Shown piece after piece: positions 1 to 57,186 of a DNA stretch of 57,186 nucleotides. The DNA lies in NCBI GenBank assembly GCA_945893365.1, contig CAMDED010000031.1, positions 1-57,186 of the forward strand, in the 5' to 3' direction. Origin of the DNA: Candidatus Sulfopaludibacter sp. SbA3. Its GTDB lineage: Bacteria > Acidobacteriota > Terriglobia > Bryobacterales > Bryobacteraceae. The notes below the pieces were generated by a model, which worked only from the letters and a program-made list of their open reading frames with translations, was not told the DNA's origin and searched no databases. Both the position numbers and the translations under genes were made by a program. Every line of letters starts with the position of its first letter. The first letter of the stretch is position 1.

Positions 1-57
1 GAGTTGGTGCAGCAGAGCGGCTTTTTGGGCTTCCAACTGAGGCAAAGAGTCGTTCAT
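1..57 (-). CDS. Unidentified protein, N-terminal fragment cut by the window edge
   Basis: Nineteen codons remain, beginning with ATG at 57 and reading MNDSLPQLEAQKAALLHQL. A good ribosome-binding site (AGGAGG, at 66-71 on the opposite strand) precedes the start. The segment is leucine/glutamine/alanine-rich and would form an amphipathic helix or coiled coil. It resembles the first residues of small DUF6788-like proteins, but 19 residues are too few to assign a family. The gene is read away from the next gene, and the inverted repeat at 73-94 lies in its upstream region. Confidence 0.55.
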   Translation of the reverse strand, partial: MNDSLPQLEAQKAALLHQL

Positions 58-72
58 GGTGGGGCCTCCTCT

Positions 73-94
73 CTTAGCGTATAACAACGCTAAG
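73..94. promoter_or_regulatory. Perfect 8-bp inverted repeat, operator candidate
   Basis: The arms cttagcgt and acgctaag are separated by the six bases ataaca. The repeat lies 15 bases upstream of the truncated minus-strand gene and about 100 bases upstream of the plus-strand gene. No T-run follows, so an operator is more likely than a terminator. Confidence 0.4.
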
Positions 95-192
95 CTTTAC
101 GCCACAAAAAAGAAACCTACCGCCATCGCACTTTGATGTCGCACACCCCTCTGTCCGGCCCGTCCGGGCGGGAGGATGCTACAATTATCTAT

Positions 193-1296
193 ATGTGGCC
201 TTCTCCCGCGGGCACGCGCCGGGCTTTCGTCTTAGGCTTGGCAGCGGCTGGCGTTCATGCGGAGGACCATGGCCGCTCGTTTCCTTCCGAGTGGCGCAAG
301 TTCCCCGACCCGGCGACGGAATTCGAAGTGCTCCGTCTCACCGATCCGGTGCATTCCAGTTACCTTCCCTCAGCCGACTCGCGCCCTTTCTCGCGCCGCG
401 GCAATTTCCTCATATTTTGGAGCGACCGGACCGGCCGGCCTCAAGCCTTCCGTATGGATCTCAAGACCGGCGACTGCCGGCAGGTCACCGACGCCCAATC
501 GCTCGACGGTTCTACCTTGACCCTCGCTCCCGACGAGCGAAGCTTCTGCTTTTTCGACGGCCCGTCTTTCCGGCAAATGAATCTATCGAACCTGAAAGAC
601 CGCGAAATTTACCGCGTTCCCGACGGTTGGCAAAGGTGTCCCGGCCTTTGCGTCGCGGGAGACTACAGCGCACTCTTCGGCGAATTGAAGGACGGCCGCT
701 CGCGTATCCGGCGGATCGGCATGTCGAAGGGCGTCTCCTCAACCGTGCTCGAAGCGCCGTTCGTCTTGTGCCACCCGCTGGCGCGCCCGCGCCGCTCCCA
801 GATTCTTTACCGCCAGGGTGACGAAGCCCTTTGGATAGTCGATTTCAACGGCGGCAACAACCGCAAACTCCGCACGCCGGAGGGCCGGATCGGCCAGGCG
901 CTTTGGTCGCCCGACGGAAAGACGGCGCTCTATCTCCATCTGCCGGAAGATCCGGCCCGGCTCAACGCCATCCGGGAATTCGTTCCGGACGATGGTCTGG
1001 ATAAGATGGTCTCGCCCACCAGCCAGTTTGCCGACTTCGGCCCCAATACCGATGGTTCCGTCTTTGTCGGCGCGAGCCGCAACAAGAACTCTCCGCACAT
1101 CTTGATTCTGCTTCGGGTCACGCGGCGGGAATTGACGTTGTGCGAGCACCGGTCGAGCGACCCCTCAAAGGTGGCGCCGGTGTTCTCACCGGACAGCCAG
1201 AAGATCTACTTTCAGAGCGACAAGCACGGGAAACCCGCGATCTATCGCGTGCAGGTGGAAAAGTTCGTGGAGAAGACGGAAGAAGAAACGGCCTAG
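193..1296 (+). CDS. Secreted TolB/oligogalacturonate-lyase-like beta-propeller protein
   Basis: The 367-residue protein starts with a probable signal sequence (MWPSPAGTRRAFVLGLAAAG, cleavage near VHA). Repeated PD40/WD40-like blades follow, for example LIFWSDRTGRPQAFRMDL, ALWSPDGKTALYL and VFSPDSQKIYFQSDKHGKP. Such propellers occur in TolB and in oligogalacturonate lyases. The catalytic residues of the lyase were not verified, so only the fold is assigned. ATG 193 is preferred over TTG 133 and ATG 136 because the signal sequence begins there and a TACAAT box (180-185) lies just 7 bases upstream, suggesting a leaderless transcript. It converges on the TPR gene, with 3 bases between the two stops. 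Confidence 0.75.
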   Translation: MWPSPAGTRRAFVLGLAAAGVHAEDHGRSFPSEWRKFPDPATEFEVLRLTDPVHSSYLPSADSRPFSRRGNFLIFWSDRTGRPQAFRMDLKTGDCRQVTDAQSLDGSTLTLAPDERSFCFFDGPSFRQMNLSNLKDREIYRVPDGWQRCPGLCVAGDYSALFGELKDGRSRIRRIGMSKGVSSTVLEAPFVLCHPLARPRRSQILYRQGDEALWIVDFNGGNNRKLRTPEGRIGQALWSPDGKTALYLHLPEDPARLNAIREFVPDDGLDKMVSPTSQFADFGPNTDGSVFVGASRNKNSPHILILLRVTRRELTLCEHRSSDPSKVAPVFSPDSQKIYFQSDKHGKPAIYRVQVEKFVEKTEEETA

Positions 1297-1299
1297 CCT

Positions 1300-2103
1300 T
1301 CATTGGCTTCTCAGTTCCCGCGCCTGTTTCAGGAACGGTTCGCCCGCGTCCGGCTTGCCCGATTTGACCAGCGCCGTTCCCAGGGCATGCAGGATGTCCG
1401 CGTCGTCCGGGCGATCGTTCATCGCGCGCTGGTAAGCGACGGCCGCCTCCGGCCACTTCTCCATCGCCGCCAGCGCTTGTCCCAGGAAGAACGCGGCGTC
1501 CACGATCTCAGCCGCGACCTTGGTCAGCTGTTTCTCCCGCTGCTTCAGGGCTTGAGCCAGATGCCTCGCGGCATCGGCGTTCTCGCGCTCGTAGAGCTTC
1601 GACAGTCCGATTTCGAAGGGATCCTTCGACCGCCCGCTCAACCCCCGAATCGCTTTTTCGATCTCCGCCGCATCCAGGCGAAACTCGCTTGCTACCTCGG
1701 TCAGGCGGCCTGAAACGAGCGCTCGCGCCGCCATCGACGCGACCGCCGTTGTGCTTTCGAGGTTCGCCCGTTCGCCCGCCTCCGCCAGAGTGATCGTTGC
1801 GGGCGTGTCGAGGATTCGCACGAGGCCGTTCCACGGTGAGATCATCAGCATTGCGCGCGGAGCTTCGGAAATCCCGAGCTTGACCCAGTCACCCGGTTGC
1901 GTATCCGCGGAGAGTCTGATTTTCGTCTTGCCGCCCTTGCCGGTTGGCGCGCCCGCCGTGAAAGATACGCCCGCAACCGGTTTACCTTTCAGATTGACCG
2001 CGCTAAGGGAGAGCGCGCCCCGCTCCGCGAACAGCGGCAAGCACAGCGCCCAAAGGAAACAGCAGCGCCCGAAAGAGTAACGCCGGAATGTGTAACGCCG
2101 CAT
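1300..2103 (-). CDS. Secreted TPR-repeat protein
   Basis: This 267-residue protein has a basic N-terminus and hydrophobic stretch (about residues 12-26, ending LFAERG), consistent with export. Residues about 30-60 look like a small beta-sandwich of the carboxypeptidase-regulatory type (LSAVNLKGKPVAGVSF). The C-terminal half contains TPR-like helical pairs, with AAFFLGQALAAMEKWPEAA and ADILHALGTALVKSGKPDAG the clearest. TPR arrays bind other proteins; no partner is evident. The start is 3 bases after the stop of the upstream dehydrogenase remnant, so the two may once have been cotranscribed. Confidence 0.7.
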   Translation of the reverse strand: MRRYTFRRYSFGRCCFLWALCLPLFAERGALSLSAVNLKGKPVAGVSFTAGAPTGKGGKTKIRLSADTQPGDWVKLGISEAPRAMLMISPWNGLVRILDTPATITLAEAGERANLESTTAVASMAARALVSGRLTEVASEFRLDAAEIEKAIRGLSGRSKDPFEIGLSKLYERENADAARHLAQALKQREKQLTKVAAEIVDAAFFLGQALAAMEKWPEAAVAYQRAMNDRPDDADILHALGTALVKSGKPDAGEPFLKQARELRSQ

Positions 2104-2106
2104 CGC

Positions 2107-2607
2107 TTAGCTCCGCGGGACGTCCTCGCGCCCCGGTAGATGGGCCGAGACATACCCGGCGTAAATCGCAGGCGTGATATCGATCGCCAGGTCGAGGTCG
2201 CTCCGCGGCGTCCGGCCGTGCCGCGCGCAATCGGCGAAATCGCGCGGATCCTTTGCGTACTCAGGGCTCCAGCCCTCGGCGAACTGTTCGTGCCGCGGGC
2301 TATAGTTATCGATCGCGTTAATGGGGCCGATGCGGCATCGCGTCCGGTGATCGTTCGCGAACACTTTGGAGCGCGTGCGCGCGGTCGCCACGGCGGGGCG
2401 GATCGGCGCGCCACTCCGCGCCAGGACCTCCTTCCTCTTCAGATATGGGGTGGGCCCGGGAGGGAGGCAGTCCTTCGCGTTCAACGACCCGCCGCGGGCG
2501 CCGCCAGGATGCATTCCGAGTGGGACGGAGGCGGATTCGGGGATTTCGCCGGGAGGGAAGCGGCCGGCGAATCCGGTTCCCGCAGTCCCAATTCGCGAAG
2601 GAGTCAT
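2107..2607 (-). pseudogene. Remnant of a Gfo/Idh/MocA-type oxidoreductase, middle missing
   Basis: The 166-codon frame is open, but only its ends look like a protein family. Residues 1-17 (MTPSRIGTAGTGFAGRF) match the start of a Rossmann fold with its glycine motif. Residues about 113-160 (EYAKDPRDFADCARHGRTP, then SDLDLAIDITPAIYAGYVSA) match the C-terminal signature of Gfo/Idh/MocA dehydrogenases. The stretch between them is proline/arginine-rich and lacks the EKP and substrate-binding parts. Intact members have about 330-400 residues. I infer internal deletion and decay. A short unrelated protein is the alternative. Confidence 0.5.
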
Positions 2608-2938
2608 TGTTCCGAAGTTATCACAGCGGGAAGCTGGTTAGCGGCGGGACCGGTGGACGTCGCGCCGCGCCTCGGGTACCAATCGTTCCGGAATCTATCC
2701 AACAAGCTCCGCGCCGGAAAGCCTCGCGCCATGACTGGCTTGGTCGTCCCGCGCGAGAAGGTAATCCGTCCCCCGCTCGCCGCCGGTTGCCAGCGCGAGC
2801 GGCAGTCGCGAACGCTCCTGAATCCCACACTCATCCACCGCCATTACGAAAGCCGCAGAACCGGCATGCGGGACCCGCTCACTGCGTTGGGTAGCAGCGT
2901 AAACATCGACAACAAGTTTTCATCCCTCGGATAAGCAG
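2608..2938. other. Spacer with a degraded minus-strand coding trace
   Basis: No intact gene is supported. On the minus strand an open stretch runs from just after a stop at 2920-2922 to a stop near 2695 and encodes protein-like sequence (for example PHAGSAAFVMAVDECGIQ), but it has no good start and matches no family I recognise. It may belong to the same decayed unit as the dehydrogenase remnant beside it. Confidence 0.3.
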
Positions 2939-3937
2939 CTAGGGCCGGACACCCGCTGTCAGCGCGTCTTCAAAGTCATAGTTCGCCGGCGGCCGCTCGC
3001 CGCGCTCCAGCAGGTACCATTCGTAGGTCTCGCGTAAACCCTGGCCGAAGGGCGTAGGCGCGACGCCCAGAATGCGTTCCGCCTTTCCCATCGCCTCGGT
3101 GAGAGAGGGCATGTCGAAATACACGGCAAAGTACATCGGCTCGCCCATGGGATTGCCGCCCGCCGCTTCGATCCGCGCCCGCTCCACCGGTATCCACCGC
3201 GGTTCCACGCCCGCCGCGCGACCGAGCGCTTCCACCAATTCCACCTGCGTCACCGGGCGATCGTCTCCGATATTGAACGCTTCGCCCACGGCCGCGGGCT
3301 CTTCGATAGCCGCGACGCACGCCCGCACCAGATCCTTCACATAGACGAACTGCATCAGCCGCCGCCCGTCTCCAGGCACGATGACCGGCCGTCCATCGCG
3401 GAACCGGTCCCAGAAAAAAGCTTCCCGGTAAAACGGGTTCTCCGGACCATAAATATACGGCGGACGCAGCGTGACCACGGGCAGTCCGCGATCGCGATAC
3501 AAGCGGAACAGCGCCCGCTCGCTCATGGCTTTGTTGCGGCAGTAGGCATCGCGGAAATCGTTTGGCGCAAGGGGATCGTCTTCACGGCGGTCAAGGCCCT
3601 GCCCGTATGCCGCGACGCTCGACATGAATACGTAACGTCCCACGTCGCCGCAGGCGAGCGCCGTTGCCTCGACCTGCGCCGCCGACGTTCCGCGTTCCCA
3701 ATCGTAGACGTTATCGAAAACGGCGTCGAAGCGGCGGCCGCCGTTTTTCGAAGCCCCGTTGAGCGCCCTGGCTACCGCTTCGCCGTCGTTGCGGTCCGCG
3801 ATCAGGCTCTCCACGCCGTCCGGCAGCGCGCGTGCGCCGCTACGGTGAAGCACCGTCACCGCATGACCGGACTTCAGAAGCTCGGACACTAGCCGGCGTC
3901 CGATAAACAGCGTGCCTCCGATGACCAGGACGTTAAT
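2939..3937 (-). CDS. NAD-dependent epimerase/dehydratase (extended SDR)
   Basis: The product is a nucleotide-sugar-epimerase-like Rossmann protein of about 332 residues. The start is set at ATT 3937. Only then is the NAD-binding motif complete (NVLVIGGTLFIGRRLVSELL), and GGAG lies 7 bases upstream. Starting at the first conventional codon (GTG 3889) would remove the glycine motif. Catalytic YxxxK is visible as YCRNK, followed by LRPPYIYGPENPFYREAFF. The gene begins inside the end of ino1 (5-base overlap), so the two are translationally coupled. A role in inositol or cyclitol metabolism is inferred from that link; the substrate is unknown. Confidence 0.85.
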   Translation of the reverse strand: MNVLVIGGTLFIGRRLVSELLKSGHAVTVLHRSGARALPDGVESLIADRNDGEAVARALNGASKNGGRRFDAVFDNVYDWERGTSAAQVEATALACGDVGRYVFMSSVAAYGQGLDRREDDPLAPNDFRDAYCRNKAMSERALFRLYRDRGLPVVTLRPPYIYGPENPFYREAFFWDRFRDGRPVIVPGDGRRLMQFVYVKDLVRACVAAIEEPAAVGEAFNIGDDRPVTQVELVEALGRAAGVEPRWIPVERARIEAAGGNPMGEPMYFAVYFDMPSLTEAMGKAERILGVAPTPFGQGLRETYEWYLLERGERPPANYDFEDALTAGVRP

Positions 3938-5252
3938 CGTAATACTCCAGACCGAGGTGGGTGATCAAGTCTTCTCCCTGCATCCACCGGAGCGTGTTCT
4001 TAAGCTTCATGAGCTGGATGAAAATATCGTGCTCCGGGTAGAGCCCAGGCGCGGTCATGGGCCCCTTGAAGTAGAACGACAGCCACTCCTGCACGCCCTT
4101 CATGCCCGCCCGCTGCGCGAGATCCATGAACAGCACCAAGTCGAGAGCCAGGGGCGCGGCGAGGATCGAATCGCGGCAAAGGAAGTCGATCTTGATCTGC
4201 ATTGGGTACCCAAGCCACCCGAAGATATCGATGTTGTCCCAGCCTTCCTTGGCGTCGCCGCGCGGCGGGTAATACTCGATCCGCACCTTGTGGTAGATGT
4301 TCTTGTACAGCTCCGGGTAAAGTTCCGGCTGCAGGATCTGCTCGATTGCCGAGAGCTTCGTCACTTCCTTCGACTTGAAAGAGCCCGGCTCGTCGAGGAC
4401 TTCGCCGTCGCGGTTGCCCAGGATATTCGTCGAGAACCATCCCGACAGCCCCAGCATCCGCGCCTTCAGCCCCGGCGCGATCAGCGTCTTCATGAAGGTC
4501 TGGCCGCTCTTGAAATCCTTCCCGGCAATGGGAACCTGCCGCTCGCGGGCCAGCTCCATCATCGCGGGCGTGTCCACCGTCAAGTGCGGCGCTCCGTTCG
4601 CATAGGGCACGCCGGACTTGAGCGCGGCGTAGGCGTACATCTGGCTGGGCGAGATCGACGGGTCGCTCTTCATCAGGCCGCACTCGAAATCTTTCACCGT
4701 CTGGTGGACTGCGGCCGCGCTGTGATGCACTTCGGTCGAACCGCACCAGATCATGGCGAGGCGCGAAGCGCCGCTCGACTCCTTGAAGCTCCGGATGTCC
4801 TCCATCAGCATCTCCGCCTTCTCCATCTTCGAGCCTTTATCCTTCACGTTCGGCCCCGTGATGCGCTTCACGTACTCCTGGTCGAAAACGGCCTTCATCG
4901 GTTTGATGGCGCTGAGCGGCTCTTTCAGTCGATCGAGCATCGGCCTGTCGAGCACGCCGGCGTGGACGGCGGCTTCGTAGCAGTCGTCCTCGAAAATATC
5001 CCAGGTTCCGAACACGAGATCGTTCAGTCCGGCGAGCGGCACAAAGTCCTTGATCTTCGGACTTCTGCCTTCGGTGCGCTTACCGAGCCGAACGGTGCCG
5101 AGCTGCGTGAGCGACCCGACGGGCGCGGCGAGACCGCGCTTGACCGACTCCACGCCGGCGATGAGAGTCGTCGTCACGGCGCCCATCCCGGGCACAAGAA
5201 TTCCGAGTTTGCCCTCGGCGGGCGCGATGGTTGCGTACTCTTTCTGGGACAA
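3933..5252 (-). CDS. ino1: Myo-inositol-1-phosphate synthase
   Basis: This enzyme isomerises glucose 6-phosphate to 1L-myo-inositol 1-phosphate using bound NAD. The 439-residue product has an N-terminal dinucleotide-binding segment (GKLGILVPGMGAVTTTLIAG). The C-terminal half carries conserved family segments: SGWFSTNILGNRDG, GWDNIDIFGWLGYPMQIK, then DFLCRDSILAAPLALDL. The start is TTG at 5252, preceded by AGGAGA at 9 bases. The epimerase gene overlaps its 3' end and the response regulator is divergent. Inositol phosphate could feed inositol lipids or a compatible solute; the sequence does not say which. Confidence 0.9.
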   Translation of the reverse strand: MSQKEYATIAPAEGKLGILVPGMGAVTTTLIAGVESVKRGLAAPVGSLTQLGTVRLGKRTEGRSPKIKDFVPLAGLNDLVFGTWDIFEDDCYEAAVHAGVLDRPMLDRLKEPLSAIKPMKAVFDQEYVKRITGPNVKDKGSKMEKAEMLMEDIRSFKESSGASRLAMIWCGSTEVHHSAAAVHQTVKDFECGLMKSDPSISPSQMYAYAALKSGVPYANGAPHLTVDTPAMMELARERQVPIAGKDFKSGQTFMKTLIAPGLKARMLGLSGWFSTNILGNRDGEVLDEPGSFKSKEVTKLSAIEQILQPELYPELYKNIYHKVRIEYYPPRGDAKEGWDNIDIFGWLGYPMQIKIDFLCRDSILAAPLALDLVLFMDLAQRAGMKGVQEWLSFYFKGPMTAPGLYPEHDIFIQLMKLKNTLRWMQGEDLITHLGLEYYD

Positions 5253-5300
5253 TCTGGGGATCTCCTTTTAAGGCTCTGCCGAATGGGCGGGCAGACTTGT

Positions 5301-5306
5301 TATGAT
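5301..5306 (+). promoter_or_regulatory. Candidate -10 box (TATGAT) for a leaderless mRNA
   Basis: TATGAT ends 9 bases before the ATG of the response regulator, so transcription would begin at or next to the start codon. No Shine-Dalgarno sequence is present. No convincing -35 box is visible. Confidence 0.45.
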
Positions 5307-5315
5307 ATCAACTTC

Positions 5316-6134
5316 ATGCCCGATCGCGCGACGGCTACCCTGACGGCGGTTCTCGTGGACGACGAGCAGTTGGCCCGCGAAGAGTTGACGTACCTCCTGA
5401 GGGAATTCCCGGAAATCGAAATCATCGGCACGGGCCGCAACGGACTCGAAGCGGTGGACCTCATCCTGAAGTTTGAACCCGATCTGGCGTTCCTCGACAT
5501 CCAGATGCCGGGGCTCGACGGCCTGGGCGTGGCGCGCAGGCTGAAGGAGAGCGACGCCGAGCTTCCGCACTTCATTTTCGCGACGGCGTACGACGAGTAC
5601 GCAGTCGAGGCCTTCCGCATTAACGCGATGGACTACCTGCTGAAGCCTGTCGAGAGGGAGCGTCTGGCGGAGACCATCGAGCGTGCGAAGCGGGCGCTAC
5701 AGGAGCGGCAGAAGGCGGGTTCGGCGGCGGCGATGGGCGGGATGATGGACGCCTCGTCCGGTACGGCCGTCGCGCAGCCCGTCCGCTCCGCGCCGCAGCG
5801 GACCAAGCTTCTGGTCCGCAGCCAGAACCGGAATTTCATCGTCGATTCGCAGGACTTGATCTACGCGACCATCGACGATGGCATCATCACTTTGGCGACG
5901 GCGAACCTTGAAGGCCAGTCGAACTACCGCACCATCGAGGAATTGCAGGCGAGCCTCGACGGCGAAACCTTCTGGCGGGTGCACCGGTCGTACCTGGTGA
6001 ACATCAACCGGATCAAGGAAGTGGTGCCGTGGTTCAAGTCGAGCTACCAGCTCCGCATGGACGATAAGAAGCACACCGAGATTCCGGTAAGCCGCATGCA
6101 GACCCGGCGCCTGAGGGACTTGCTGAAGCTGTAG
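5316..6134 (+). CDS. LytTR-family response regulator
   Basis: The 272-residue regulator has a receiver domain (about 9-125) with acidic pocket DDE at 15-17, phospho-acceptor Asp61 in FLDIQMPGLDG, Thr90 and Lys110 (DYLLKP). A linker of about 35 residues leads to a LytTR DNA-binding domain (about 163-272; FWRVHRSYLVNINRIKEV). Family members bind direct repeats upstream of target promoters. No sensor kinase of the LytS type is adjacent. The frame is open upstream through the antisense of ino1, but the receiver domain fixes the start at ATG 5316. TATGAT at 5301-5306 lies 9 bases before it, so the message may be leaderless. Confidence 0.92.
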   Translation: MPDRATATLTAVLVDDEQLAREELTYLLREFPEIEIIGTGRNGLEAVDLILKFEPDLAFLDIQMPGLDGLGVARRLKESDAELPHFIFATAYDEYAVEAFRINAMDYLLKPVERERLAETIERAKRALQERQKAGSAAAMGGMMDASSGTAVAQPVRSAPQRTKLLVRSQNRNFIVDSQDLIYATIDDGIITLATANLEGQSNYRTIEELQASLDGETFWRVHRSYLVNINRIKEVVPWFKSSYQLRMDDKKHTEIPVSRMQTRRLRDLLKL

Positions 6135-6789
6135 TCGCGAGCGGCGGAAACTGCCAAGAGCGGCCTTTTTCCCGACTGCAGCGCCGTCTTTTTTAGGGAC
6201 GTCCCGTGGTCTCCCGCCTCAACAGCTTCGCTTCGCACTTAACTGGCGGTGCGGTGCGCCGCGACAGATGTCGGGATTGAGGAGCCGGCGGTTAGAGCGA
6301 TCCGCAGATCCTACGAACGTGAACCTCGGTCCATCCCTCCGCAGTTCATTCACCGGCTGGGCTGAAGCCGCTGGACTATCGCCGCCGCCGGCTGCCCGAT
6401 CAAAACGCCTCCCGCGCATCAGGAAGCCCACTGGTAGCGCCGACGAGGCCTGTGCCATGAGGATGGTCTCTTATCCTCCCCTGGTTCGAGGGCCCATTTC
6501 CGCGATGTAGCCGGATCCTGGGCCCTGGCGTCGTTCACCTCCGGCGCCGACACCAGTGGATTTGCGTATGACGGTCCCGGTCCCATTCCCTTGCCTTCAG
6601 CCGCCGTATCCGGTCTCCGTCGACATCTCAGGTCCTCGAACTGCCTCTGCCGAACCCCAAGATGCCAATTCGAACGTTCCCCGCCCTCCACTCAACCGGC
6701 AAACCCCATGAAAGCAGTTGGATCTCCACTGCTTCGACAACACGGAGCGAAATCACTGAGAACATTGAGTAAAGAATAAGACTAAATCA
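6135..6789. other. Long intergenic region without a recognisable gene
   Basis: About 650 bases between the response regulator and the peptidase. Short open frames on both strands are arginine/proline-rich and lack convincing starts or motifs. Two T-runs near 6166-6170 and 6190-6195 follow GC-rich sequence but no clear hairpin. Decayed coding sequence is possible; nothing specific is visible. Confidence 0.5.
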
Positions 6790-6818
6790 TTGACACCAAA
6801 CCGGGAGAGTGATATAGT
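6790..6818 (+). promoter_or_regulatory. Sigma70-type promoter of the M23 peptidase gene
   Basis: A perfect TTGACA (6790-6795) and TATAGT (6813-6818) are separated by exactly 17 bases. This is the best canonical promoter I found in the window. Transcription would begin near 6825, about 25 bases before GTG 6849 and about 80 bases before the alternative TTG 6903. Confidence 0.75.
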
Positions 6819-6848
6819 TCCGGATTAAGCAGTTTTAGCGCTTGCCCT

Positions 6849-7784
6849 GTGGAGGACGCGCTTTCAATAGGCGCAACCCCGAGTCGACTCTACGAGGAGA
6901 ACTTGAAGCAAAACTACTTTATCGTCGTCCTGGCACATTCGCTGCACGGCCGGCTCCGGCGAATTCACATCCCGCACCAGTTCATCTACGCCGTTCTGGC
7001 GCTTGCCGTTTTGGGTTCCTTTTCCGTCGCCGGTTTCCTATCCAGCTACGCGCGCATGGCATGGAAGGTGGCGAACTACAACGCGCTCCGGCAGGAGGCC
7101 GACGGCCTTCGGCAACGCTATCAGAATCTTCAGAAAGTGGTCAATCAGACCAACGAACAACTCGCGACTCTTCAGTTGTTCGCAAATGAGGTATCGGTTG
7201 CCTACAGGATGACGCAAAAGCTCGAAGGTCCTCCGGATATTTCGGTCGAAGCCCGTCTGGTTCCGACCATGTCCGAGACCGTCGCCGAGTACAACTACCT
7301 GCGTGCTTCCAACATGTCCCGCTTCCAGCAGCCTTATGCCCGGAGATGGCATACGAACGTGCAGCCGGGCATCTGGCCCGTCAACGGGCGGCTGACCGGC
7401 GCCTATGGCCAGCGCGAGAATCCGTTCAACGGAGAAGGCTCCTATCACACGGGGGTTGACATTTCGGCCCCTACCGGCACCATTGTCCGGGCCACTGCCG
7501 ATGGCGTCGTGGCGCACGCAAGGCAGAGTGGCGCCTATGGACGGCTGGTGGTCGTCGAGCACGGCCGGATGCAGACTTGGTATGCGCACCTATCGAGAAT
7601 GAACGTCATGGAAGGGCAGGAAATCCGGAGGGGCGAAATTCTGGGCTCGGTAGGCAGCAGCGGCCGGGTGACGGCTCCGCACCTGCATTACGAAGTCCGC
7701 GTCGGCAAGGCGCCGGTCAATCCATACCGGTTTCTGGCAAAGGCCGGAGTGAGTCAGATGCCGAAGGTGGATCTTCCGTTCTAA
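6849..7784 (+). CDS. M23-family peptidoglycan endopeptidase, membrane anchored
   Basis: Likely a cell-wall hydrolase, or an M23 scaffold, facing the periplasm. Numbered from GTG 6849, one transmembrane helix spans about residues 45-66, a coiled coil follows (about 78-115), and the M23/LytM domain covers about 175-300. Zinc ligands are visible as His200 and Asp204 (HTGVD) and His280 in HLHYE, with His247 in YAHLS likely catalytic. TTG 6903 is an alternative start, with AGGAG only 3 bases upstream. Starting there gives an N-terminus (LKQNYFIVVLAHS) closer to that usual for the family. The strong promoter at 6790-6818 drives it, probably together with the DUF3500 gene. Confidence 0.85.
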   Translation: MEDALSIGATPSRLYEENLKQNYFIVVLAHSLHGRLRRIHIPHQFIYAVLALAVLGSFSVAGFLSSYARMAWKVANYNALRQEADGLRQRYQNLQKVVNQTNEQLATLQLFANEVSVAYRMTQKLEGPPDISVEARLVPTMSETVAEYNYLRASNMSRFQQPYARRWHTNVQPGIWPVNGRLTGAYGQRENPFNGEGSYHTGVDISAPTGTIVRATADGVVAHARQSGAYGRLVVVEHGRMQTWYAHLSRMNVMEGQEIRRGEILGSVGSSGRVTAPHLHYEVRVGKAPVNPYRFLAKAGVSQMPKVDLPF

Positions 7785-7826
7785 CGATTTGAAATGCGGC
7801 TTGGTTGCCGCGAAAGGAGTTGTTTC

Positions 7827-8864
7827 GTGAGACACTTTTTTCCCCGCTTCGTCGCGATTTCCGTTGGGGGCCTCCTCCTGATGTCCGCCTACCATCGCAC
7901 CAGCTCTCCGGCCGACATGACGAGGGCCGCGACCCATTTTCTGAACGCCCTCACGCCAGAGCAGCGTGCGAGAGCCGTATTCAAGCTCGACGACGACGAG
8001 CGCCTCAACTGGCACTTCATCCCGAAGGTCCGCAAAGGCCTTACGCTCGGCGAGATGACGCCACCTCAGAAACACCTGGCGCAGGCGCTGTTGTCGACCG
8101 GTCTCAGCCAGCGTGGCTACGTCAAGGCGGTCTCGATCATGAGCCTCGAAGACGTTCTGAGGATTCTCGAGAAGGACAACGGCGAGAGACGTAATCCTGA
8201 AAAGTATCACTTCAGCGTTTTCGGAGAGCCGTCGGAGACCGGAACTTGGGGTTTTCGCGTGGAGGGACACCACCTGAGCCAGAATTTCCTGATAGTGAAG
8301 GGCGCGGTTGCGGATTCGCCGAGCTTCTTCGGCACTAACCCGGCGGAGATCAAGGAAGGCCCGCGCAAGGGCCAGCGCGTACTCGGCGTCGAGGAGGACT
8401 TGGCGCGGGAACTGGTGAACGCCCTGGACGACGGGCAGAAGAAAGTAGCAGTGGTCGATCCGGTTGCCTACAAGGACATCTTCACGATGGCGGACCGGAA
8501 GGCTGCGCTCAAGGGACAACCGTCCGGCCTCTCCGCCTCGAAGCTGAACAAGAAGCAGATGGAGATGCTGACCAAGGTGATCGAGGAATACGCCTACAAC
8601 GTGCCGGAACAGATGTCGCAGGCCCGTCTCGCCATGGTGAAGAAGGCGGGTAACAACATGTTCTTCGCGTGGGCTGGGCCGTCTGAGCGAGGTGCGCCGC
8701 ATTACTACCGCATCCAGGCGCCGAACTTCCTGATCGAGTACGATAACACGCAGAATGGCGCGAATCACGTCCATTCGGTCTGGCGCGATATCAACAACGA
8801 CTTCGGCATGGATTTGCTGAAGGCGCACTACCAGACAAGCCACAGCCAGGCAGTGGGGTTCTAA
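7827..8864 (+). CDS. DUF3500 family secreted protein
   Basis: The 345-residue product starts at GTG 7827, preceded by AGGAG at 7 bases, and has a short export signal (MRHFFPRFVAISVGGLLLMS). The body carries DUF3500 features: GFRVEGHHLSQNFLIVKG, then SPSFFGTNPAEIKEGPRKG and the EEDLARELV segment, with NFLIEYDNTQNGANHVHSVW near the C-terminus. The biochemical function of DUF3500 proteins is not established. Histidines in the GHH and NHVHSVW segments could bind metal, which is inference. It lies 42 bases after the M23 gene on the same strand and may be cotranscribed with it. Confidence 0.8.
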   Translation: MRHFFPRFVAISVGGLLLMSAYHRTSSPADMTRAATHFLNALTPEQRARAVFKLDDDERLNWHFIPKVRKGLTLGEMTPPQKHLAQALLSTGLSQRGYVKAVSIMSLEDVLRILEKDNGERRNPEKYHFSVFGEPSETGTWGFRVEGHHLSQNFLIVKGAVADSPSFFGTNPAEIKEGPRKGQRVLGVEEDLARELVNALDDGQKKVAVVDPVAYKDIFTMADRKAALKGQPSGLSASKLNKKQMEMLTKVIEEYAYNVPEQMSQARLAMVKKAGNNMFFAWAGPSERGAPHYYRIQAPNFLIEYDNTQNGANHVHSVWRDINNDFGMDLLKAHYQTSHSQAVGF

Positions 8865-9070
8865 GCGGGCGGCAAGGACAAGCGCAAGGCCGGTAGGATT
8901 GGTGCGTTCCGCGGCGGCGGGAACGGAGAAGGCGGATGTTCGCGCTTCGGGCCAGTAAGAGCACGGCAAAAAGGGCGTAGCGGTTCGGCCACGAACCATC
9001 GGGCCGTAAGAAGTGTAAAATCATGCATTTACACTATCTTCAGGGTTTCTTCTGACGTATGATTGAAGCC

Positions 9071-10876
9071 ATGAAGACAGCAGCTATTTCCCTTTTTCTG
9101 ACTCTTTCGCCGCATATCCTGACAGCGGCGACCGGGTACTTGGTACACAATCTCGTCGCCGACGACCGGTCCACGGCGACCGCCGATTTCTACGATCCCC
9201 GGATGATCAACCCATGGGGACTCGTCGCATCGGCTACCAGTCCTTTTTGGACGTGTAACTTGGGCACCTCGACGATCTACACGGTCAACGCCACCAACGC
9301 CACCCCGATGGGAACACCCAACCCTACGATCCAGCCAACGGTGCCCGGCGCGGGTGGCTCCAAGGGATCGTGCACCGGTATCGTGGCTAATGTCGCGCCC
9401 GCCACAACGCCCCCGACCTTCGCCGTGACCGCTCCCGGCAGAGCCCCGGTAGCGGCGGGCTTCATCTTTGTGTCGGAAGATGGTGTTCTCTCCGCATGGG
9501 CGAACGGCGCGGATCCCACGCAGGCGTTGATCCTGGCGGACAACTCCAGTTCGGCCGCTTACAAGGGCCTCGCCCTGACAGTTACCCCGGCGGTGCAATT
9601 GTATGCCGCGAACTTCAAGTCTGGAGGCATCGACGTTTTCGATTCCCAGTTCAAGCCCGTTATCATGGCCGCCGGGTCGTTTGTCGATCCGAGGGTGCCA
9701 GCGGGCTTCGCGCCCTTCAATATTTGGAACATCGGCGGCAGGCTCTACGTGGCCTATGCTAAACAGGACGCCAACAAGAAGTTCGACGTTCCCGGAGTGG
9801 GTAACGGGCATGTCAGCGTGTTCGATTCGACCGGCAAGCTGCTGCAGTCGCTGGTGAGTGGCGGCGCGGGCAGTCTCCTGAACTCCCCGTGGGGTCTCGC
9901 CCTCGCGCCCGCCACGTTCGGCAAGTTCGCCAACGCTCTGTTGGTCGGCAACTTCGGTGACGGCCTTGTCCTTGCATACGACCCGGCTACGGGCGCTTTT
10001 TTGGGAACCCTGCAGGATCCGGCCGGCGCGAACATTGTGCTGCCGGGCTTGTGGGCTCTGTACTTCGGTAACGGCGGCAATGGCGGCGACCGGGACACTC
10101 TGTACTTCACCGCTGGTCCGGGCGGCCAGAGGCGAGGATTACTTGGTAGCATTCAAGCGAATCCCACCGTGGCCGCGAGCGCGATTACGAACGCGGCGCA
10201 AGCCGCGGGCGGTATCGCCCCCAACACCCTCGTAACCATCAAGGGAACGAATCTGGCGGCTACCAAACGTTCCGCCGCGGCAGCCGACATTGTGAACCGG
10301 GTACTCCCGACCTCGCTCGATGGAGTTACGGTTACGGTTAACGGCCAACCCGCGTTCATCACCTACATCAGCCCGGTACAGATCAACCTGGTCACACCGG
10401 TCGAGTTGCCCACGAGTGGATCGGTAACGGTTGAGGTCTCAAACAACAGCTTGACCAGCGCCACCCTCAATGCCAGCCCACGGCCTCTCGCGCCGGCGCT
10501 CTTCCTTAATGGCGTATTCGCGGCGGCGCTACACGCGAATGGCACCGTGGTAGGCCCAACGACCCTGGTGCCTAACAACAGCACCCCAGCCGCGGCGGGA
10601 GAGACCATCGTGATGTTCGGCACCGGTTTTGGCCTTACCGCTCCGGCCGCGGTGAGCGGTGGGGTAATATCCACGCCGACGCCGCTGCTCTCGACGCCGG
10701 CGATCCTGTTCGACAATGTCCCCGGAAGGGTCGTGTTTGCGGGCCTCATCGCTCCCGGAGTATTTCAGTTCAATGTGGTCGTTCCCAGCGGTCTGGGTGA
10801 AGGAAACGCGCCAGTGGTCGTGTCGACCAACGGGTACAGCAGTCCGGCGCTGGTTTTGACCTCGGTTCGGAATTAG
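9071..10876 (+). CDS. Secreted TIGR03118-like propeller protein with a TIGR03437 C-terminal domain
   Basis: This 601-residue secreted protein has a signal peptide (MKTAAISLFLTLSPHILTAA). Residues about 20-370 resemble the TIGR03118 family (VHNLVADDRSTATADFYDP, INPWGLVASATSPFW, VGNFGDGLVLAYD). The last 230 residues form the beta-rich TIGR03437 module (GGIAPNTLVTIKGTNLA, YISPVQINLVTP, IVMFGTGFGLTAP, FQFNVVVPSGL). That module is largely confined to Solibacter-like acidobacteria and is the best lineage clue here. Its role is unknown; cell-surface binding is a guess. ATG 9059 is an alternative start four codons earlier. The gene stands alone and converges on the amidohydrolase pair. Confidence 0.82.
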   Translation: MKTAAISLFLTLSPHILTAATGYLVHNLVADDRSTATADFYDPRMINPWGLVASATSPFWTCNLGTSTIYTVNATNATPMGTPNPTIQPTVPGAGGSKGSCTGIVANVAPATTPPTFAVTAPGRAPVAAGFIFVSEDGVLSAWANGADPTQALILADNSSSAAYKGLALTVTPAVQLYAANFKSGGIDVFDSQFKPVIMAAGSFVDPRVPAGFAPFNIWNIGGRLYVAYAKQDANKKFDVPGVGNGHVSVFDSTGKLLQSLVSGGAGSLLNSPWGLALAPATFGKFANALLVGNFGDGLVLAYDPATGAFLGTLQDPAGANIVLPGLWALYFGNGGNGGDRDTLYFTAGPGGQRRGLLGSIQANPTVAASAITNAAQAAGGIAPNTLVTIKGTNLAATKRSAAAADIVNRVLPTSLDGVTVTVNGQPAFITYISPVQINLVTPVELPTSGSVTVEVSNNSLTSATLNASPRPLAPALFLNGVFAAALHANGTVVGPTTLVPNNSTPAAAGETIVMFGTGFGLTAPAAVSGGVISTPTPLLSTPAILFDNVPGRVVFAGLIAPGVFQFNVVVPSGLGEGNAPVVVSTNGYSSPALVLTSVRN

Positions 10877-10903
10877 GCTTCGCAGGTTCGATTAGCCGGC
10901 GGC

Positions 10904-12121
10904 CTACTTGAAATTCGAGTAGGCGCCGGCGGCTTTCCACTCTTCCGCGGCGAGTCCTTCCGAATCCCACACAATCGCTCCGGCCCGGATCGTCATCACG
11001 CAGCGGAGTTTCCTGTCGCCGATCAGCTTGCCGTGGCCCGAATCCACATAGCCGAACCTGCCCCGCTCGACTTCGATCAGCGCAATGTCCGCCTCCCCGC
11101 CTTCGGTCAGTTTGCCGAGCTCCGGCCGCCGGATCGCACGCGCCGGATTGACCGTGCTGCGCTCGATCACCTGCTCAAGCGTCATTCCGAGGTTTAACAG
11201 CTTCGACATTGTCGTGATCATGTTCGCCCGCGGCAGCATGATGCTGCTGCGGTGAATGTCGGTCGAAATCGTATCCGGAAGGAAGCCCTGCTCGATCGCC
11301 GGCGCCGCGATGCGAAACCAGAAGCTCCCCGAGCCATGACCGACGTCGAACAGCACGCCCCGCTTGCGGGCTTCGATCATGTACGGCTGCAGTTTCCTGC
11401 CGGCATCGAGCTGCGGCGTCAGCCGGCCGTAGAAGTGCGTGTGAATGTCGCCCGGACGCAGGTGCTTGAGGATCAAATCCGAGTAGCCACGGCCTGGCTT
11501 TTGACTGAAGTCCACCATGGCGATAGTGCCGCTCTTTTCGGCGGCTTCAACCGCGCGGTCGACCGCGTCCCAAGTCGCTGGCTGGAAGTGCGCCGTCTTG
11601 ATGCCGACGACGATCCCCGGATATTTCTTGACCATCTTCGCGGCGGCTTCCACATCCATCTCGTTGACGTCGTTCTCAACCTCGCTGCCGTACATGCCCG
11701 CGCCAACGATGTTCAGGAACGCCAGCAGCCTGGTCTTCGAACGGTCGATTACCTTGCTCTTGAAAGCTTCGAAATTCTTCCAGCCGGAGCTGCCCGCGTC
11801 AACGGCCGTCGTAACGCCGCTCGTGAGCGTATTGTGATCCGGAATCAGGTTGAGCGATGCTCCCTGCGAGTCGAAATGCGTGTGAATGTCGATCAGACCC
11901 GGCGTCACGTAGTATTGCGAGGCTTCTACCACCACTTTCGCGTGCGACGCCTTCAGATCCTTACCTATCTTCGCGATGCGCCGGCCGACGATGGCGATAT
12001 CCATGCGCTCGTTCCGCTGGTTCGCTGGATCGAGGACATGGCCGTTCTTCAGCAACAGGTCGTACACGCCGTCCTGCGCGGCGAGCGGAAGGGTCAGAAA
12101 CAAGAGGAGCGAACGCCTCAC
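10904..12121 (-). CDS. Secreted amidohydrolase (deacetylase-like), second of a tandem pair
   Basis: The 405-residue metal-dependent hydrolase of the urease/dihydroorotase superfamily begins with a signal peptide (VRRSLLLFLTLPLAAQ). Metal-site motifs are the first HxH (IDIHTHFD), a probable carboxylated Lys in VGIKTAHF, His in DIHTHFYG and FDVGHGSGSF, and the catalytic Asp in ISTDIH. The start is GTG 12121, which overlaps the upstream paralogue's TGA by 4 bases (GTGA). A longer upstream open frame merely reads through that paralogue. The substrate is unknown; relatives cleave N-acyl amino acids or cyclic amides. Confidence 0.85.
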   Translation of the reverse strand: MRRSLLLFLTLPLAAQDGVYDLLLKNGHVLDPANQRNERMDIAIVGRRIAKIGKDLKASHAKVVVEASQYYVTPGLIDIHTHFDSQGASLNLIPDHNTLTSGVTTAVDAGSSGWKNFEAFKSKVIDRSKTRLLAFLNIVGAGMYGSEVENDVNEMDVEAAAKMVKKYPGIVVGIKTAHFQPATWDAVDRAVEAAEKSGTIAMVDFSQKPGRGYSDLILKHLRPGDIHTHFYGRLTPQLDAGRKLQPYMIEARKRGVLFDVGHGSGSFWFRIAAPAIEQGFLPDTISTDIHRSSIMLPRANMITTMSKLLNLGMTLEQVIERSTVNPARAIRRPELGKLTEGGEADIALIEVERGRFGYVDSGHGKLIGDRKLRCVMTIRAGAIVWDSEGLAAEEWKAAGAYSNFK

Positions 12122-13371
12122 GGAATCACCTCGTACTCGCCGGCCGTGTTCCATAAGGGGAAACCGAGGCCATCCAAATCGTAGACGACCCGCCCGTCGC
12201 GAACGGTCAGCACGCATTCCACCTTCACCGTTCCCATCCGCTTCTTGTTCCAGGCATCCTTGTAGGCAAACACGCCCTTCGACTGGCGCAGCACGGCGAT
12301 GTCGGCTACCTTGCCTTCTCCAAGCGTTCCGATCTCGGGAAAACGCTTGATCGCCCGGGCCGGCGCGGACGTCGATTTCTCGATCGCGTCCTCGAACTTC
12401 ATTCCGAGCAGCACCATTTTAGAGATGCAGTTCGGCATGTCGGGCTGTCCGGCGCGGATGCTGCTTGAGTGAAGATCGGTGCTGATCGTGTCGGGAGCAA
12501 AGCCCTGCGCCATGGCTCGCGACGCCACGGGCCAAAGGAAGCTGCCGCCGCCGTGCCCCAGGTCGAAGAGAACGCCGCGCTTGCGCGCCGCCCACATGTA
12601 GTCCTGCACCTTCCCGCTGAAGCGGTCGACAACTTCGAGCTGCCGGTCGTTGTACATGTGCGTATGCAGGTCGCCCGGACGCATGACGTCGAGCAGTTTA
12701 TCGCGGCTGGTGCGGCCGGCGTTGGTGAAAATCTTGTCGTCCACCATAACGGGCTTTCCAGAGAGGCGCCCGGCTTCGATTGCGCGCTTCAGTGCGTCCC
12801 ACCCGGGCTTGCCGAAGTGCGCGACCTTGATGCCCACGATCTGCTCCGGATAATCCTTCATCTTGGCGGCGGTCTTTTCGGGTTCCATGTCGGGAACGTT
12901 GTCTTCAGCCGCGCTTCCCACCATTCCAGCGCCGACGATGTTGATCAGCGCCAGCACGCGCGTGGCGGACGTGTCGATGACGGTCTTCTTGAATGTGTCA
13001 AACGTGCGCCACCCGCTGCCGCCGGCGTCTACAACCGTTGTCGTGCCGGCGATGAGCGACGAATCGTCCGGCGATAGGGAGCCCTCGTAACCGAAAACGT
13101 GCGCATGCAGGTCGATCAGACCGGGCGTCACGTAAAGCCCCGAGGCATCAATGGTCTTTTTCCCTTGCGAGGCCGGAATGTTCGCGGCAACCCGGGCGAT
13201 TCTATTCCCGCTGACGGCAACGTCCATTACGGCATCGATACGATTCGCCGGATCGATCACATGCCCGCCTTTCAGAAGCACGTCGTAGGTCTGGGCGTCC
13301 AGTGCGCAGGCGGCGCACAACGGAAACAGGGCCGTTTTCATCGCCTTCACCATGGCGCCGTGAACTCTCAT
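12118..13371 (-). CDS. Secreted amidohydrolase (deacetylase-like), first of a tandem pair
   Basis: This 417-residue paralogue of the next gene shares the same order of motifs: IDLHAHVFGYEG, VGIKVAHFGKPGW, GDLHTHMYN, FDLGHGGGSF and ISTDLHSSS. Hydrophobic residues 12-24 (ALFPLCAACALDA) indicate export. Start ATG 13371 has GGAGGAG 12 bases upstream; an in-frame ATG 30 bases downstream (MKTALFPL) is a possible shorter start. The sequence around 13400-13415 is AT-rich and may hold the pair's promoter. Tandem duplication with retention of both metal sites suggests related but distinct substrates. Confidence 0.85.
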   Translation of the reverse strand: MRVHGAMVKAMKTALFPLCAACALDAQTYDVLLKGGHVIDPANRIDAVMDVAVSGNRIARVAANIPASQGKKTIDASGLYVTPGLIDLHAHVFGYEGSLSPDDSSLIAGTTTVVDAGGSGWRTFDTFKKTVIDTSATRVLALINIVGAGMVGSAAEDNVPDMEPEKTAAKMKDYPEQIVGIKVAHFGKPGWDALKRAIEAGRLSGKPVMVDDKIFTNAGRTSRDKLLDVMRPGDLHTHMYNDRQLEVVDRFSGKVQDYMWAARKRGVLFDLGHGGGSFLWPVASRAMAQGFAPDTISTDLHSSSIRAGQPDMPNCISKMVLLGMKFEDAIEKSTSAPARAIKRFPEIGTLGEGKVADIAVLRQSKGVFAYKDAWNKKRMGTVKVECVLTVRDGRVVYDLDGLGFPLWNTAGEYEVIP

Positions 13372-13473
13372 TCGATTTGGGGTCTCCTCCGCCTTGCGGT
13401 CTCTGATAATATACTACGACGCTGCCGATGCAGCTGGACAGGGCTTCCGCCGCCACAGCCGGTCCGGCCGCTT

Positions 13474-14118
13474 TCAACCTGGCGGGATCTCCAGGCACTC
13501 GGCGATTTCCTTCTCCTTGATCGCGCCTTCTTTGATCACTCGCCAGTAGGGCTCGGTTATGTCGACGGTGGTGGAGCCTTGCCCGGCGCACCTGCCGCCG
13601 TCGAGTACGAGTTCCACACGTCCGTCCATGGTGCCGAATACGTCGATCCCGTTCACGCAGGTCGGCAACCCGGAGATATTGGCGCTGGTGGAAATCAGCG
13701 GCTGGTTCAGCGCCTCGATCAGCATCGCCGCCACGCGCGACTTCGATTGCCGCATCGCCAGACGCCCCGTGCCGCCCGTAACCTTAAGCGGCACTTTCGC
13801 CGAGGCCGGCACGATGACCGTCAACGGACCTGGCCAGAAATGGCGAGTGAGCAGATAGAAGCGCCGGGAGAGCTCGCCCGCCAAGTCTTCGACCATCAGC
13901 GCATCGCTCACCAGAAGCGGCAGCGCACGGTTAAGCTCACGGCCCTTGGCGAAAAAGACGCGGTTCACTGCGCCGAGGTTGAACGGATCCGCCACAAGGG
14001 TGTAAAGCGCGTCGGTGGGAATCGCGACGACCAAGCCTCTCCGCACCGCGGCCGCGGCTCTTTCGATGACCTCCCGGTGTGGCTGCGCCTGATCGACCTC
14101 GACTAGATCCGTCGCCAT
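13474..14118 (-). CDS. tsaC: L-threonylcarbamoyladenylate synthase (TsaC/Sua5/YrdC)
   Basis: The enzyme makes threonylcarbamoyl-AMP from threonine, bicarbonate and ATP for the t6A37 modification of tRNAs reading ANN codons. The 214-residue single-domain YrdC protein shows VVAIPTDALYTLVADP (the position is usually PTET-YGL), KGRELNRALPLLVSD, FWPGPLTVIVPAS and STSANISG. The family's substrate-binding basic and serine residues are therefore largely kept, but the PTDALYTL variant is unusual. The Sua5 C-terminal domain is absent, as in TsaC. It starts 9 bases after the methyltransferase/reductase stop; that stop codon overlaps a TAAGAT box 6 bases before ATG. Confidence 0.88.
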   Translation of the reverse strand: MATDLVEVDQAQPHREVIERAAAAVRRGLVVAIPTDALYTLVADPFNLGAVNRVFFAKGRELNRALPLLVSDALMVEDLAGELSRRFYLLTRHFWPGPLTVIVPASAKVPLKVTGGTGRLAMRQSKSRVAAMLIEALNQPLISTSANISGLPTCVNGIDVFGTMDGRVELVLDGGRCAGQGSTTVDITEPYWRVIKEGAIKEKEIAECLEIPPG

Positions 14119-14127
14119 CGTGCGATC

Positions 14128-15987
14128 TTATCGCGGACCCATCGCCTGCGCGACGTCGATCGCCATCTGATAGCGTCCGAAAGGCGCGCTGAGCTGCACG
14201 CCTTGCACCATGTGGCGCACGCGCTCCACCATCTCCCGGGCGATCGCGACACCCTCCTCGCGCGCTTTTTCCGCGTTATCCACCCGCCGCATTCTGTCCA
14301 TGAACCGTTCCGGCACGGGGACGCGGAGCTCGTTCACCATGAATTCCGCATTGCGGTAGCTCGTGAGCGGCCAGATTCCCGCGATGAACGGGACTTTGAA
14401 GCGCTCCGTGCTCTTCAGAAACGTTTCGAGCAGGTCCAGATCGAACACCGGCTGCGTGACCACGTACTCCGCGCCGCCCTCGATCTTCCACGCGAAGCGG
14501 CGGAGCTCCTCGTCCATGTTCAATGCGCCCGGATTCGCGCCGACGCCGATCAGCAGCGACGTCTGCGAGCCGATGGGCGCGCCGCCGATATCGAGACCGT
14601 GATTCAGGTTGTCGACAATGTGGACCAAGCCGATGGCGTCGACGTCGAATACGGCGGTGGCGTCGGGATAAGTCCCCATTCGCGGCGGATCGCCGGTGAT
14701 ACAGATCAGATTCCGGATGCCCGCGGCATGCGCGCCAAGCAGCTCCGACTGAATCCCCAGAATGTTGCGGTCGCGGCAGCAGAAGTGATTGACGGCTTCG
14801 ATCCCGGCATCGCGCTGGATCAACTGGCAGGTGATTTGGGCGCTCATGCGGGCGCTGGCGCGGGGGCCGTCCGGCACGTTGATACAATCGATGCCCGCGG
14901 CCGCGCAGAGCTTCGCGCCCGTAATCTCCTTCGACGCATCGACGCCTCGCGGCGGAAGGATTTCGACGAATGCGACGAATTTACCCGCCGCGAGCTTCGC
15001 GCCGAGTCCCGACTTCAGCGCCACGGGAATCTTCTCCATGGCGTGCGCCTTGGCTTTCGGCTCGCTCACCGTAACCGCGAGCTCGCGCCGGCCGGGCTGA
15101 AGGGATCGCGCCTCGGAGCGAATCAGCTTGATGTGTTCCGGAGTCGTGCCACAACAGCCGCCCACGATCTTCGCTCCCGCCCATAGCAAGCGGCGCGCGT
15201 ACTGCGACATGTATTCCGGAGAACAAAGGTAAATGCTGCGGCCTTCCACCCGCGAGGGGTGGCCGGCATTGGGCATCGCGCTGACCGGCTTACGCGTGAA
15301 TTGAACGATCTTTTCGACCGTTTCGAGCATTACTTTGGGACCCACCGAGCAGTTGCAGCCGATGACATCGAGGGGCCATTGATCAAGCTCGCGTGTAAAA
15401 GCCTCCGTGTCCAGACCTCCCCTGATGCAGCCTTCGTCGTCGATTGTGACCTGTGCCACGATCACCATTTCGCTGCCGGCGGCGGCGCGGGCGGCCTCGA
15501 CGGCCATGCGCAGCTCGTCGAGGTTGTTAAACGTTTCGAGAACGAGAAGGTCGATGCCGGCCTCGAGCAGCGCCTCGATTTGTTCGCGAAAAATGCCGCG
15601 CGCCTCCTCGTGAGAGATGGGGCCGAGCGGCTCGATGTGGGAACCGATGGGCCCGACGGCGCCGGCGACAAACGGGCCCGTAACGCCCGCCGCCTCGCGC
15701 GCAAGTCTGACGCCCGCCTGGTTAATGGCGGCCAGTTTCTCCGCCAAGCCGAAACCCGCCAGCCGCAGGCGGCTCGCCCCAAACGTATTGGTCTCGAGGA
15801 TCTCGGCGCCGGCGTTTGCATACTCCTGGTGAATCAGTTTCACCATGTCCGGCGAGGAGAGGTTCAACTCGTCGTAACACCGGTTGATGAAGACTCCGCG
15901 GGAATAGAGCATGGTTCCCATGGCTCCATCGGCCACGAAAACACGGGTGGAAAGTTGCTCGCGAAATTCTTTAGCTCGGCTGGGCAA
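14128..15987 (-). CDS. Bifunctional homocysteine S-methyltransferase / methylenetetrahydrofolate reductase
   Basis: A 619-residue fusion. Residues about 1-300 form the homocysteine methyltransferase barrel (VFVADGAMGTMLYSRG), with zinc cysteines in IGCNCSVGP and IVGGCCGTTPEH. Residues about 330-619 form a MetF-type FAD barrel (FVEILPPRGVDASKE, CITGDPPRMGTYPDA, GGAEYVVTQPVFD). The fusion resembles YitJ of Bacillus. It would reduce methylene-THF and transfer a methyl group to homocysteine for methionine synthesis. The start is TTG 15987, with TAGAAT (15997-16002) 9 bases upstream and no Shine-Dalgarno, so the message may be leaderless. tsaC follows after 9 bases. Confidence 0.92.
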   Translation of the reverse strand: MPSRAKEFREQLSTRVFVADGAMGTMLYSRGVFINRCYDELNLSSPDMVKLIHQEYANAGAEILETNTFGASRLRLAGFGLAEKLAAINQAGVRLAREAAGVTGPFVAGAVGPIGSHIEPLGPISHEEARGIFREQIEALLEAGIDLLVLETFNNLDELRMAVEAARAAAGSEMVIVAQVTIDDEGCIRGGLDTEAFTRELDQWPLDVIGCNCSVGPKVMLETVEKIVQFTRKPVSAMPNAGHPSRVEGRSIYLCSPEYMSQYARRLLWAGAKIVGGCCGTTPEHIKLIRSEARSLQPGRRELAVTVSEPKAKAHAMEKIPVALKSGLGAKLAAGKFVAFVEILPPRGVDASKEITGAKLCAAAGIDCINVPDGPRASARMSAQITCQLIQRDAGIEAVNHFCCRDRNILGIQSELLGAHAAGIRNLICITGDPPRMGTYPDATAVFDVDAIGLVHIVDNLNHGLDIGGAPIGSQTSLLIGVGANPGALNMDEELRRFAWKIEGGAEYVVTQPVFDLDLLETFLKSTERFKVPFIAGIWPLTSYRNAEFMVNELRVPVPERFMDRMRRVDNAEKAREEGVAIAREMVERVRHMVQGVQLSAPFGRYQMAIDVAQAMGPR

Positions 15988-16020
15988 TGTATCTCAATTC
16001 TAACGCACGTCGCGCATTTC

Positions 16021-17127
16021 CTATGCCGCCCGCACCGCTATGGCCACGGGCCCGGCGCCCACGGGAATCATGGTGAACAGGGGCGCGGTCTTGCTGCGGT
16101 TGGTCGTCGCGTTCCACAGGCCGATCACCGCGAGGTGCCCCGATTGCCTGTTGAGCACGAGCCCGTACTGGCTATCCGGCGTTATCGCGATCTCCCCCGT
16201 CTCCGATCCGACCGTGACGATCGCGACCAGCTTATTCGTCTCGATTTCGAGGATGGTTACGTCGCCGGCTTCGGGATTCGCGACGAGCAGGAGCTCCGGC
16301 GAGGTCGAAGCGGCCATCCAGCTTGGCGCTTTTCCGGCCAGGACCGTCTCTTTGACTTCAGTCCGATAGGGGTAGACCACGACGACGGCGTCCATGCCGC
16401 GCCCTGTGATAAACAGTTCCCCTCCGTCGGCCTTGAAGCAAAAGTTCTCGGGCTCAACGGGCAAGGGAAGATTCACCACGACTTCGGCGGTCGCAGCGTC
16501 CGCCACCGTGAGCGTGCGGGCGAGGCGGTTCCCGATGAGCACCTGCCTTCCATCGGATCGGAAGCGAACCACGCGGGGATCGGCGGCTGCCACCGTAGCC
16601 TTCACCTGGAAGGTGCTCGTATCGGCCAATGCGACTCCGTCGCCTTCGAGAGCGATGGCTGCCAATCCGCCCGTTGGATGTAAATCGAAATCGAGGGGGA
16701 CCGCGGCCAGGCGGATAGAGCCCGAGGCTTTCAGCGAGTCCACCGCCACCCTTGTCAGCGTCCGCGCCGCCGTCGAGAGCACCCACAGGAACTTGCCGTC
16801 CGGCGACAGACGCATCGCGACGGCGTGCGGGGCCACGCGCAAGGATCGCCGCACGGAAAGCCGGTCGCTGTCGAGTTCGAGCACCGTCCCTCGGGCCGGC
16901 GCCAGTACGTAGATCTCGGGCCGTGAAGGATGAGCGAGAATCGCGCCCGGTTCCACGCCGAGCTGGGCCTGCGCCCTCACGGAAAACGAATTCAGGCTGA
17001 CCGCCGCGACGGACTGGCCCCGTTGGTTGGCCACGTAGGCGACGGCGTCGGAACCGGTACCTCGTTTCTTGCCCCAGCCAAAAGGGGCGGCCGCGAACAG
17101 CATGTCTCGTCTCAACACTGGCATCAT
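16021..17127 (-). CDS. YncE-like beta-propeller protein
   Basis: About 368 residues of repeated short blades of the YncE/YVTN type (AVAYVANQRGQSVAAVSL, MRLSPDGKFLWVLS, ELFITGRGMDAVVVVYPY, ELLLVANPEAGDVTILEI). Such proteins usually bind other molecules outside the cytoplasm; the function here is unknown. The N-terminus LRRDMLFAAAPFGWG could be a weak export signal. Starts ATG 17127 and 17124 or GTG 17118 are all possible. TACAAT at 17126-17131 ends 7 bases before GTG 17118 and overlaps the ATGs, so GTG 17118 with a leaderless mRNA is attractive. The gene is divergent from the ArsA-like gene. Confidence 0.78.
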   Translation of the reverse strand: MMPVLRRDMLFAAAPFGWGKKRGTGSDAVAYVANQRGQSVAAVSLNSFSVRAQAQLGVEPGAILAHPSRPEIYVLAPARGTVLELDSDRLSVRRSLRVAPHAVAMRLSPDGKFLWVLSTAARTLTRVAVDSLKASGSIRLAAVPLDFDLHPTGGLAAIALEGDGVALADTSTFQVKATVAAADPRVVRFRSDGRQVLIGNRLARTLTVADAATAEVVVNLPLPVEPENFCFKADGGELFITGRGMDAVVVVYPYRTEVKETVLAGKAPSWMAASTSPELLLVANPEAGDVTILEIETNKLVAIVTVGSETGEIAITPDSQYGLVLNRQSGHLAVIGLWNATTNRSKTAPLFTMIPVGAGPVAIAVRAA

Positions 17128-17131
17128 TGTA
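17126..17131 (-). promoter_or_regulatory. Candidate -10 box (TACAAT) of the YncE-like gene
   Basis: TACAAT on the minus strand ends 7 bases before an in-frame GTG at 17118. If it is the promoter, the two ATG codons at 17127 and 17124 are upstream of the message and cannot be starts. Confidence 0.35.
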
Positions 17132-17207
17132 ACGCGCCGGGTACCGCAACGCGCCTGCCGATCGCGCCCTCCGTCCGCCCGGTTTGGAAACAAAGGTCCG
17201 GAAGGGC

Positions 17208-17213
17208 GTACAC
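17208..17213 (+). promoter_or_regulatory. Candidate -10 box (TACACT) of the ArsA-like gene
   Basis: TACACT ends 8 bases before ATG 17222 with no Shine-Dalgarno between them, again suggesting a leaderless transcript. A possible TTGGAA lies upstream, but at a suboptimal 19-base spacing. Confidence 0.4.
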
Positions 17214-17221
17214 TAAAGGCG

Positions 17222-18409
17222 ATGAGGATATTGCTCTTCAGCGGCAAGGGCGGAGTCGGTAAAACGAGCCTCGCCGCCGCCACGGGCCTGCATCTCTCGC
17301 GCATCGGCTACCGGACGCTCGTCATGAGCGTCGATCCCGCTCACTCGCTCGCGGATTCCTTCGATCTCGAAGCCGGACTGTTCCATACCAATACAGGCGA
17401 CCCCTTGGTGGTCGCCGAACGCCTTTCCATCCACGAAGTAAATATCCAGAGAGAGATCAAACGCCATTGGAAAGAGATCTCAACGTACGTGATTTCCGTG
17501 CTCCGCACGACCGGAATCAGCGGCGTCGAGGCTGAGGAATTGGCCATTCTGCCGGGGATGGAGGAACTGAGCGCAATGATGTACGTGAACCAGTTCCAGC
17601 GCGAGGGACGGTATGACATTATCGTCCTCGACTGCGCGCCCACCGCGGAGTCGATGCGATTCGTCAGCATGCCGACCACGCTCGAATGGTACATGAAGCA
17701 CATCTTTCCGTTCCAGCGAACCGTGCTCAAGGCGGTAAGGCCCTTGGCAAACCGGGTCTCTCCCGTGGAGCTTCCTCCCGACACCTATTTCGGGAATATT
17801 CAGGAGCTTTTCGGAAAGCTCGAAGGCATCGGCGAGTTGTTGGAAAACCCCCGCGTAACCAGCGTTCGACTCGTAACGAATCCCGAGAAAATGGTTCTCC
17901 GCGAGACCCAGCGCGCATTCGTCTATTTTTCGCTGCACGGACTCACGGTGGACGGAATCATCGTAAACCGTGTTTTGCCGCCGCGCGTCACGGACGCCTT
18001 CTTCGACGAGTGGCATGCTTCACAGACGAAGATTCTGGGCGAGATCGAGACCTATTTCGCCCCGGTGCCCGTCAGACGGGTTCCTCTGTTCACGCGGGAG
18101 GTGCTGGGGACGGAGCGTCTGGATGAACTCGCGCGGGTGATGTACTCCGATGGCGAAGATCCGGCTGCCGTTACCCGCACCGAAGCGCCGTATTCTTTTG
18201 AGAAGTTTAACGGGCATCACGAAATTCGGCTCCGCCTTCCCTTCGCGGCGAAAGGCGAAGTTGGGCTTTTCAAGAAGGGCGACGAGCTGGTGGTCCAAAT
18301 CGGAACGCTCCGGCGGCACATCGGCCTGCCGACTTCGATGTCGGCGTTAACCCCGTCGAAGGCGCGGCTCGATAACAATATCCTCACAGTGGAGATGAAG
18401 GAGGGTTGA
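17222..18409 (+). CDS. ArsA/Get3-family ATPase with a C-terminal HSP20-like domain
   Basis: The 395-residue P-loop ATPase has the deviant Walker A GKGGVGKT at residues 8-15, the switch segment MSVDPAHSLADSFDL and LDCAPTAESMRFVSMP. Residues about 310-395 form a small beta domain (HEIRLRLPFAAKGEVGLFKK, VVQIGTLRRHIGLP) typical of the HSP20-like extension of bacterial ArsA homologues. No arsenic genes (arsB, arsC, arsR) are nearby, so arsenite export is unlikely. A Get3-like protein-targeting or chaperone role is the alternative, but it is not demonstrated for this group. A conserved small gene follows after 3 bases. Confidence 0.88.
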   Translation: MRILLFSGKGGVGKTSLAAATGLHLSRIGYRTLVMSVDPAHSLADSFDLEAGLFHTNTGDPLVVAERLSIHEVNIQREIKRHWKEISTYVISVLRTTGISGVEAEELAILPGMEELSAMMYVNQFQREGRYDIIVLDCAPTAESMRFVSMPTTLEWYMKHIFPFQRTVLKAVRPLANRVSPVELPPDTYFGNIQELFGKLEGIGELLENPRVTSVRLVTNPEKMVLRETQRAFVYFSLHGLTVDGIIVNRVLPPRVTDAFFDEWHASQTKILGEIETYFAPVPVRRVPLFTREVLGTERLDELARVMYSDGEDPAAVTRTEAPYSFEKFNGHHEIRLRLPFAAKGEVGLFKKGDELVVQIGTLRRHIGLPTSMSALTPSKARLDNNILTVEMKEG

Positions 18410-18412
18410 ATT

Positions 18413-18628
18413 ATGGATGAGAAAACAGAGGTAAGACGCGTCTGCTTTTGCGCCGGTGCCGGACCGCACTTGACGGAACTAGTGGCTCAGTGCATGCCGG
18501 AACCGGCGCGCGAACATTTTCGAGCGTCCCGGATCGAGTTTCTGAAGGGCGTCCGCAGCCTGATTGACGAACGGATCTCCAGTCTGTCGCGCGAGGCGTC
18601 AAAAGGCGCGTCGATTCCGGTCGAGTAG
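18413..18628 (+). CDS. Small conserved protein encoded with the ArsA-like ATPase
   Basis: A 71-residue protein starting 3 bases after the ATPase stop. The N-terminal half contains three cysteines (VCFCAGAGPHLTELVAQC). The C-terminal half is a charged helix (REHFRASRIEFLKGVRSLIDER), ending KGASIPVE. I recall similar short proteins with an EHFRASR-EFLK-R-L-D-RI pattern in other bacteria but cannot name a characterised one. Tight coupling suggests a functional link to the ATPase, perhaps as client or adaptor; this is inference. GAGGG at 18401-18405 serves as ribosome-binding site. Confidence 0.65.
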   Translation: MDEKTEVRRVCFCAGAGPHLTELVAQCMPEPAREHFRASRIEFLKGVRSLIDERISSLSREASKGASIPVE

Positions 18629-18948
18629 GCCGGGATCGAGATAGACGGGCGTCCTCGCGTTCCGGGTCGCTCCGCCATGTGTAACGGATCCGCGCGGCGG
18701 TTCACGGACTACGAGCCCGCCGTTATTGCGGCACGGTGGCGATTCGCATTGGCCGGGTGGCTCAGCATCTTCCCTCCCGCTGGAGAATCCTTGTCGAATC
18801 GCCTTTTCTTTCTCCTTCCGTCCGTAGCGATACCGGCCCCCCTTCCGGATCGCGCCAGCGGTTGGGAGCGGTCGGCAACTCGTCCAGTCCCGATGCAGTA
18901 TGGTAAGTTCCGGTTGATCCCGGGGAACCGAGACCACGGTGGTCGAGA
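18629..18948. other. Spacer, no gene recognised
   Basis: About 320 bases between the small gene and the kinase remnant. Open frames on either strand have no family features or good starts. It may contain the lost N-terminal coding region of the kinase, in too decayed a form to read. Confidence 0.4.
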
Positions 18949-20142
18949 GTGCGTCGAAATTCACGTTGGCGCGAGGTTGAGGTTGCGGTCATCTTTCGCG
19001 GAGGCCATCGAGGGAGACAGTCCGCAATAGGCTCTTCACCGAGAGATCTGGCGGAAAACATTCGGGAAATATTTTTTGTGTTGCCACCGGCAGCCAACGA
19101 GATCACCTATGTCAGCCCCTCCTACGAACGGATCTGGGGCAGGAGCTGCGACAGTCTCTACCGGAACCCGATGTCATGGCAGGATGCGATCCATCCCGAC
19201 GACCGTGAGCCCACGCGTCTATTGAACGCGAGGCAAATGTTGGGAGAGTTGGTCGGAAATGGAATACCGCATACGAACTCCCGAAGGGCTGGAGAAATGG
19301 ATCAGGGCCCGAACCCTTCCCATTCGCGACATGGCGGGGAACTGATTCGAATCGTCGGAATTGCCGAGGAGATTACCGAGCGGAAGCGCCACGAGACGGA
19401 GTTGATTCATTCCCAGGAAGCCGAGGACGCCGCCAATCGGGCCAAGAGCCGTTTTCTTGCCAACATGAGCCACGAAATCCGCACGCCGATGAACGGCGTC
19501 GTCGGCATGCTTCAACTGCTTGCCCTAACAGACCTCACTCCGGAGCAGCGTCAGTACGCCGACGTGGCTCAGGACAGCGGGCGGGCTCTGCTGACACTCA
19601 TTGGCGACATCCTGGACCTTTCCAAGATCGAGGCGCGGAAGATCACCCTTGAGAATCTGAGCTTCAACCTGCGCGACTCCGTCGAGGACGTCGTCCAGCT
19701 GATGCAGGTCCAGGCGGGCGAGGGGGCTCCCCATTCATTCGCACGTGTCGAACGAAATTCCGCCGCTATGCTCGGCGATGCCCTCCGTCTGCGACAGGTG
19801 TTGACCAATCTCGCCGGCATCGTGATCGAAGGATTCCTCCAGGATTTTCCCTCCCAGTTGAACAATTTGCACAAGCGGCTTGATGAGGCGGACGCCCCCG
19901 GGGCCCGAATGCAAGCGCACGTGCTTAAGGGATCCGCGGCCACGGTCGCGGCGGGAGGTCTGCAAGCGGCCGCATCGGCGATGGAACGGGCCGGCGCCGC
20001 GGGCAGTTGGATTGTTGTGCCGAGATCTTGCCTCGCGTCGTCGAAGAGTTCGAGCGGTTCAAACGGACCCTGGCGAGTGCCGAATGGGTATGAGGTAATG
20101 GCCGAGGACGGAGCGGCGCCCCACTCGGCATCTACCGGCTGA
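18949..20142 (+). pseudogene. Decayed hybrid sensor histidine kinase
   Basis: The frame is open for 397 codons but is a patchwork. A PAS domain (about 35-147, ending [10 protein letters not shown]), the HisKA segment with His175 (SHEIRTP) and the first ATPase-domain motif ([16 protein letters not shown], to about 290) run straight into an Hpt domain (about 295-353, His324 in AHVLKGSA). The rest of the HATPase domain and any receiver are missing. Other frames complete the domains: [20 protein letters not shown] at 19260-19330, [14 protein letters not shown] at about 19727-19768, and the Hpt end [16 protein letters not shown] with its stop at 20091-20093. At least five frame disruptions plus a large deletion are implied. 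Confidence 0.82.
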
Positions 20143-21994
20143 ACCGTGTCGGAATTAACGGCAGGACGACGGAAGATGGAAATTCGCGGCTGTGATGAAT
20201 TTTCTGCCTGGCGACCACGCTTCCGGTCTCCAGACCCACGTTGTCGGCGCCCGTGTTTAGATTCCGCAAATAGTAGGGAAAGTAACTGCTGGAAATCTCT
20301 ATGCGAATGCGGTGACCCGGCATGAACACGTTGCCCGTCACCCGCCAAAAATCGATGCTGTACTCGTACACTTTCTCCTGCACGATCTCGCTCAGCTGAT
20401 CCGGGTTGTAAGCGCCCGCCTTTTTCGGGTCCCGGCAGCGGGCTCGGAGAACGGCGTCGGCGAGAAGCGCGCTATAGCCATCCGGATGTACGTCCACCAG
20501 CCGGATCATCCAATCGGTGTCTCTCGCGGATGTGGCGGCATACAGTTTTGCGGTAATCGGACCCGTGATCTCAGTGGCCGTCTCCAGGGGAGGCGTTTGA
20601 TACACAAGGACATCGTCGCGGATTGCCGACACTCTTGCATCCACGGGTCCGTCGATATGGCCGCCTCTGCGTATGGCAGGCGTACGGCTCTGCACTTTGT
20701 CGAACGCGTCAGGGGTGGGATCGGCCGGGTCATAGACATACGAATCCGCCGGTTCGGTATTGGGGGCCTCCGTGCTCAGCACACCGTCTCCCTTGAGAGA
20801 GTTTGCCTTGCCGCCGCTGTGCAGGTAATATCTGGTGAACTTGGTTTGAGGCAGTGGCCACGCATCTTCCGCATACCATTTGTTGGCCCCCATCACGAAC
20901 ACCTGGACCGGCTTCTCGCGCTCGGCGCCATTATCGACATTTTTCAGGAAGTGGTCGAACCAGCGGCAGATCACGCCGTTGAGGTCGATCACGGCATCCT
21001 CTCCATAGTCGAATCCAAGGAGTTGCCGGCTGTTGATGATGTGCATCCACGGACCGATAACTAATCGGGGCCTGCGGGATTCAGGCGTCTTGCCGTTCTC
21101 CTTCATGCCCAGGTAGTTCATTGAGGAGCCGGGGAAGTTGGCGTCGAACCAACCCGTGATGGCCAGGGACGGCACGGTGATCTTCGAGTACTTCTCCCGA
21201 CCCTGATAAGAGATGCCCTTCCAATATTCATGAGTGGCGAGATTCTGGCGAATCCATTTCTCAAACCACGGAGCGTTCGCGGCGCCCTTGATTTTGGGAA
21301 TGTCGACGTAAGGAGTTTTCATATACTCCTCGACGCGATTGTTGGACCATCCGCCATAAGCCCCTTCGCCGATGGTCTGGTTGGTGCGGCCCGCCATCAT
21401 GCCGGCGCCCCAATCGACTGCCCAGCAAACCAGAATGCCGCCCTGGTAGGGACCGTTTTGAAAGGGATCCGGAGGCGCCACTTCCGGCGCAATGGCTTTC
21501 AGCGAAGGGGGAGCCTCGCTTGCCGCCCACCACTGGCTCCATCCCAGGTAGGAAGGGCCCGTCATGCCCACTTTTCCCGTCGACCAGGGTTGCTTTGCGA
21601 GCCACTCGATCAGGTCGTAGCCGTCGGTCTTGTGCTTCGAGTCGAAGATGTCAAACACGCCCTCCGAATCGTAACGTCCACGGAAGTCGGACATCGCGAA
21701 GACGTATCCGCGTTCGGCGAACCATCTGGCGCGGGGCGGTCCATACCACGTCGCGGCCCTCTGATTGTCATACGGCGTGTGCGCCAGAATAACCGGAAAC
21801 GGTCCAGGCGCATCGGGCCGGTACACGTCCACGGAGAGTTTGACCCCATCCCTCATTGCCACCATCGTACCGACCGTCAGCTTGACCTTGTACTTGGCTT
21901 CGGAGTAGTGGCCCGCGTCCGGCTTCTGTCCCCAAACGGCTGCGGTGGCTAACGCCGCAAGGACAGCGGCACGGAAGAAATAATTGATTGGCAT
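20132..21994 (-). CDS. CocE/NonD family hydrolase (X-Pro dipeptidyl-peptidase type)
   Basis: The 620-residue secreted alpha/beta hydrolase starts at ATG 21994, 8 bases after the PSD1 stop, and has a signal peptide ([22 protein letters not shown]). The S15-type catalytic domain includes the entry motif [23 protein letters not shown] and nucleophile Ser148 in GPSYLGW. A C-terminal jelly-roll domain (about 390-610; [20 protein letters not shown]) is of the PepX_C type. Relatives hydrolyse esters, acylated antibiotics or N-terminal Xaa-Pro peptides; the substrate is open. Its coupling to PSD1 and DUF1501 suggests it belongs to the same degradative unit. Its 3' end overlaps the kinase remnant by 11 bases. 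Confidence 0.88.
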
Positions 21995-22002
21995 GAGTTG
22001 CG

Positions 22003-24900
22003 TTAGTCCCGATATAAGAACTCGTTTGTGGAAAGCAGGATCTGGCACAGGCTTGCTAGCGCCCGTTGAGACGCCTTCTCCGGCGGTACGTTCGCATCGA
22101 GAAATGCTTGTGTCTGATCCTGCAAGTGGCGGCTGGACGACTTTACTTCCAGATCGTCCGGCTTTCTCGATAGGGCAAGCTGGTACACAAGTTCGATCGA
22201 CGAGGATGGCTTAGCCGCCATTACCCGATCGGCAAGGGAAGCCGCCTGACCGATCATGAAGTCATCGTTCAGCAGCGTGAGAGACTGCAGCGGAGTGGCC
22301 GAATTGAGGCGCCGGTTGCAGCTTGTCTGCATCAAAGGCGAGTCGAATACTTCAAGAAACGTCAGCGGATAGCCTCGTCGAGCTTCGATGTAAAGAGTAC
22401 GCCTCCATTGCCCCTTCGGCGCCGGGTCCTTATCCGAGATCACTTGAAGTCCGTCGGGACGCGGCTTCAGAAGAACCGCGGGGCCACCCATTGTAAGATC
22501 GAGCTTTCCGCTGGCCGTCAGAATCGCGTCACGGATGGTCTCCGACTCCAACCGCTGCAAATTCATGCGCCAGAGCAGATTGTTGTCCGGGTCCACGGAA
22601 TTCCCTCGCGGCGTCTGACGCGAAGTCTGCATGTACACGGCTGAAGTCATGATCGTCTTGTGGAGCCGTTTGAGAGACCAGCCATGTTCCATGAAATCCA
22701 CGGCCAGCCAGTCGAGCAGCTCCGGATGCGTGGGCGCCGCACCCATGTGTCCGAAATTGTCCGGAGTCTGGACAATGCCCTTTCCGAAGTGATGCTGCCA
22801 GACTCGATTCACGATCACTCGCGCAGTAAGAGGATGATCGCGGTTTGTCAGCCACCGGGCGAACGCCAAACGCTGCCCGCTGGTTTGCCCCTTGGCATCG
22901 GCCGGCCGGACGAATTCGGATTTGCCCGGCGCACTCAACACCGTCAAGAAGCCCGGTTCCACCTTTGGACCAGGCGAGGCCAGCACCCCACGCTGCAGGA
23001 GGCGCATCGCCGGCGGAGGGCCTGTATCCCAAAGCGCCTGGATCTTCTCATAGGATCTCCGAAAGCCGTTGAGCGTCTCGATCTCCCGCTGCAACCGCTC
23101 AGAAGTCTTCTTATCGTCTTCGTTGAGACCGGCGTCAATCTCCGCCGCCTTCACTTCCAAAGCTTTCCCAAACTTCTTCGCCAGAAACTGTTGGATGGAA
23201 TCTCGCTTGTCATTCGCGGTCCGCAAAGCGACTTTGGTTTCTTCGCGAATATCTGCGGGCAGTTTGAGGAGTTTGGCGTCGAGTAACCGCTCTTCGTAAG
23301 GCGCTCGCAGACGGGAAATCTGCTCCTTCAACGCGGCCAGCGGAACGTCGAGTTCGGCGTTGTGGCGATCGATCTTTTCCCGCTCAACTTTTGAAACCGC
23401 CGGAAGAAATCGCTGCTGTGGCGTCGTCCACTGCCATGGGTTGTAGGCGGAGCTGAAAACCGTCATGAAACGGTAGTAGTCACGCTGAGGGATTGGATCG
23501 AACTTGTGCGTATGGCACCGGGCGCACCCCACGGTCAACCCCAGAACTCCGCTCGAAACCTTGTCGACCAAGTCGATCAGCACATCGTACCGTTCCTGCG
23601 GAAGATTGGTGATGTCCGCGTCCGTGCGGTCAAAGGTGCTGCGGAGATATCCCGTGGCGATGAGCGAGGTGAGAATCTGCGAATCGTATTTCTCCGCGGA
23701 CCGCCAGTCGACCATTTCATCGCCGGCAATTTGTTCGACGAGGAAGCGATCATACGGCTTGTCGGCGTTCAAGGACTCCACCACGTAATCGCGATAGCGC
23801 CAAATCCCATCGAAAATGGTCTCCTGGCCAGTGGTGTCGGTGTAACCGGCGGAATCGAGCCAATGCCGCGCCCAACGGACGCCATACTGCTTGGATTCGA
23901 GAAGACGGTCGATCAGCCGCTCATATGCGCGAGGCTGGGCGTCTGCCAGGAACCGCTTGAGTTCCTCCGAAGTTGGAGGAAGTCCCGTCAAATCGAGGTA
24001 AGCCCGGCGCACCAGCGTAAGGTCCGGGGCCGCTGGTGAAAGAGTCAGCCCTTTCGCTTCGAGTTTGGCCAATACGAAAGAATCGATTGCATTTCGCACC
24101 TGCGGCTTATTATTGACTAAGGGTACAGGCGCTGCGGCCGGCTTTCGGAATGCCCAGAACTCCCGGTCTTTCGGTTGAATCTCCGGAGCCTCCGCGTCTG
24201 AGAATTTCTCGCGAAGAGCTGTTTGCGCCGCGCCGCCGCTACCGAAGCGCGCCGAATCAATCCATTGGCGCAAGGTATGGATCTCCGCGTCCGTGAGCGG
24301 GAGCCCCGCGCCTTTTGGCGGCATGCTGCCGCTTAGCGTCTTTCGCAGCAGCGGACTCTTGTCCGCCGCGCCCTCCTCCACTACCGGTCCATTCCGGCTA
24401 CCCTGCAATACCGAAGCGAGCGTACGCAAATCAAGCCCGGCCATCGGCTTTCCCGCCCCATGGCAGGACACGCAACGGGCCTCCAGTAAAGGCTTGATGG
24501 AGTGATCGAAGCGCGCCGTCTCGCGTTGCAGATCTTCACGCGTCGACACGTCATACGGCGCACCGGCTTGGATCCAGTTCTTAATGGTTTCGATCTGTGC
24601 GTCCGTGAGCTTCAAATTAAAAGCGGGAGGCGGCATCGCACGGCTGCTCACCTTCTTGAACAAGGGACTCTCTTCCGCCGACCCCTTGATCACCACCGGT
24701 CCTTGATGGCTCCCTCGTAGTGTCGACTCGGCGGTACGAAGGTCGAGTCCGACCAAAGAACCAGCGCTGTGACAATTGAAGCAGTTGGCCGAAAAGATCG
24801 GCAGAATATCACGCTCGAAACGAGGGGATGGCTCCGCGGCGGCAAGCGTCGCGCACGCGGCGATAAAGACGAGAAACCTTGAGCTCCACATGCTACGCAC
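22003..24900 (-). CDS. PSD1-family protein with two planctomycete-type cytochrome c segments
   Basis: The 965-residue secreted protein has two N-terminal haem-binding segments with CxxCH motifs, CFNCH (40-44) and CVSCH (143-147). Each is followed by MPP(P/K)xxxxLTDAEI-type sequence (PSCyt1). Next comes DUF1549 (LARRAYLDLTGLPPTSEEL-type segment, RWARHWLDSAGYTDT, CARCHTHKFDPIP), a coiled region (about 500-620), and DUF1553 (AFARWLTNRDHPLTARVIVN, ending SLCQILLSTNEFLYRD). The family is abundant in planctomycetes, verrucomicrobia and acidobacteria and has no proven function; periplasmic redox chemistry is inferred from the haem sites. It overlaps the DUF1501 start region by 8 bases and precedes the CocE gene. 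Confidence 0.9.
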   Translation of the reverse strand: MRSMWSSRFLVFIAACATLAAAEPSPRFERDILPIFSANCFNCHSAGSLVGLDLRTAESTLRGSHQGPVVIKGSAEESPLFKKVSSRAMPPPAFNLKLTDAQIETIKNWIQAGAPYDVSTREDLQRETARFDHSIKPLLEARCVSCHGAGKPMAGLDLRTLASVLQGSRNGPVVEEGAADKSPLLRKTLSGSMPPKGAGLPLTDAEIHTLRQWIDSARFGSGGAAQTALREKFSDAEAPEIQPKDREFWAFRKPAAAPVPLVNNKPQVRNAIDSFVLAKLEAKGLTLSPAAPDLTLVRRAYLDLTGLPPTSEELKRFLADAQPRAYERLIDRLLESKQYGVRWARHWLDSAGYTDTTGQETIFDGIWRYRDYVVESLNADKPYDRFLVEQIAGDEMVDWRSAEKYDSQILTSLIATGYLRSTFDRTDADITNLPQERYDVLIDLVDKVSSGVLGLTVGCARCHTHKFDPIPQRDYYRFMTVFSSAYNPWQWTTPQQRFLPAVSKVEREKIDRHNAELDVPLAALKEQISRLRAPYEERLLDAKLLKLPADIREETKVALRTANDKRDSIQQFLAKKFGKALEVKAAEIDAGLNEDDKKTSERLQREIETLNGFRRSYEKIQALWDTGPPPAMRLLQRGVLASPGPKVEPGFLTVLSAPGKSEFVRPADAKGQTSGQRLAFARWLTNRDHPLTARVIVNRVWQHHFGKGIVQTPDNFGHMGAAPTHPELLDWLAVDFMEHGWSLKRLHKTIMTSAVYMQTSRQTPRGNSVDPDNNLLWRMNLQRLESETIRDAILTASGKLDLTMGGPAVLLKPRPDGLQVISDKDPAPKGQWRRTLYIEARRGYPLTFLEVFDSPLMQTSCNRRLNSATPLQSLTLLNDDFMIGQAASLADRVMAAKPSSSIELVYQLALSRKPDDLEVKSSSRHLQDQTQAFLDANVPPEKASQRALASLCQILLSTNEFLYRD

Positions 24901-26317
24901 CGGGGCTCTTCAACAATTCGCGAACCACCGCAGCGCCGCTGATGGTCGCCTCCGTCGGTGTCTCTTCCCGTCCTCCATGTGGAAAGGTAAGGCGCGCATG
25001 ATCGAGTCCCAGGGTATGGAGCAGAGTCGCCTGCATATTGGGAACGCTCACCCGGTTGCTGGTGGCTTTGTAACCGAAATCGTCCGTCTCGCCATGCACC
25101 TGACCGCTCTTGAATCCGCCGCCCGCGAACCACAAACTGAAGGCATTGCGGTTGTGGTCCCGGCCGTCGGCGTTCTGGGTTGTAGGCAAACGCCCGAATT
25201 CGCCGGCCCACATCACGACGGTGCTGTCGAGCAATCCACGGCTCTTCAGATCCTTCACCAGCGCAACCGACGGTTGATCCGTTTTCTGGCAGATCTGACG
25301 CAGCTCCTGTTTAAGGTTGGCGTGATGATCCCAGGGTTGCCCCTTGCCCACGAAGATCTGCACGAAGCGCACGCCTGCTTCGACCAGACGCCGCGCCATC
25401 AGGCACCGAGTCCCGTAAGGCGCTGTGATGGGGTCATCGAGGCCATAGAGTCGTCGTACAGACTCCGGCTCCTTCGACAAGTCGAGAGCTTCGGTCGCGG
25501 CTAATTGCATTCGCGCCGCAAGTTCGAAATTTTCGATTCGCGCATCCAGTTCGCTTTCGCCTGGGTGGTTGCCGGCATGACTCTTGTTGAACTGGGCGAG
25601 AAGATCGAGATTTCTGCGCTGTACAGTCGGGGGCAGCGGTTCCGATGGTTTCAGGTGGTGAACGGGAGTACCGGCGGAACTGAACTCCACGCCTTGGTAG
25701 AGCGCCGGCAGCCAACCGCTCGACCAGAGAAGCCTCGCGCCCACGCTGTAACCCTCCGGATCGCGCAACACCACGTACGCAGGGAGATTCTGACTCTCGC
25801 TGCCCAGCGCGTAAGTGATCCACGATCCGATCACCGGCCGTCCCGGGAAGATCTTGCACGTCAGAAGCATGTGCAGACTTTCCGGATGATTGTTGTGCTC
25901 GGTGTGCATCGATCGAATCAGGCACACGTCGTCGGCGATCGTGCTCAGGTGCGGGAGGAGTTCGGATAGCTCCATCCCGCACTGCCCATGGCGGCTGAAT
26001 TGGAATGGACTCGGCAGTAGAATATTCTGGTTGTTCGGCTGGTGAATTTCCACGCCATCGGGATGCGGTTGACCGGCCCGTTTGGACAGTTCCGGCTTTG
26101 GATCGAACAGGTCCATCTGGCTCGGACCGCCGTTTTGAACCATCTGGATGACGGCCTTCGCCTTACCCGGAAAGTGGCCCGCCCGCGGTTGCAGGCCGGT
26201 CCGGACCTGCGTGGAGGATTCCGCCTGCAACAGGCTCTCCAGCGCGAGCGTTCCGAATCCCAGGCCGGAGATTCCTAGCAGTTCGCGCCGTGACGGAAAC
26301 CTGGGTGCTGAAATCAT
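24893..26317 (-). CDS. DUF1501 protein, Tat-exported
   Basis: The 474-residue protein belongs to the alkaline phosphatase/sulfatase-like superfamily. The N-terminus has a twin-arginine signal (SRRELLGISGLGFGTLALES). Core segments are VIQMVQNGGPSQMDLFDPKP, AYVVLRDPEGY, MARRLVEAGVRFVQIFVG, VVMWAGEFGRLP and RDHNRNAFSLWFAGGGFKSG. These match the partner always seen beside PSD1 genes. It is the first gene of this PSD1/CocE operon. TACACT (26324-26329) lies 6 bases before ATG 26317 without a Shine-Dalgarno sequence. Function is not established; Tat export fits folding with a metal in the cytoplasm. Confidence 0.9.
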   Translation of the reverse strand: MISAPRFPSRRELLGISGLGFGTLALESLLQAESSTQVRTGLQPRAGHFPGKAKAVIQMVQNGGPSQMDLFDPKPELSKRAGQPHPDGVEIHQPNNQNILLPSPFQFSRHGQCGMELSELLPHLSTIADDVCLIRSMHTEHNNHPESLHMLLTCKIFPGRPVIGSWITYALGSESQNLPAYVVLRDPEGYSVGARLLWSSGWLPALYQGVEFSSAGTPVHHLKPSEPLPPTVQRRNLDLLAQFNKSHAGNHPGESELDARIENFELAARMQLAATEALDLSKEPESVRRLYGLDDPITAPYGTRCLMARRLVEAGVRFVQIFVGKGQPWDHHANLKQELRQICQKTDQPSVALVKDLKSRGLLDSTVVMWAGEFGRLPTTQNADGRDHNRNAFSLWFAGGGFKSGQVHGETDDFGYKATSNRVSVPNMQATLLHTLGLDHARLTFPHGGREETPTEATISGAAVVRELLKSPGA

Positions 26318-26372
26318 CCCTTAAGTGTAGTCTAGAACTCCATCCCCGGTCCGGCAATGTACGCCATGCATA

Positions 26373-27272
26373 TCATTGGCGCAGAAGGCGACCGATGGCG
26401 AGCTGGGTGACTTCATCGGCCGGCGGGAAATGGGCAACGATGAAACGCTCATCGGCAACGACGGTGGTACGCCAGATGCCAAATACAATCTTGTTGAAGA
26501 CCGGGTGGTTTAGCGGCAACAAGTCGTGCTCGACGAGGCCCGCCTTCATCTTGCCGTCCTCCAGATGCTGCCAGCGCTGCAGAAACTCACGGTTGCTTTT
26601 CAGTGTTTCCAAAGCCAAATTCATCTCGGCTTCCTGCGAGTGGTGATGGTAGGCGCGCCAGAACAGGAAGGCATGGCGATCCATCACGGGACCCGGATCC
26701 TGCAAACGGCTCATCCAAACGGGCATGAACTTGGAGTCGAAAAGGAACTGAAGGCTTCTCTTTCCCCGTACCGACGTCAGGCATTTCGTATGCGTGTTGC
26801 CGCCCAGACAGGGTCCCCACATTTCGGACAGCAGCGCATTCACGTACCAGATTCGCTCTCCGACATCCATCAGGAGGGCGGGATACCGGTAGCGATCGAT
26901 AACCGGCGCCAGTTCGGAAAGCACGGTGTCGACGGCCCCTTTATCGGGAAGCGGCGGTTCCAAACGATATCCCGCAAGCGCCAGGAGGTGGCAGCGCTTC
27001 GCCGCCGGCATGTCCAGCGCTTCACAAAGGCGAACCAGCGTAGTGTACTGCGGATGTTTTCGATTACTCTCAATCCTGCTGATGTGGGCCTGATTGGTGC
27101 CGCAGGCGAGCGCCAATTCTTCCTGCGACCATGGCTCACCTGTGGAGTCCCGTACTCGCCGTTGCCGGTAAGCTGCGATAATTTCGCCGACAGTGGGCTG
27201 GGTGGGACCAGGCCGTTCAGGTTGCCGCCCTTGATGGCGAGATTCACTATGCGTTGTTGCGTCGAACCGCAT
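26373..27272 (-). CDS. XRE-family HTH regulator with a MmyB-like ligand-binding domain
   Basis: The 299-residue protein has a basic, disordered leader (1-25) and then a helix-turn-helix (about 28-90; EELALACGTNQAHISRIESN, the recognition helix being HISRIESN). The C-terminal domain (about 105-290; ALLMDVGERIWYVNALLSEM, FMPVWMSRLQDP) resembles the PAS-like ligand-binding domain of MmyB regulators. GGAGGGGG lies just upstream of ATG 27272. The near-palindrome at 27318-27340 sits 46 bases upstream of this start and could be its autoregulatory operator. It lies between the DUF1501 unit and the TonB receptor, so control of one or both is plausible. Confidence 0.85.
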   Translation of the reverse strand: MRFDATTHSESRHQGRQPERPGPTQPTVGEIIAAYRQRRVRDSTGEPWSQEELALACGTNQAHISRIESNRKHPQYTTLVRLCEALDMPAAKRCHLLALAGYRLEPPLPDKGAVDTVLSELAPVIDRYRYPALLMDVGERIWYVNALLSEMWGPCLGGNTHTKCLTSVRGKRSLQFLFDSKFMPVWMSRLQDPGPVMDRHAFLFWRAYHHHSQEAEMNLALETLKSNREFLQRWQHLEDGKMKAGLVEHDLLPLNHPVFNKIVFGIWRTTVVADERFIVAHFPPADEVTQLAIGRLLRQ

Positions 27273-27317
27273 ATTCTGCCCCCTCCATGCTGGGTAATGA
27301 TCACAATTAGGTTAATA

Positions 27318-27340
27318 CTATTGAATCGGCGATTGAATAG
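27318..27340. promoter_or_regulatory. Near-perfect 23-bp palindrome, operator candidate
   Basis: The site reads CTATTGAATC-GGC-GATTGAATAG; apart from the centre base only one symmetric pair mismatches. It lies in AT-rich sequence upstream of the HTH regulator and also contains TTGAAT twice in direct orientation. A homodimeric XRE-type regulator would bind such a site, so autoregulation is the simplest reading. Confidence 0.6.
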
Positions 27341-27516
27341 CAAGAGCTCGACTGTCCGCCTTAACGCTCGGCAAACGTTCGAGGTCCGCTGGCCGGGCAG
27401 CGAACGCGAAGAGAGTGGTATTGGAACGCGACCTTCGGTAATCCCGTTCTCGGGCGGCACAAAACAGCAGATACTATTGGCCGCCCGAGAAACGAGCGTC
27501 GCGGCGAACTCGCCGT

Positions 27517-30500
27517 TCAGAACTCGATCTTGAGAACAATCATCTGATACAGGCGACCGCCCTGGCCGGAGAAACTCCCCTGATTTCCCGAAATCTTCCC
27601 GAAATTCTGAGGATTGCGGAAGTCGACCGTGGCGTTCGGCTGATTGAAGAAGTAGCGCTTGAACGGATTGTTGACGTCGTAGCGCAGGGTGCCCTTGAGC
27701 CGTTCGAAGAACGTGAACGATTTCGAGATGCTCACCTGATGCCACAGCATTCCCGGACCCGTCTGGATGTTGCGGCCGGACATCCCCGCCGTGAAGGAGT
27801 TTGGATAGGCGAACGCGTTCAGATCGGCCCAGGGAAGCGCCAGCGCGGTCTGATGGCGGCTGGGACCGTGCGCATCCCACGGAATCTTGATGTCTTTGTA
27901 CGTCTTGCCGGGGGCCATGTCCGCGCGTTGTCCGCCAGGGAGATAGACGTTGTTGGTGCCGGTGTATCCAAAGGTCAGAGGAAGCCCGTTTTCAAGCGTC
28001 TGGATCACGTTCAACTCCCAATTCCCCAGCACGCCGTTCACGAACCAGTTGGCTTGGCTCATCCACTTCTTGCCCTTGCCGAAGGGCAGTTCGAGCAGAC
28101 CGTATGTAACCCAACGGTGAGTTACGTCATAGTTTGAGCGGGCCTTCTCCAGACGCCGGTTGAAGTACGTAAGCCCACCCGCGCCGCCGTCGTCGGAAGC
28201 CTCGTCAATCGCCTTCGCGAATGTGTAGAAGGAGGTGAGCGACAGGCCGTTCGTCATGCGCCGCTCCACTTTGAGGGTTCCGGAGTGGAATGACGAATGG
28301 CCGTAGTTGGAGTAGTGCTGGATGGCCCCAAAATGCGGGTAGGGCCGGAAGTTCTGATACTGATTGCGGATGCGGTCGAGGGTGGCGAAATCCGAAGCGA
28401 CGTTCAGGGGAATCTGATTGATGTCCCAGCGATTCAGCAGTCCCACGCCGGCCGATCCCTGGTAATTGGCCTCCATCAGGAGATTGCGTCCGAACTCCCA
28501 TTGCAGGCCGCCGTTCCAGTTCACCGTGTAGGGCATCCGCATGTTGGGGTCGTACCAGGAAGCGCTGCGGCCGCTGTAATTCGTCCCGACGAAGGGCGAA
28601 GTTCCGTCCGCCGCGATGGGAAACGCGATGCGTCCGGGACCGTTACGAAGATAGAACGCGACATCCGGATTCCCCGGCGCCGGCTGCAACGTCGCCGTCG
28701 CCAGGTACTCTTCAAAGTTCTCGTTCAGGCCGTTGGTCCACAGGTCGATGGTGTTCAGCGCCAGCCCGCCGCGGAACACGAGTTTCGGCGTGATGGTGTA
28801 GGCCGCGCCCAGCCGCGGCTGGAAATTGTTCAGATCGCGCTTCGAAAGCAGGCCCTTCGGATGAACCAGGCCGCCCTTGCGCCCGGTAAGCGAGTCCGTA
28901 ACGTCGGGACTGAACTGCGTCTGTTGTCCCCACTTCGTGGAGAACGGCGATTCATACTGCCAGCGCACGCCGGCGTTGAGAGTCAGCTTGGGAGTCACCT
29001 TCCAGTCATCCTGGAAGTAGGCCGCATGAGACCACCAGCGGGGAAGCCAGGTGGCGAGATCGCGCGTGAAGTCGGCGCGAACCACTCCGCCGAGCATGAA
29101 GGATGCGAAGGCATTGCCGGTGTTCGGCCGGAATGGGAACTCCGTTCCGCCAAAGCGGTACTGCCCCGAAGGCTCCGCGGCTATCTGGACATTGTGCCGC
29201 GTACGGAGGATCTCATAGCCCGCCTTAAACGTGTGCCGGCCGCGAACGACAGTCAGGTTTTCCTGAAGGCTCATGTTTTCGGCCACTTCTTTCGAAGCCC
29301 CGCCAGGGAAGTCGAAGTACAACTGGCCGCCCGTGGAGTTGCGGAAATTGGGCATCGTGTCCCCACTTACGCCCGGGATACCGAGTTTCTCCGCCCATCC
29401 CTGGTTCAAACTCTCCGGCGAACGGGTGGTGTTCCGCCGGTTCGCTCCGAAACGGATCTCGTTGATCACGGTTGGCGAGAGGGTCAGCGTGTCGGATACG
29501 ACAAGCTGATTCTGGTTGATCGGAATCGGAGTGACGTTAATGTCGAAAATGGGGTTGGCCACGGAGGTCTGCCAGCGGTCGCGGAACGACCGGTGCCGGA
29601 AATAGGATTCACGGCCGAAAACCTTGTGGCGGTCGGAAAACGAGTGATCGATCTTCCAGTCGAAACCGGTGCGGTAGGAACGGTAGACAGTATCGGCGGA
29701 CCGGTTATTCTGCGGGCCTTGCCGGTTGATGAACGCCTGATTGTTCCGGTTATTCTCCACTTCGTAGGGGTTGAAGCCCATGAACTTGTTGAACACCGGA
29801 TCGACTCGCGACAACGGAATGCGATTGCCCGCGAATTGGGTGCGTGAATAGGTTCCATCGGGCAGCACGCTCAGCGACGCGGGATCGAAAATCGGATCGC
29901 CGATGCCGCCGAAGGAGAAATCGCCCGCAAGCATAGCCGGAGAAGGCACGGCGCGGTCGAAATTCTCAGACGCCTTCTCGTGATGCCGCTGGAAGCCCCA
30001 CAGGAAGAAGGTGCGGTTGCGTCCGTCATAGATCTTCGGAATAGCCACGGGACCGGAGATGGATGCCGACATCAGATGGAAGCCGAACGAATTGGTCGGC
30101 TTGGCGGCGTCCTGCCAGTTGCGGTGGATGAAGTGCCGCGCCATATAGCGCTCCTCAGCCAGGCCGTGCAGTTTATTGGTGCCGCTCTTGAATACGATGC
30201 TCATGACGCCGCCGCCCGAATGGCCGTATTCGGCGGGCAGCACGGTCGTGATGACTTTGACCTCCTCCATGTTGTGCTCGACGGTGGACATGTTGCGTCC
30301 GGTGCCGATAACCCCGGTGCCGGGGGTCAGCGCCGACACCCCGTCGGACGTCATCGAAAACGCCCGCGAGCGCCCGCCGGCCGCGTGGCCGTAGCCGCCT
30401 TGCGAGGTGACGCCGGGTACGTACCACATCATCGATTCCACTTTCATCTGAGGCGAGGGCAGCTTGGAAAGTTGCACGCCGCTGACCAGATGGCCGGTGG

Positions 30501-30876
30501 AGGAGGTTTCGGTTTCGAGCAAGGTGGCCTGCGCGCCCACCTCGATCGATTCCACCACTTGTCCCACTTCGAGAATCGCGTCCACGCGCACGGTTTCCGT
30601 GGATCGAACGGCGATGGCGGTGCGAACCAGCTTCTTGAAGCCCTGCGCTTCAAACGTCACTTCGTAGGTGCCGGGGTTGAGATACGGTTGCCGGTACAGC
30701 CCCTGGTCATTCGTGGTCGGCGAATAACTGAAGCCCGTATCTTTGTCGGCCATGTGAATCCGGACGCTCGGAAGAATCGCTCCGGTCGAATCTGTTACGG
30801 TGCCGACGATGGTGCCTTGGCCGGTCTGCGCGGACGCAGTGACGGCGGTTACGAGGAGAATGGAAACGAGACGCAT
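27517..30876 (-). CDS. TonB-dependent outer-membrane receptor with an N-terminal carboxypeptidase-regulatory domain
   Basis: The protein has about 1119 residues. Signal peptide MRLVSILLVTAVTASAQ is followed by a CarboxypepD_reg domain (about 22-105; GTIVGTVTDSTGAILPSVRI, NPGTYEVTFEAQGFKK). A plug domain (about 115-220) contains VEEVKV-type sequence and EYGHSGGGVMSIVFKSGTNK. A large beta-barrel with alternating aromatic strands ends in MIVLKIEF, a typical terminal strand. ATG 30876 is chosen because the signal peptide begins there. Acidobacterial receptors of this 'Oar-like' type have unknown ligands, probably polymers or oligomers. It diverges from the second PSD1 gene, with 180 bases between the starts. 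Confidence 0.9.
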   Translation of the reverse strand: MRLVSILLVTAVTASAQTGQGTIVGTVTDSTGAILPSVRIHMADKDTGFSYSPTTNDQGLYRQPYLNPGTYEVTFEAQGFKKLVRTAIAVRSTETVRVDAILEVGQVVESIEVGAQATLLETETSSTGHLVSGVQLSKLPSPQMKVESMMWYVPGVTSQGGYGHAAGGRSRAFSMTSDGVSALTPGTGVIGTGRNMSTVEHNMEEVKVITTVLPAEYGHSGGGVMSIVFKSGTNKLHGLAEERYMARHFIHRNWQDAAKPTNSFGFHLMSASISGPVAIPKIYDGRNRTFFLWGFQRHHEKASENFDRAVPSPAMLAGDFSFGGIGDPIFDPASLSVLPDGTYSRTQFAGNRIPLSRVDPVFNKFMGFNPYEVENNRNNQAFINRQGPQNNRSADTVYRSYRTGFDWKIDHSFSDRHKVFGRESYFRHRSFRDRWQTSVANPIFDINVTPIPINQNQLVVSDTLTLSPTVINEIRFGANRRNTTRSPESLNQGWAEKLGIPGVSGDTMPNFRNSTGGQLYFDFPGGASKEVAENMSLQENLTVVRGRHTFKAGYEILRTRHNVQIAAEPSGQYRFGGTEFPFRPNTGNAFASFMLGGVVRADFTRDLATWLPRWWSHAAYFQDDWKVTPKLTLNAGVRWQYESPFSTKWGQQTQFSPDVTDSLTGRKGGLVHPKGLLSKRDLNNFQPRLGAAYTITPKLVFRGGLALNTIDLWTNGLNENFEEYLATATLQPAPGNPDVAFYLRNGPGRIAFPIAADGTSPFVGTNYSGRSASWYDPNMRMPYTVNWNGGLQWEFGRNLLMEANYQGSAGVGLLNRWDINQIPLNVASDFATLDRIRNQYQNFRPYPHFGAIQHYSNYGHSSFHSGTLKVERRMTNGLSLTSFYTFAKAIDEASDDGGAGGLTYFNRRLEKARSNYDVTHRWVTYGLLELPFGKGKKWMSQANWFVNGVLGNWELNVIQTLENGLPLTFGYTGTNNVYLPGGQRADMAPGKTYKDIKIPWDAHGPSRHQTALALPWADLNAFAYPNSFTAGMSGRNIQTGPGMLWHQVSISKSFTFFERLKGTLRYDVNNPFKRYFFNQPNATVDFRNPQNFGKISGNQGSFSGQGGRLYQMIVLKIEF

Positions 30877-31056
30877 TGCGAGAGACCTCTTCTCTAGAAG
30901 GGACGTTATCACCAAACAGGTGGAGTCCGCAAGGGCTGGCTCGTTAACTTTTTGCCAGGATGCGCGGCAACCGGGGGCGCACGACATCCGCAAGTCCCGC
31001 CTCCGGACGGACTGGCCCGGCCCCGCGCCTGTGGCATACTGGCAGTACCGGTGCAC

Positions 31057-33672
31057 ATGCGGCTGCCATTCGTTCTCCTGCTATTGACGCCTCTCCAAAC
31101 GGCAGGCGCCCAGACGCCCGCCGCGGCACAGGCCGACTTCTTCGAGAAGCGAGTCCGCCCCATCCTCGCCACGCGCTGCCAGAGCTGTCACGGCGCCAAA
31201 GTACAGTCCGCGGGATTGAACCTGACGAGCGCGGCCGGCTTCCGCGCCTTCTCCGCCCGCCTGCTTCCCGCGGTGAGCTATAGCGGCCCCGCCAAGATGC
31301 CTCCCACCGGCAAGTTGAGTGACGGGGAAATCGCCGCCTTGCGCGAGTGGGTGAACATGGGTGCGCCCTGGCCGGAATCGGAACCTGCCGGAACGCCCGC
31401 GGCGGATTTCTGGTCCTTTCGTCCCGTGAAGGTCCCCTCGCTGCCTCCCGTGAAGAATGAAGGCTGGGCGCGAAACCCGATCGACCGGTTTGTCCTCGCG
31501 CGGCTTGAGGAGCGCGGCCTCGCACCGGCGGCGCCGGCGGGGAAAGTCACGCTGATCCGCCGCGTCACCTACGATCTCACGGGTCTGCCGCCCTCGGAAG
31601 ACGAAGTGCGCGCGTTCGCCGCCGACGCGTCGCCCGAGGGTTTCGCGAAGATCGTCGACCGGCTGCTTGCCTCGCCCCGCTACGGAGAACGCTGGGGACG
31701 GCACTGGCTCGATGTCGCCCGCTATGCGGATTCGACCGGCGCGGACGAGGACCACCGTTATCCGCACGCCTGGCGCTATCGCGACTACGTCATCGACGCC
31801 TTCAACCGGGATCTGCCCTACGACCGCTTCATCCGCGAGCAAATCGCGGGCGACCTGCTGCCGGACGAGAAGGGCGGGGAAGTGAACACCGCCGGAATCG
31901 TCGCCACCGGATTCCTGGCCCTTGGACCGAAACTTATCGCCGAACAGGACAAGCCGAAAATGTTCTACGATATCGTCGACGAGCAGATCGACGTTACCGG
32001 AAAAGCGATCCTCGGACTGACCATCGCTTGCGCCAGATGCCACGATCACAAGTTCGACCCCGTCTCGACGAAAGACTACTATTCGCTCGCCTCCATCTTT
32101 GCCAGCACGAAGCAACTGGCGAAGCTCGAAGGGACCGTGTCCAAGCTCTATTTCGCACCGCTCGTCGGGCGCGATGCCGCGGAGCAATACGAATCGCACC
32201 AACAGAAGATCGAGGCCAAGAAGCTTGAAATCGACGAAGTGAAGGCGGAAGAGGCGCGCCGTTACCGCGATGCGCTTTCTCCCCGGATGGCGGAGTACAT
32301 GGTGGCGGCGCGCAAAGTGTACGTTGAATCAGCCGCGCCGGCGGATGCCGCAAAAGCCGCCTCGCTCGACGCCGCGCTGCTTGCCCGCTGGGTCGAGTAC
32401 CTGAAACCCGGTAAGGAGCGCCGGGCGCATCTCGAGCCCTGGTATCAGGCCGCGCCTTCGGATCTGGAGAGTACGGCGCGCCGCTACCAAACGGAGTTCC
32501 AGGAAGTGGCTGCGAAGCGCGACAAGAAATTCCAACCCGGCGATAATCGGTTCTTCACCGAGGTGGCAGCCGCGAAAGGGCCGCTCGGCATGCCGGATGC
32601 GCAGCGCGACAAGCCGCTCACCGCGGCTCTCGACGCCGAAATGGCGAAGTTGAAAGACAGCGCGCCCGCCGAGCCGCCTTTTGCCTGCGGTGTGGCGGAA
32701 GGCAAGAACGTGGATCAGCGCGTGTTTGTCCGTGGCAATCCGGCAGCGCTTGGAGACCCGGTGGCAAAGCGCTTTCCCTCCGTTCTCGCCGGCGAAAATC
32801 AGCCTCCGATCACGGCCGGGAGCGGACGCCTGGAGCTGGCCCACTGGCTGACCGATGCACGCAATCCACTTACGGCGCGCGTAATGGCGAACCGTATCTG
32901 GCAGGGACATTTCGGCGAAGGGCTTGTCAGAACTCCGAGTAATTTCGGCCTGGCCGGTGAGCGCCCCTCGCATCCCGAGCTGCTCGATTGGCTGGCGACG
33001 GAGTTCGTGGCTCGCGGCTGGTCGATCAAAGCGCTGCACCGTTTGATCGTGCTGTCGAACACGTATCAGATGAGTGGAGCCGCCACGCCTGAAATGCGCG
33101 AGCTCGACGCCGACAACCGCCTGTTATCGCGCTTTAAGATGCGCCGTTTGGCGGTTGAGGAGATTCGCGATTCTTTGCTCGCGGCCGATGGCTCTCTCGA
33201 TTTGACCATGGGCGGATCGCTCCAGAAGGGGGAAGGCACCGACAAGGAATTCAGCGACGATCGCAAGAGCCCCAACCCGGACAACAGCACCCGGCGCACG
33301 GTTTACCTTCCGCTGCGGCGCTCGAATCTGGCGAGCATGTTTAACCTCTACGATTTTGGCGACGCCACGACCAGCACGGAAACCCGAGCGCAGACCAACG
33401 TCGCGCCGCAAGCGCTCTTCATGATGAACAGCGCGTTTGTGGCGACGCGCGCCCGAACACTTGCGACAAAAGTCATGGACGACCCGCGCGGTATCGAACG
33501 AGCCTGGTACCTGGTGCTTGGACGCGAACCCGAACCGGGCGAAAGGCAAGCCGCGCGCGACTATCTGGAACGCTTCCCTTCAAAATCGGGCGACGGCGCG
33601 GGACGCCTCCTGGCATGGTCGAGCCTCTGCCGTTCGCTCATGGCCTCGAACGATTTCATCTACGTACACTAG
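31057..33672 (+). CDS. PSD1-family protein with one cytochrome c segment
   Basis: The 871-residue paralogue of the protein at 22003-24900 has signal peptide MRLPFVLLLLTPLQTAGAQ. It carries a single haem motif CQSCH (41-45) in its N-terminal cytochrome segment (MPPTGKLSDGEIAALREWV). DUF1549 follows (LIRRVTYDLTGLPPSEDEV, RWGRHWLDVARYADSTGADE, CARCHDHKFDPVSTKDYY), then a helical linker and DUF1553 (LAHWLTDARNPLTARVMANR, ending SLCRSLMASNDFIYVH). One haem segment is missing relative to the other copy, so the electron path would differ. GTG 31051 is an alternative start. The DUF1501 partner follows after 7 bases. Confidence 0.9.
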   Translation: MRLPFVLLLLTPLQTAGAQTPAAAQADFFEKRVRPILATRCQSCHGAKVQSAGLNLTSAAGFRAFSARLLPAVSYSGPAKMPPTGKLSDGEIAALREWVNMGAPWPESEPAGTPAADFWSFRPVKVPSLPPVKNEGWARNPIDRFVLARLEERGLAPAAPAGKVTLIRRVTYDLTGLPPSEDEVRAFAADASPEGFAKIVDRLLASPRYGERWGRHWLDVARYADSTGADEDHRYPHAWRYRDYVIDAFNRDLPYDRFIREQIAGDLLPDEKGGEVNTAGIVATGFLALGPKLIAEQDKPKMFYDIVDEQIDVTGKAILGLTIACARCHDHKFDPVSTKDYYSLASIFASTKQLAKLEGTVSKLYFAPLVGRDAAEQYESHQQKIEAKKLEIDEVKAEEARRYRDALSPRMAEYMVAARKVYVESAAPADAAKAASLDAALLARWVEYLKPGKERRAHLEPWYQAAPSDLESTARRYQTEFQEVAAKRDKKFQPGDNRFFTEVAAAKGPLGMPDAQRDKPLTAALDAEMAKLKDSAPAEPPFACGVAEGKNVDQRVFVRGNPAALGDPVAKRFPSVLAGENQPPITAGSGRLELAHWLTDARNPLTARVMANRIWQGHFGEGLVRTPSNFGLAGERPSHPELLDWLATEFVARGWSIKALHRLIVLSNTYQMSGAATPEMRELDADNRLLSRFKMRRLAVEEIRDSLLAADGSLDLTMGGSLQKGEGTDKEFSDDRKSPNPDNSTRRTVYLPLRRSNLASMFNLYDFGDATTSTETRAQTNVAPQALFMMNSAFVATRARTLATKVMDDPRGIERAWYLVLGREPEPGERQAARDYLERFPSKSGDGAGRLLAWSSLCRSLMASNDFIYVH

Positions 33673-33679
33673 GAAAACG

Positions 33680-35098
33680 ATGGGCCCTCTCCGTTCGATT
33701 TCACGACGCCATCTGCTGAGGAGTTCCGCGTGCGGCTTCGGATTGATGGGACTTCAATCGCTTCTGGCGGAGGAAGGCCATGCCGACCCGCTCGCCGCCA
33801 AGCCGCCCCACTTCGCCGCCCGCGCCAAACGCGTGATTTTTCTGTTCATGCATGGCGGTCCGTCACAAGTGGACACGTTCGACCCCAAGCCCCGGCTCAC
33901 TCTCGACCACGGCAAGCCGCTTCCGTTCAAGCGTCCGCTCACCTTTGCCGAAGGCAGCACGGGAAACCTGCTGAAATCGCCATGGCAGTTCCGCCAGCAT
34001 GGGCAAAGCGGCATTCCGATCAGCGAGCTTTTTCCCAACGTCGCGCGGTTCGCGGACGACCTCTGCGTGCTCCGGTCGATGGTTGGCGATAGCGTCGCGC
34101 ACGGTGGCGCGGTGCTTCAGTTGCACACGGGGTCGAATACGTTTACGCGCCCCAGCATGGGTTCGTGGGTGGTCTATGGATTGGGCACGGAGAACCGGAA
34201 TCTGCCGGCGTTTCTCACCTTGAAGCCCGGCCTTTCGCACGGCGGAGCGAAGAACTGGAGCTCGGGCTTTCTGCCGGCTTCCTATCAAGGCACGGCGGTG
34301 GGCCATGGCGGCGTGAAAATCGACGACCTCACCGAGCCGATCGAGCACCTGAAGAATACCGGCCTCAGCGCCGAGCAGCAGCGATATGAGCTCGACATGA
34401 TCCAGAAAATGAACCGCGCGAGCACGGAGCGATGGCAGCAGGATTCCGAGCTCGATGCGCGCATTCAGGCGTTCGAGTTGGCGTTCCGCATGCAGACCGA
34501 AGCGCCCGAGGCGTTCGATATTTCGAAAGAAACGGAAGCGACGAAAAAGCTCTACGGACTTGACGGGCCCGAATCGCGCGATTTCGGATGGCAGTGTCTG
34601 ATGGCGCGAAGGCTTGCCGAGCGTGACGTGCGGTTCATCCAGATCAACCACGAATACGGGCCTGGCAATGAAGTCGGATGGGATGCGCATAGCGAGTTGA
34701 TCCGTCTCCACACGCGAACGGCGCTGCAGGTGGACCGGCCCATCGCCGGGCTCCTCGAAGATCTGAAGTCGCGCGGGCTGCTGAAGGACACGCTTGTGGT
34801 GTGGGGCGGCGAGTTCGGGCGCACGCCGATCGCGCAGGCGGGCGACGGCCGCGACCACAACCCATACGGCTACTCGATGTGGATGGCGGGCGCAGGCGTG
34901 AAGCCGGGGACGACGTACGGAGCGACCGACGAGTTTGGCTATTACGCCGTCGAAGACCGCATGCATATCAACGATCTGCACGCGACTATTCTGCACATCC
35001 TGGGACTGAACCACGAACGGCTGACATATCCGTACGGCGGGCGCGCGTTTCGACTGACGGACGTGGCCGGCAAAGTGGCCACGAAGATTTTGGCGTAA
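33680..35098 (+). CDS. DUF1501 protein, Tat-exported, second copy
   Basis: The 472-residue protein has a twin-arginine signal (ISRRHLLRSSACGFGLMGLQ). Core segments are VIFLFMHGGPSQVDTFDPKP, AFLTLKPGLSHGGAKNW, MARRLAERDVRFIQINHEYG, LVVWGGEFGRTPIAQAGDGR and DHNPYGYSMWMAGAGVKPGT. ATG 33680, 7 bases after the PSD1 stop, is chosen because the Tat signal begins there; the frame is open further upstream but overlaps PSD1. The gene order (PSD1 then DUF1501) is reversed relative to the minus-strand copy (DUF1501 then PSD1), so the two pairs are not a simple inverted duplication. Confidence 0.9.
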   Translation: MGPLRSISRRHLLRSSACGFGLMGLQSLLAEEGHADPLAAKPPHFAARAKRVIFLFMHGGPSQVDTFDPKPRLTLDHGKPLPFKRPLTFAEGSTGNLLKSPWQFRQHGQSGIPISELFPNVARFADDLCVLRSMVGDSVAHGGAVLQLHTGSNTFTRPSMGSWVVYGLGTENRNLPAFLTLKPGLSHGGAKNWSSGFLPASYQGTAVGHGGVKIDDLTEPIEHLKNTGLSAEQQRYELDMIQKMNRASTERWQQDSELDARIQAFELAFRMQTEAPEAFDISKETEATKKLYGLDGPESRDFGWQCLMARRLAERDVRFIQINHEYGPGNEVGWDAHSELIRLHTRTALQVDRPIAGLLEDLKSRGLLKDTLVVWGGEFGRTPIAQAGDGRDHNPYGYSMWMAGAGVKPGTTYGATDEFGYYAVEDRMHINDLHATILHILGLNHERLTYPYGGRAFRLTDVAGKVATKILA

Positions 35099-35273
35099 GC
35101 CCAATGCCGCTCAGTCTTAACCAAGCCGCTTGGGACCACTCTCCGATGGCCGACGATCCAGACGAAACCGGCCGTCGCCCTGAATGAGATCGGATGGTTT
35201 CCGCATACAACGACTACCTGCAAGTTTTGTAGATAGTCAAGGGGTACCCAAAAAAAGAATGTATTGCGGAGGA

Positions 35274-35297
35274 CCCTCCTCGGAAGGGCGTTTTTTT
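35274..35297 (+). terminator. Weak intrinsic terminator candidate
   Basis: A short stem (CCCT...AGGG) with a seven-base loop is followed by GCG and seven T's, about 175 bases after the DUF1501 stop. The stem is too short to be convincing. The 35099-35312 spacer holds nothing else I recognise. Confidence 0.3.
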
Positions 35298-35312
35298 CCG
35301 CTGAAGGGGGCG

Positions 35313-36509
35313 TCAGTGTGCCGCTGGCGGCCTGGCCGCAATCTTCACTGCGGCGTCGACTAGTTCCGCGTCCCGCCCGCGCGCCGCGGTCAACTGCAAG
35401 CCGAGCGGCATACGCGACACCGCGCCGCGCCCCATCGGAATCGAGATCGCCGGACACCCAAGGCCCGTCCACGGAGAGTTCATACGCGGGTCGCCAGTGG
35501 TCGCAAGGCCAGCCGGTGGCGGCCCTGGCGCGGAGGGCGTAAGCAGCACCGGATATTCGCGAAACACGGCGTCCATTGCGCGCCTGCCTTCCTCGATCGC
35601 CGCGAGCGCCTTCGCGTACTCATCGCGCGGAATCTTCAGCCCTTCTTCGATCAACCCTGCAAGCTTCTGCCCGATTCTCGCGCCATGCTCCCTCCAGGTT
35701 GCCTCGTGCGTGCGCGCTCCTTCATAGTTGTTGACCAGCCGCACCGCCGGCAACACGCGGGCGAACGCGGGCGGAAAGGCGATGGCGGGCAATTCCCGTG
35801 TCGCCGCGCGGAAGGCCTGTTCCATTTCGCCATCCACGCCGTCAAGCGTTTCCGGAACGGCGTACTCGAGCTTCGGAAACTGGAGACGCGCGTGTCCCAT
35901 CCGCTCCCACAACAGGCCCATGTCGGGCGCGGTTTCCGTGAACAGCCCCGGCGTGTCGAGCGACGGCGCGAAGGGAAGCACACCCGCCGTGGGCAGCGTT
36001 CCGAAAGTGGGCTTGAAGCCCGTGACGCCGCAGAAGGACGCGGGGCGCAGCACCGATCCCTGCGTCTGCGTGCCAAGCGCGAACGGAACCATTCCCGCGG
36101 CCACCGCCGCCGCCGAGCCGCTCGAACTTCCACCCGGCGTGTAGCGGCCGTCGCGGGGATTGCGCGTCGGGGCCGGGTCGAAATACGCAAACGCCGTTGT
36201 AGCCGTCTTCCCCATCAACACCGCGCCCCGCGACAAAAGGTCCGTCACCAGCGCGGCGTCGGACGAGCCCTTGCGGCCCGCATATATCGGCGATCCGTAT
36301 TCCGTCGCCATGCCGCGCGTTTCGAAAATGTCTTTTGCGCCGAACGGTACTCCCGCAAGCGGCCCGCGTCCGCCCCCGTCGCGAGGCGCGACCTCGACCC
36401 ACGCGCGCAACTCTCCGTCGCGCCCGGCGATTCGCTCAAGACACAGTTTCTTGATATCCGCGGCGCTCTTTTCGCCGGATTCCAGCCATTCGATGATTTG
36501 CCCTAGCAT
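35313..36509 (-). CDS. Amidase-signature family hydrolase
   Basis: The product is about 400 residues. The catalytic triad is visible: Lys61 (in PFGAKDIFE), the cis-Ser in the GGSSSGSAAAVAAG loop (about 129-134) and nucleophile Ser154 (TQTQGSVLRP, numbered from GTG 36515). The sequence also has the family's LLSRGAVLMGKT and PAISIPMG segments. Relatives hydrolyse aryl- and alkyl-amides; the GatA partners gatB and gatC are absent, so tRNA amidation is unlikely. Starts ATG 36509 and GTG 36515 are both possible. It is divergent from the DUF6807 gene with only about 25 bases between starts, so each promoter must lie within or at the edge of the other gene. Confidence 0.85.
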   Translation of the reverse strand: MLGQIIEWLESGEKSAADIKKLCLERIAGRDGELRAWVEVAPRDGGGRGPLAGVPFGAKDIFETRGMATEYGSPIYAGRKGSSDAALVTDLLSRGAVLMGKTATTAFAYFDPAPTRNPRDGRYTPGGSSSGSAAAVAAGMVPFALGTQTQGSVLRPASFCGVTGFKPTFGTLPTAGVLPFAPSLDTPGLFTETAPDMGLLWERMGHARLQFPKLEYAVPETLDGVDGEMEQAFRAATRELPAIAFPPAFARVLPAVRLVNNYEGARTHEATWREHGARIGQKLAGLIEEGLKIPRDEYAKALAAIEEGRRAMDAVFREYPVLLTPSAPGPPPAGLATTGDPRMNSPWTGLGCPAISIPMGRGAVSRMPLGLQLTAARGRDAELVDAAVKIAARPPAAH

Positions 36510-36534
36510 ACCCACTCGTGTTCTACTGTCTCAC

Positions 36535-37503
36535 ATGAAAGCCGTTCCGTTCTATCTGGCCCTTCTTGCGTTCCCCTTGTGCGCGCAAGTGAAGATCACA
36601 CAGAGCTCCGACCGCATCACCATCGACATCGACGGCAAGCCGTCCACCGCGTTCTTCATCGGGGCGGAGACCGCAAAGCCGTACCTGCACCCGCTCCGGG
36701 CGCCATCGGGAAAGATCGTCACGCGCGGCTATCCCATGGATACGATTGAGGGAGAGAGCAAGGATCATCCGCATCATCGCGGGCTGTGGTTCACGCACGG
36801 CGAAGTCAACGGAATCGATTTCTGGGCGAATGAGGAGTCGCAGAAGGGCGTGAACGGCAAGAAAGGCAAGGTCGTCGTGAAGAAGGTTGACGGCTTGAAG
36901 AGCGGGAAGAAGTCCGGCTCCGTCGACGCCACGTTCGACTGGGTCGATCCGCAAGGGAAGGCTATCATCGTCGAAACTCGCAAGATGGTGTTTTATGCGG
37001 GGCCCGGACAGCGGGCGATGGATTTCGACATCTTGCTGCGGGCCATCGAGAAGGTGGAGTTCGGCGATACGAAGGAAGGCACTTTCGCGATTCGCCTGGC
37101 GGCGGGGCTTGAAGAGCCGATGCCGAAATCGCTGCCGAAACCGAAGCGCACCGGCCTCATGACCGATTCCGAGGGCCGTTCGGGGGAGAAAGCCGTGTGG
37201 GGCAAGCGGGCGGCGTGGGTGGACTACGCGGGCGAACTGGAGGGCGAGAAGCTGGGTATCGCGATCATGGATCATCCCGGCAATCCAAAGCACCCCACCT
37301 ACTGGCACTCGCGCAGTTACGGCTTGTTCGCCGCGAACATCTTCGGCGAGCACGATTTCTACAACGACAAGGGCCGCAACGGTGGAATGACGCTCGAAGC
37401 CGGGAATACGCTGCGCTTCCGCTACCGGGTGGTGATTCATCCGGGCGATGCGCAGAGCGCCGGCATCGCCGCGCAGTACAAGAAGTACGCCGCGATGAAA
37501 TAG
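36535..37503 (+). CDS. Secreted DUF6807 (PmoA-like) protein
   Basis: The 322-residue protein has signal peptide MKAVPFYLALLAFPLCAQ. Conserved DUF6807/PmoA-family stretches are KPYLHPLRAPSGKIVTRGYP, the histidine-rich DHPHHRGLWFTHGEVNGIDF, and MDHPGNPKHPTYWHSRSYG. Despite the 'PmoA' family name it has no relation to the membrane methane mono-oxygenase subunit. Members accompany carbohydrate-degrading genes in acidobacteria and planctomycetes, and their function is undetermined. Histidines in the HPHHRG and HPTYWHSR segments could form a metal or sugar site. TACTGT (36524-36529) lies 5 bases before ATG 36535. No Shine-Dalgarno is seen. Confidence 0.82.
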   Translation: MKAVPFYLALLAFPLCAQVKITQSSDRITIDIDGKPSTAFFIGAETAKPYLHPLRAPSGKIVTRGYPMDTIEGESKDHPHHRGLWFTHGEVNGIDFWANEESQKGVNGKKGKVVVKKVDGLKSGKKSGSVDATFDWVDPQGKAIIVETRKMVFYAGPGQRAMDFDILLRAIEKVEFGDTKEGTFAIRLAAGLEEPMPKSLPKPKRTGLMTDSEGRSGEKAVWGKRAAWVDYAGELEGEKLGIAIMDHPGNPKHPTYWHSRSYGLFAANIFGEHDFYNDKGRNGGMTLEAGNTLRFRYRVVIHPGDAQSAGIAAQYKKYAAMK

Positions 37504-37669
37504 GGCGGCGGGCCCAGGTTGGCGCTATATGCCCCACACGGTTGGACATTGCCCCACCCTGCGCCGGCGGGCGCAAGCCGCGGGCTGGCTGGAACCCCTC
37601 CTGGGGAGCATCAGGCACTCCTGTCACAGTGGTGCGCAAATTGCACCAATGGCTCCGGGAGGTGACAGC

Positions 37670-38035
37670 ATGATGAGGCTATTGAAAGTAATTGGAATCC
37701 TGGCAGTACTTGTTCTGACCGCTCCGCTGATATTGCGCGCCGTCGATCAGCCTGTCCCGCCAACTCCGCACATGAAGATCGCGACGCCGGAGACGTGCCA
37801 GATTGGCGACATCGTCACGGTGACAGGCGAGAATCTCGATCGGACACGGGTTGAAGCCGTCTATCTGACGAACGGAAAAGAGGACTGGCAAGTCCCCGTC
37901 GTTGAGCAGAAGGCGACGATGATCAAGTTCAAAGTTCCGGCTGAAGTCAAGGCGGGCCGCATGACGATCATGGTGCTGATGAAGGGCATCGAGCCTGTTT
38001 TGATCGAGCAACCGGTACACGTCACTATTCTGTGA
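37670..38035 (+). CDS. Small secreted IPT/TIG-domain protein
   Basis: The 121-residue protein starts at ATG 37670 behind a strong GGGAGGTG site. A signal peptide or signal anchor (MMRLLKVIGILAVLVLTAPL) precedes a single IPT/TIG-like immunoglobulin fold (about 35-121; CQIGDIVTVTGENLDRTRV, VYLTNGKEDWQVPV, MIKFKVPAEVKAGRMTIMVL). Such domains usually mediate binding. As a free-standing domain its role is unknown. A strong hairpin terminator lies about 100 bases downstream. It is a single-gene unit separated from the DUF6807 gene by 166 bases. Confidence 0.75.
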   Translation: MMRLLKVIGILAVLVLTAPLILRAVDQPVPPTPHMKIATPETCQIGDIVTVTGENLDRTRVEAVYLTNGKEDWQVPVVEQKATMIKFKVPAEVKAGRMTIMVLMKGIEPVLIEQPVHVTIL

Positions 38036-38133
38036 CGTCTTAGCCAGCCGGCCCCGCCGACGCTCAGGGAACCCCCTCCCAACGACGGCGAGGCCTGCTG
38101 GCGCGAGTATGAGGCGCCTGATTTTTGTCGGAA

Positions 38134-38176
38134 AAAGCCCGCTGATCAATTTTTTTGGGGCTGATCGGCGGGCTTT
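38134..38176. terminator. Strong, probably bidirectional rho-independent terminator
   Basis: The arms aaagcccgctgatca (38134-38148) and tgatcggcgggcttt (38162-38176) pair over 15 bases with one G-U pair and a 13-base loop. A-rich sequence precedes and T-rich sequence follows, so it can end transcripts from the IPT/TIG gene and, on the other strand, from the pyrE/truA unit. Confidence 0.75.
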
Positions 38177-38323
38177 CTTACTTCACGCCCGGATGCTGGG
38201 CTGGGGCCCCATGCTCGATTCGGGAATCGCACGGCTTGCGGCGCGGCAGGTCGTAGGTCATTCTGCTCTGAGTGATGGTGGTGGGCGCTTGTCCGGATCG
38301 GCGGTGCGCAACGCCGAGGTGCG

Positions 38324-38540
38324 TTATCCGTTGACTTCCACCGGACCGTTCAACCGCGCTTCTTCTCCCACCGCGCAATCGTGGCTGAGGCACTCCACTT
38401 CGAAGGAGACGTCGATCGGCTTGAAAGCCGGCCTGCCGCGGAGGTGGCAGATTAAACAGCCGCTTGCCGATGTAGCGCATATGGTTGATGGTTGTCTCGG
38501 GAACCTGTTTGAAGTATCGCTTGGATGCGGGAGTTCGAAT
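38324..38540 (-). pseudogene. Frameshifted fragment of a haem-binding (CxxCH) protein
   Basis: Directly after the truA stop one frame reads RYFKQVPETTINHMRYIGKR. A shift of one base within the next few codons gives CLICHLRGRPAFKPIDVSF, then EVECLSHDCAVGEEARLNGP, ending in a stop at 38324-38326. CLICH is a c-type haem motif, and the ECLSHDC pair adds two more cysteines. No start codon or signal peptide is found, since a stop lies just upstream in the first frame. I infer a truncated and frameshifted remnant. The 38036-38323 stretch otherwise holds only the terminator. Confidence 0.5.
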
Positions 38541-38543
38541 GTT

Positions 38544-39290
38544 CTATTCGTATTCGACGCCCATCAAGAACAATCCGCAAGCCGGAGCGGACGGTCCCGC
38601 CTTCTTCCACGAGCCGGGCGCGAGCAGGCCCAGTAGACCCTCTTCGCCCAGATTTCCTTTCCCCGCTTCGATCAAAGTCCCTACAATGTTGCGGACCATG
38701 TGCTTCAGAAACCCGCTGCCGCGCACGCGGTAGACAAGGCGGTCCGGGCCGGTCTCCAATTGAGAGGAGAACACTTTTCTTACCTTCGACCGGCCCTCCT
38801 TATCCGATTCGTCCGCGGCGGCGAACGCCGAAAAATCCTGCTCGCCTTCGAGAAGCGGCGCGAGCGCGCGCATCCGCTCGGCATCCAGCCGGTACGGGTA
38901 GTGATGAACATAGCGGCGCTCGAAAGGCGAACACACCTCGCCGCGGAAGATCCGGTATTCGTATGTCTTCGCGACAGCGTCGTAACGCGGATGAAACCCC
39001 GCGTGTGTCTCCTCCACCGAGACGATCCGAATTGGCGCCGGCAGCAGACGGTTGATCGCCTTCTTGAGATTGGGCGGCGGAATCGGATTCCCGATCGAGA
39101 ACGCCGCTACCTGCGCGAGTGCGTGAACCCCGGCATCGGTCCGGCCGGACCCGGCTACGGAAACCGGTTTCCCTTCGATTTCTCCCACAATGGCTTCGAT
39201 CGCGCCTTGAATAGTGGGGAGACCCGGCTGCACCTGCCATCCATGAAAATCCGTGCCGTCGTAAGCGACGGCGATTCGAATCCGGCGCAT
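38544..39290 (-). CDS. truA: tRNA pseudouridine(38-40) synthase
   Basis: TruA isomerises uridines 38-40 in the anticodon stem-loop of many tRNAs. The 248-residue protein has the normal length and family motifs: RIAVAYDGTDFHGWQVQPG, catalytic Asp52 in GSGRTDAGVHA, KTYEYRIFRGEVCSPF, and RVRGSGFLKHMVRNIVGTL near the C-terminus. It starts 7 bases after the pyrE stop, so the two form an operon. Confidence 0.95.
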   Translation of the reverse strand: MRRIRIAVAYDGTDFHGWQVQPGLPTIQGAIEAIVGEIEGKPVSVAGSGRTDAGVHALAQVAAFSIGNPIPPPNLKKAINRLLPAPIRIVSVEETHAGFHPRYDAVAKTYEYRIFRGEVCSPFERRYVHHYPYRLDAERMRALAPLLEGEQDFSAFAAADESDKEGRSKVRKVFSSQLETGPDRLVYRVRGSGFLKHMVRNIVGTLIEAGKGNLGEEGLLGLLAPGSWKKAGPSAPACGLFLMGVEYE

Positions 39291-39297
39291 TCCAGCA

Positions 39298-39903
39298 CTA
39301 CACCGGCCTGGAACCCGGCTTCGTCGCCGGGAGCCCTTGCGCGCACAGCGGGCAACTCTCCGGGGGATGGGTTATCACTTGCAAAGTCGCGAGCGCCACT
39401 CGCGGGACGCCCACATTCGCCGCCCCACCGCTTCGGTCGATGATAGACGCCGCCGCCGCCACTCGCGCTCCGGCCGCCGTCAGGAGTTCGACCACTTCCT
39501 TCGTGCTGCCGCCGGTTGTAATCACATCCTCCACGACAACTACCGTGTCGGCGGCGGTAACGGTGAACCCCCGCCGCAACGTCATCTTACCGGAGGAGTC
39601 CCGTTCCGTGAAGATAAAACGCGCCCCAAGAGCGCGAGCCGCCTCGTGTCCAATGATGAGTCCGCCCACCGCCGGAGACGCCACCGCGTGAACGCTTCTC
39701 TCGAGAAGCAGGGCCTTGAGCTCCTGCGCCAGTTGCCTGCCAAGCCATTCCGCATGCTCCGGATGCTGCAGGACCAGCGCGCACTGAAGGTACTCCGGGC
39801 TGTGAAGCCCGCTCGTAAGACGGAAGTGTCCCGTGAGGTAAGCGCCGGTAGCGCGGAACAACTCCAGCACCGGCTCAGTTTGAATTTCCGCTTGCGGCGT
39901 CAC
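39298..39903 (-). CDS. pyrE: Orotate phosphoribosyltransferase
   Basis: The enzyme joins orotate and PRPP to form OMP in pyrimidine synthesis. The 201-residue protein contains the PRPP-binding loop VVVVEDVITTGGST (121-134), the flexible-loop residues KMTLRRGF and the VASPAVGGLIIGHEAAR segment. A C-terminal CPLCAQG motif is an extra seen in some family members. The start is GTG 39903. TATAGT (39912-39917) lies 8 bases upstream with no Shine-Dalgarno, pointing to a leaderless mRNA. It is divergent from the TolC-like gene. Confidence 0.93.
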   Translation of the reverse strand: MTPQAEIQTEPVLELFRATGAYLTGHFRLTSGLHSPEYLQCALVLQHPEHAEWLGRQLAQELKALLLERSVHAVASPAVGGLIIGHEAARALGARFIFTERDSSGKMTLRRGFTVTAADTVVVVEDVITTGGSTKEVVELLTAAGARVAAAASIIDRSGGAANVGVPRVALATLQVITHPPESCPLCAQGLPATKPGSRPV

Positions 39904-39911
39904 AAACGCCT

Positions 39912-39917
39912 ACTATA
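39912..39917 (-). promoter_or_regulatory. Candidate -10 box (TATAGT) of pyrE-truA
   Basis: TATAGT on the minus strand ends 8 bases before GTG 39903. Transcription would begin on or beside the start codon, leaving no room for a ribosome-binding site. No good -35 box is seen. Confidence 0.5.
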
Positions 39918-39940
39918 CCATTGAAGGAATAAGGCTCAGA

Positions 39941-41899
39941 TTGAGGAAAAACTTGACTCGCGTCCCCCTGGCACTGTTGTGTGCGTTTTTGACGATCGTT
40001 CCAAACGCCGGCGCGCAGGCCCCGGTGCAGCCGCCCCCGCCAAGAGCGAACGCCCACGAACTAGGGCAGCGTCCCGCGTCGAGGTTCAGCCGGATCACGA
40101 ACAACTATCGCGAGATCCCGGTTCCACCGGTCAACCTCGCGAATTCGAACCGCATCGATTCGCTGTTGCGCGCCGGACGCCTGTACCTTTCTCTCCAGGA
40201 CGCTCTCGCTCTCGCGCTTGAAAATAACCTCGACATCGAGCTGCAACGCTACGGACCGCAGATCGCCGACGCCGACATTCTGCGCGCCAGGGCCGGCGGT
40301 TTGCTGCGCGGCGTTCCCACCGGAGTTACCGCCGGACCCGGCGGCGCAACCGGACAGACGGGACAAGCAACCGGCATCACCCAGACGGCTGCCCAACAGG
40401 CGGGCGGCGCGGGTACCGGCACCGTCATCAGCCAGACGGGGTCCGCCATCCCGAACCTCGACCCCGTGCTCACCGGGCGCCTCAGTTGGGCCCATACTTC
40501 GGTACCCCAGACCGCCGCCTTTGTCACCGGCACGAACGCGTTCGTCAACCGCAATGACCTGGGTAACTTCAACATCCAGCAGTCTTTTCTGACGGGGACA
40601 ACCGTCAGCTTCGGATATTTCAACTCCCGCGCGCATTCAAACAGCCTGCGCGCCGACTTCAACCCGTCCAACAGCGGCAGCGCAAGCTTGAATATTACCC
40701 AGAAGTTGTTGCAGGGCTTTGGCCGGGCGGTCAATAACCGCAACATCGTCGTCGCCAGGAATCAGCGGGAAATCTCGGATCTTGTCTTCAAGCAGCAGGT
40801 CATTACCACGGTCTCGGCCATTACCAATCTGTACTGGGATTTGGTGAGCTTCGGCGAAGACGTGAAGGTAAGGAGACAGGCTCTCGAACTCAATCAAAAG
40901 CTCCACGAAGACAACAAGAAGCAGGTTGAAATCGGCACGCTCGCGCCTATCGAGATCGTTCGCGCCGAAGCCGAAGTTGCGCGCGCGCAGCAGGATTTGA
41001 CTATCGCGGAAACCCAGGTTCTTCAGCAGGAGACCATCCTCAAGAGCGCTTTGAGCCGCACCGGTGTCGCGAGCCCCGCCGTGGCCACCGCGCGCGTGGT
41101 GCCGACGGACCGCATCAGCATGCCCGAGATCGAAGCGATCGAACCGGTCCAGGATATCGTGTCGATGGCGCTGACGGCGCGCCCCGAGATCGCGCAGCGC
41201 CGCATCCAGATCGAGAACGCGAAGATCGGCCTGAAGGGGTCCAGGAGCCAGCTTTTGCCAACCGTTGACGGCTTCGTGAACCTCGCCAACAACGCTTTGG
41301 CGGGTGAGGTGAATCCTCTTCCGCTTCCGGATGTGGCTCCCGGCGTTCCGGCCGTGCCTCGCGTCGCCACGGCGTTCTTCGTCGGCGGCTACGGCACGGT
41401 GCTCTCTCAATTGTTCGCCCGGAATTTTCCGGACTACAGCGCGGGCTTTACACTCAATATTCCTTTGCGCAACCGCGCGGCGCAATCCGACATGATTCGC
41501 GACCAGCTCGCGGTACGCCAGCAGGAAATCGGCCTGCAACAGCTCGAAAATCAGATTCACGTGGACGTTCAGAACGCGGTGATCGGCCTGCAACAGGCTC
41601 GGGCGCGGTACCAGGCGGCCACCAAGGCGCGGGTACTCCAGGAGCAGACTCTGGACGCCGAGCAGAAAAAATACGCTCTCGGCGCATCCATAATCTTCAA
41701 CGTGATCCTGGTTCAGCGCGACTTGGCCCAGGCGCAATCGGCGGAAGTGGCCGCGCTCAGCAACTACAGCAAGGCACGGGTCGAATTCGATCGCGCCACC
41801 GGCCAGACCCTGCCTCACTCGAGCGTCACCGTGGAAGAAGCCTTCCGGGGCTCGGTTTCGAAGCCGCCAAGCCCGCTGCCGGCGACGGATCCAAAGTAA
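39941..41899 (+). CDS. TolC-family outer-membrane efflux protein
   Basis: A 652-residue protein with signal peptide RKNLTRVPLALLCAFLTIVP and cleavage near GAQA. The TolC core (about 75-630) holds two repeated helical/strand halves (LSLQDALALALENNLDIELQ, APIEIVRAEAEVARAQQDL, AFRGS at the end). It is longer than usual because of a glycine/threonine-rich insert (about 120-165; AGPGGATGQTGQATG). Family members form the exit duct for type I secretion or RND/ABC efflux. No inner-membrane pump or adaptor gene is adjacent. The start is TTG 39941; AAGG upstream is a weak ribosome-binding site. Confidence 0.88.
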   Translation: MRKNLTRVPLALLCAFLTIVPNAGAQAPVQPPPPRANAHELGQRPASRFSRITNNYREIPVPPVNLANSNRIDSLLRAGRLYLSLQDALALALENNLDIELQRYGPQIADADILRARAGGLLRGVPTGVTAGPGGATGQTGQATGITQTAAQQAGGAGTGTVISQTGSAIPNLDPVLTGRLSWAHTSVPQTAAFVTGTNAFVNRNDLGNFNIQQSFLTGTTVSFGYFNSRAHSNSLRADFNPSNSGSASLNITQKLLQGFGRAVNNRNIVVARNQREISDLVFKQQVITTVSAITNLYWDLVSFGEDVKVRRQALELNQKLHEDNKKQVEIGTLAPIEIVRAEAEVARAQQDLTIAETQVLQQETILKSALSRTGVASPAVATARVVPTDRISMPEIEAIEPVQDIVSMALTARPEIAQRRIQIENAKIGLKGSRSQLLPTVDGFVNLANNALAGEVNPLPLPDVAPGVPAVPRVATAFFVGGYGTVLSQLFARNFPDYSAGFTLNIPLRNRAAQSDMIRDQLAVRQQEIGLQQLENQIHVDVQNAVIGLQQARARYQAATKARVLQEQTLDAEQKKYALGASIIFNVILVQRDLAQAQSAEVAALSNYSKARVEFDRATGQTLPHSSVTVEEAFRGSVSKPPSPLPATDPK

Positions 41900-42485
41900 C
41901 GGAAACGGCGGACCGTTCGGCCGGGCAGACACCTCCGGCGAGGCTGCTGACGGGCCAGGAGGCCATTAATTAAACGCTAAGTTTAGGAAGACCTGGTCGC
42001 TACTGCTTTTTCGGAGCGAGGGCATCTTGGATCCGACGAAGGCCGAAAGCAAATCCGCGCCACCGACTAGCGCTGGGGTGGTTCCGAGATCTCGTAGCTG
42101 CAGGGGGAAATAAACCGGCCAACGTGGATAAGCTTCTCGGAGCAGAACGACCCGCAGTTCGCCGTAGGGCGGTGACGTCTCCATGTTTGGGCCATGTCCC
42201 AGTCGGGCGAGTTTGAGGACGAGTTGACCCGCCAGCGGCGCCGATACCAGGTTGCGCGTCACAGTCCGCAGCGCTGGCAGCAACTCGAACCGGTCTCCAT
42301 CGGGCGAGTAAAGCGGCAAACTCGGACTACGTCATCGGATGTTCGCATCCGCCCGTCGCTGGCGAAGTTGCTCGACAACCGGGCGGAGCGTGCTCCGACC
42401 GGCGGCAATCCTCGCATAGTTTCTCACTGCTCGCCGTCGCCATCCGGACCTTCTCCGTTCCCAAGTCTCGGAAACGCAACGCCCC
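41900..42485. other. Intergenic region between the TolC-like and DinB genes
   Basis: Apart from a doubtful minus-strand open frame (41966-42319, listed separately) I see no gene, repeat or RNA here. Confidence 0.5.
41966..42319 (-). CDS. Doubtful hypothetical protein
   Basis: A 117-codon frame from TTG 42319. Its composition is protein-like (LYSPDGDRFELLPALRTV, QLVLKLARLGHGPNMETSPP, LREAYPRWPVYFPLQLRDLG), but it has no recognised domain, no Shine-Dalgarno and an in-frame stop 12 bases before the start. It could be the C-terminal remnant of a larger decayed gene. Function unknown. Confidence 0.3.
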   Translation of the reverse strand: MPLYSPDGDRFELLPALRTVTRNLVSAPLAGQLVLKLARLGHGPNMETSPPYGELRVVLLREAYPRWPVYFPLQLRDLGTTPALVGGADLLSAFVGSKMPSLRKSSSDQVFLNLAFN

Positions 42486-42962
42486 TTACATATCCATATA
42501 CGGCATGGCTGGAACCTTGCCTATCAGACGCGAATAGACAGTGAGCGCGCCGCGGTGGTGCGCCGTGTGGTCGGTCAGTGCGCCGAGAATCGCGAATCGC
42601 GGCATTCCCCCCATGATGGGTCCAGGCGGCAGATGCACGAACCATGCGTCTTCACTGTTCGCCTCAACGGCGGCATGAGCCGCGGTGCACGCGCGATCCA
42701 TCCACGCCCGTGCCGCGGACAAAGAAGAAACCGCGCGGACTTCTTTGTCCAGGCCCTCGAAATCCATGCTGAAGCCGTCGGCCGCAAATGCACCTTCGAC
42801 AAACCAGTCTACCGTTTGAGCGCAGTGAGCCACTTGCTGGGCTACCGTGAACAACCCCTCCTTCGGCGCAAAGCCGGAATCGCTTTCTTCCAGAACTTTC
42901 GTCGATCGATTGAAGAATTCCTTCATCGCGCCCAATTGGCCGTGCATCGCTTCTTTTGTCAC
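42486..42962 (-). CDS. DinB-family putative metal-dependent protein
   Basis: The 158-residue four-helix-bundle protein of the DinB/YfiT superfamily has histidines that would form the metal triad: AHCAQTVDW (about residue 46) and DHTAHHRGALTVYSRL (about 131-135). Members include thiol transferases and many uncharacterised proteins. The start is GTG 42962, with GGAGGAAAGG upstream. It follows hpnD on the same strand after 84 bases and may be read by hopanoid-operon transcripts, but nothing links it to hopanoids. Confidence 0.8.
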   Translation of the reverse strand: MTKEAMHGQLGAMKEFFNRSTKVLEESDSGFAPKEGLFTVAQQVAHCAQTVDWFVEGAFAADGFSMDFEGLDKEVRAVSSLSAARAWMDRACTAAHAAVEANSEDAWFVHLPPGPIMGGMPRFAILGALTDHTAHHRGALTVYSRLIGKVPAMPYMDM

Positions 42963-43046
42963 TATCCTTTCCTCCGGAGACCTATCATGACGTAGGTTTA
43001 GATCATTTTCAAGTTGAGAGTCTTAACGTTGATTCCCCGGCGGCGG

Positions 43047-43880
43047 TCAGCGGGCGAGCGAGCGCAGAAGGATCCACGTTTTCTCGGCCGCCGGGAGGCT
43101 GATTCTGCGCGACAGGACGTCATACCCCGAATGGCCGATCTTTGCCAGGAGCCGCGAGTAGATTTCGACCAAAGCCCACAATGATCGCCTGCTTCTCGGG
43201 TGGACCAGACCCAGCAGCGGCATGGATTCGTCGTAATACCGGCGCGCACGCGCGGCCTCGAAACGCATCAGATCGAGAAACGCCGGCGTGGGCGCCGCCG
43301 CCCGCAGATCTTCCCCGCGGACGCCGAAGCGATTTAGGTCCTCCGCTGGAAGATAGATCCGCCCGTTTTCGGCGTCTTCGCGGATGTCGCGCAGGATATT
43401 CGTGAGCTGGAACGCGATGCCGCACTTCTCGGCGAGCGGAGGAGCCTCCGGGGAATCGAAGCCGAAGATGTGGATGATGGCCAGGCCAACCACGGAGGCC
43501 ACGTGGTAACAGTAGCGATACAGCCCGTCAAAAGTTTCAGGCTGCTTCGGATCGAGATCGCTTGTGATGCCGTCGATCATCTCGTAAAAGTACCGGGCGG
43601 GAATACCGAAACGCGTTACAGCATCGTGAAACGCCGGCCAGCAGGCGTTCTGGCCGTAGCGTCCGGCGAGCGCATGGTCGAGCGCCGCGCGCCAGCGGTC
43701 GATGGCAGCGCGTTCCGCGCCCGGCTCGTCGCTCAGGTCGTCCGAAGAGCGCATAAAGGCGTAGATGGCGCACATGGCGTCCCGCTGGGGAGGAGAAAGG
43801 AGAAGGAACGAGTAGTAGAAATTCTTAGCGCGCCGCCGCGCGACCGAGCGGCAGTACGCATAGGATTCGGCGGTCGTCAT
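43047..43880 (-). CDS. hpnD: Presqualene diphosphate synthase HpnD
   Basis: HpnD condenses two farnesyl diphosphates to presqualene diphosphate, the first step of the HpnCDE squalene route. The 277-residue trans-isoprenyl synthase fold has both Asp-rich motifs, SSDDLSDEP (about 45-53) and NILRDIREDAENGRIYLP, and AKNFYYSFLLLSPPQRDAMC at the N-terminus. It lies last in the operon, with its ATG sharing one base with the hpnC stop (TGATG). Assignment to HpnD rather than HpnC rests on the SFLLLSP N-terminal pattern and the gene order. Confidence 0.88.
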   Translation of the reverse strand: MTTAESYAYCRSVARRRAKNFYYSFLLLSPPQRDAMCAIYAFMRSSDDLSDEPGAERAAIDRWRAALDHALAGRYGQNACWPAFHDAVTRFGIPARYFYEMIDGITSDLDPKQPETFDGLYRYCYHVASVVGLAIIHIFGFDSPEAPPLAEKCGIAFQLTNILRDIREDAENGRIYLPAEDLNRFGVRGEDLRAAAPTPAFLDLMRFEAARARRYYDESMPLLGLVHPRSRRSLWALVEIYSRLLAKIGHSGYDVLSRRISLPAAEKTWILLRSLAR

Positions 43881-44812
43881 CAGGCGGCTCGTTTTAGCGC
43901 AAATCGCAACAGGGTCCCAATCAGAAGGCCCACTCGCTCGGCCTTCGAGATCGTCGGACGCCCGGCGAGCACGTCATAATCCATCCGCTCGATCTTCCGG
44001 AGCACCTGGAGGCCTCCGCGGCTGAACAACTCCAGATCGACCGAGAGGCGCGCGTCCACCATGCGGGCGAGAGGCCGCCCTGTTACGAAGAACTCCCGCG
44101 CGCGATCCACGGCCTCGCGCATGGCGGCGCGAAATTGCGGCGTCGGGCGCCGCTCCAGGACGTCTTCGAACGACGATCCGTGCTTCTCGAGCGCTTCGAG
44201 CGGGAGGTAGATGCGATCCTTTTCGAGGTCCACCGTCACATCCTGCCAGAAGTTAGCCAGTTGCAGGGCGGTGCAGGTCGCGTCCGAGAGACGCTGGCGC
44301 GCTTCGTCGGAGTAGCCGCAGAGATAGAGCACCAGGCGTCCCACGGGATTCGCGGAATTGCGGCAGTAGGCGAACAGGTCCTGCCACGTGCGGTAGCGCG
44401 TCTCGGTCTGATCCTGTACAAAAGCGTCGATCAGATGGACGAAGGGTTCCCGGGGAATTCCGTACCGCTCGGCCGTGGGGCGGAGGGCCACGAATACGGG
44501 ATGCCGAAGCGGGCGCCCTTCATACATGGCCGCCAGCTCCCCCCGCCACCATTCGAGGAGACGCAGACTCTCGGCGGGTCCGCCCATCTCGTCGCCCAAG
44601 TCGTCCGCCCAGCGGCAGTAGGAGTAGACGTTGTAAAAGTCCTGATGAAGGCGCTTCGGCAGAAGAAAGCTGACGACGTTGAAATTCTCGTAGTGCGAGG
44701 TAGCGAGCGAGCGAGTGTATGCGAGCGCATCGTTCTCCGTCCAGACGGAGGCCATGGCCTCGGGCGAACGCACAAAGTCCCGGACCTGGAGAAAAGCGCT
44801 CCGGAGGAACAC
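43880..44812 (-). CDS. hpnC: Hydroxysqualene synthase HpnC
   Basis: HpnC converts presqualene diphosphate to hydroxysqualene, which HpnE then reduces to squalene. The protein has 310 residues from GTG 44812, or 291 from ATG 44755 (MASVWTENDALAYTRSLATS), which better matches the family N-terminus. Motifs are SHYENFNVVSFLLPKRLHQD, WADDLGDEMGG and NFWQDVTVDLEKDRIYLP. hpnE is not found in this window. It begins one base after the upstream dehydrogenase stop if GTG is used, supporting cotranscription. Confidence 0.88.
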   Translation of the reverse strand: MFLRSAFLQVRDFVRSPEAMASVWTENDALAYTRSLATSHYENFNVVSFLLPKRLHQDFYNVYSYCRWADDLGDEMGGPAESLRLLEWWRGELAAMYEGRPLRHPVFVALRPTAERYGIPREPFVHLIDAFVQDQTETRYRTWQDLFAYCRNSANPVGRLVLYLCGYSDEARQRLSDATCTALQLANFWQDVTVDLEKDRIYLPLEALEKHGSSFEDVLERRPTPQFRAAMREAVDRAREFFVTGRPLARMVDARLSVDLELFSRGGLQVLRKIERMDYDVLAGRPTISKAERVGLLIGTLLRFALKRAA

Positions 44813-44813
44813 G

Positions 44814-45842
44814 TTAAGGAATAATCGCCGTCTTCAGGTGGCCGTTGTGGCTCATGAGATGGCGCATTACTTCCAGCAGATTGGTGAGCGGCTCCTCTTT
44901 GTTGACAAAGTCCCGGGCGGTGATGTCGCCGTTGCTCACAATGTCGAGCGCTTTGCGGATGTGCTGAGGCGTGTGGTGAAAGCTCGCTTTGCAGGTAATT
45001 TCCGAGTAGTGCAGAAGCGACGTGTCGAGGCTCACGCGGCTCTCGTTCGGGCAGCCCCCGAAGAAATTCACGGTGCCGCCGCGGCGGACCATGTCGACGG
45101 CCCAGTGCCAGGTTTCGGGTCTTCCCACGGCTTCAATGGCAATGTCGGCGCCGCGTCCCTGAGTGAGGCTTCGCACCACCACCGCCGGCTTCGGCTGGTC
45201 CGCCGTCGAAATCAACTCGCCGGCGCCCATGGCGGCTGCCCGGTCGAGCTGTGTCTTGCGGCGGCCGATGGCAATCACGCGCGCGCCGTATACCTTCGCC
45301 AGACGGACGAACATGAGCCCGATCGGTCCGAGGCCTATGATGGTGACCGTGTCGCCCGCCTTGATTCCCGTCTCTTCCAGGCCGCGCAGCACGCAGGCGA
45401 GCGGCTCGATCAGCGCCGCGTCCTGGTAGGATATGTGGGCCGGAATCTCGTAAGTATTGCTCTTGACGATACGTTCGGGAATGCGGATGAACTCGGCGTA
45501 CGCGCCGTTGTTGAACAGCAGGTCCTCGCACAGATTTTGCAGGCCGCGGAGGCAAAAGTAGCAGGATGAGCAGGGCGCGGAGTTGGCCGAAACAACCCGC
45601 TGTCCGACCGTGAATTCCGTCACTCTTTCACCGGCCTTGACGACATCTCCGGCCAATTCGTGTCCGAACACCGCTGGTGGAACGATCATTCGCGCGTGGT
45701 AGCCACGGCGGAAGACCTTCACGTCGGTGCCGCAGGTGAGAGCCGCTCGTACCCGGACGAGTATGTCCCCCGGACCCACGGCGGGTATCGCCACCGGCTC
45801 GACCTGCAAATGCTCTTTGCCGTAAAGAACGGCCGCCATCAT
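44814..45842 (-). CDS. Zinc-dependent medium-chain alcohol dehydrogenase in the hopanoid operon (copy A)
   Basis: The 342-residue MDR enzyme starts at ATG 45842 (MMAAVLYGKEHLQVE), aligned with its neighbour's MMAAVY start; GTG 45863 is an alternative that overlaps the previous gene. Catalytic zinc ligands are in CGTDVKVF and FGHELAG, and the structural zinc cysteines are CSSCYFCLRGLQNLC. The NAD(P) motif is IIGLGPIGLMFVRLAK. The C-terminal half includes FHHTPQHIRKALD. The sequence gives no substrate. Its place between hpnG and hpnC suggests oxidation or reduction of a hopanoid side chain, which is inference. Confidence 0.85.
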   Translation of the reverse strand: MMAAVLYGKEHLQVEPVAIPAVGPGDILVRVRAALTCGTDVKVFRRGYHARMIVPPAVFGHELAGDVVKAGERVTEFTVGQRVVSANSAPCSSCYFCLRGLQNLCEDLLFNNGAYAEFIRIPERIVKSNTYEIPAHISYQDAALIEPLACVLRGLEETGIKAGDTVTIIGLGPIGLMFVRLAKVYGARVIAIGRRKTQLDRAAAMGAGELISTADQPKPAVVVRSLTQGRGADIAIEAVGRPETWHWAVDMVRRGGTVNFFGGCPNESRVSLDTSLLHYSEITCKASFHHTPQHIRKALDIVSNGDITARDFVNKEEPLTNLLEVMRHLMSHNGHLKTAIIP

Positions 45843-45850
45843 CTGACTCT

Positions 45851-46909
45851 TCACTGAGCCCACCTCTGTGGCTGAACGATTATTTTCAATGATTTTTCAT
45901 CGGGATGCAATGCCAATTCCATACCTGCTGCTATTTTATCAAGCGGAAAGCGATGAGAAATAAGCGCCTCCACCGGAAGAGCTCCGCTGAATACGAGTTC
46001 GGCGGACTCCCGCTGCAGTTCTACCGAGGCGCTATAGCACCCAAAAACCCGCCGCTCACCCATACAGATGCTTGCACCGGAGAATTCGATGCGTTCCCGA
46101 TCCGACGTCTGTGCAAATAATAGCAGACGCGCGCCCGGACGTGAAGAGCGAATCGCCTCATCCACCAAGCCGGGCGCCGATGTGGCGAGGACTACAATAT
46201 CCGCTCCGCGGCCGTCCGTCAAGGTTTGAATCGCCGTAGCGGCATCGGTTTCCCTCGGATTCCAGGCGTGCGACGCCCCGGAGCGGCGCGAGGTTTCCAG
46301 GCGATCGGCGAGGGTATCGGTCGCGACGACGCAGGCGCCGGAGCGCTTCACGAGCATTGTGAACAGCAAGCCGATCGGTCCCTGACCCATGATGAGCACG
46401 GTGTCGTCCGGCTTCGGATCGCACTCGACTACGGCCTTGAGACAGGTGTTCACCGGCTCGACGAACGCGGCGCGTTCGAAGGAAACGCCGTCCGGAATCT
46501 TCTCCACGCCACGCTCGACAATCCAATCCATCACCCGTACATATTGCGCGAAGCCGCCGCCCGCGGGCTCAAACCCCGCCGTTACGCCGACTTTCTTATA
46601 GACAGGGCACTGGGCGAAAATTTTCTTCCGGCAGTAGAAACAATTCAGGCACGGGATGTGATGGAAGACCACCACGCGGTCGCCCGCCTTGAACCTCGTG
46701 ACGCCGGAACCGGCCGCGGCGACTATGCCGGCGGTCTCGTGGCCGAAAATGCGGGGTGGGGGCAACAGATCGTATTCGATCTTCTTGAGATCGGTATGGC
46801 AGATGCCGCACGCTTCCACGCGTACCAGCAGCTCTCCGGCGCCGGCGGATGGAGTAGGTACCTGCTCCACGGAGACGACGCTCCTCCCCCGGTAGACGGC
46901 CGCCATCAT
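45851..46909 (-). CDS. Zinc-dependent medium-chain alcohol dehydrogenase in the hopanoid operon (copy B)
   Basis: The 352-residue MDR enzyme starts at ATG 46909. A GTG at 46993 would overlap hpnG by 29 bases and adds a non-homologous leader. Catalytic zinc ligands are in CGICHTDLKK and FGHETAG, and structural zinc cysteines in CLNCFYCRKKIFAQC. The NAD(P) motif is IMGQGPIGLLFTMLVK. It is clearly different in sequence from copy A beside it, so the two are likely old paralogues with distinct roles. The gap to copy A is 8 bases. Both follow hpnG, whose product carries an aldehyde when the ribose opens; a reductase for that step is a plausible role. Confidence 0.85.
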   Translation of the reverse strand: MMAAVYRGRSVVSVEQVPTPSAGAGELLVRVEACGICHTDLKKIEYDLLPPPRIFGHETAGIVAAAGSGVTRFKAGDRVVVFHHIPCLNCFYCRKKIFAQCPVYKKVGVTAGFEPAGGGFAQYVRVMDWIVERGVEKIPDGVSFERAAFVEPVNTCLKAVVECDPKPDDTVLIMGQGPIGLLFTMLVKRSGACVVATDTLADRLETSRRSGASHAWNPRETDAATAIQTLTDGRGADIVVLATSAPGLVDEAIRSSRPGARLLLFAQTSDRERIEFSGASICMGERRVFGCYSASVELQRESAELVFSGALPVEALISHRFPLDKIAAGMELALHPDEKSLKIIVQPQRWAQ

Positions 46910-46964
46910 CTGTAGGGGAATGGTGTCGGAAGCGCCGGATGGGACGCCTGCGGGGGCCGCGATG

Positions 46965-47762
46965 TCAGAACCGGCAACTGGCAATAAAATCACCCAAGCT
47001 TTCCGACGCCTTGCGGCAGCGGCTTCTCAAACGTAACAATTCGGGCGCGCGGGTCAACGGCCTCGCGGCGGTTCCGAGCAAGATACGAACTAAATCGAAC
47101 CGGCCGTCGGGCCGTAATGCGCGGTTAAGGTCGGCTGAAAAGCCTTCTCCGGCTAGATCCGAAACCGACTTAATGCAGAACAAACGAATTTTACATTCTC
47201 GCACTATCGGAGCTATTCCCGCAGCTTCCATTTCCACGGCGACCGCGCCGGTTGCACGCAACCGAGCTTTCTCGGAGGCGGTTTGCGCCACGTGATCGAT
47301 AGACGCCACCGGGCCGGACGTGGAGGGGCGGCTGGAAACCGGCTGCGCGGCGTCAAATTCCCCCGAGGGTCCGTGGATGGCGCTGGCGACGACGATATCC
47401 CCCACCCGGAGGCTGGGATCGAGCGCTCCGCAAAAGCCAACGCTCACGACGGCATCGAATAAAACCTCCGGCGCCGTCGAATAGGCATCCGGCGGTCCGG
47501 GAATGGCCGGTGGCACGAAGTTGTCTGCGCGCCGGGCGTCGAGCGCGTCCGCCCGGCGTCCGGTTTCCCGAAGAGCCGCCTCTACAATCGCCGCTCCCCT
47601 CGAAGGACCGGCCCCATTTGCCGCCATCCGGATCTCCTTTCCTCCAAGCGATGCGGCGCAGGCCCAATATACGGGCCATCGAAGCCTCTTTACGTCCCTG
47701 CAGTGCCGCAGCAGACCGGCGAATTCCATGCGATCCGCGCCGGCAAAAAGAATCGCGCCCAC
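46965..47762 (-). CDS. hpnG: Hopanoid-associated nucleoside phosphorylase HpnG
   Basis: HpnG removes adenine from adenosylhopane to give (phospho)ribosylhopane, the branch point to bacteriohopanepolyols. The 265-residue phosphorylase-superfamily protein has VSVGFCGALDPSLRVGDIVV, the purine/ribose-site segment AVAVEMEAAGIAPIV and VSDLAGEGF. The start is GTG 47762, immediately after the hpnA stop (TGAGTG). hpnH, which makes adenosylhopane, is not in this window. Homologous nucleosidases are the alternative, but the context favours HpnG. Confidence 0.82.
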   Translation of the reverse strand: MGAILFAGADRMEFAGLLRHCRDVKRLRWPVYWACAASLGGKEIRMAANGAGPSRGAAIVEAALRETGRRADALDARRADNFVPPAIPGPPDAYSTAPEVLFDAVVSVGFCGALDPSLRVGDIVVASAIHGPSGEFDAAQPVSSRPSTSGPVASIDHVAQTASEKARLRATGAVAVEMEAAGIAPIVRECKIRLFCIKSVSDLAGEGFSADLNRALRPDGRFDLVRILLGTAARPLTRAPELLRLRSRCRKASESLGDFIASCRF

Positions 47763-48737
47763 TCAGCTGTATCCGTTCGCCCGGAACCAATCCACAGCGC
47801 GCAAGAGAGCCGCGTCCACCGGTCCGGGTTCAAAGCCCAATTCCCGCCTTGCTTTTTCGTGAGAAACGAACATCTTCTTCTTCGCCATTCGGACCGCGTC
47901 GAGGGGGACGCGTGGCTCGCCTCCCGCCACGTGTGCCCATGCAGTGGTTACGACGCCCGCCATCCACGCCACAGCCCAGGGCAGCTTTATCGCCGGCGCC
48001 GGCTTTGCCATGATCTTCGCCAGCCGCCCCAGGATCCGCTCCAAAGTCAGATTTTCCGCCCCCAGGATATAGCGCTCGCCCGGCCTCCCCCGTTCACACG
48101 CCAGCAGGTGCCCATGCGCGACGTCGCGGACATCCACCAGATTCAGGCCGGTGTCGATGAAAGCCGGCATCCTGCCGTTCATGAAATCGAGCACGATCTT
48201 CCCGGTTGGAGTGGGCTTCACGTCATGGTCCCCGACCGGCGCTGTAGGATTTACGATCACCACCGGGAATCCCAGCCGCGCATACTCGATCGCGGCCAAC
48301 TCGGCCAGAAACTTGGAACGCTTGTAGGCGCCAACCATCCGGTCGAGCGACACCGGCAAATCCTCGCTTCCTAGCCCCCCTTCCGGCACCCCAATGCAGC
48401 CGACAGTACTGGTGTAGACGACTCGGTCCACGCCCGCCCACCGCGCCGCCTCCAACAGATTCCGCGTGCCTTCCACATTCGACGCGAATAACTCGGAGGG
48501 ATCCTTTGCCCACAATCTGTAGTCCGCGGCGACGTGATACACGGCCTCGCAGCCCGCCACCGCCTGCGCGAGCGATTGGGGATCGCGCAGATCCCCAATC
48601 GCCGTTTCCGCCTCCAAGTCCCGAAGCTTACTCGTGGACCGAATCAGCGCCCTAACCTTCCGTCCGGCCGCCAGTAGTTCGCGCGCGACGTGCCAGCCGA
48701 CAAAGCCCGACGCGCCGGTAACCAGAATAGGCCTCAC
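47763..48737 (-). CDS. hpnA: Hopanoid-associated sugar epimerase HpnA
   Basis: The 324-residue extended SDR protein has NAD motif LVTGASGFVGWHVARELL and catalytic YxxxK as YKRSK, followed by VVIVNPTAPVGDHDVKPTPT and FIDTGLNLVDVRDVAHGHLL, stretches characteristic of HpnA. Its reaction is not settled; sugar side-chain modification is assumed from family membership. It lies 38 bases downstream of the cyclase gene. The start is GTG 48737 with GAGGCGAG upstream. Confidence 0.88.
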   Translation of the reverse strand: MRPILVTGASGFVGWHVARELLAAGRKVRALIRSTSKLRDLEAETAIGDLRDPQSLAQAVAGCEAVYHVAADYRLWAKDPSELFASNVEGTRNLLEAARWAGVDRVVYTSTVGCIGVPEGGLGSEDLPVSLDRMVGAYKRSKFLAELAAIEYARLGFPVVIVNPTAPVGDHDVKPTPTGKIVLDFMNGRMPAFIDTGLNLVDVRDVAHGHLLACERGRPGERYILGAENLTLERILGRLAKIMAKPAPAIKLPWAVAWMAGVVTTAWAHVAGGEPRVPLDAVRMAKKKMFVSHEKARRELGFEPGPVDAALLRAVDWFRANGYS

Positions 48738-48775
48738 GGCTCTCGCCTCACGAACTCAGGATGGGCCGTCCCCTT

Positions 48776-50698
48776 TTAGGACGCGCGTCCGGCCTTCAAA
48801 AACGCCGACAACGCCATTACCGGAAAATAGAGCCGGTATAAATGATAATTCAAGTAAAATACCTTCGGAAATCCGGTGCCGGTCGCGAGGCGCTCGTCCC
48901 AATCGCCATCGCGCCGCTGCGTTTCGATCAGATACTCGACGCCGTGCCGGACGCTGACGCTCGTCGTGTCTCCGCCCGCGATCAAGCCCATGATCGCCCA
49001 TGCGGTCTGCGAGGGCGTGCTGGGCGCCGGCGTGAAACACCCGTTATCGTAGCTCGCGCAGCTTTCGCCCCAGCCGCCATCCGGATTCTGGATGGAGCGC
49101 AGCCACTCGCCACCGCGAAGGACGTGCGCTTCCCGGTCGCTTTCGCCGGCCGCCGCCAAGCCGCGCAAAGCGAAACACGTTCCGTAAATATAGGCCACGC
49201 CCCAACGGCCATACCAACTGCCATCCGCTTCCTGATGGCGAATCAGATATTCCGCCCCGCGGCGGACGGCCGGGTGTTCCCGGCTGAACCCGTGAGCCTT
49301 CAACGCCTCGAGAATACGGCCGGTGATATCGGCGCAGGTCGGGTCGAGCATGGCGTTATGATCGGCGAAGGGTACGTCCGCCAGGAAATGCCAATCGTTA
49401 TCGACGTCGAAGGCCGCCCAACCTCCGTCCTTCGACTGCATCGCAAGCAGCCAGTCGAGAGCGCGTCTGTGGCAGGCGCGTTGCGCGTCGCGGTCCGAGG
49501 CGCGGGCGTGGCTCAAGGCCAGCAGCACCATGGCGGTGTCGTCGATGTCCGGGTAAAACGCGTTCGCGTACTCGAAGCACCAACCTGAAGGCTCCGCGCG
49601 CGGGCGCTTCACGGACCAGTCGCCCTTCCGGCGAATTTCCCGGTCCAGGAACCAGTCGGCAGCGCGCTGAAGGGGTTCGGCGGCGGAGGCGCCGGCCTCG
49701 CCTATCGCATAGGCGGCCATCGCCGTGTCCCAGACGGGTGAGAAGCACGGCTGGAAAAGGAAACGTCCGCCTTCATCCACCATCAGGTGGTTGAACTGGC
49801 GAAGCGCTTCCACGCGTTCGGGATGGTCCGCCGGATACCCCAGGACATCGAACGCCATGATGGCGTACATCATGGGCGGGTAGATCGCACCCAGTCCGTC
49901 GGAATCCTTGGTCCGTTCGATCATCCACCGCTCGGCTTCGCGGATGGCTCTGGCGCGGATCGAGCGCGGCCCTCGCCTTTCCCAGAATTTCAGAAACCGG
50001 TCGGCGGCCAGAAAAAAATTACGCCATGTCCACAGTTTGCCGCTTCGTTCGAGTCCCGTGGGCACTCCGGGTAGGAAGAGTTCCTCAAGATTGAAGCCCT
50101 CCGGCACGGGGCGCATCGGATTGTGCGCGTGGACGATTGAGAGAGCGACGACGATCGCGCGCGTCCAAGAGGACATCTGGAAGAGGAAATTGAACGGGAG
50201 GAGCACGAATTCGGGCGGAATCGTCGGACAAGCCTCGCGGGGATAGAGTCCGAACAGGCTGAGGTTGACCTTGACGTAGCTGTTTGCCGCCTGAATCCCG
50301 CCCCGCGACAGGATACACTCGCGGGCCTTCGCCATATGCGCCTCGTTCACATCGTAGCCCGCAAGCTTGAGGGCGAAATAGGCCTTCACCGTGGCGCTGA
50401 TCTCGGTCGGTCCGCAGGCGTAGATGTTGAATCCGCCGTCCGGAAGCTGGCGGTCCAGAATTGACCTGGCTGCCTTATCGACCAAGGCGCGGCTCTCGGG
50501 ATTCCAGTGCCCTCCGGTTGGGGGGTACAGCCAAAGTTGAAGCAGAATGAAGTCGGATTCGAGGGTTGAATCGGCGGTCAGCTCCGCGCACCACTCGCCG
50601 TCCGCATCCTGCAGCTCGAGAAGGCGGGCCGCCGCGCGATCAAGCGTCTTGCCCGCCGTGGAAATCAGGTCGCCCCGAAGTTGCAGACTCGGTGTCAT
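48776..50698 (-). CDS. shc: Squalene-hopene cyclase
   Basis: The membrane-associated cyclase converts squalene to hopene and hopanol. The 640-residue protein has the two alpha-barrel domains with multiple QW repeats (for example QLPDGGFNIY, QSKDGGWAAFD, QNPDGGWGESC, QRRDGDWDE). The catalytic acid motif is DIDDTA at 384-389. The length is normal, and an FNFLFQMSSWTRAI segment (about 169-182) is consistent with the membrane-entry region. Its ATG overlaps the ispH stop by 4 bases (ATGA), coupling isoprenoid supply to cyclisation. Confidence 0.95.
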   Translation of the reverse strand: MTPSLQLRGDLISTAGKTLDRAAARLLELQDADGEWCAELTADSTLESDFILLQLWLYPPTGGHWNPESRALVDKAARSILDRQLPDGGFNIYACGPTEISATVKAYFALKLAGYDVNEAHMAKARECILSRGGIQAANSYVKVNLSLFGLYPREACPTIPPEFVLLPFNFLFQMSSWTRAIVVALSIVHAHNPMRPVPEGFNLEELFLPGVPTGLERSGKLWTWRNFFLAADRFLKFWERRGPRSIRARAIREAERWMIERTKDSDGLGAIYPPMMYAIMAFDVLGYPADHPERVEALRQFNHLMVDEGGRFLFQPCFSPVWDTAMAAYAIGEAGASAAEPLQRAADWFLDREIRRKGDWSVKRPRAEPSGWCFEYANAFYPDIDDTAMVLLALSHARASDRDAQRACHRRALDWLLAMQSKDGGWAAFDVDNDWHFLADVPFADHNAMLDPTCADITGRILEALKAHGFSREHPAVRRGAEYLIRHQEADGSWYGRWGVAYIYGTCFALRGLAAAGESDREAHVLRGGEWLRSIQNPDGGWGESCASYDNGCFTPAPSTPSQTAWAIMGLIAGGDTTSVSVRHGVEYLIETQRRDGDWDERLATGTGFPKVFYLNYHLYRLYFPVMALSAFLKAGRAS

Positions 50699-51696
50699 GG
50701 GTAGGAAATCGGTGTCAATCCGCTAATTTGCGCCAGTTCCGGTGGAAGCGAGAAACGCACCTCTTCTTCAATCAGCTCGACCTCTTCGACATTGCGGAAC
50801 CCGCTGCTTCTCAGCGACTCGATCACGCCCTGAACGAGATTCTCGGGGGCGGAAGCCCCGGCCGTCACCGCCACGTTCCGCACCTCCCCGAGCCATGCCG
50901 GATCGATATGCTCCGCATCGTCCACAAGGTAAGACCGCACACCGTGGTTATCGCAGACTTCGACCAGCCGCTTCGAATTCGAGCTATTCCGCGATCCCAC
51001 CACCAGCAACAGTTGGCAAAAAGGAGCCACGGCCTTCACCGCCATCTGACGGTTCTCGGTGGCGTAACAAATGTCCTGGGCCGGGGGGCCCTGAATCAGC
51101 GGGAACTTTTGCTTCAGCCGTTCCACGATGTCGCGCGTTTCATCGAGACTCAGCGTGGTTTGCGTCAGATAGCAGACGCGCGTCGCGCCGGAAATCTCGA
51201 GCGCGTCCACGTCGCCCACGTCTGAAACCAGATGAGTGCGCTCGGGCGCCTCGCCCAGCGTGCCGACCACTTCGTCGTGATCCTTGTGCCCGATCAGTAC
51301 GATCGTGTAACCCTCGCGCGCAAACTTGACGGCCTCGAGATGGACCTTTGTTACGAGCGGACAGGTCGCGTCAATCACTCTCAACTTCCGCTCCCTCGCC
51401 TCGGCGCGGACTTGCGGAGAGACTCCGTGCGCGCTGAAGATCGTTCGCGCTCCAAACGGCACATCCGACAACTCGTCCACGAAGATTGCGCCCGCGTTCC
51501 GCAGGCCATCCACGACGTGCCTATTGTGTACAATCTCCTTGCGTACGTAGATCGGTGGGCCGTAAGCCTGAAGCGCGATCTCGACGACGTCGATTGCACG
51601 CACCACACCGGCGCAAAATCCGCGGGGTTTTAGCAGAAAAATCTTTTTTTCGGCTCCGGTCCCCGTTGCTGCGGCGTCGAAAGGCTTTAATGGCAT
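50695..51696 (-). CDS. ispH: 4-Hydroxy-3-methylbut-2-enyl diphosphate reductase
   Basis: IspH performs the last MEP-pathway step, giving IPP and DMAPP. The 333-residue protein has the three cluster cysteines Cys28 (PRGFCAG), Cys112 (DATCPLV) and Cys210 (DICYAT), with active-site HDEVVGT and TQTTLS. It is the first gene of the hopanoid operon, followed by shc with a 4-base overlap. The promoter at 51725-51753 lies 28 bases upstream. An ispH copy at the head of a hopanoid operon suggests dedicated precursor supply; whether a second ispH exists elsewhere cannot be seen. Confidence 0.95.
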   Translation of the reverse strand: MPLKPFDAAATGTGAEKKIFLLKPRGFCAGVVRAIDVVEIALQAYGPPIYVRKEIVHNRHVVDGLRNAGAIFVDELSDVPFGARTIFSAHGVSPQVRAEARERKLRVIDATCPLVTKVHLEAVKFAREGYTIVLIGHKDHDEVVGTLGEAPERTHLVSDVGDVDALEISGATRVCYLTQTTLSLDETRDIVERLKQKFPLIQGPPAQDICYATENRQMAVKAVAPFCQLLLVVGSRNSSNSKRLVEVCDNHGVRSYLVDDAEHIDPAWLGEVRNVAVTAGASAPENLVQGVIESLRSSGFRNVEEVELIEEEVRFSLPPELAQISGLTPISYP

Positions 51697-51724
51697 GGAC
51701 GATTATTGGTATGTAAAACTCCCA

Positions 51725-51753
51725 ATTATACCAGCAAGCCGGGCCAATCCGAA
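51725..51753 (-). promoter_or_regulatory. Promoter of the ispH-hopanoid operon
   Basis: On the minus strand a perfect TATAAT (51730-51725) is preceded by TGG, giving an extended -10 element. A weak TTCGGA lies 17 bases upstream (51753-51748). The message would have a leader of about 20 bases before ATG 51696. Confidence 0.65.
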
Positions 51754-51781
51754 ACTGGAAGTACGGTGGGCGGTGCTCTAA

Positions 51782-51945
51782 CAGCCCGTGGTAGAAGTGG
51801 GCTCCCAAGAAAAGAGCATCCCAATGCCAAGTCCAGGGTGTACCAAAACCTTCAGCCGGGCCTCAGGAGAGCGTCCTACCGCCGTGCGCGTCGGTTTTCT
51901 TAGGCGCCTCGTTGCGCTGAAAACAGGTACTTCTACCACGGGCTG
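51782..51945. repeat. 164-bp element bounded by perfect 17-bp inverted repeats
   Basis: cagcccgtggtagaagt (51782-51798) recurs as its exact reverse complement acttctaccacgggctg (51929-51945). The 130 bases between carry no convincing gene. The arrangement fits a MITE-like non-autonomous element or a long-stem structured repeat. No clear target-site duplication is visible (outer bases ctaa and ctaa do match: gctctaA before, gctAAC after, which is weak). It sits just upstream of the hopanoid promoter. Confidence 0.5.
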
Positions 51946-52055
51946 CTAACGCCTCATAGAGTGCGAGAGTCGGTCTAGAGCATCGCGACGGGACCGGGAA
52001 CGTGTATTCAGTCGCCCAAGGGGCCGCGGGGGTCCGCCTTGATTCACCATGGCGT

Positions 52056-52631
52056 CTAGCGCTCGTAGCCTTCAGGGTCGACCTCAATCTGAACCGCCCA
52101 GAAAGCCCACGCCTCCGCGCTGGAGGTCGTGAGTTGCCTGATGTCTTTCATTTTAGCGCTCTTCTTCAGTGCCTTAACGTTGCGGCCTCTGCTTTTCGTC
52201 TCGCTGCCTCGGGAGGATGCCTGTCCCTCCCGAGTTTTGCTTTTCCATCTGTTTTCCGGCCGGTGGAGTCTGTGTTCGTCAGCTCCCCATCCATCGGCTT
52301 TTTCACGAAAAGCTCTTCGGGCCTGTCTCTTTTCCTTGGCCCTGCCCAGTTGGCCCGGCTCGGGCGCTTGGTTCTGGACGACACTCACGACTTCCGCGGA
52401 TTTCAGGCCGCGGCCCTTGGCTTCGTCCGGCGTTGTTAGCTCGCCGCGGCCCGGTAGCGTTTCAGGTGCGGGAAGAAACGGAAGACTCCGCTGCGCGGGC
52501 AACCCGCCGTAACGGCGGAAGCCTTGTCGCGAATTTGGCGCACGCCTTGCCCACCCCGCTCTAGGTAAGTTGCGAGCAGGTGGCGACTCATGGGTAATGC
52601 CCGCCATGGCCCGCTTATTGTATGCTGGCAC
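52056..52631 (-). CDS. Doubtful basic hypothetical protein
   Basis: A 191-codon frame rich in Arg, Lys, Gly and Ser with little hydrophobic core. Only the last 30 residues (MKDIRQLTTSSAEAWAFWAV, then QIEVDPEGYER) look like a folded protein. The plus strand here is unusually pyrimidine-rich compared with neighbouring genes, which suggests foreign or repeat-derived DNA. No family is recognised. It may be part of the same mobile or decayed patch as the inverted-repeat element to its left. Confidence 0.28.
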   Translation of the reverse strand: MPAYNKRAMAGITHESPPARNLPRAGWARRAPNSRQGFRRYGGLPAQRSLPFLPAPETLPGRGELTTPDEAKGRGLKSAEVVSVVQNQAPEPGQLGRAKEKRQARRAFREKADGWGADEHRLHRPENRWKSKTREGQASSRGSETKSRGRNVKALKKSAKMKDIRQLTTSSAEAWAFWAVQIEVDPEGYER

Positions 52632-52645
52632 TCGGAGGGTACGCG

Positions 52646-53689
52646 ATGGATATCGATCGGCGCCGGTTCCTGGCTGGCGCGATTGCCGCGCAAGCGCTTG
52701 CGGCGGGAGGTAGAGTCCGGACGGGCATCCTCGGAGTCGAGCACAGCCACCTCGGCGGAAAGTTGCAGGCCATGTACGGCAATCCCGATTATGAAGTGGT
52801 GTCGGTGTGCGAGCCCAATGAAGCTACGCGCAGGGCGCGCTCGGGCGACAAGGCGCTCAGCCGGTTGCGCTGGGTTTCGATGGACGAGATGCTTGCCGAC
52901 CGTACACTCGATCTGATCGTGTTCGAGGGCGAGGTCAAGGACGCGGTACCCTTTGGAAAACGCGTCATCGAGGCGGGGAAACACCTGCATCTGGAGAAAC
53001 CGCCAACAAACCGAATGGAGCCGTTTCGCGAGCTTGTCGAACTGGCGCGCAAACGCAATCGACTCTTACAGCTTGGCTACCTGTGGCGGTTCCATGCGGG
53101 AACCACTGCCGCGATCGAAGCCTGCAAGGAGGGCTGGCTCGGCGACCTCCTCATGATCCGCGCCACCATAGATTCGGACCGCGGCGCGGACCAGCGTGCC
53201 GTCGAAGCGCGTTATCCCGGCGGGAGCATGTTTGAATTGGGCGGGCACATGATCGACCGGGTCGTCGCCGCTCTTGGCCGGCCAGCCACGGTCCGCCATT
53301 GGCTCCGGCACGACACAAGCGTCAAGGATACCCTCAAAGACAACACCCTCGCCGTATTCGAATACGCCTCGACTTTGGCAATCATCGCAAGCTCCTCGAA
53401 GGTGTCGAACGTCGAGCGTCATCGTTCCTTCGAGGCGATCGGCGCCGACGGTTCTGTGATGGTGCAACCGATGGAACCCGCTCCGGTCATTCGCATCGAT
53501 ATGCGTGAAGATCGGGGACCGTACAAGAAGGGAACCCAGGAAATCGCGCTGCCGCCGCAGCCGCGCTTCATCAAGGACTTCGAGGAACTCGGACGCGCCA
53601 TCAGAACCGGGAGGCCGCTACAGTATTCTTACAACCACGAATTGTTGTTGCACGAGACCCTCTTGCGAGCTTCCGGCGAAATCGCCTAA
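52646..53689 (+). CDS. Secreted Gfo/Idh/MocA-family oxidoreductase
   Basis: The 347-residue protein has a Tat-like signal (MDIDRRRFLAGAIAAQALAA). The NAD(P)-binding domain starts VRTGILGVEHSHLGG, where the usual GxGxxG is altered, followed by the family EKP motif in HLHLEKPPTNRMEPF and the C-terminal domain (GGSMFELGGHMIDRVVAALG, where His binds substrate in relatives). The substrate is unknown, probably a sugar or cyclitol. ATG 52646 has GGAGGG 7 bases upstream. A second family member follows after 15 bases. Confidence 0.88.
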   Translation: MDIDRRRFLAGAIAAQALAAGGRVRTGILGVEHSHLGGKLQAMYGNPDYEVVSVCEPNEATRRARSGDKALSRLRWVSMDEMLADRTLDLIVFEGEVKDAVPFGKRVIEAGKHLHLEKPPTNRMEPFRELVELARKRNRLLQLGYLWRFHAGTTAAIEACKEGWLGDLLMIRATIDSDRGADQRAVEARYPGGSMFELGGHMIDRVVAALGRPATVRHWLRHDTSVKDTLKDNTLAVFEYASTLAIIASSSKVSNVERHRSFEAIGADGSVMVQPMEPAPVIRIDMREDRGPYKKGTQEIALPPQPRFIKDFEELGRAIRTGRPLQYSYNHELLLHETLLRASGEIA

Positions 53690-53704
53690 CCAGGACTGAA
53701 AACT

Positions 53705-54844
53705 ATGAACCAGACGAATCCGGGCCGCCGCGGTTTTCTTCACGCCGCGTTCCTCATGCCGATCGCCGCCGTGCGCGGGACCGCTGCGAATTCGGCGGTC
53801 ACCGTTGGGCTTGTGGGCTGCGGCAATCGCGGCGCGTATCTCGGCCAGACGCTAACGGAGCATACACAGGCGCGGCTGACGTCGCTCTGCGACCTATACC
53901 CCGAGCAGATCGCCAAGGCCAGGCAGAAGATCGGGCGCAGCGATTTCGCGATCTTCGGGGCGCTGGACAAGATGCTCGCCTCGCCGGTCGATGCCGTTCT
54001 GATTGCAACTCCGGTGTTTCTTCACCCCGGGCATTTCGAAGCCGCGGTCGAGGCCGGCAAGCACGTGTATCTGGAAAAGCCCGCGGCGCCGGACGTCGAA
54101 GGTTGCCGGCGAATCGAGAAGGCCGCCGCAGCCGTTCGCGGCCGCGACGTCGGCTTCGGTTTTCAGCGGCGTCATGGCGAGGTGTACACGGCGGGTTATA
54201 AATTCCTTCAGAGCGGAAAGATCGGGCCTGTCGGCATGGCCAGTGTTCGGTTCGTCAAGTCGGAAGGCGGAGGCAGGTCGAGGACCCAGGGGCCGCCGAG
54301 AACCTTCGATGAAAAAGTGAAGAACTGGTATCTTTGGCGGACGCTGTGCGGCGATCAGATTGTCGAGAACAACTGCCATCTGATCGACGTGATGAACTGG
54401 TTTGTGGGATCGCGTCCCGAGTCGGCGATCGGCGACGGCGGCCGCACGCCGGGCCGCGATGGCGATGTTCGCGACTACAACAATGTGGTTTACACGTACG
54501 CGCGGAACGTGAAGGGCGCCCTATGGGGGACTACGCTCGCGCCGCCCAATCATCGCGACGTCCGGGAGGAGTTCTTCGGCTCGGCCGGCTGGCTCGAAAC
54601 ATCCGAGCTCGGGTGGCGCTACCGGCTGGCTGGAAAAGAGGCAGCCGAAGTGAAATCGCCGCGCAATATTTCGATTGATTCCGTGGTGGCCTTCGTGAAT
54701 CGCATCCAATCCGGCAAGACGGAGAATACGATTGCGCGCGGCGTGGAATCCTCGCTCACAGCCATCCTGGGCCGCTTGGCGATGGACCTGAAAAGGCAGG
54801 TCTCCTGGGGCGAAATGCTGGCGTCGAACGGCTGGCCCGCCTGA
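53705..54844 (+). CDS. Secreted Gfo/Idh/MocA-family oxidoreductase
   Basis: The 379-residue protein has a Tat-type signal (GRRGFLHAAFLMPIAAVRG). The Rossmann domain includes VTVGLVGCGNRGAYLGQTL and HVYLEKPAAPDVEGC. The C-terminal half has the segment CGDQIVENNCHLIDVMNWFV, typical of the secreted acidobacterial/planctomycete subgroup, and RNISIDSVVAFVNRIQSGKT. It forms an operon with the gene before it. The pair likely acts on the same sugar-type substrate in the periplasm. The gene converges on the SDR gene, with 59 bases between stops. Confidence 0.9.
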   Translation: MNQTNPGRRGFLHAAFLMPIAAVRGTAANSAVTVGLVGCGNRGAYLGQTLTEHTQARLTSLCDLYPEQIAKARQKIGRSDFAIFGALDKMLASPVDAVLIATPVFLHPGHFEAAVEAGKHVYLEKPAAPDVEGCRRIEKAAAAVRGRDVGFGFQRRHGEVYTAGYKFLQSGKIGPVGMASVRFVKSEGGGRSRTQGPPRTFDEKVKNWYLWRTLCGDQIVENNCHLIDVMNWFVGSRPESAIGDGGRTPGRDGDVRDYNNVVYTYARNVKGALWGTTLAPPNHRDVREEFFGSAGWLETSELGWRYRLAGKEAAEVKSPRNISIDSVVAFVNRIQSGKTENTIARGVESSLTAILGRLAMDLKRQVSWGEMLASNGWPA

Positions 54845-54903
54845 TCGCGAGGGTGCCGCCGGCAGCCAGGGTCGGACCCGCGGCGTTTTCCGGGCGCGTC
54901 CCC

Positions 54904-55692
54904 CTATTTCTTAAGCGTCGCTTTCGTTGCGCCGGTTGAAATGCCGCCGTCGACAAGCAGCGTCTGCCCCGTAATGTAGCGGCTTTCCTCGGACGCGAGG
55001 AATACAACCGCGCCGTCCAGGTCGTTGGGCTGGCCCGGTCGCTTCAGGGGGATGCGGTCGCAGATGTATTCGACCCATTCCTTGTTCTCGTACAGCGCCT
55101 TATTCTGCTCGGTGCGGAACCAGCCGGGAGCGAGACAGTTCACCGTAATTCCATGAGGGCCCCAATCGTCGGCGAGACTCATGGTCAACTGCTTCACGCC
55201 GCCCCGGCTCGCCGTGTACGGGCCCAGCCCGGCGTAACCAAAGACGCTCGTGACGGAACCGATGTTCACGATGCGCCCATAGCCGTTCGGAATCATTTTT
55301 CGCGCCACCGCCTGGGCGACGAAAAACGTACCGCGCAAGTTCGTCTCAAGGACAAGGTTCCAATCGTCCCACGTGATGTCGAGGGCCGGCTTCCGCACGT
55401 TGCATCCCGCGTTGTTGATCAGGATGTCGATCTTCGGGTAGGCCGCGGCCGCGGCGTCCGCCATCCGCCGGATGCTTCGCTCATCGCGCACATCCAGCTC
55501 GACGGGGACTGCCCGCCGTCCGAGATCCTCGATTTCTTTCTGAAACCCGCCGAGCGAGTCGAGCGTGCGGCTGGTGATGACAAGGTCGGCGCCCGCCCGC
55601 GCTAAAGCCCGTCCGAAATACTGGCCGAGTCCGCGGCTTGCGCCCGTCACGATGGCGACGCTGCCGGTCAGATCGAAGTAGGGTGAGCTCAC
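54904..55692 (-). CDS. Short-chain dehydrogenase with an altered active site (YxxxR)
   Basis: The 262-residue classical SDR has NAD(P) motif VTGASRGLGQYFG, NNAGCN and active-site Ser in NIGSVTSVFG. The tetrad Tyr is in GPYTASRGGVKQL, where the canonical Lys is Arg (CGG codon). The C-terminus ITGQTLLVDGGIS is standard. Closest by eye to gluconate/2-deoxygluconate dehydrogenase-like SDRs. The start is GTG 55692, overlapping the upstream dehydrogenase stop by 4 bases (GTGA), so both enzymes are coupled and probably act in one sugar-acid pathway. The Lys-to-Arg change may alter or lower activity. Confidence 0.87.
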   Translation of the reverse strand: MSSPYFDLTGSVAIVTGASRGLGQYFGRALARAGADLVITSRTLDSLGGFQKEIEDLGRRAVPVELDVRDERSIRRMADAAAAAYPKIDILINNAGCNVRKPALDITWDDWNLVLETNLRGTFFVAQAVARKMIPNGYGRIVNIGSVTSVFGYAGLGPYTASRGGVKQLTMSLADDWGPHGITVNCLAPGWFRTEQNKALYENKEWVEYICDRIPLKRPGQPNDLDGAVVFLASEESRYITGQTLLVDGGISTGATKATLKK

Positions 55693-56720
55693 GGCTGGAC
55701 AATGACCTTCATAAGATTCGGTTCGTGCTTGTACAGCCGGTCGAACCAACTCGCGGCATCCTCAAGAGGAGTTCGCGCGCTGATCATCGATTCGACCTTG
55801 ATTGCGCCGCTCGACAGCAATTCGATGCATGCCGGGTACTCGCCCGACGATGCACAGGAACCCTGCAGGCGAATCTGCCGGGTGACAACCTGCTGCAATG
55901 GCAGCTCGATCTTCGGTGTGATGTTCCCGATCAACGTGACGGAGCCGCCTTTGCGCACAGATAGAATTGCCGTGCGAACCGGGTCCGTCGCTCCCACGGC
56001 TTCGAGCGCCGCATCCGCGCCGCGTCCATTGGTTCGCGCCGCGATCTCCGACGGAGCGTCGCAGGTCTTCGAGTTAAAGGTCTCGTCCGCGCCAAGTCTT
56101 CGGGCCATGGCAAGTTTGGCGTCGTCCACGTCGACCGCGAACACGCGGCTGAAACCGGCTACCTTCGCGGCCTGAATTGTGAGTTGTCCGATCATTCCGC
56201 TTCCCACCACAACCGCGGTGTCGCCCAGAGAGCGGGGCGTCAGGTTCACGGCGTGCACGGCGATCGAGACCGCCTCGATCATCGCCGCGTACTCGAACGG
56301 AAGACCGCTCGGCAACCGGTAGAGAATGTTCCGCGGGACCTGCACATATTCGGCGAAAGCGCCGTTGCGGCGGAAATCGCCGCAGGAAACGCCCAGGACC
56401 TGCCGGTTGTCGCACAAGTTAATATCGCCGCGGCGGCAGAAGTGGCAATTGCCGCAGGAGACCGTGGAATCGAAGGTCACGGCATCGCCTTCCTTCCAGT
56501 CGTTCACGTTTCGCCCCGTCTCGGCGATCACACCCGCCGCTTCGTGTCCCATAACCACGGGCGGGATTCGCCGGCCGCTTGAGCCATCCATCCCGTGGAC
56601 GTCGCTCCCGCAGATGCCGCAGGCCCGCACGCGAACCAGCACGTCGTCCGGACCGATCTCGGGCTTGGGCAGGTCTGTGACTTCGAGCTGCATGTACTGC
56701 TTTAACAAGAGTGCTTTCAT
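55689..56720 (-). CDS. Zinc-dependent medium-chain alcohol/sugar dehydrogenase
   Basis: The 343-residue MDR enzyme starts at ATG 56720 (MKALLLKQYMQLEVTDLPKP). Catalytic zinc residues are in CGICGSDVHG and MGHEAAG, structural zinc cysteines in CGNCHFCRRGDINLC, and the NAD motif in VVGSGMIGQLTIQAAK. It resembles sorbitol/threonine-type dehydrogenases; the substrate is not determined. It is coupled to the SDR gene downstream. The putative group II intron begins 38 bases upstream of the start, so the native promoter has probably been displaced. Confidence 0.9.
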   Translation of the reverse strand: MKALLLKQYMQLEVTDLPKPEIGPDDVLVRVRACGICGSDVHGMDGSSGRRIPPVVMGHEAAGVIAETGRNVNDWKEGDAVTFDSTVSCGNCHFCRRGDINLCDNRQVLGVSCGDFRRNGAFAEYVQVPRNILYRLPSGLPFEYAAMIEAVSIAVHAVNLTPRSLGDTAVVVGSGMIGQLTIQAAKVAGFSRVFAVDVDDAKLAMARRLGADETFNSKTCDAPSEIAARTNGRGADAALEAVGATDPVRTAILSVRKGGSVTLIGNITPKIELPLQQVVTRQIRLQGSCASSGEYPACIELLSSGAIKVESMISARTPLEDAASWFDRLYKHEPNLMKVIVQP

Positions 56721-56757
56721 GATGAACCTACCTTTGTAGCACAAGCCGTCGCACACG

Positions 56758-57186
56758 GTGAGAGATTGAACTGGCCTGAAGTGGGGCAGGCGGAGCGCCG
56801 GGATAAACTGGCATGCAATAAGGAATGAAAGAGTCCGGCAGGAAAGGAGGAGCGAATCCATCCTGACCCCGAGTCTTGCGGAGCGCATCGTAAGGTGCGG
56901 TCCGAAGCGTAGACAGGGGCAGCGACGGGCAGGGTATTGAGCTTCGAAGACCACAAACTGGGTCGCCGACCTTGTCGTCTGAAAGGGAAGGCAACACGTA
57001 GCTCCGGCGCTACATCGCGAGCCGGGACGGCGGACCCACGTAGTCTGAGACCCCTGGCACGCCGCGAAATTGCATGCACGAGAACCGGGAGACCTCATTG
57101 CCGACTGAGCGCAGCAGCGGCAGTCCGGCCGGAGAAGGCGAAAGCCGCACGTCCGGCACGCACGGCAGTGAGGAGTCGGATCGCGC
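56758..57186 (+). mobile_element. Group II intron, 5' ribozyme part, cut by the window edge
   Basis: From GTGAG at 56758 the sequence reads like the domain I-III part of bacterial group II introns. Recognised stretches include ggataaactggcatgcaa, aaggaatgaaagagtccgg, gaaagggaaggcaacacgta and, near the edge, gccggagaaggcgaaagccg with cacgtccgg, the stem that usually lies shortly before the reverse-transcriptase gene. The reverse-transcriptase/maturase gene and domains V-VI would lie beyond 57186. The 5' GTGAG departs slightly from the usual GUGYG. I identify it from remembered intron sequences, not from a covariance search. It points away from the dehydrogenase gene. Confidence 0.72.

Follow-up and report, generated by a model that had tools for sequence, protein, structure and literature searches.

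The window, that is, the whole stretch of 57,186 nucleotides that was analysed, carries eight consecutive minus-strand ORFs from 51696 to 43047. Their families, assigned by NCBIfam and Pfam, agree with the order ispH-shc-hpnA-hpnG-MDR1-MDR2-hpnC-hpnD proposed by a sequence-only reading of the same DNA. The features are as follows.

51725..51730, minus strand: TATAAT, a possible -10 element only; perfect match, 28 bases upstream of ispH
50695..51696, minus strand: ispH, 4-hydroxy-3-methylbut-2-enyl diphosphate reductase; NF002189 470 bits (cut-off 444)
48776..50698, minus strand: shc, squalene-hopene cyclase (SHC); TIGR01507 650 bits (cut-off 431), PF13243 447 bits in the own-genome search
47763..48737, minus strand: hpnA, hopanoid-associated SDR "sugar epimerase"; TIGR03466 465 bits (cut-off 368)
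46965..47762, minus strand: HpnG-type phosphorylase; TIGR03468 126.2 bits (below the cut-off of 187.1), PF01048
45851..46993, minus strand: MDR1, zinc medium-chain dehydrogenase, predicted NAD(H)-type; PF08240 and PF00107, probable start ATG at about 46909
44814..45863, minus strand: MDR2, zinc medium-chain dehydrogenase, predicted NADP(H)-type; PF08240 and PF00107, possible start ATG at about 45842
43880..44812, minus strand: hpnC, squalene synthase HpnC; TIGR03464 343 bits (cut-off 250)
43047..43880, minus strand: hpnD-type, presqualene diphosphate synthase; TIGR03465 265.5 bits (below the cut-off of 278.6), PF00494

The close packing of these genes was also recognized correctly, neighbouring ORFs, as called, being separated by -29 to +38 bases. 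The gap between hpnG and MDR1 becomes 55 bases if MDR1 starts at the ATG at about 46909, where its orthologues align. The single strong promoter that had been proposed for the whole operon is putative; a sigma-70 scan gave no site at the TATAAT. In many relatives, ispH is the first labelled gene of the cluster. A DinB-family ORF lies 84 bases downstream of hpnD.

Two of the names need comment. For the hpnD-type gene, which adjoins hpnC, TIGR03465 is the best of six models and falls just below its cut-off. The HpnG-type gene is named from its position and from PF01048. The curated cut-off of TIGR03468 is reached in none of the 22 other genomes searched (20 acidobacterial and 2 armatimonadotal), whereas 18 of them give a match at E 1e-8; this cut-off thus seems ill-suited to the group. 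Elsewhere in the genome of the window, strong matches to hpnE and hpnH sit on other contigs. Other SHC-like matches of this genome, at C16, C158, C8 and C99, do not exceed 92 bits.

Both dehydrogenases score above the gathering cut-offs of PF08240 and PF00107 (23.5 and 31.8 bits), with 91.4 and 66.3 bits for MDR1 and 86.4 and 84.7 bits for MDR2. The earlier claim that both keep their zinc ligands is borne out by alignments of 15 MDR1 and 17 MDR2 sequences. C65, H85, E86 and E179 of MDR1, like C44, H68, E69 and E153 of MDR2, are invariant and are presumably the ligands of the catalytic zinc; the four cysteines C115, C118, C121 and C129 (MDR1) or C98, C101, C104 and C112 (MDR2), also invariant, would bind the structural zinc, as in characterized members. 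D226 of MDR1, at the end of beta-2, is near-invariant. This position carries an Asp in 117 of 118 MDR1 rows and a Glu in the other one, whereas past the end of beta-2 MDR2 has Lys or Arg in 114 of 124 rows, then Arg (+2) in 111; both sets include overlapping loci, and nine of the 124 rows (L140-L148) come from loci that lack hpn genes. From these opposite signatures, MDR1 is predicted to be NAD(H)-type and MDR2 NADP(H)-type.

AlphaFold models of the two proteins (mean pLDDT 84.6 for MDR1 and 89.6 for MDR2) superpose well on solved structures: 4ej6 for MDR1 (Z 41.7, rmsd 2.2, 338 aligned) and 4ejm for MDR2 (Z 43.7, rmsd 1.8, 334 aligned). The nearest solved folds include the NADP-bound 4ejm and the ketose reductase 1e3j, which was counted in favour of a role on the hopanoid side chain. 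None of the NCBIfam MDR equivalogs listed (24 for MDR1 and 23 for MDR2) is matched over its cut-off; for example, the L-threonine 3-dehydrogenase model (tdh) gives 153 and 158 bits for a cut-off of 458.

MDR1 and MDR2 are separate paralogues: branches with SH-aLRT 99 set them apart in a tree of 76 sequences (265 rows, of which 3 were dropped for length and the rest culled at 72% identity; "quick" method without bootstrap). Other acidobacterial families (f32, f60, f25, f45, f34, f47 and f66) carry tandem MDR pairs laid out as in the window, at 28-45% identity. At seven of these loci (L140, L142, L147, L150, L151, L153 and L154) the tree puts one member on the side of MDR1 and its partner on that of MDR2, and several MDR2-side members have an Asp in place of Gly-Arg-Arg. 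The stretches fetched around the sister pairs hold no hpn neighbours, the contigs of L149 and L153 being shorter than 4 kb. The tandem arrangement appears to be older than its link with hopanoid genes.

It had been proposed to look for a conserved linkage in related genomes, and such a linkage exists. MDR1 orthologues were found in 38 of the 247 genomes of the phylum, at 359-850 bits (next match 210.6 bits), and all 38 also carry MDR2. MDR1 lies beside hpn genes in 36 of these 38 genomes and at 78 of 80 named loci, "beside" meaning that the sequence fetched around it, extending no more than about 10 kb on each side, has ispH or an hpn gene among its labelled genes. The 80 loci are the best 80 of 567 relatives and overlap the sample of the phylum (L217 and L103 are one contig, and more overlaps are likely). 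According to stop-to-stop ORFs, the gene directly 5' of MDR1 is hpnG in 24 of the 38 genomes, hpnA in 10 and ispH in one (none in 3); at the 80 loci it is hpnG in 61 and hpnA in 7 (none in 12). The hpnG-type labels used for the split genomes below were given by a profile built iteratively from the HpnG of the window itself. One gene so labelled, at L226, has PF01048 without an NCBIfam HpnG match at E 1e-30.

The two genes do not always travel together. They are adjacent in 20 genomes by stop-to-stop ORFs or 21 by tblastn coordinates, and apart in 17 of the 38. Where they are split, MDR1 comes after an hpnG-type gene in all 17 genomes, and MDR2 lies directly ahead of hpnC in all 17 by tblastn coordinates; by stop-to-stop ORFs, the gene after MDR2 is hpnC in 15, hpnD in one and none in one. 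At L165, the hpnC downstream of MDR2 is broken into two pieces. MDR1 and MDR2 are therefore non-equivalent genes: after splitting, the former stays with hpnG and the latter with hpnC.

This position of MDR2, which accompanies squalene genes rather than side-chain genes in split genomes, counts against a joint role of the two enzymes on the side chain. MDR2 might instead act in squalene synthesis, e.g., on the hydroxysqualene made by HpnC, leaving MDR1 alone on the side chain; in the same way, the gene ug2 of published acidobacterial clusters is grouped with hpnC-D-E in the available text of PMC5462960. Such a role is nevertheless improbable. MDR2 shares its family and its pairing with MDR1, and it is absent (E 1e-50) from 34 of the 35 genomes that have HpnC but not HpnH. 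The proposal is further weakened by family f28: of nine genomes with neither HpnC over its cut-off nor HpnE at E 1e-30, eight keep the MDR pair, and seven of these eight have a second SQS_PSY gene elsewhere. The counts for HpnC genomes and for f28 also speak for a side-chain role of the pair.

The distribution of MDR1 follows that of HpnH, which is present (E 1e-60) in 35 of the 38 MDR1 genomes vs 27 of the 209 others (Fisher p 4e-22). By family code, the figures are 5 of 5 vs 11 of 68 (p 3e-4), the 73 families being the highest family code seen; both p values are uncorrected for relatedness.

Some pairs lie outside this pattern; the list of unlinked pairs, compiled by eye, comprises at least the following. 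G221, estimated to be 100% complete, holds the pair with no SHC (E 1e-20), HpnH (1e-60) or HpnG (1e-8) found, and in G066 the pair sits away from the genome's own hpn genes, adjoining a WYL regulator and a proline dehydrogenase. Two Armatimonadota genomes with an unlinked pair both have HpnA over its cut-off and an HpnG match, but SHC was not found in one of them, which was counted against a side-chain role. G132 has an MDR2 orthologue (380.6 bits) with no SHC, HpnH or HpnG found at the same thresholds as for G221. As G221 and G066 have the pair outside any hpn cluster, MDR1 and MDR2 could be passengers of the operon, polyol or ketone dehydrogenases of general function with no part in hopanoid synthesis. 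The sister pairs without hpn neighbours, next to which the few neighbours identified are unrelated genes, point the same way and also speak against the side-chain reading. That they are passengers seems very unlikely all the same, given a linkage kept in 36 of 38 genomes and several families, the fact that each gene separately stays with hpn genes after splitting, and a profile that tracks HpnH.

Conversely, MDR1 is missing from 27 of the 62 acidobacterial genomes with HpnH, which rules out the pair as a universal ribosylhopane reductase. The genome G007, considered as a natural knockout, was set aside. It has HpnH and SHC, and its synteny with its sister G171 ends just before hpnA; MDR1 (E 1e-35), MDR2 (1e-50), HpnC (1e-30), HpnG (1e-8) and HpnA (1e-60) were not found, and this joint absence of several genes allows no judgement on single ones. 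Seven MDR1-less loci with an shc-hpnH-hpnA block (L172, L174-L178 and L180) were inspected. The genes identified downstream are a squalene/phytoene-synthase-family gene and/or dxs in L172, L174, L175 and L178, while L177 has genes for HMG-CoA reductase and mevalonate decarboxylase farther on. No replacement reductase was seen among the genes identified at these seven loci; these genes comprise neither the ORFs behind hpnG in L176 and L180 nor the first two behind it in L177.

The reduction could also be carried out by HpnA, in which case the MDR pair would modify the side chain at a later stage or only optionally. HpnA was proposed for this step in 2017 (PMC5462960, available passages) and exceeds its cut-off in 18 of the 22 genomes searched, including HpnH-positive ones without MDR1, and in 17 of the 18 with an HpnG match. 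The remaining case, G059, has HpnH and an HpnG match without HpnA over the cut-off. Furthermore, work cited in the same passages of PMC5462960 found HpnA dispensable for bacteriohopanetetrol in one species and missing from some producers, and hpnA is reported missing from 6 of 48 HpnH-positive alphaproteobacterial genomes in the accessible part of PMC12583986. HpnA is unlikely to be the reductase.

The linkage of such genes with hopanoid clusters is already partly in print. In the text available, Sinninghe Damste et al. 2017 (PMC5462960) describe two genes in the hopanoid clusters A and C of acidobacteria, ug1, after hpnA-hpnG, and ug2, before hpnC-hpnD-hpnE, whose product of about 350 residues frequently bears the annotation of a zinc-binding alcohol dehydrogenase; the strains of subdivisions 1 and 3 tested all made bacteriohopanepolyols and/or C30 hopenes. 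From these positions, which are those of MDR1 and MDR2, and from the description, we infer that ug1 is MDR1 and ug2 is MDR2. The gene order in the window agrees with that cluster text, but hpnE is on contig C26. The passages available give no family for ug1, no function for either gene and no treatment of a cofactor pair. This remark was the only mention of a hopanoid-linked dehydrogenase found, a weak negative given that subscription papers were mostly outside the search, as they were in the search for a sequence-defined family of ribosylhopane reductase, which found none. The enzyme that converts ribosylhopane into bacteriohopanetetrol, described as poorly defined by the sequence-only reading, was still called not established in November 2025 in the part of PMC12583986 available. 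What is new is thus the presence of two separate paralogues with opposite predicted cofactors, their retention in eight genomes where HpnC and HpnE were not detected, and their occurrence in two Armatimonadota genomes carrying hpnA and hpnG.

Hopanoids are sterol-like membrane lipids, and MDR1 and MDR2 are good candidates for the long-missing enzyme that would complete their sugar-derived tail, because they are kept with hopanoid genes across many relatives. The earlier proposal of a side-chain redox role stands as the best reading and the linkage is conserved; this linkage is not new, the two genes are not equivalent, and the reaction is a prediction. The preferred reading, for which we would claim somewhat less than an even chance, is that of a recruited polyol/aldose-type pair acting on the sugar-derived C5 side chain of hopanoids. 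Once HpnH and HpnG have made ribosylhopane, MDR1, predicted to be NADH-type and staying with hpnG, would reduce the ring-opened aldehyde to bacteriohopanetetrol. MDR2, its predicted NADPH-type partner, might perform a second redox step on the side chain or draw on the other cofactor pool for the same reduction. MDR1 is the likelier ribosylhopane reductase of the two; substrate, direction and division of labour are putative. One reductase would suffice for the step, yet there are two enzymes, which counts against this reading.

The two enzymes could instead form a redox relay: one would use NAD+ to oxidize a hydroxyl of the side chain and the other NADPH to reduce the ketone so formed, with the result that an alcohol group is inverted or moved. 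The side chain would thereby reach a stereoisomeric or ketose form, and the pair would not perform the first aldehyde reduction. In the polyol pathway, an NADPH reductase is similarly coupled to an NAD dehydrogenase. The opposite signatures of two well-separated paralogues would fit such a relay, as would a tandem that seemingly predates the hopanoid link, which is expected of two enzymes with a common substrate. The cofactor preferences are predictions, MDR1 and MDR2 are apart in 17 of 38 genomes, no unusual stereoisomer was met in the literature available, and PMC5462960 reports only tetrafunctionalized products in almost all strains. A relay is unlikely, although it deserves more credence than the other alternatives.

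Bacteriohopanepolyols are widely used bacterial biomarkers. The dehydrogenase pair, tied to hpnG by position and phylogenetic profile, provides two named and assayable candidates for an unassigned step of their synthesis. If the assignment is right, the lack of MDR1 in many HpnH-positive acidobacteria suggests that this step was solved more than once. It is conceivable, if doubtful, that the pair represents the long-missing side-chain enzymes (MDR1 as the reductase and MDR2 as its NADPH partner), derived ready-made from an older polyol-type module, and that other lineages used unrelated enzymes, which would explain the absence of one conserved gene.

As for known systems, the pair resembles sorbitol dehydrogenase, the ketose reductase 1e3j and L-threonine 3-dehydrogenase in fold, zinc-ligand pattern and two-domain layout. 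The top NCBIfam match of both proteins is IolM, the scyllo-inosose 3-dehydrogenase (NF041097; 156 bits for MDR1 and 173 bits for MDR2), but its equivalog cut-off of 450 bits is far above and there is no inositol gene among the eight genes of the cluster. Both differ from the zinc polyol dehydrogenases of the MDR family by an identity of 20-34% to the solved chains listed, and by motifs specific to their clades, TAGFEPxGGGFAEYVRVMDWIV and SYSAS in MDR1 and GYHARM and FHHTP in MDR2.

The window, contig C31 of a 7.9 Mb assembly that is 96.7% complete, carries a real and conserved hopanoid cluster in which two zinc medium-chain dehydrogenase (MDR) genes, MDR1 and MDR2, follow the HpnG-type gene. 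The window also has a third MDR gene further on:
51696-43047, minus strand: ispH, shc, hpnA, HpnG-type phosphorylase gene, MDR1, MDR2, hpnC and hpnD, in this order
52622-54844, plus strand: two ORFs before the third MDR gene, resembling Gfo/Idh-type oxidoreductases by eye
55689-56693, minus strand: third MDR dehydrogenase (34% identity to MDR1; IolM match of 233 bits, under cut-off)

The sequence-only reading had described eight close-packed minus-strand genes, and the same gene content is found here, the called ORFs being spaced by -29 to +38 bases. Its single strong promoter found no support in the promoter scan, which reported no sigma-70 site upstream of ispH, where a perfect TATAAT lies 28 bases 5' of the gene. 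Among the best 80 of 567 relatives, the closest named ones are Bryobacterales/Bryobacteraceae MAGs (Acidobacteriota); we take Bryobacterales to be subdivision 3 acidobacteria. MDR2 adjoins MDR1 and hpnC in most of the named Bryobacterales loci of these 80.

Strong matches to hpnE and hpnH lie outside the window, on contigs C26 and C167 respectively. The latter is the only over-cut-off HpnH of the genome (G000:C167:14052-15002; L006, L182) and stands isolated near the contig end. It shares 65-78% identity with HpnH of five Acidobacteriales-type loci, 39-47% with HpnH from inside the cluster at 20 other loci (many from Bryobacterales) and 52% with one further in-cluster HpnH, an 83-residue fragment. 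From these identities, it looks as if the in-cluster gene had been lost, then replaced by the C167 type.

In a sample of 247 Acidobacteriota genomes, MDR1 matches form an upper tier of 38 genomes (359-850 bits), and the lower tier starts at 210.6 bits. All 38 also carry MDR2, whose upper tier (39 genomes, from 350.7 bits) includes G132 as the 39th. MDR1 occurs with hpn genes in 36 of the 38 (exceptions G221 and G066). A contig scan of named relatives, of which the best 80 of 567 were kept, places hpn genes beside it in 78 of these 80 loci, all but L239 and L264 from Armatimonadota. The search for conserved linkage suggested by the sequence-only reading thus gave a positive answer. The longest gene order is ispH-shc-(hpnH)-hpnA-hpnG-MDR1-MDR2-hpnC-hpnD-(hpnE); in L246, L251 and L268, an hpnA-shc-ispH block lies on the opposite strand and MDR1-MDR2-hpnC remain together. 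The contig of L217 (CALQCC020000014.1), which carries an acidobacterial hopanoid cluster under the title of a 'Bordetella parapertussis' MAG, is identical with G187:C14; this title looks mislabelled.

Both f39 loci (L137 in G221, L138 in G066) have the MDR pair outside any hpn cluster; that of G066 comes after genes for a WYL-domain regulator and a proline dehydrogenase. The Armatimonadota loci, labelled Chthonomonadales, hold the pair away from their own hpnA-hpnG genes, with a methyltransferase gene downstream of the pair in L264. Both Armatimonadota genomes have HpnA over cut-off as well as an HpnG match, and SHC is found in one of them.

HpnH is found in 35/38 MDR1 genomes versus 27/209 others (Fisher p 4e-22) and, by family code, in 5/5 versus 11/68 (p 3e-4), kinship of genomes being uncorrected in both tests. 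The association with HpnC is weaker (28/38 versus 40/209). Among the MDR1 genomes without HpnH, G113 has SHC, HpnA and an HpnG match, and G211 (84% complete) holds the pair between ispH-hpnA and hpnD. In the third, G221, estimated 100% complete, SHC was not found at E 1e-20 nor HpnG at 1e-8. HpnH-positive acidobacteria without MDR1 carry other isoprenoid genes 3' of hpnA-hpnG. In L172, L174, L175 and L178 these are dxs and/or a member of the squalene/phytoene synthase family, in L177 mevalonate genes. At L171, synteny with a sister genome ends just before hpnA; this genome (G007) has SHC and HpnH, and HpnG, HpnA, HpnC, MDR1 and MDR2 were not found in it.

Seventeen of the 38 genomes, all from family f2, have MDR1 and MDR2 at separate places. 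There, MDR1 follows an hpnG-type gene in 17/17 (hpnA-hpnG in 16, hpnG alone in G130) and hpnC directly follows MDR2 in 17/17 by tblastn coordinates, or 15 by an ORF-based count. MDR1 therefore goes with the side-chain genes and MDR2 with the squalene genes. Eight of nine f28 genomes, including G211 with its 84% completeness, keep both, with no HpnC over cut-off and no HpnE match at E 1e-30; it therefore seems that MDR1 and MDR2 are each independent of HpnC and HpnE. MDR2 is absent at E 1e-50 from 34 of the 35 genomes with over-cut-off HpnC and no HpnH (exception G221). Loci of f28 (L104, L105, L107-L111, L114) keep hpnD-type genes alongside MDR1-MDR2, and seven of the eight genomes have a second squalene/phytoene-synthase gene elsewhere.

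A quick, unrooted maximum-likelihood tree with 76 rows sets MDR1 and MDR2 each on one side of a branch (SH-aLRT 99), and seven loci of other acidobacterial families hold a tandem pair with one member on each side. Pairs of this unlinked kind are seen in at least 13 genomes with HpnH (three families) and at least six without it (four families), and therefore have no clear tie to hopanoids. At the four loci checked, neighbours encode a helicase, a chorismate mutase-prephenate dehydratase, an FAD oxidoreductase and a beta-propeller protein, the remaining neighbours having no Pfam match. The simplest account would be an older two-gene dehydrogenase module that the hopanoid cluster took up in a single lineage, a direction that we infer since the tree is unrooted.

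MDR1 and MDR2 are two-domain zinc MDR proteins that reach no NCBIfam cut-off. The zinc motifs described as intact are so: all aligned sequences, 15 of MDR1 and 17 of MDR2, share the catalytic-type ligands (Cys, His-Glu, Glu) and the four cysteines of the structural zinc. In partly redundant alignments, the second Rossmann strand of MDR1 ends in Asp in 117/118 rows (Glu in 1/118), a signature that predicts an NAD-type enzyme; in MDR2, the residue after this end is Lys/Arg in 114/124 rows and the next is Arg in 111/124, a basic signature of the NADP type. AlphaFold models (mean pLDDT 84.6 and 89.6) both match best a Sinorhizobium zinc dehydrogenase (MDR1 versus 4ej6, Z 41.7; MDR2 versus NADP-bound 4ejm, Z 43.7), closely followed by sorbitol dehydrogenases and ketose reductase 1e3j.

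HpnG yields ribosylhopane, a sugar that can become an aldehyde by ring opening; MDR1, the hpnG neighbour, most likely reduces this to bacteriohopanetetrol, and MDR2 may provide a second redox step or an NADPH route. With their opposite cofactor signatures, the two enzymes could also form an oxidation-reduction relay, in which a hydroxyl would be inverted or moved. As to the side-chain redox role proposed from sequence, conserved linkage makes the dehydrogenases good candidates, and we infer their substrate, direction and partner roles.

According to a passage of PMC12583986 (November 2025), the enzyme of the ribosylhopane step is not established. The accessible sections of PMC5462960 (Sinninghe Damste et al. 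2017) give this enzyme as unknown and suggest HpnA, which remains a rival; MDR1-MDR2 are a good candidate pair, so that this open step of hopanoid synthesis gains two candidate enzymes. In the same sections, ug1, described as an unknown gene, comes after hpnA-hpnG, and hpnC is preceded by ug2, which many annotations give as a zinc-binding alcohol dehydrogenase of ~350 residues; by position and description, these would be MDR1 and MDR2, and the linkage of both to hopanoid genes is thus largely known. The literature found, as far as its accessible text goes, mentions no pairing, cofactor split or partner split of MDR1 and MDR2, nor their independence from HpnC/HpnE, older sister pairs or Armatimonadota occurrence. 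In these sections of PMC5462960, the Results describe subdivision 3 cluster A as reduced by lacking ug2 and the Discussion gives ug2 as present in every acidobacterium of subdivisions 1 and 3; in the window, by comparison, MDR2 adjoins both MDR1 and hpnC.
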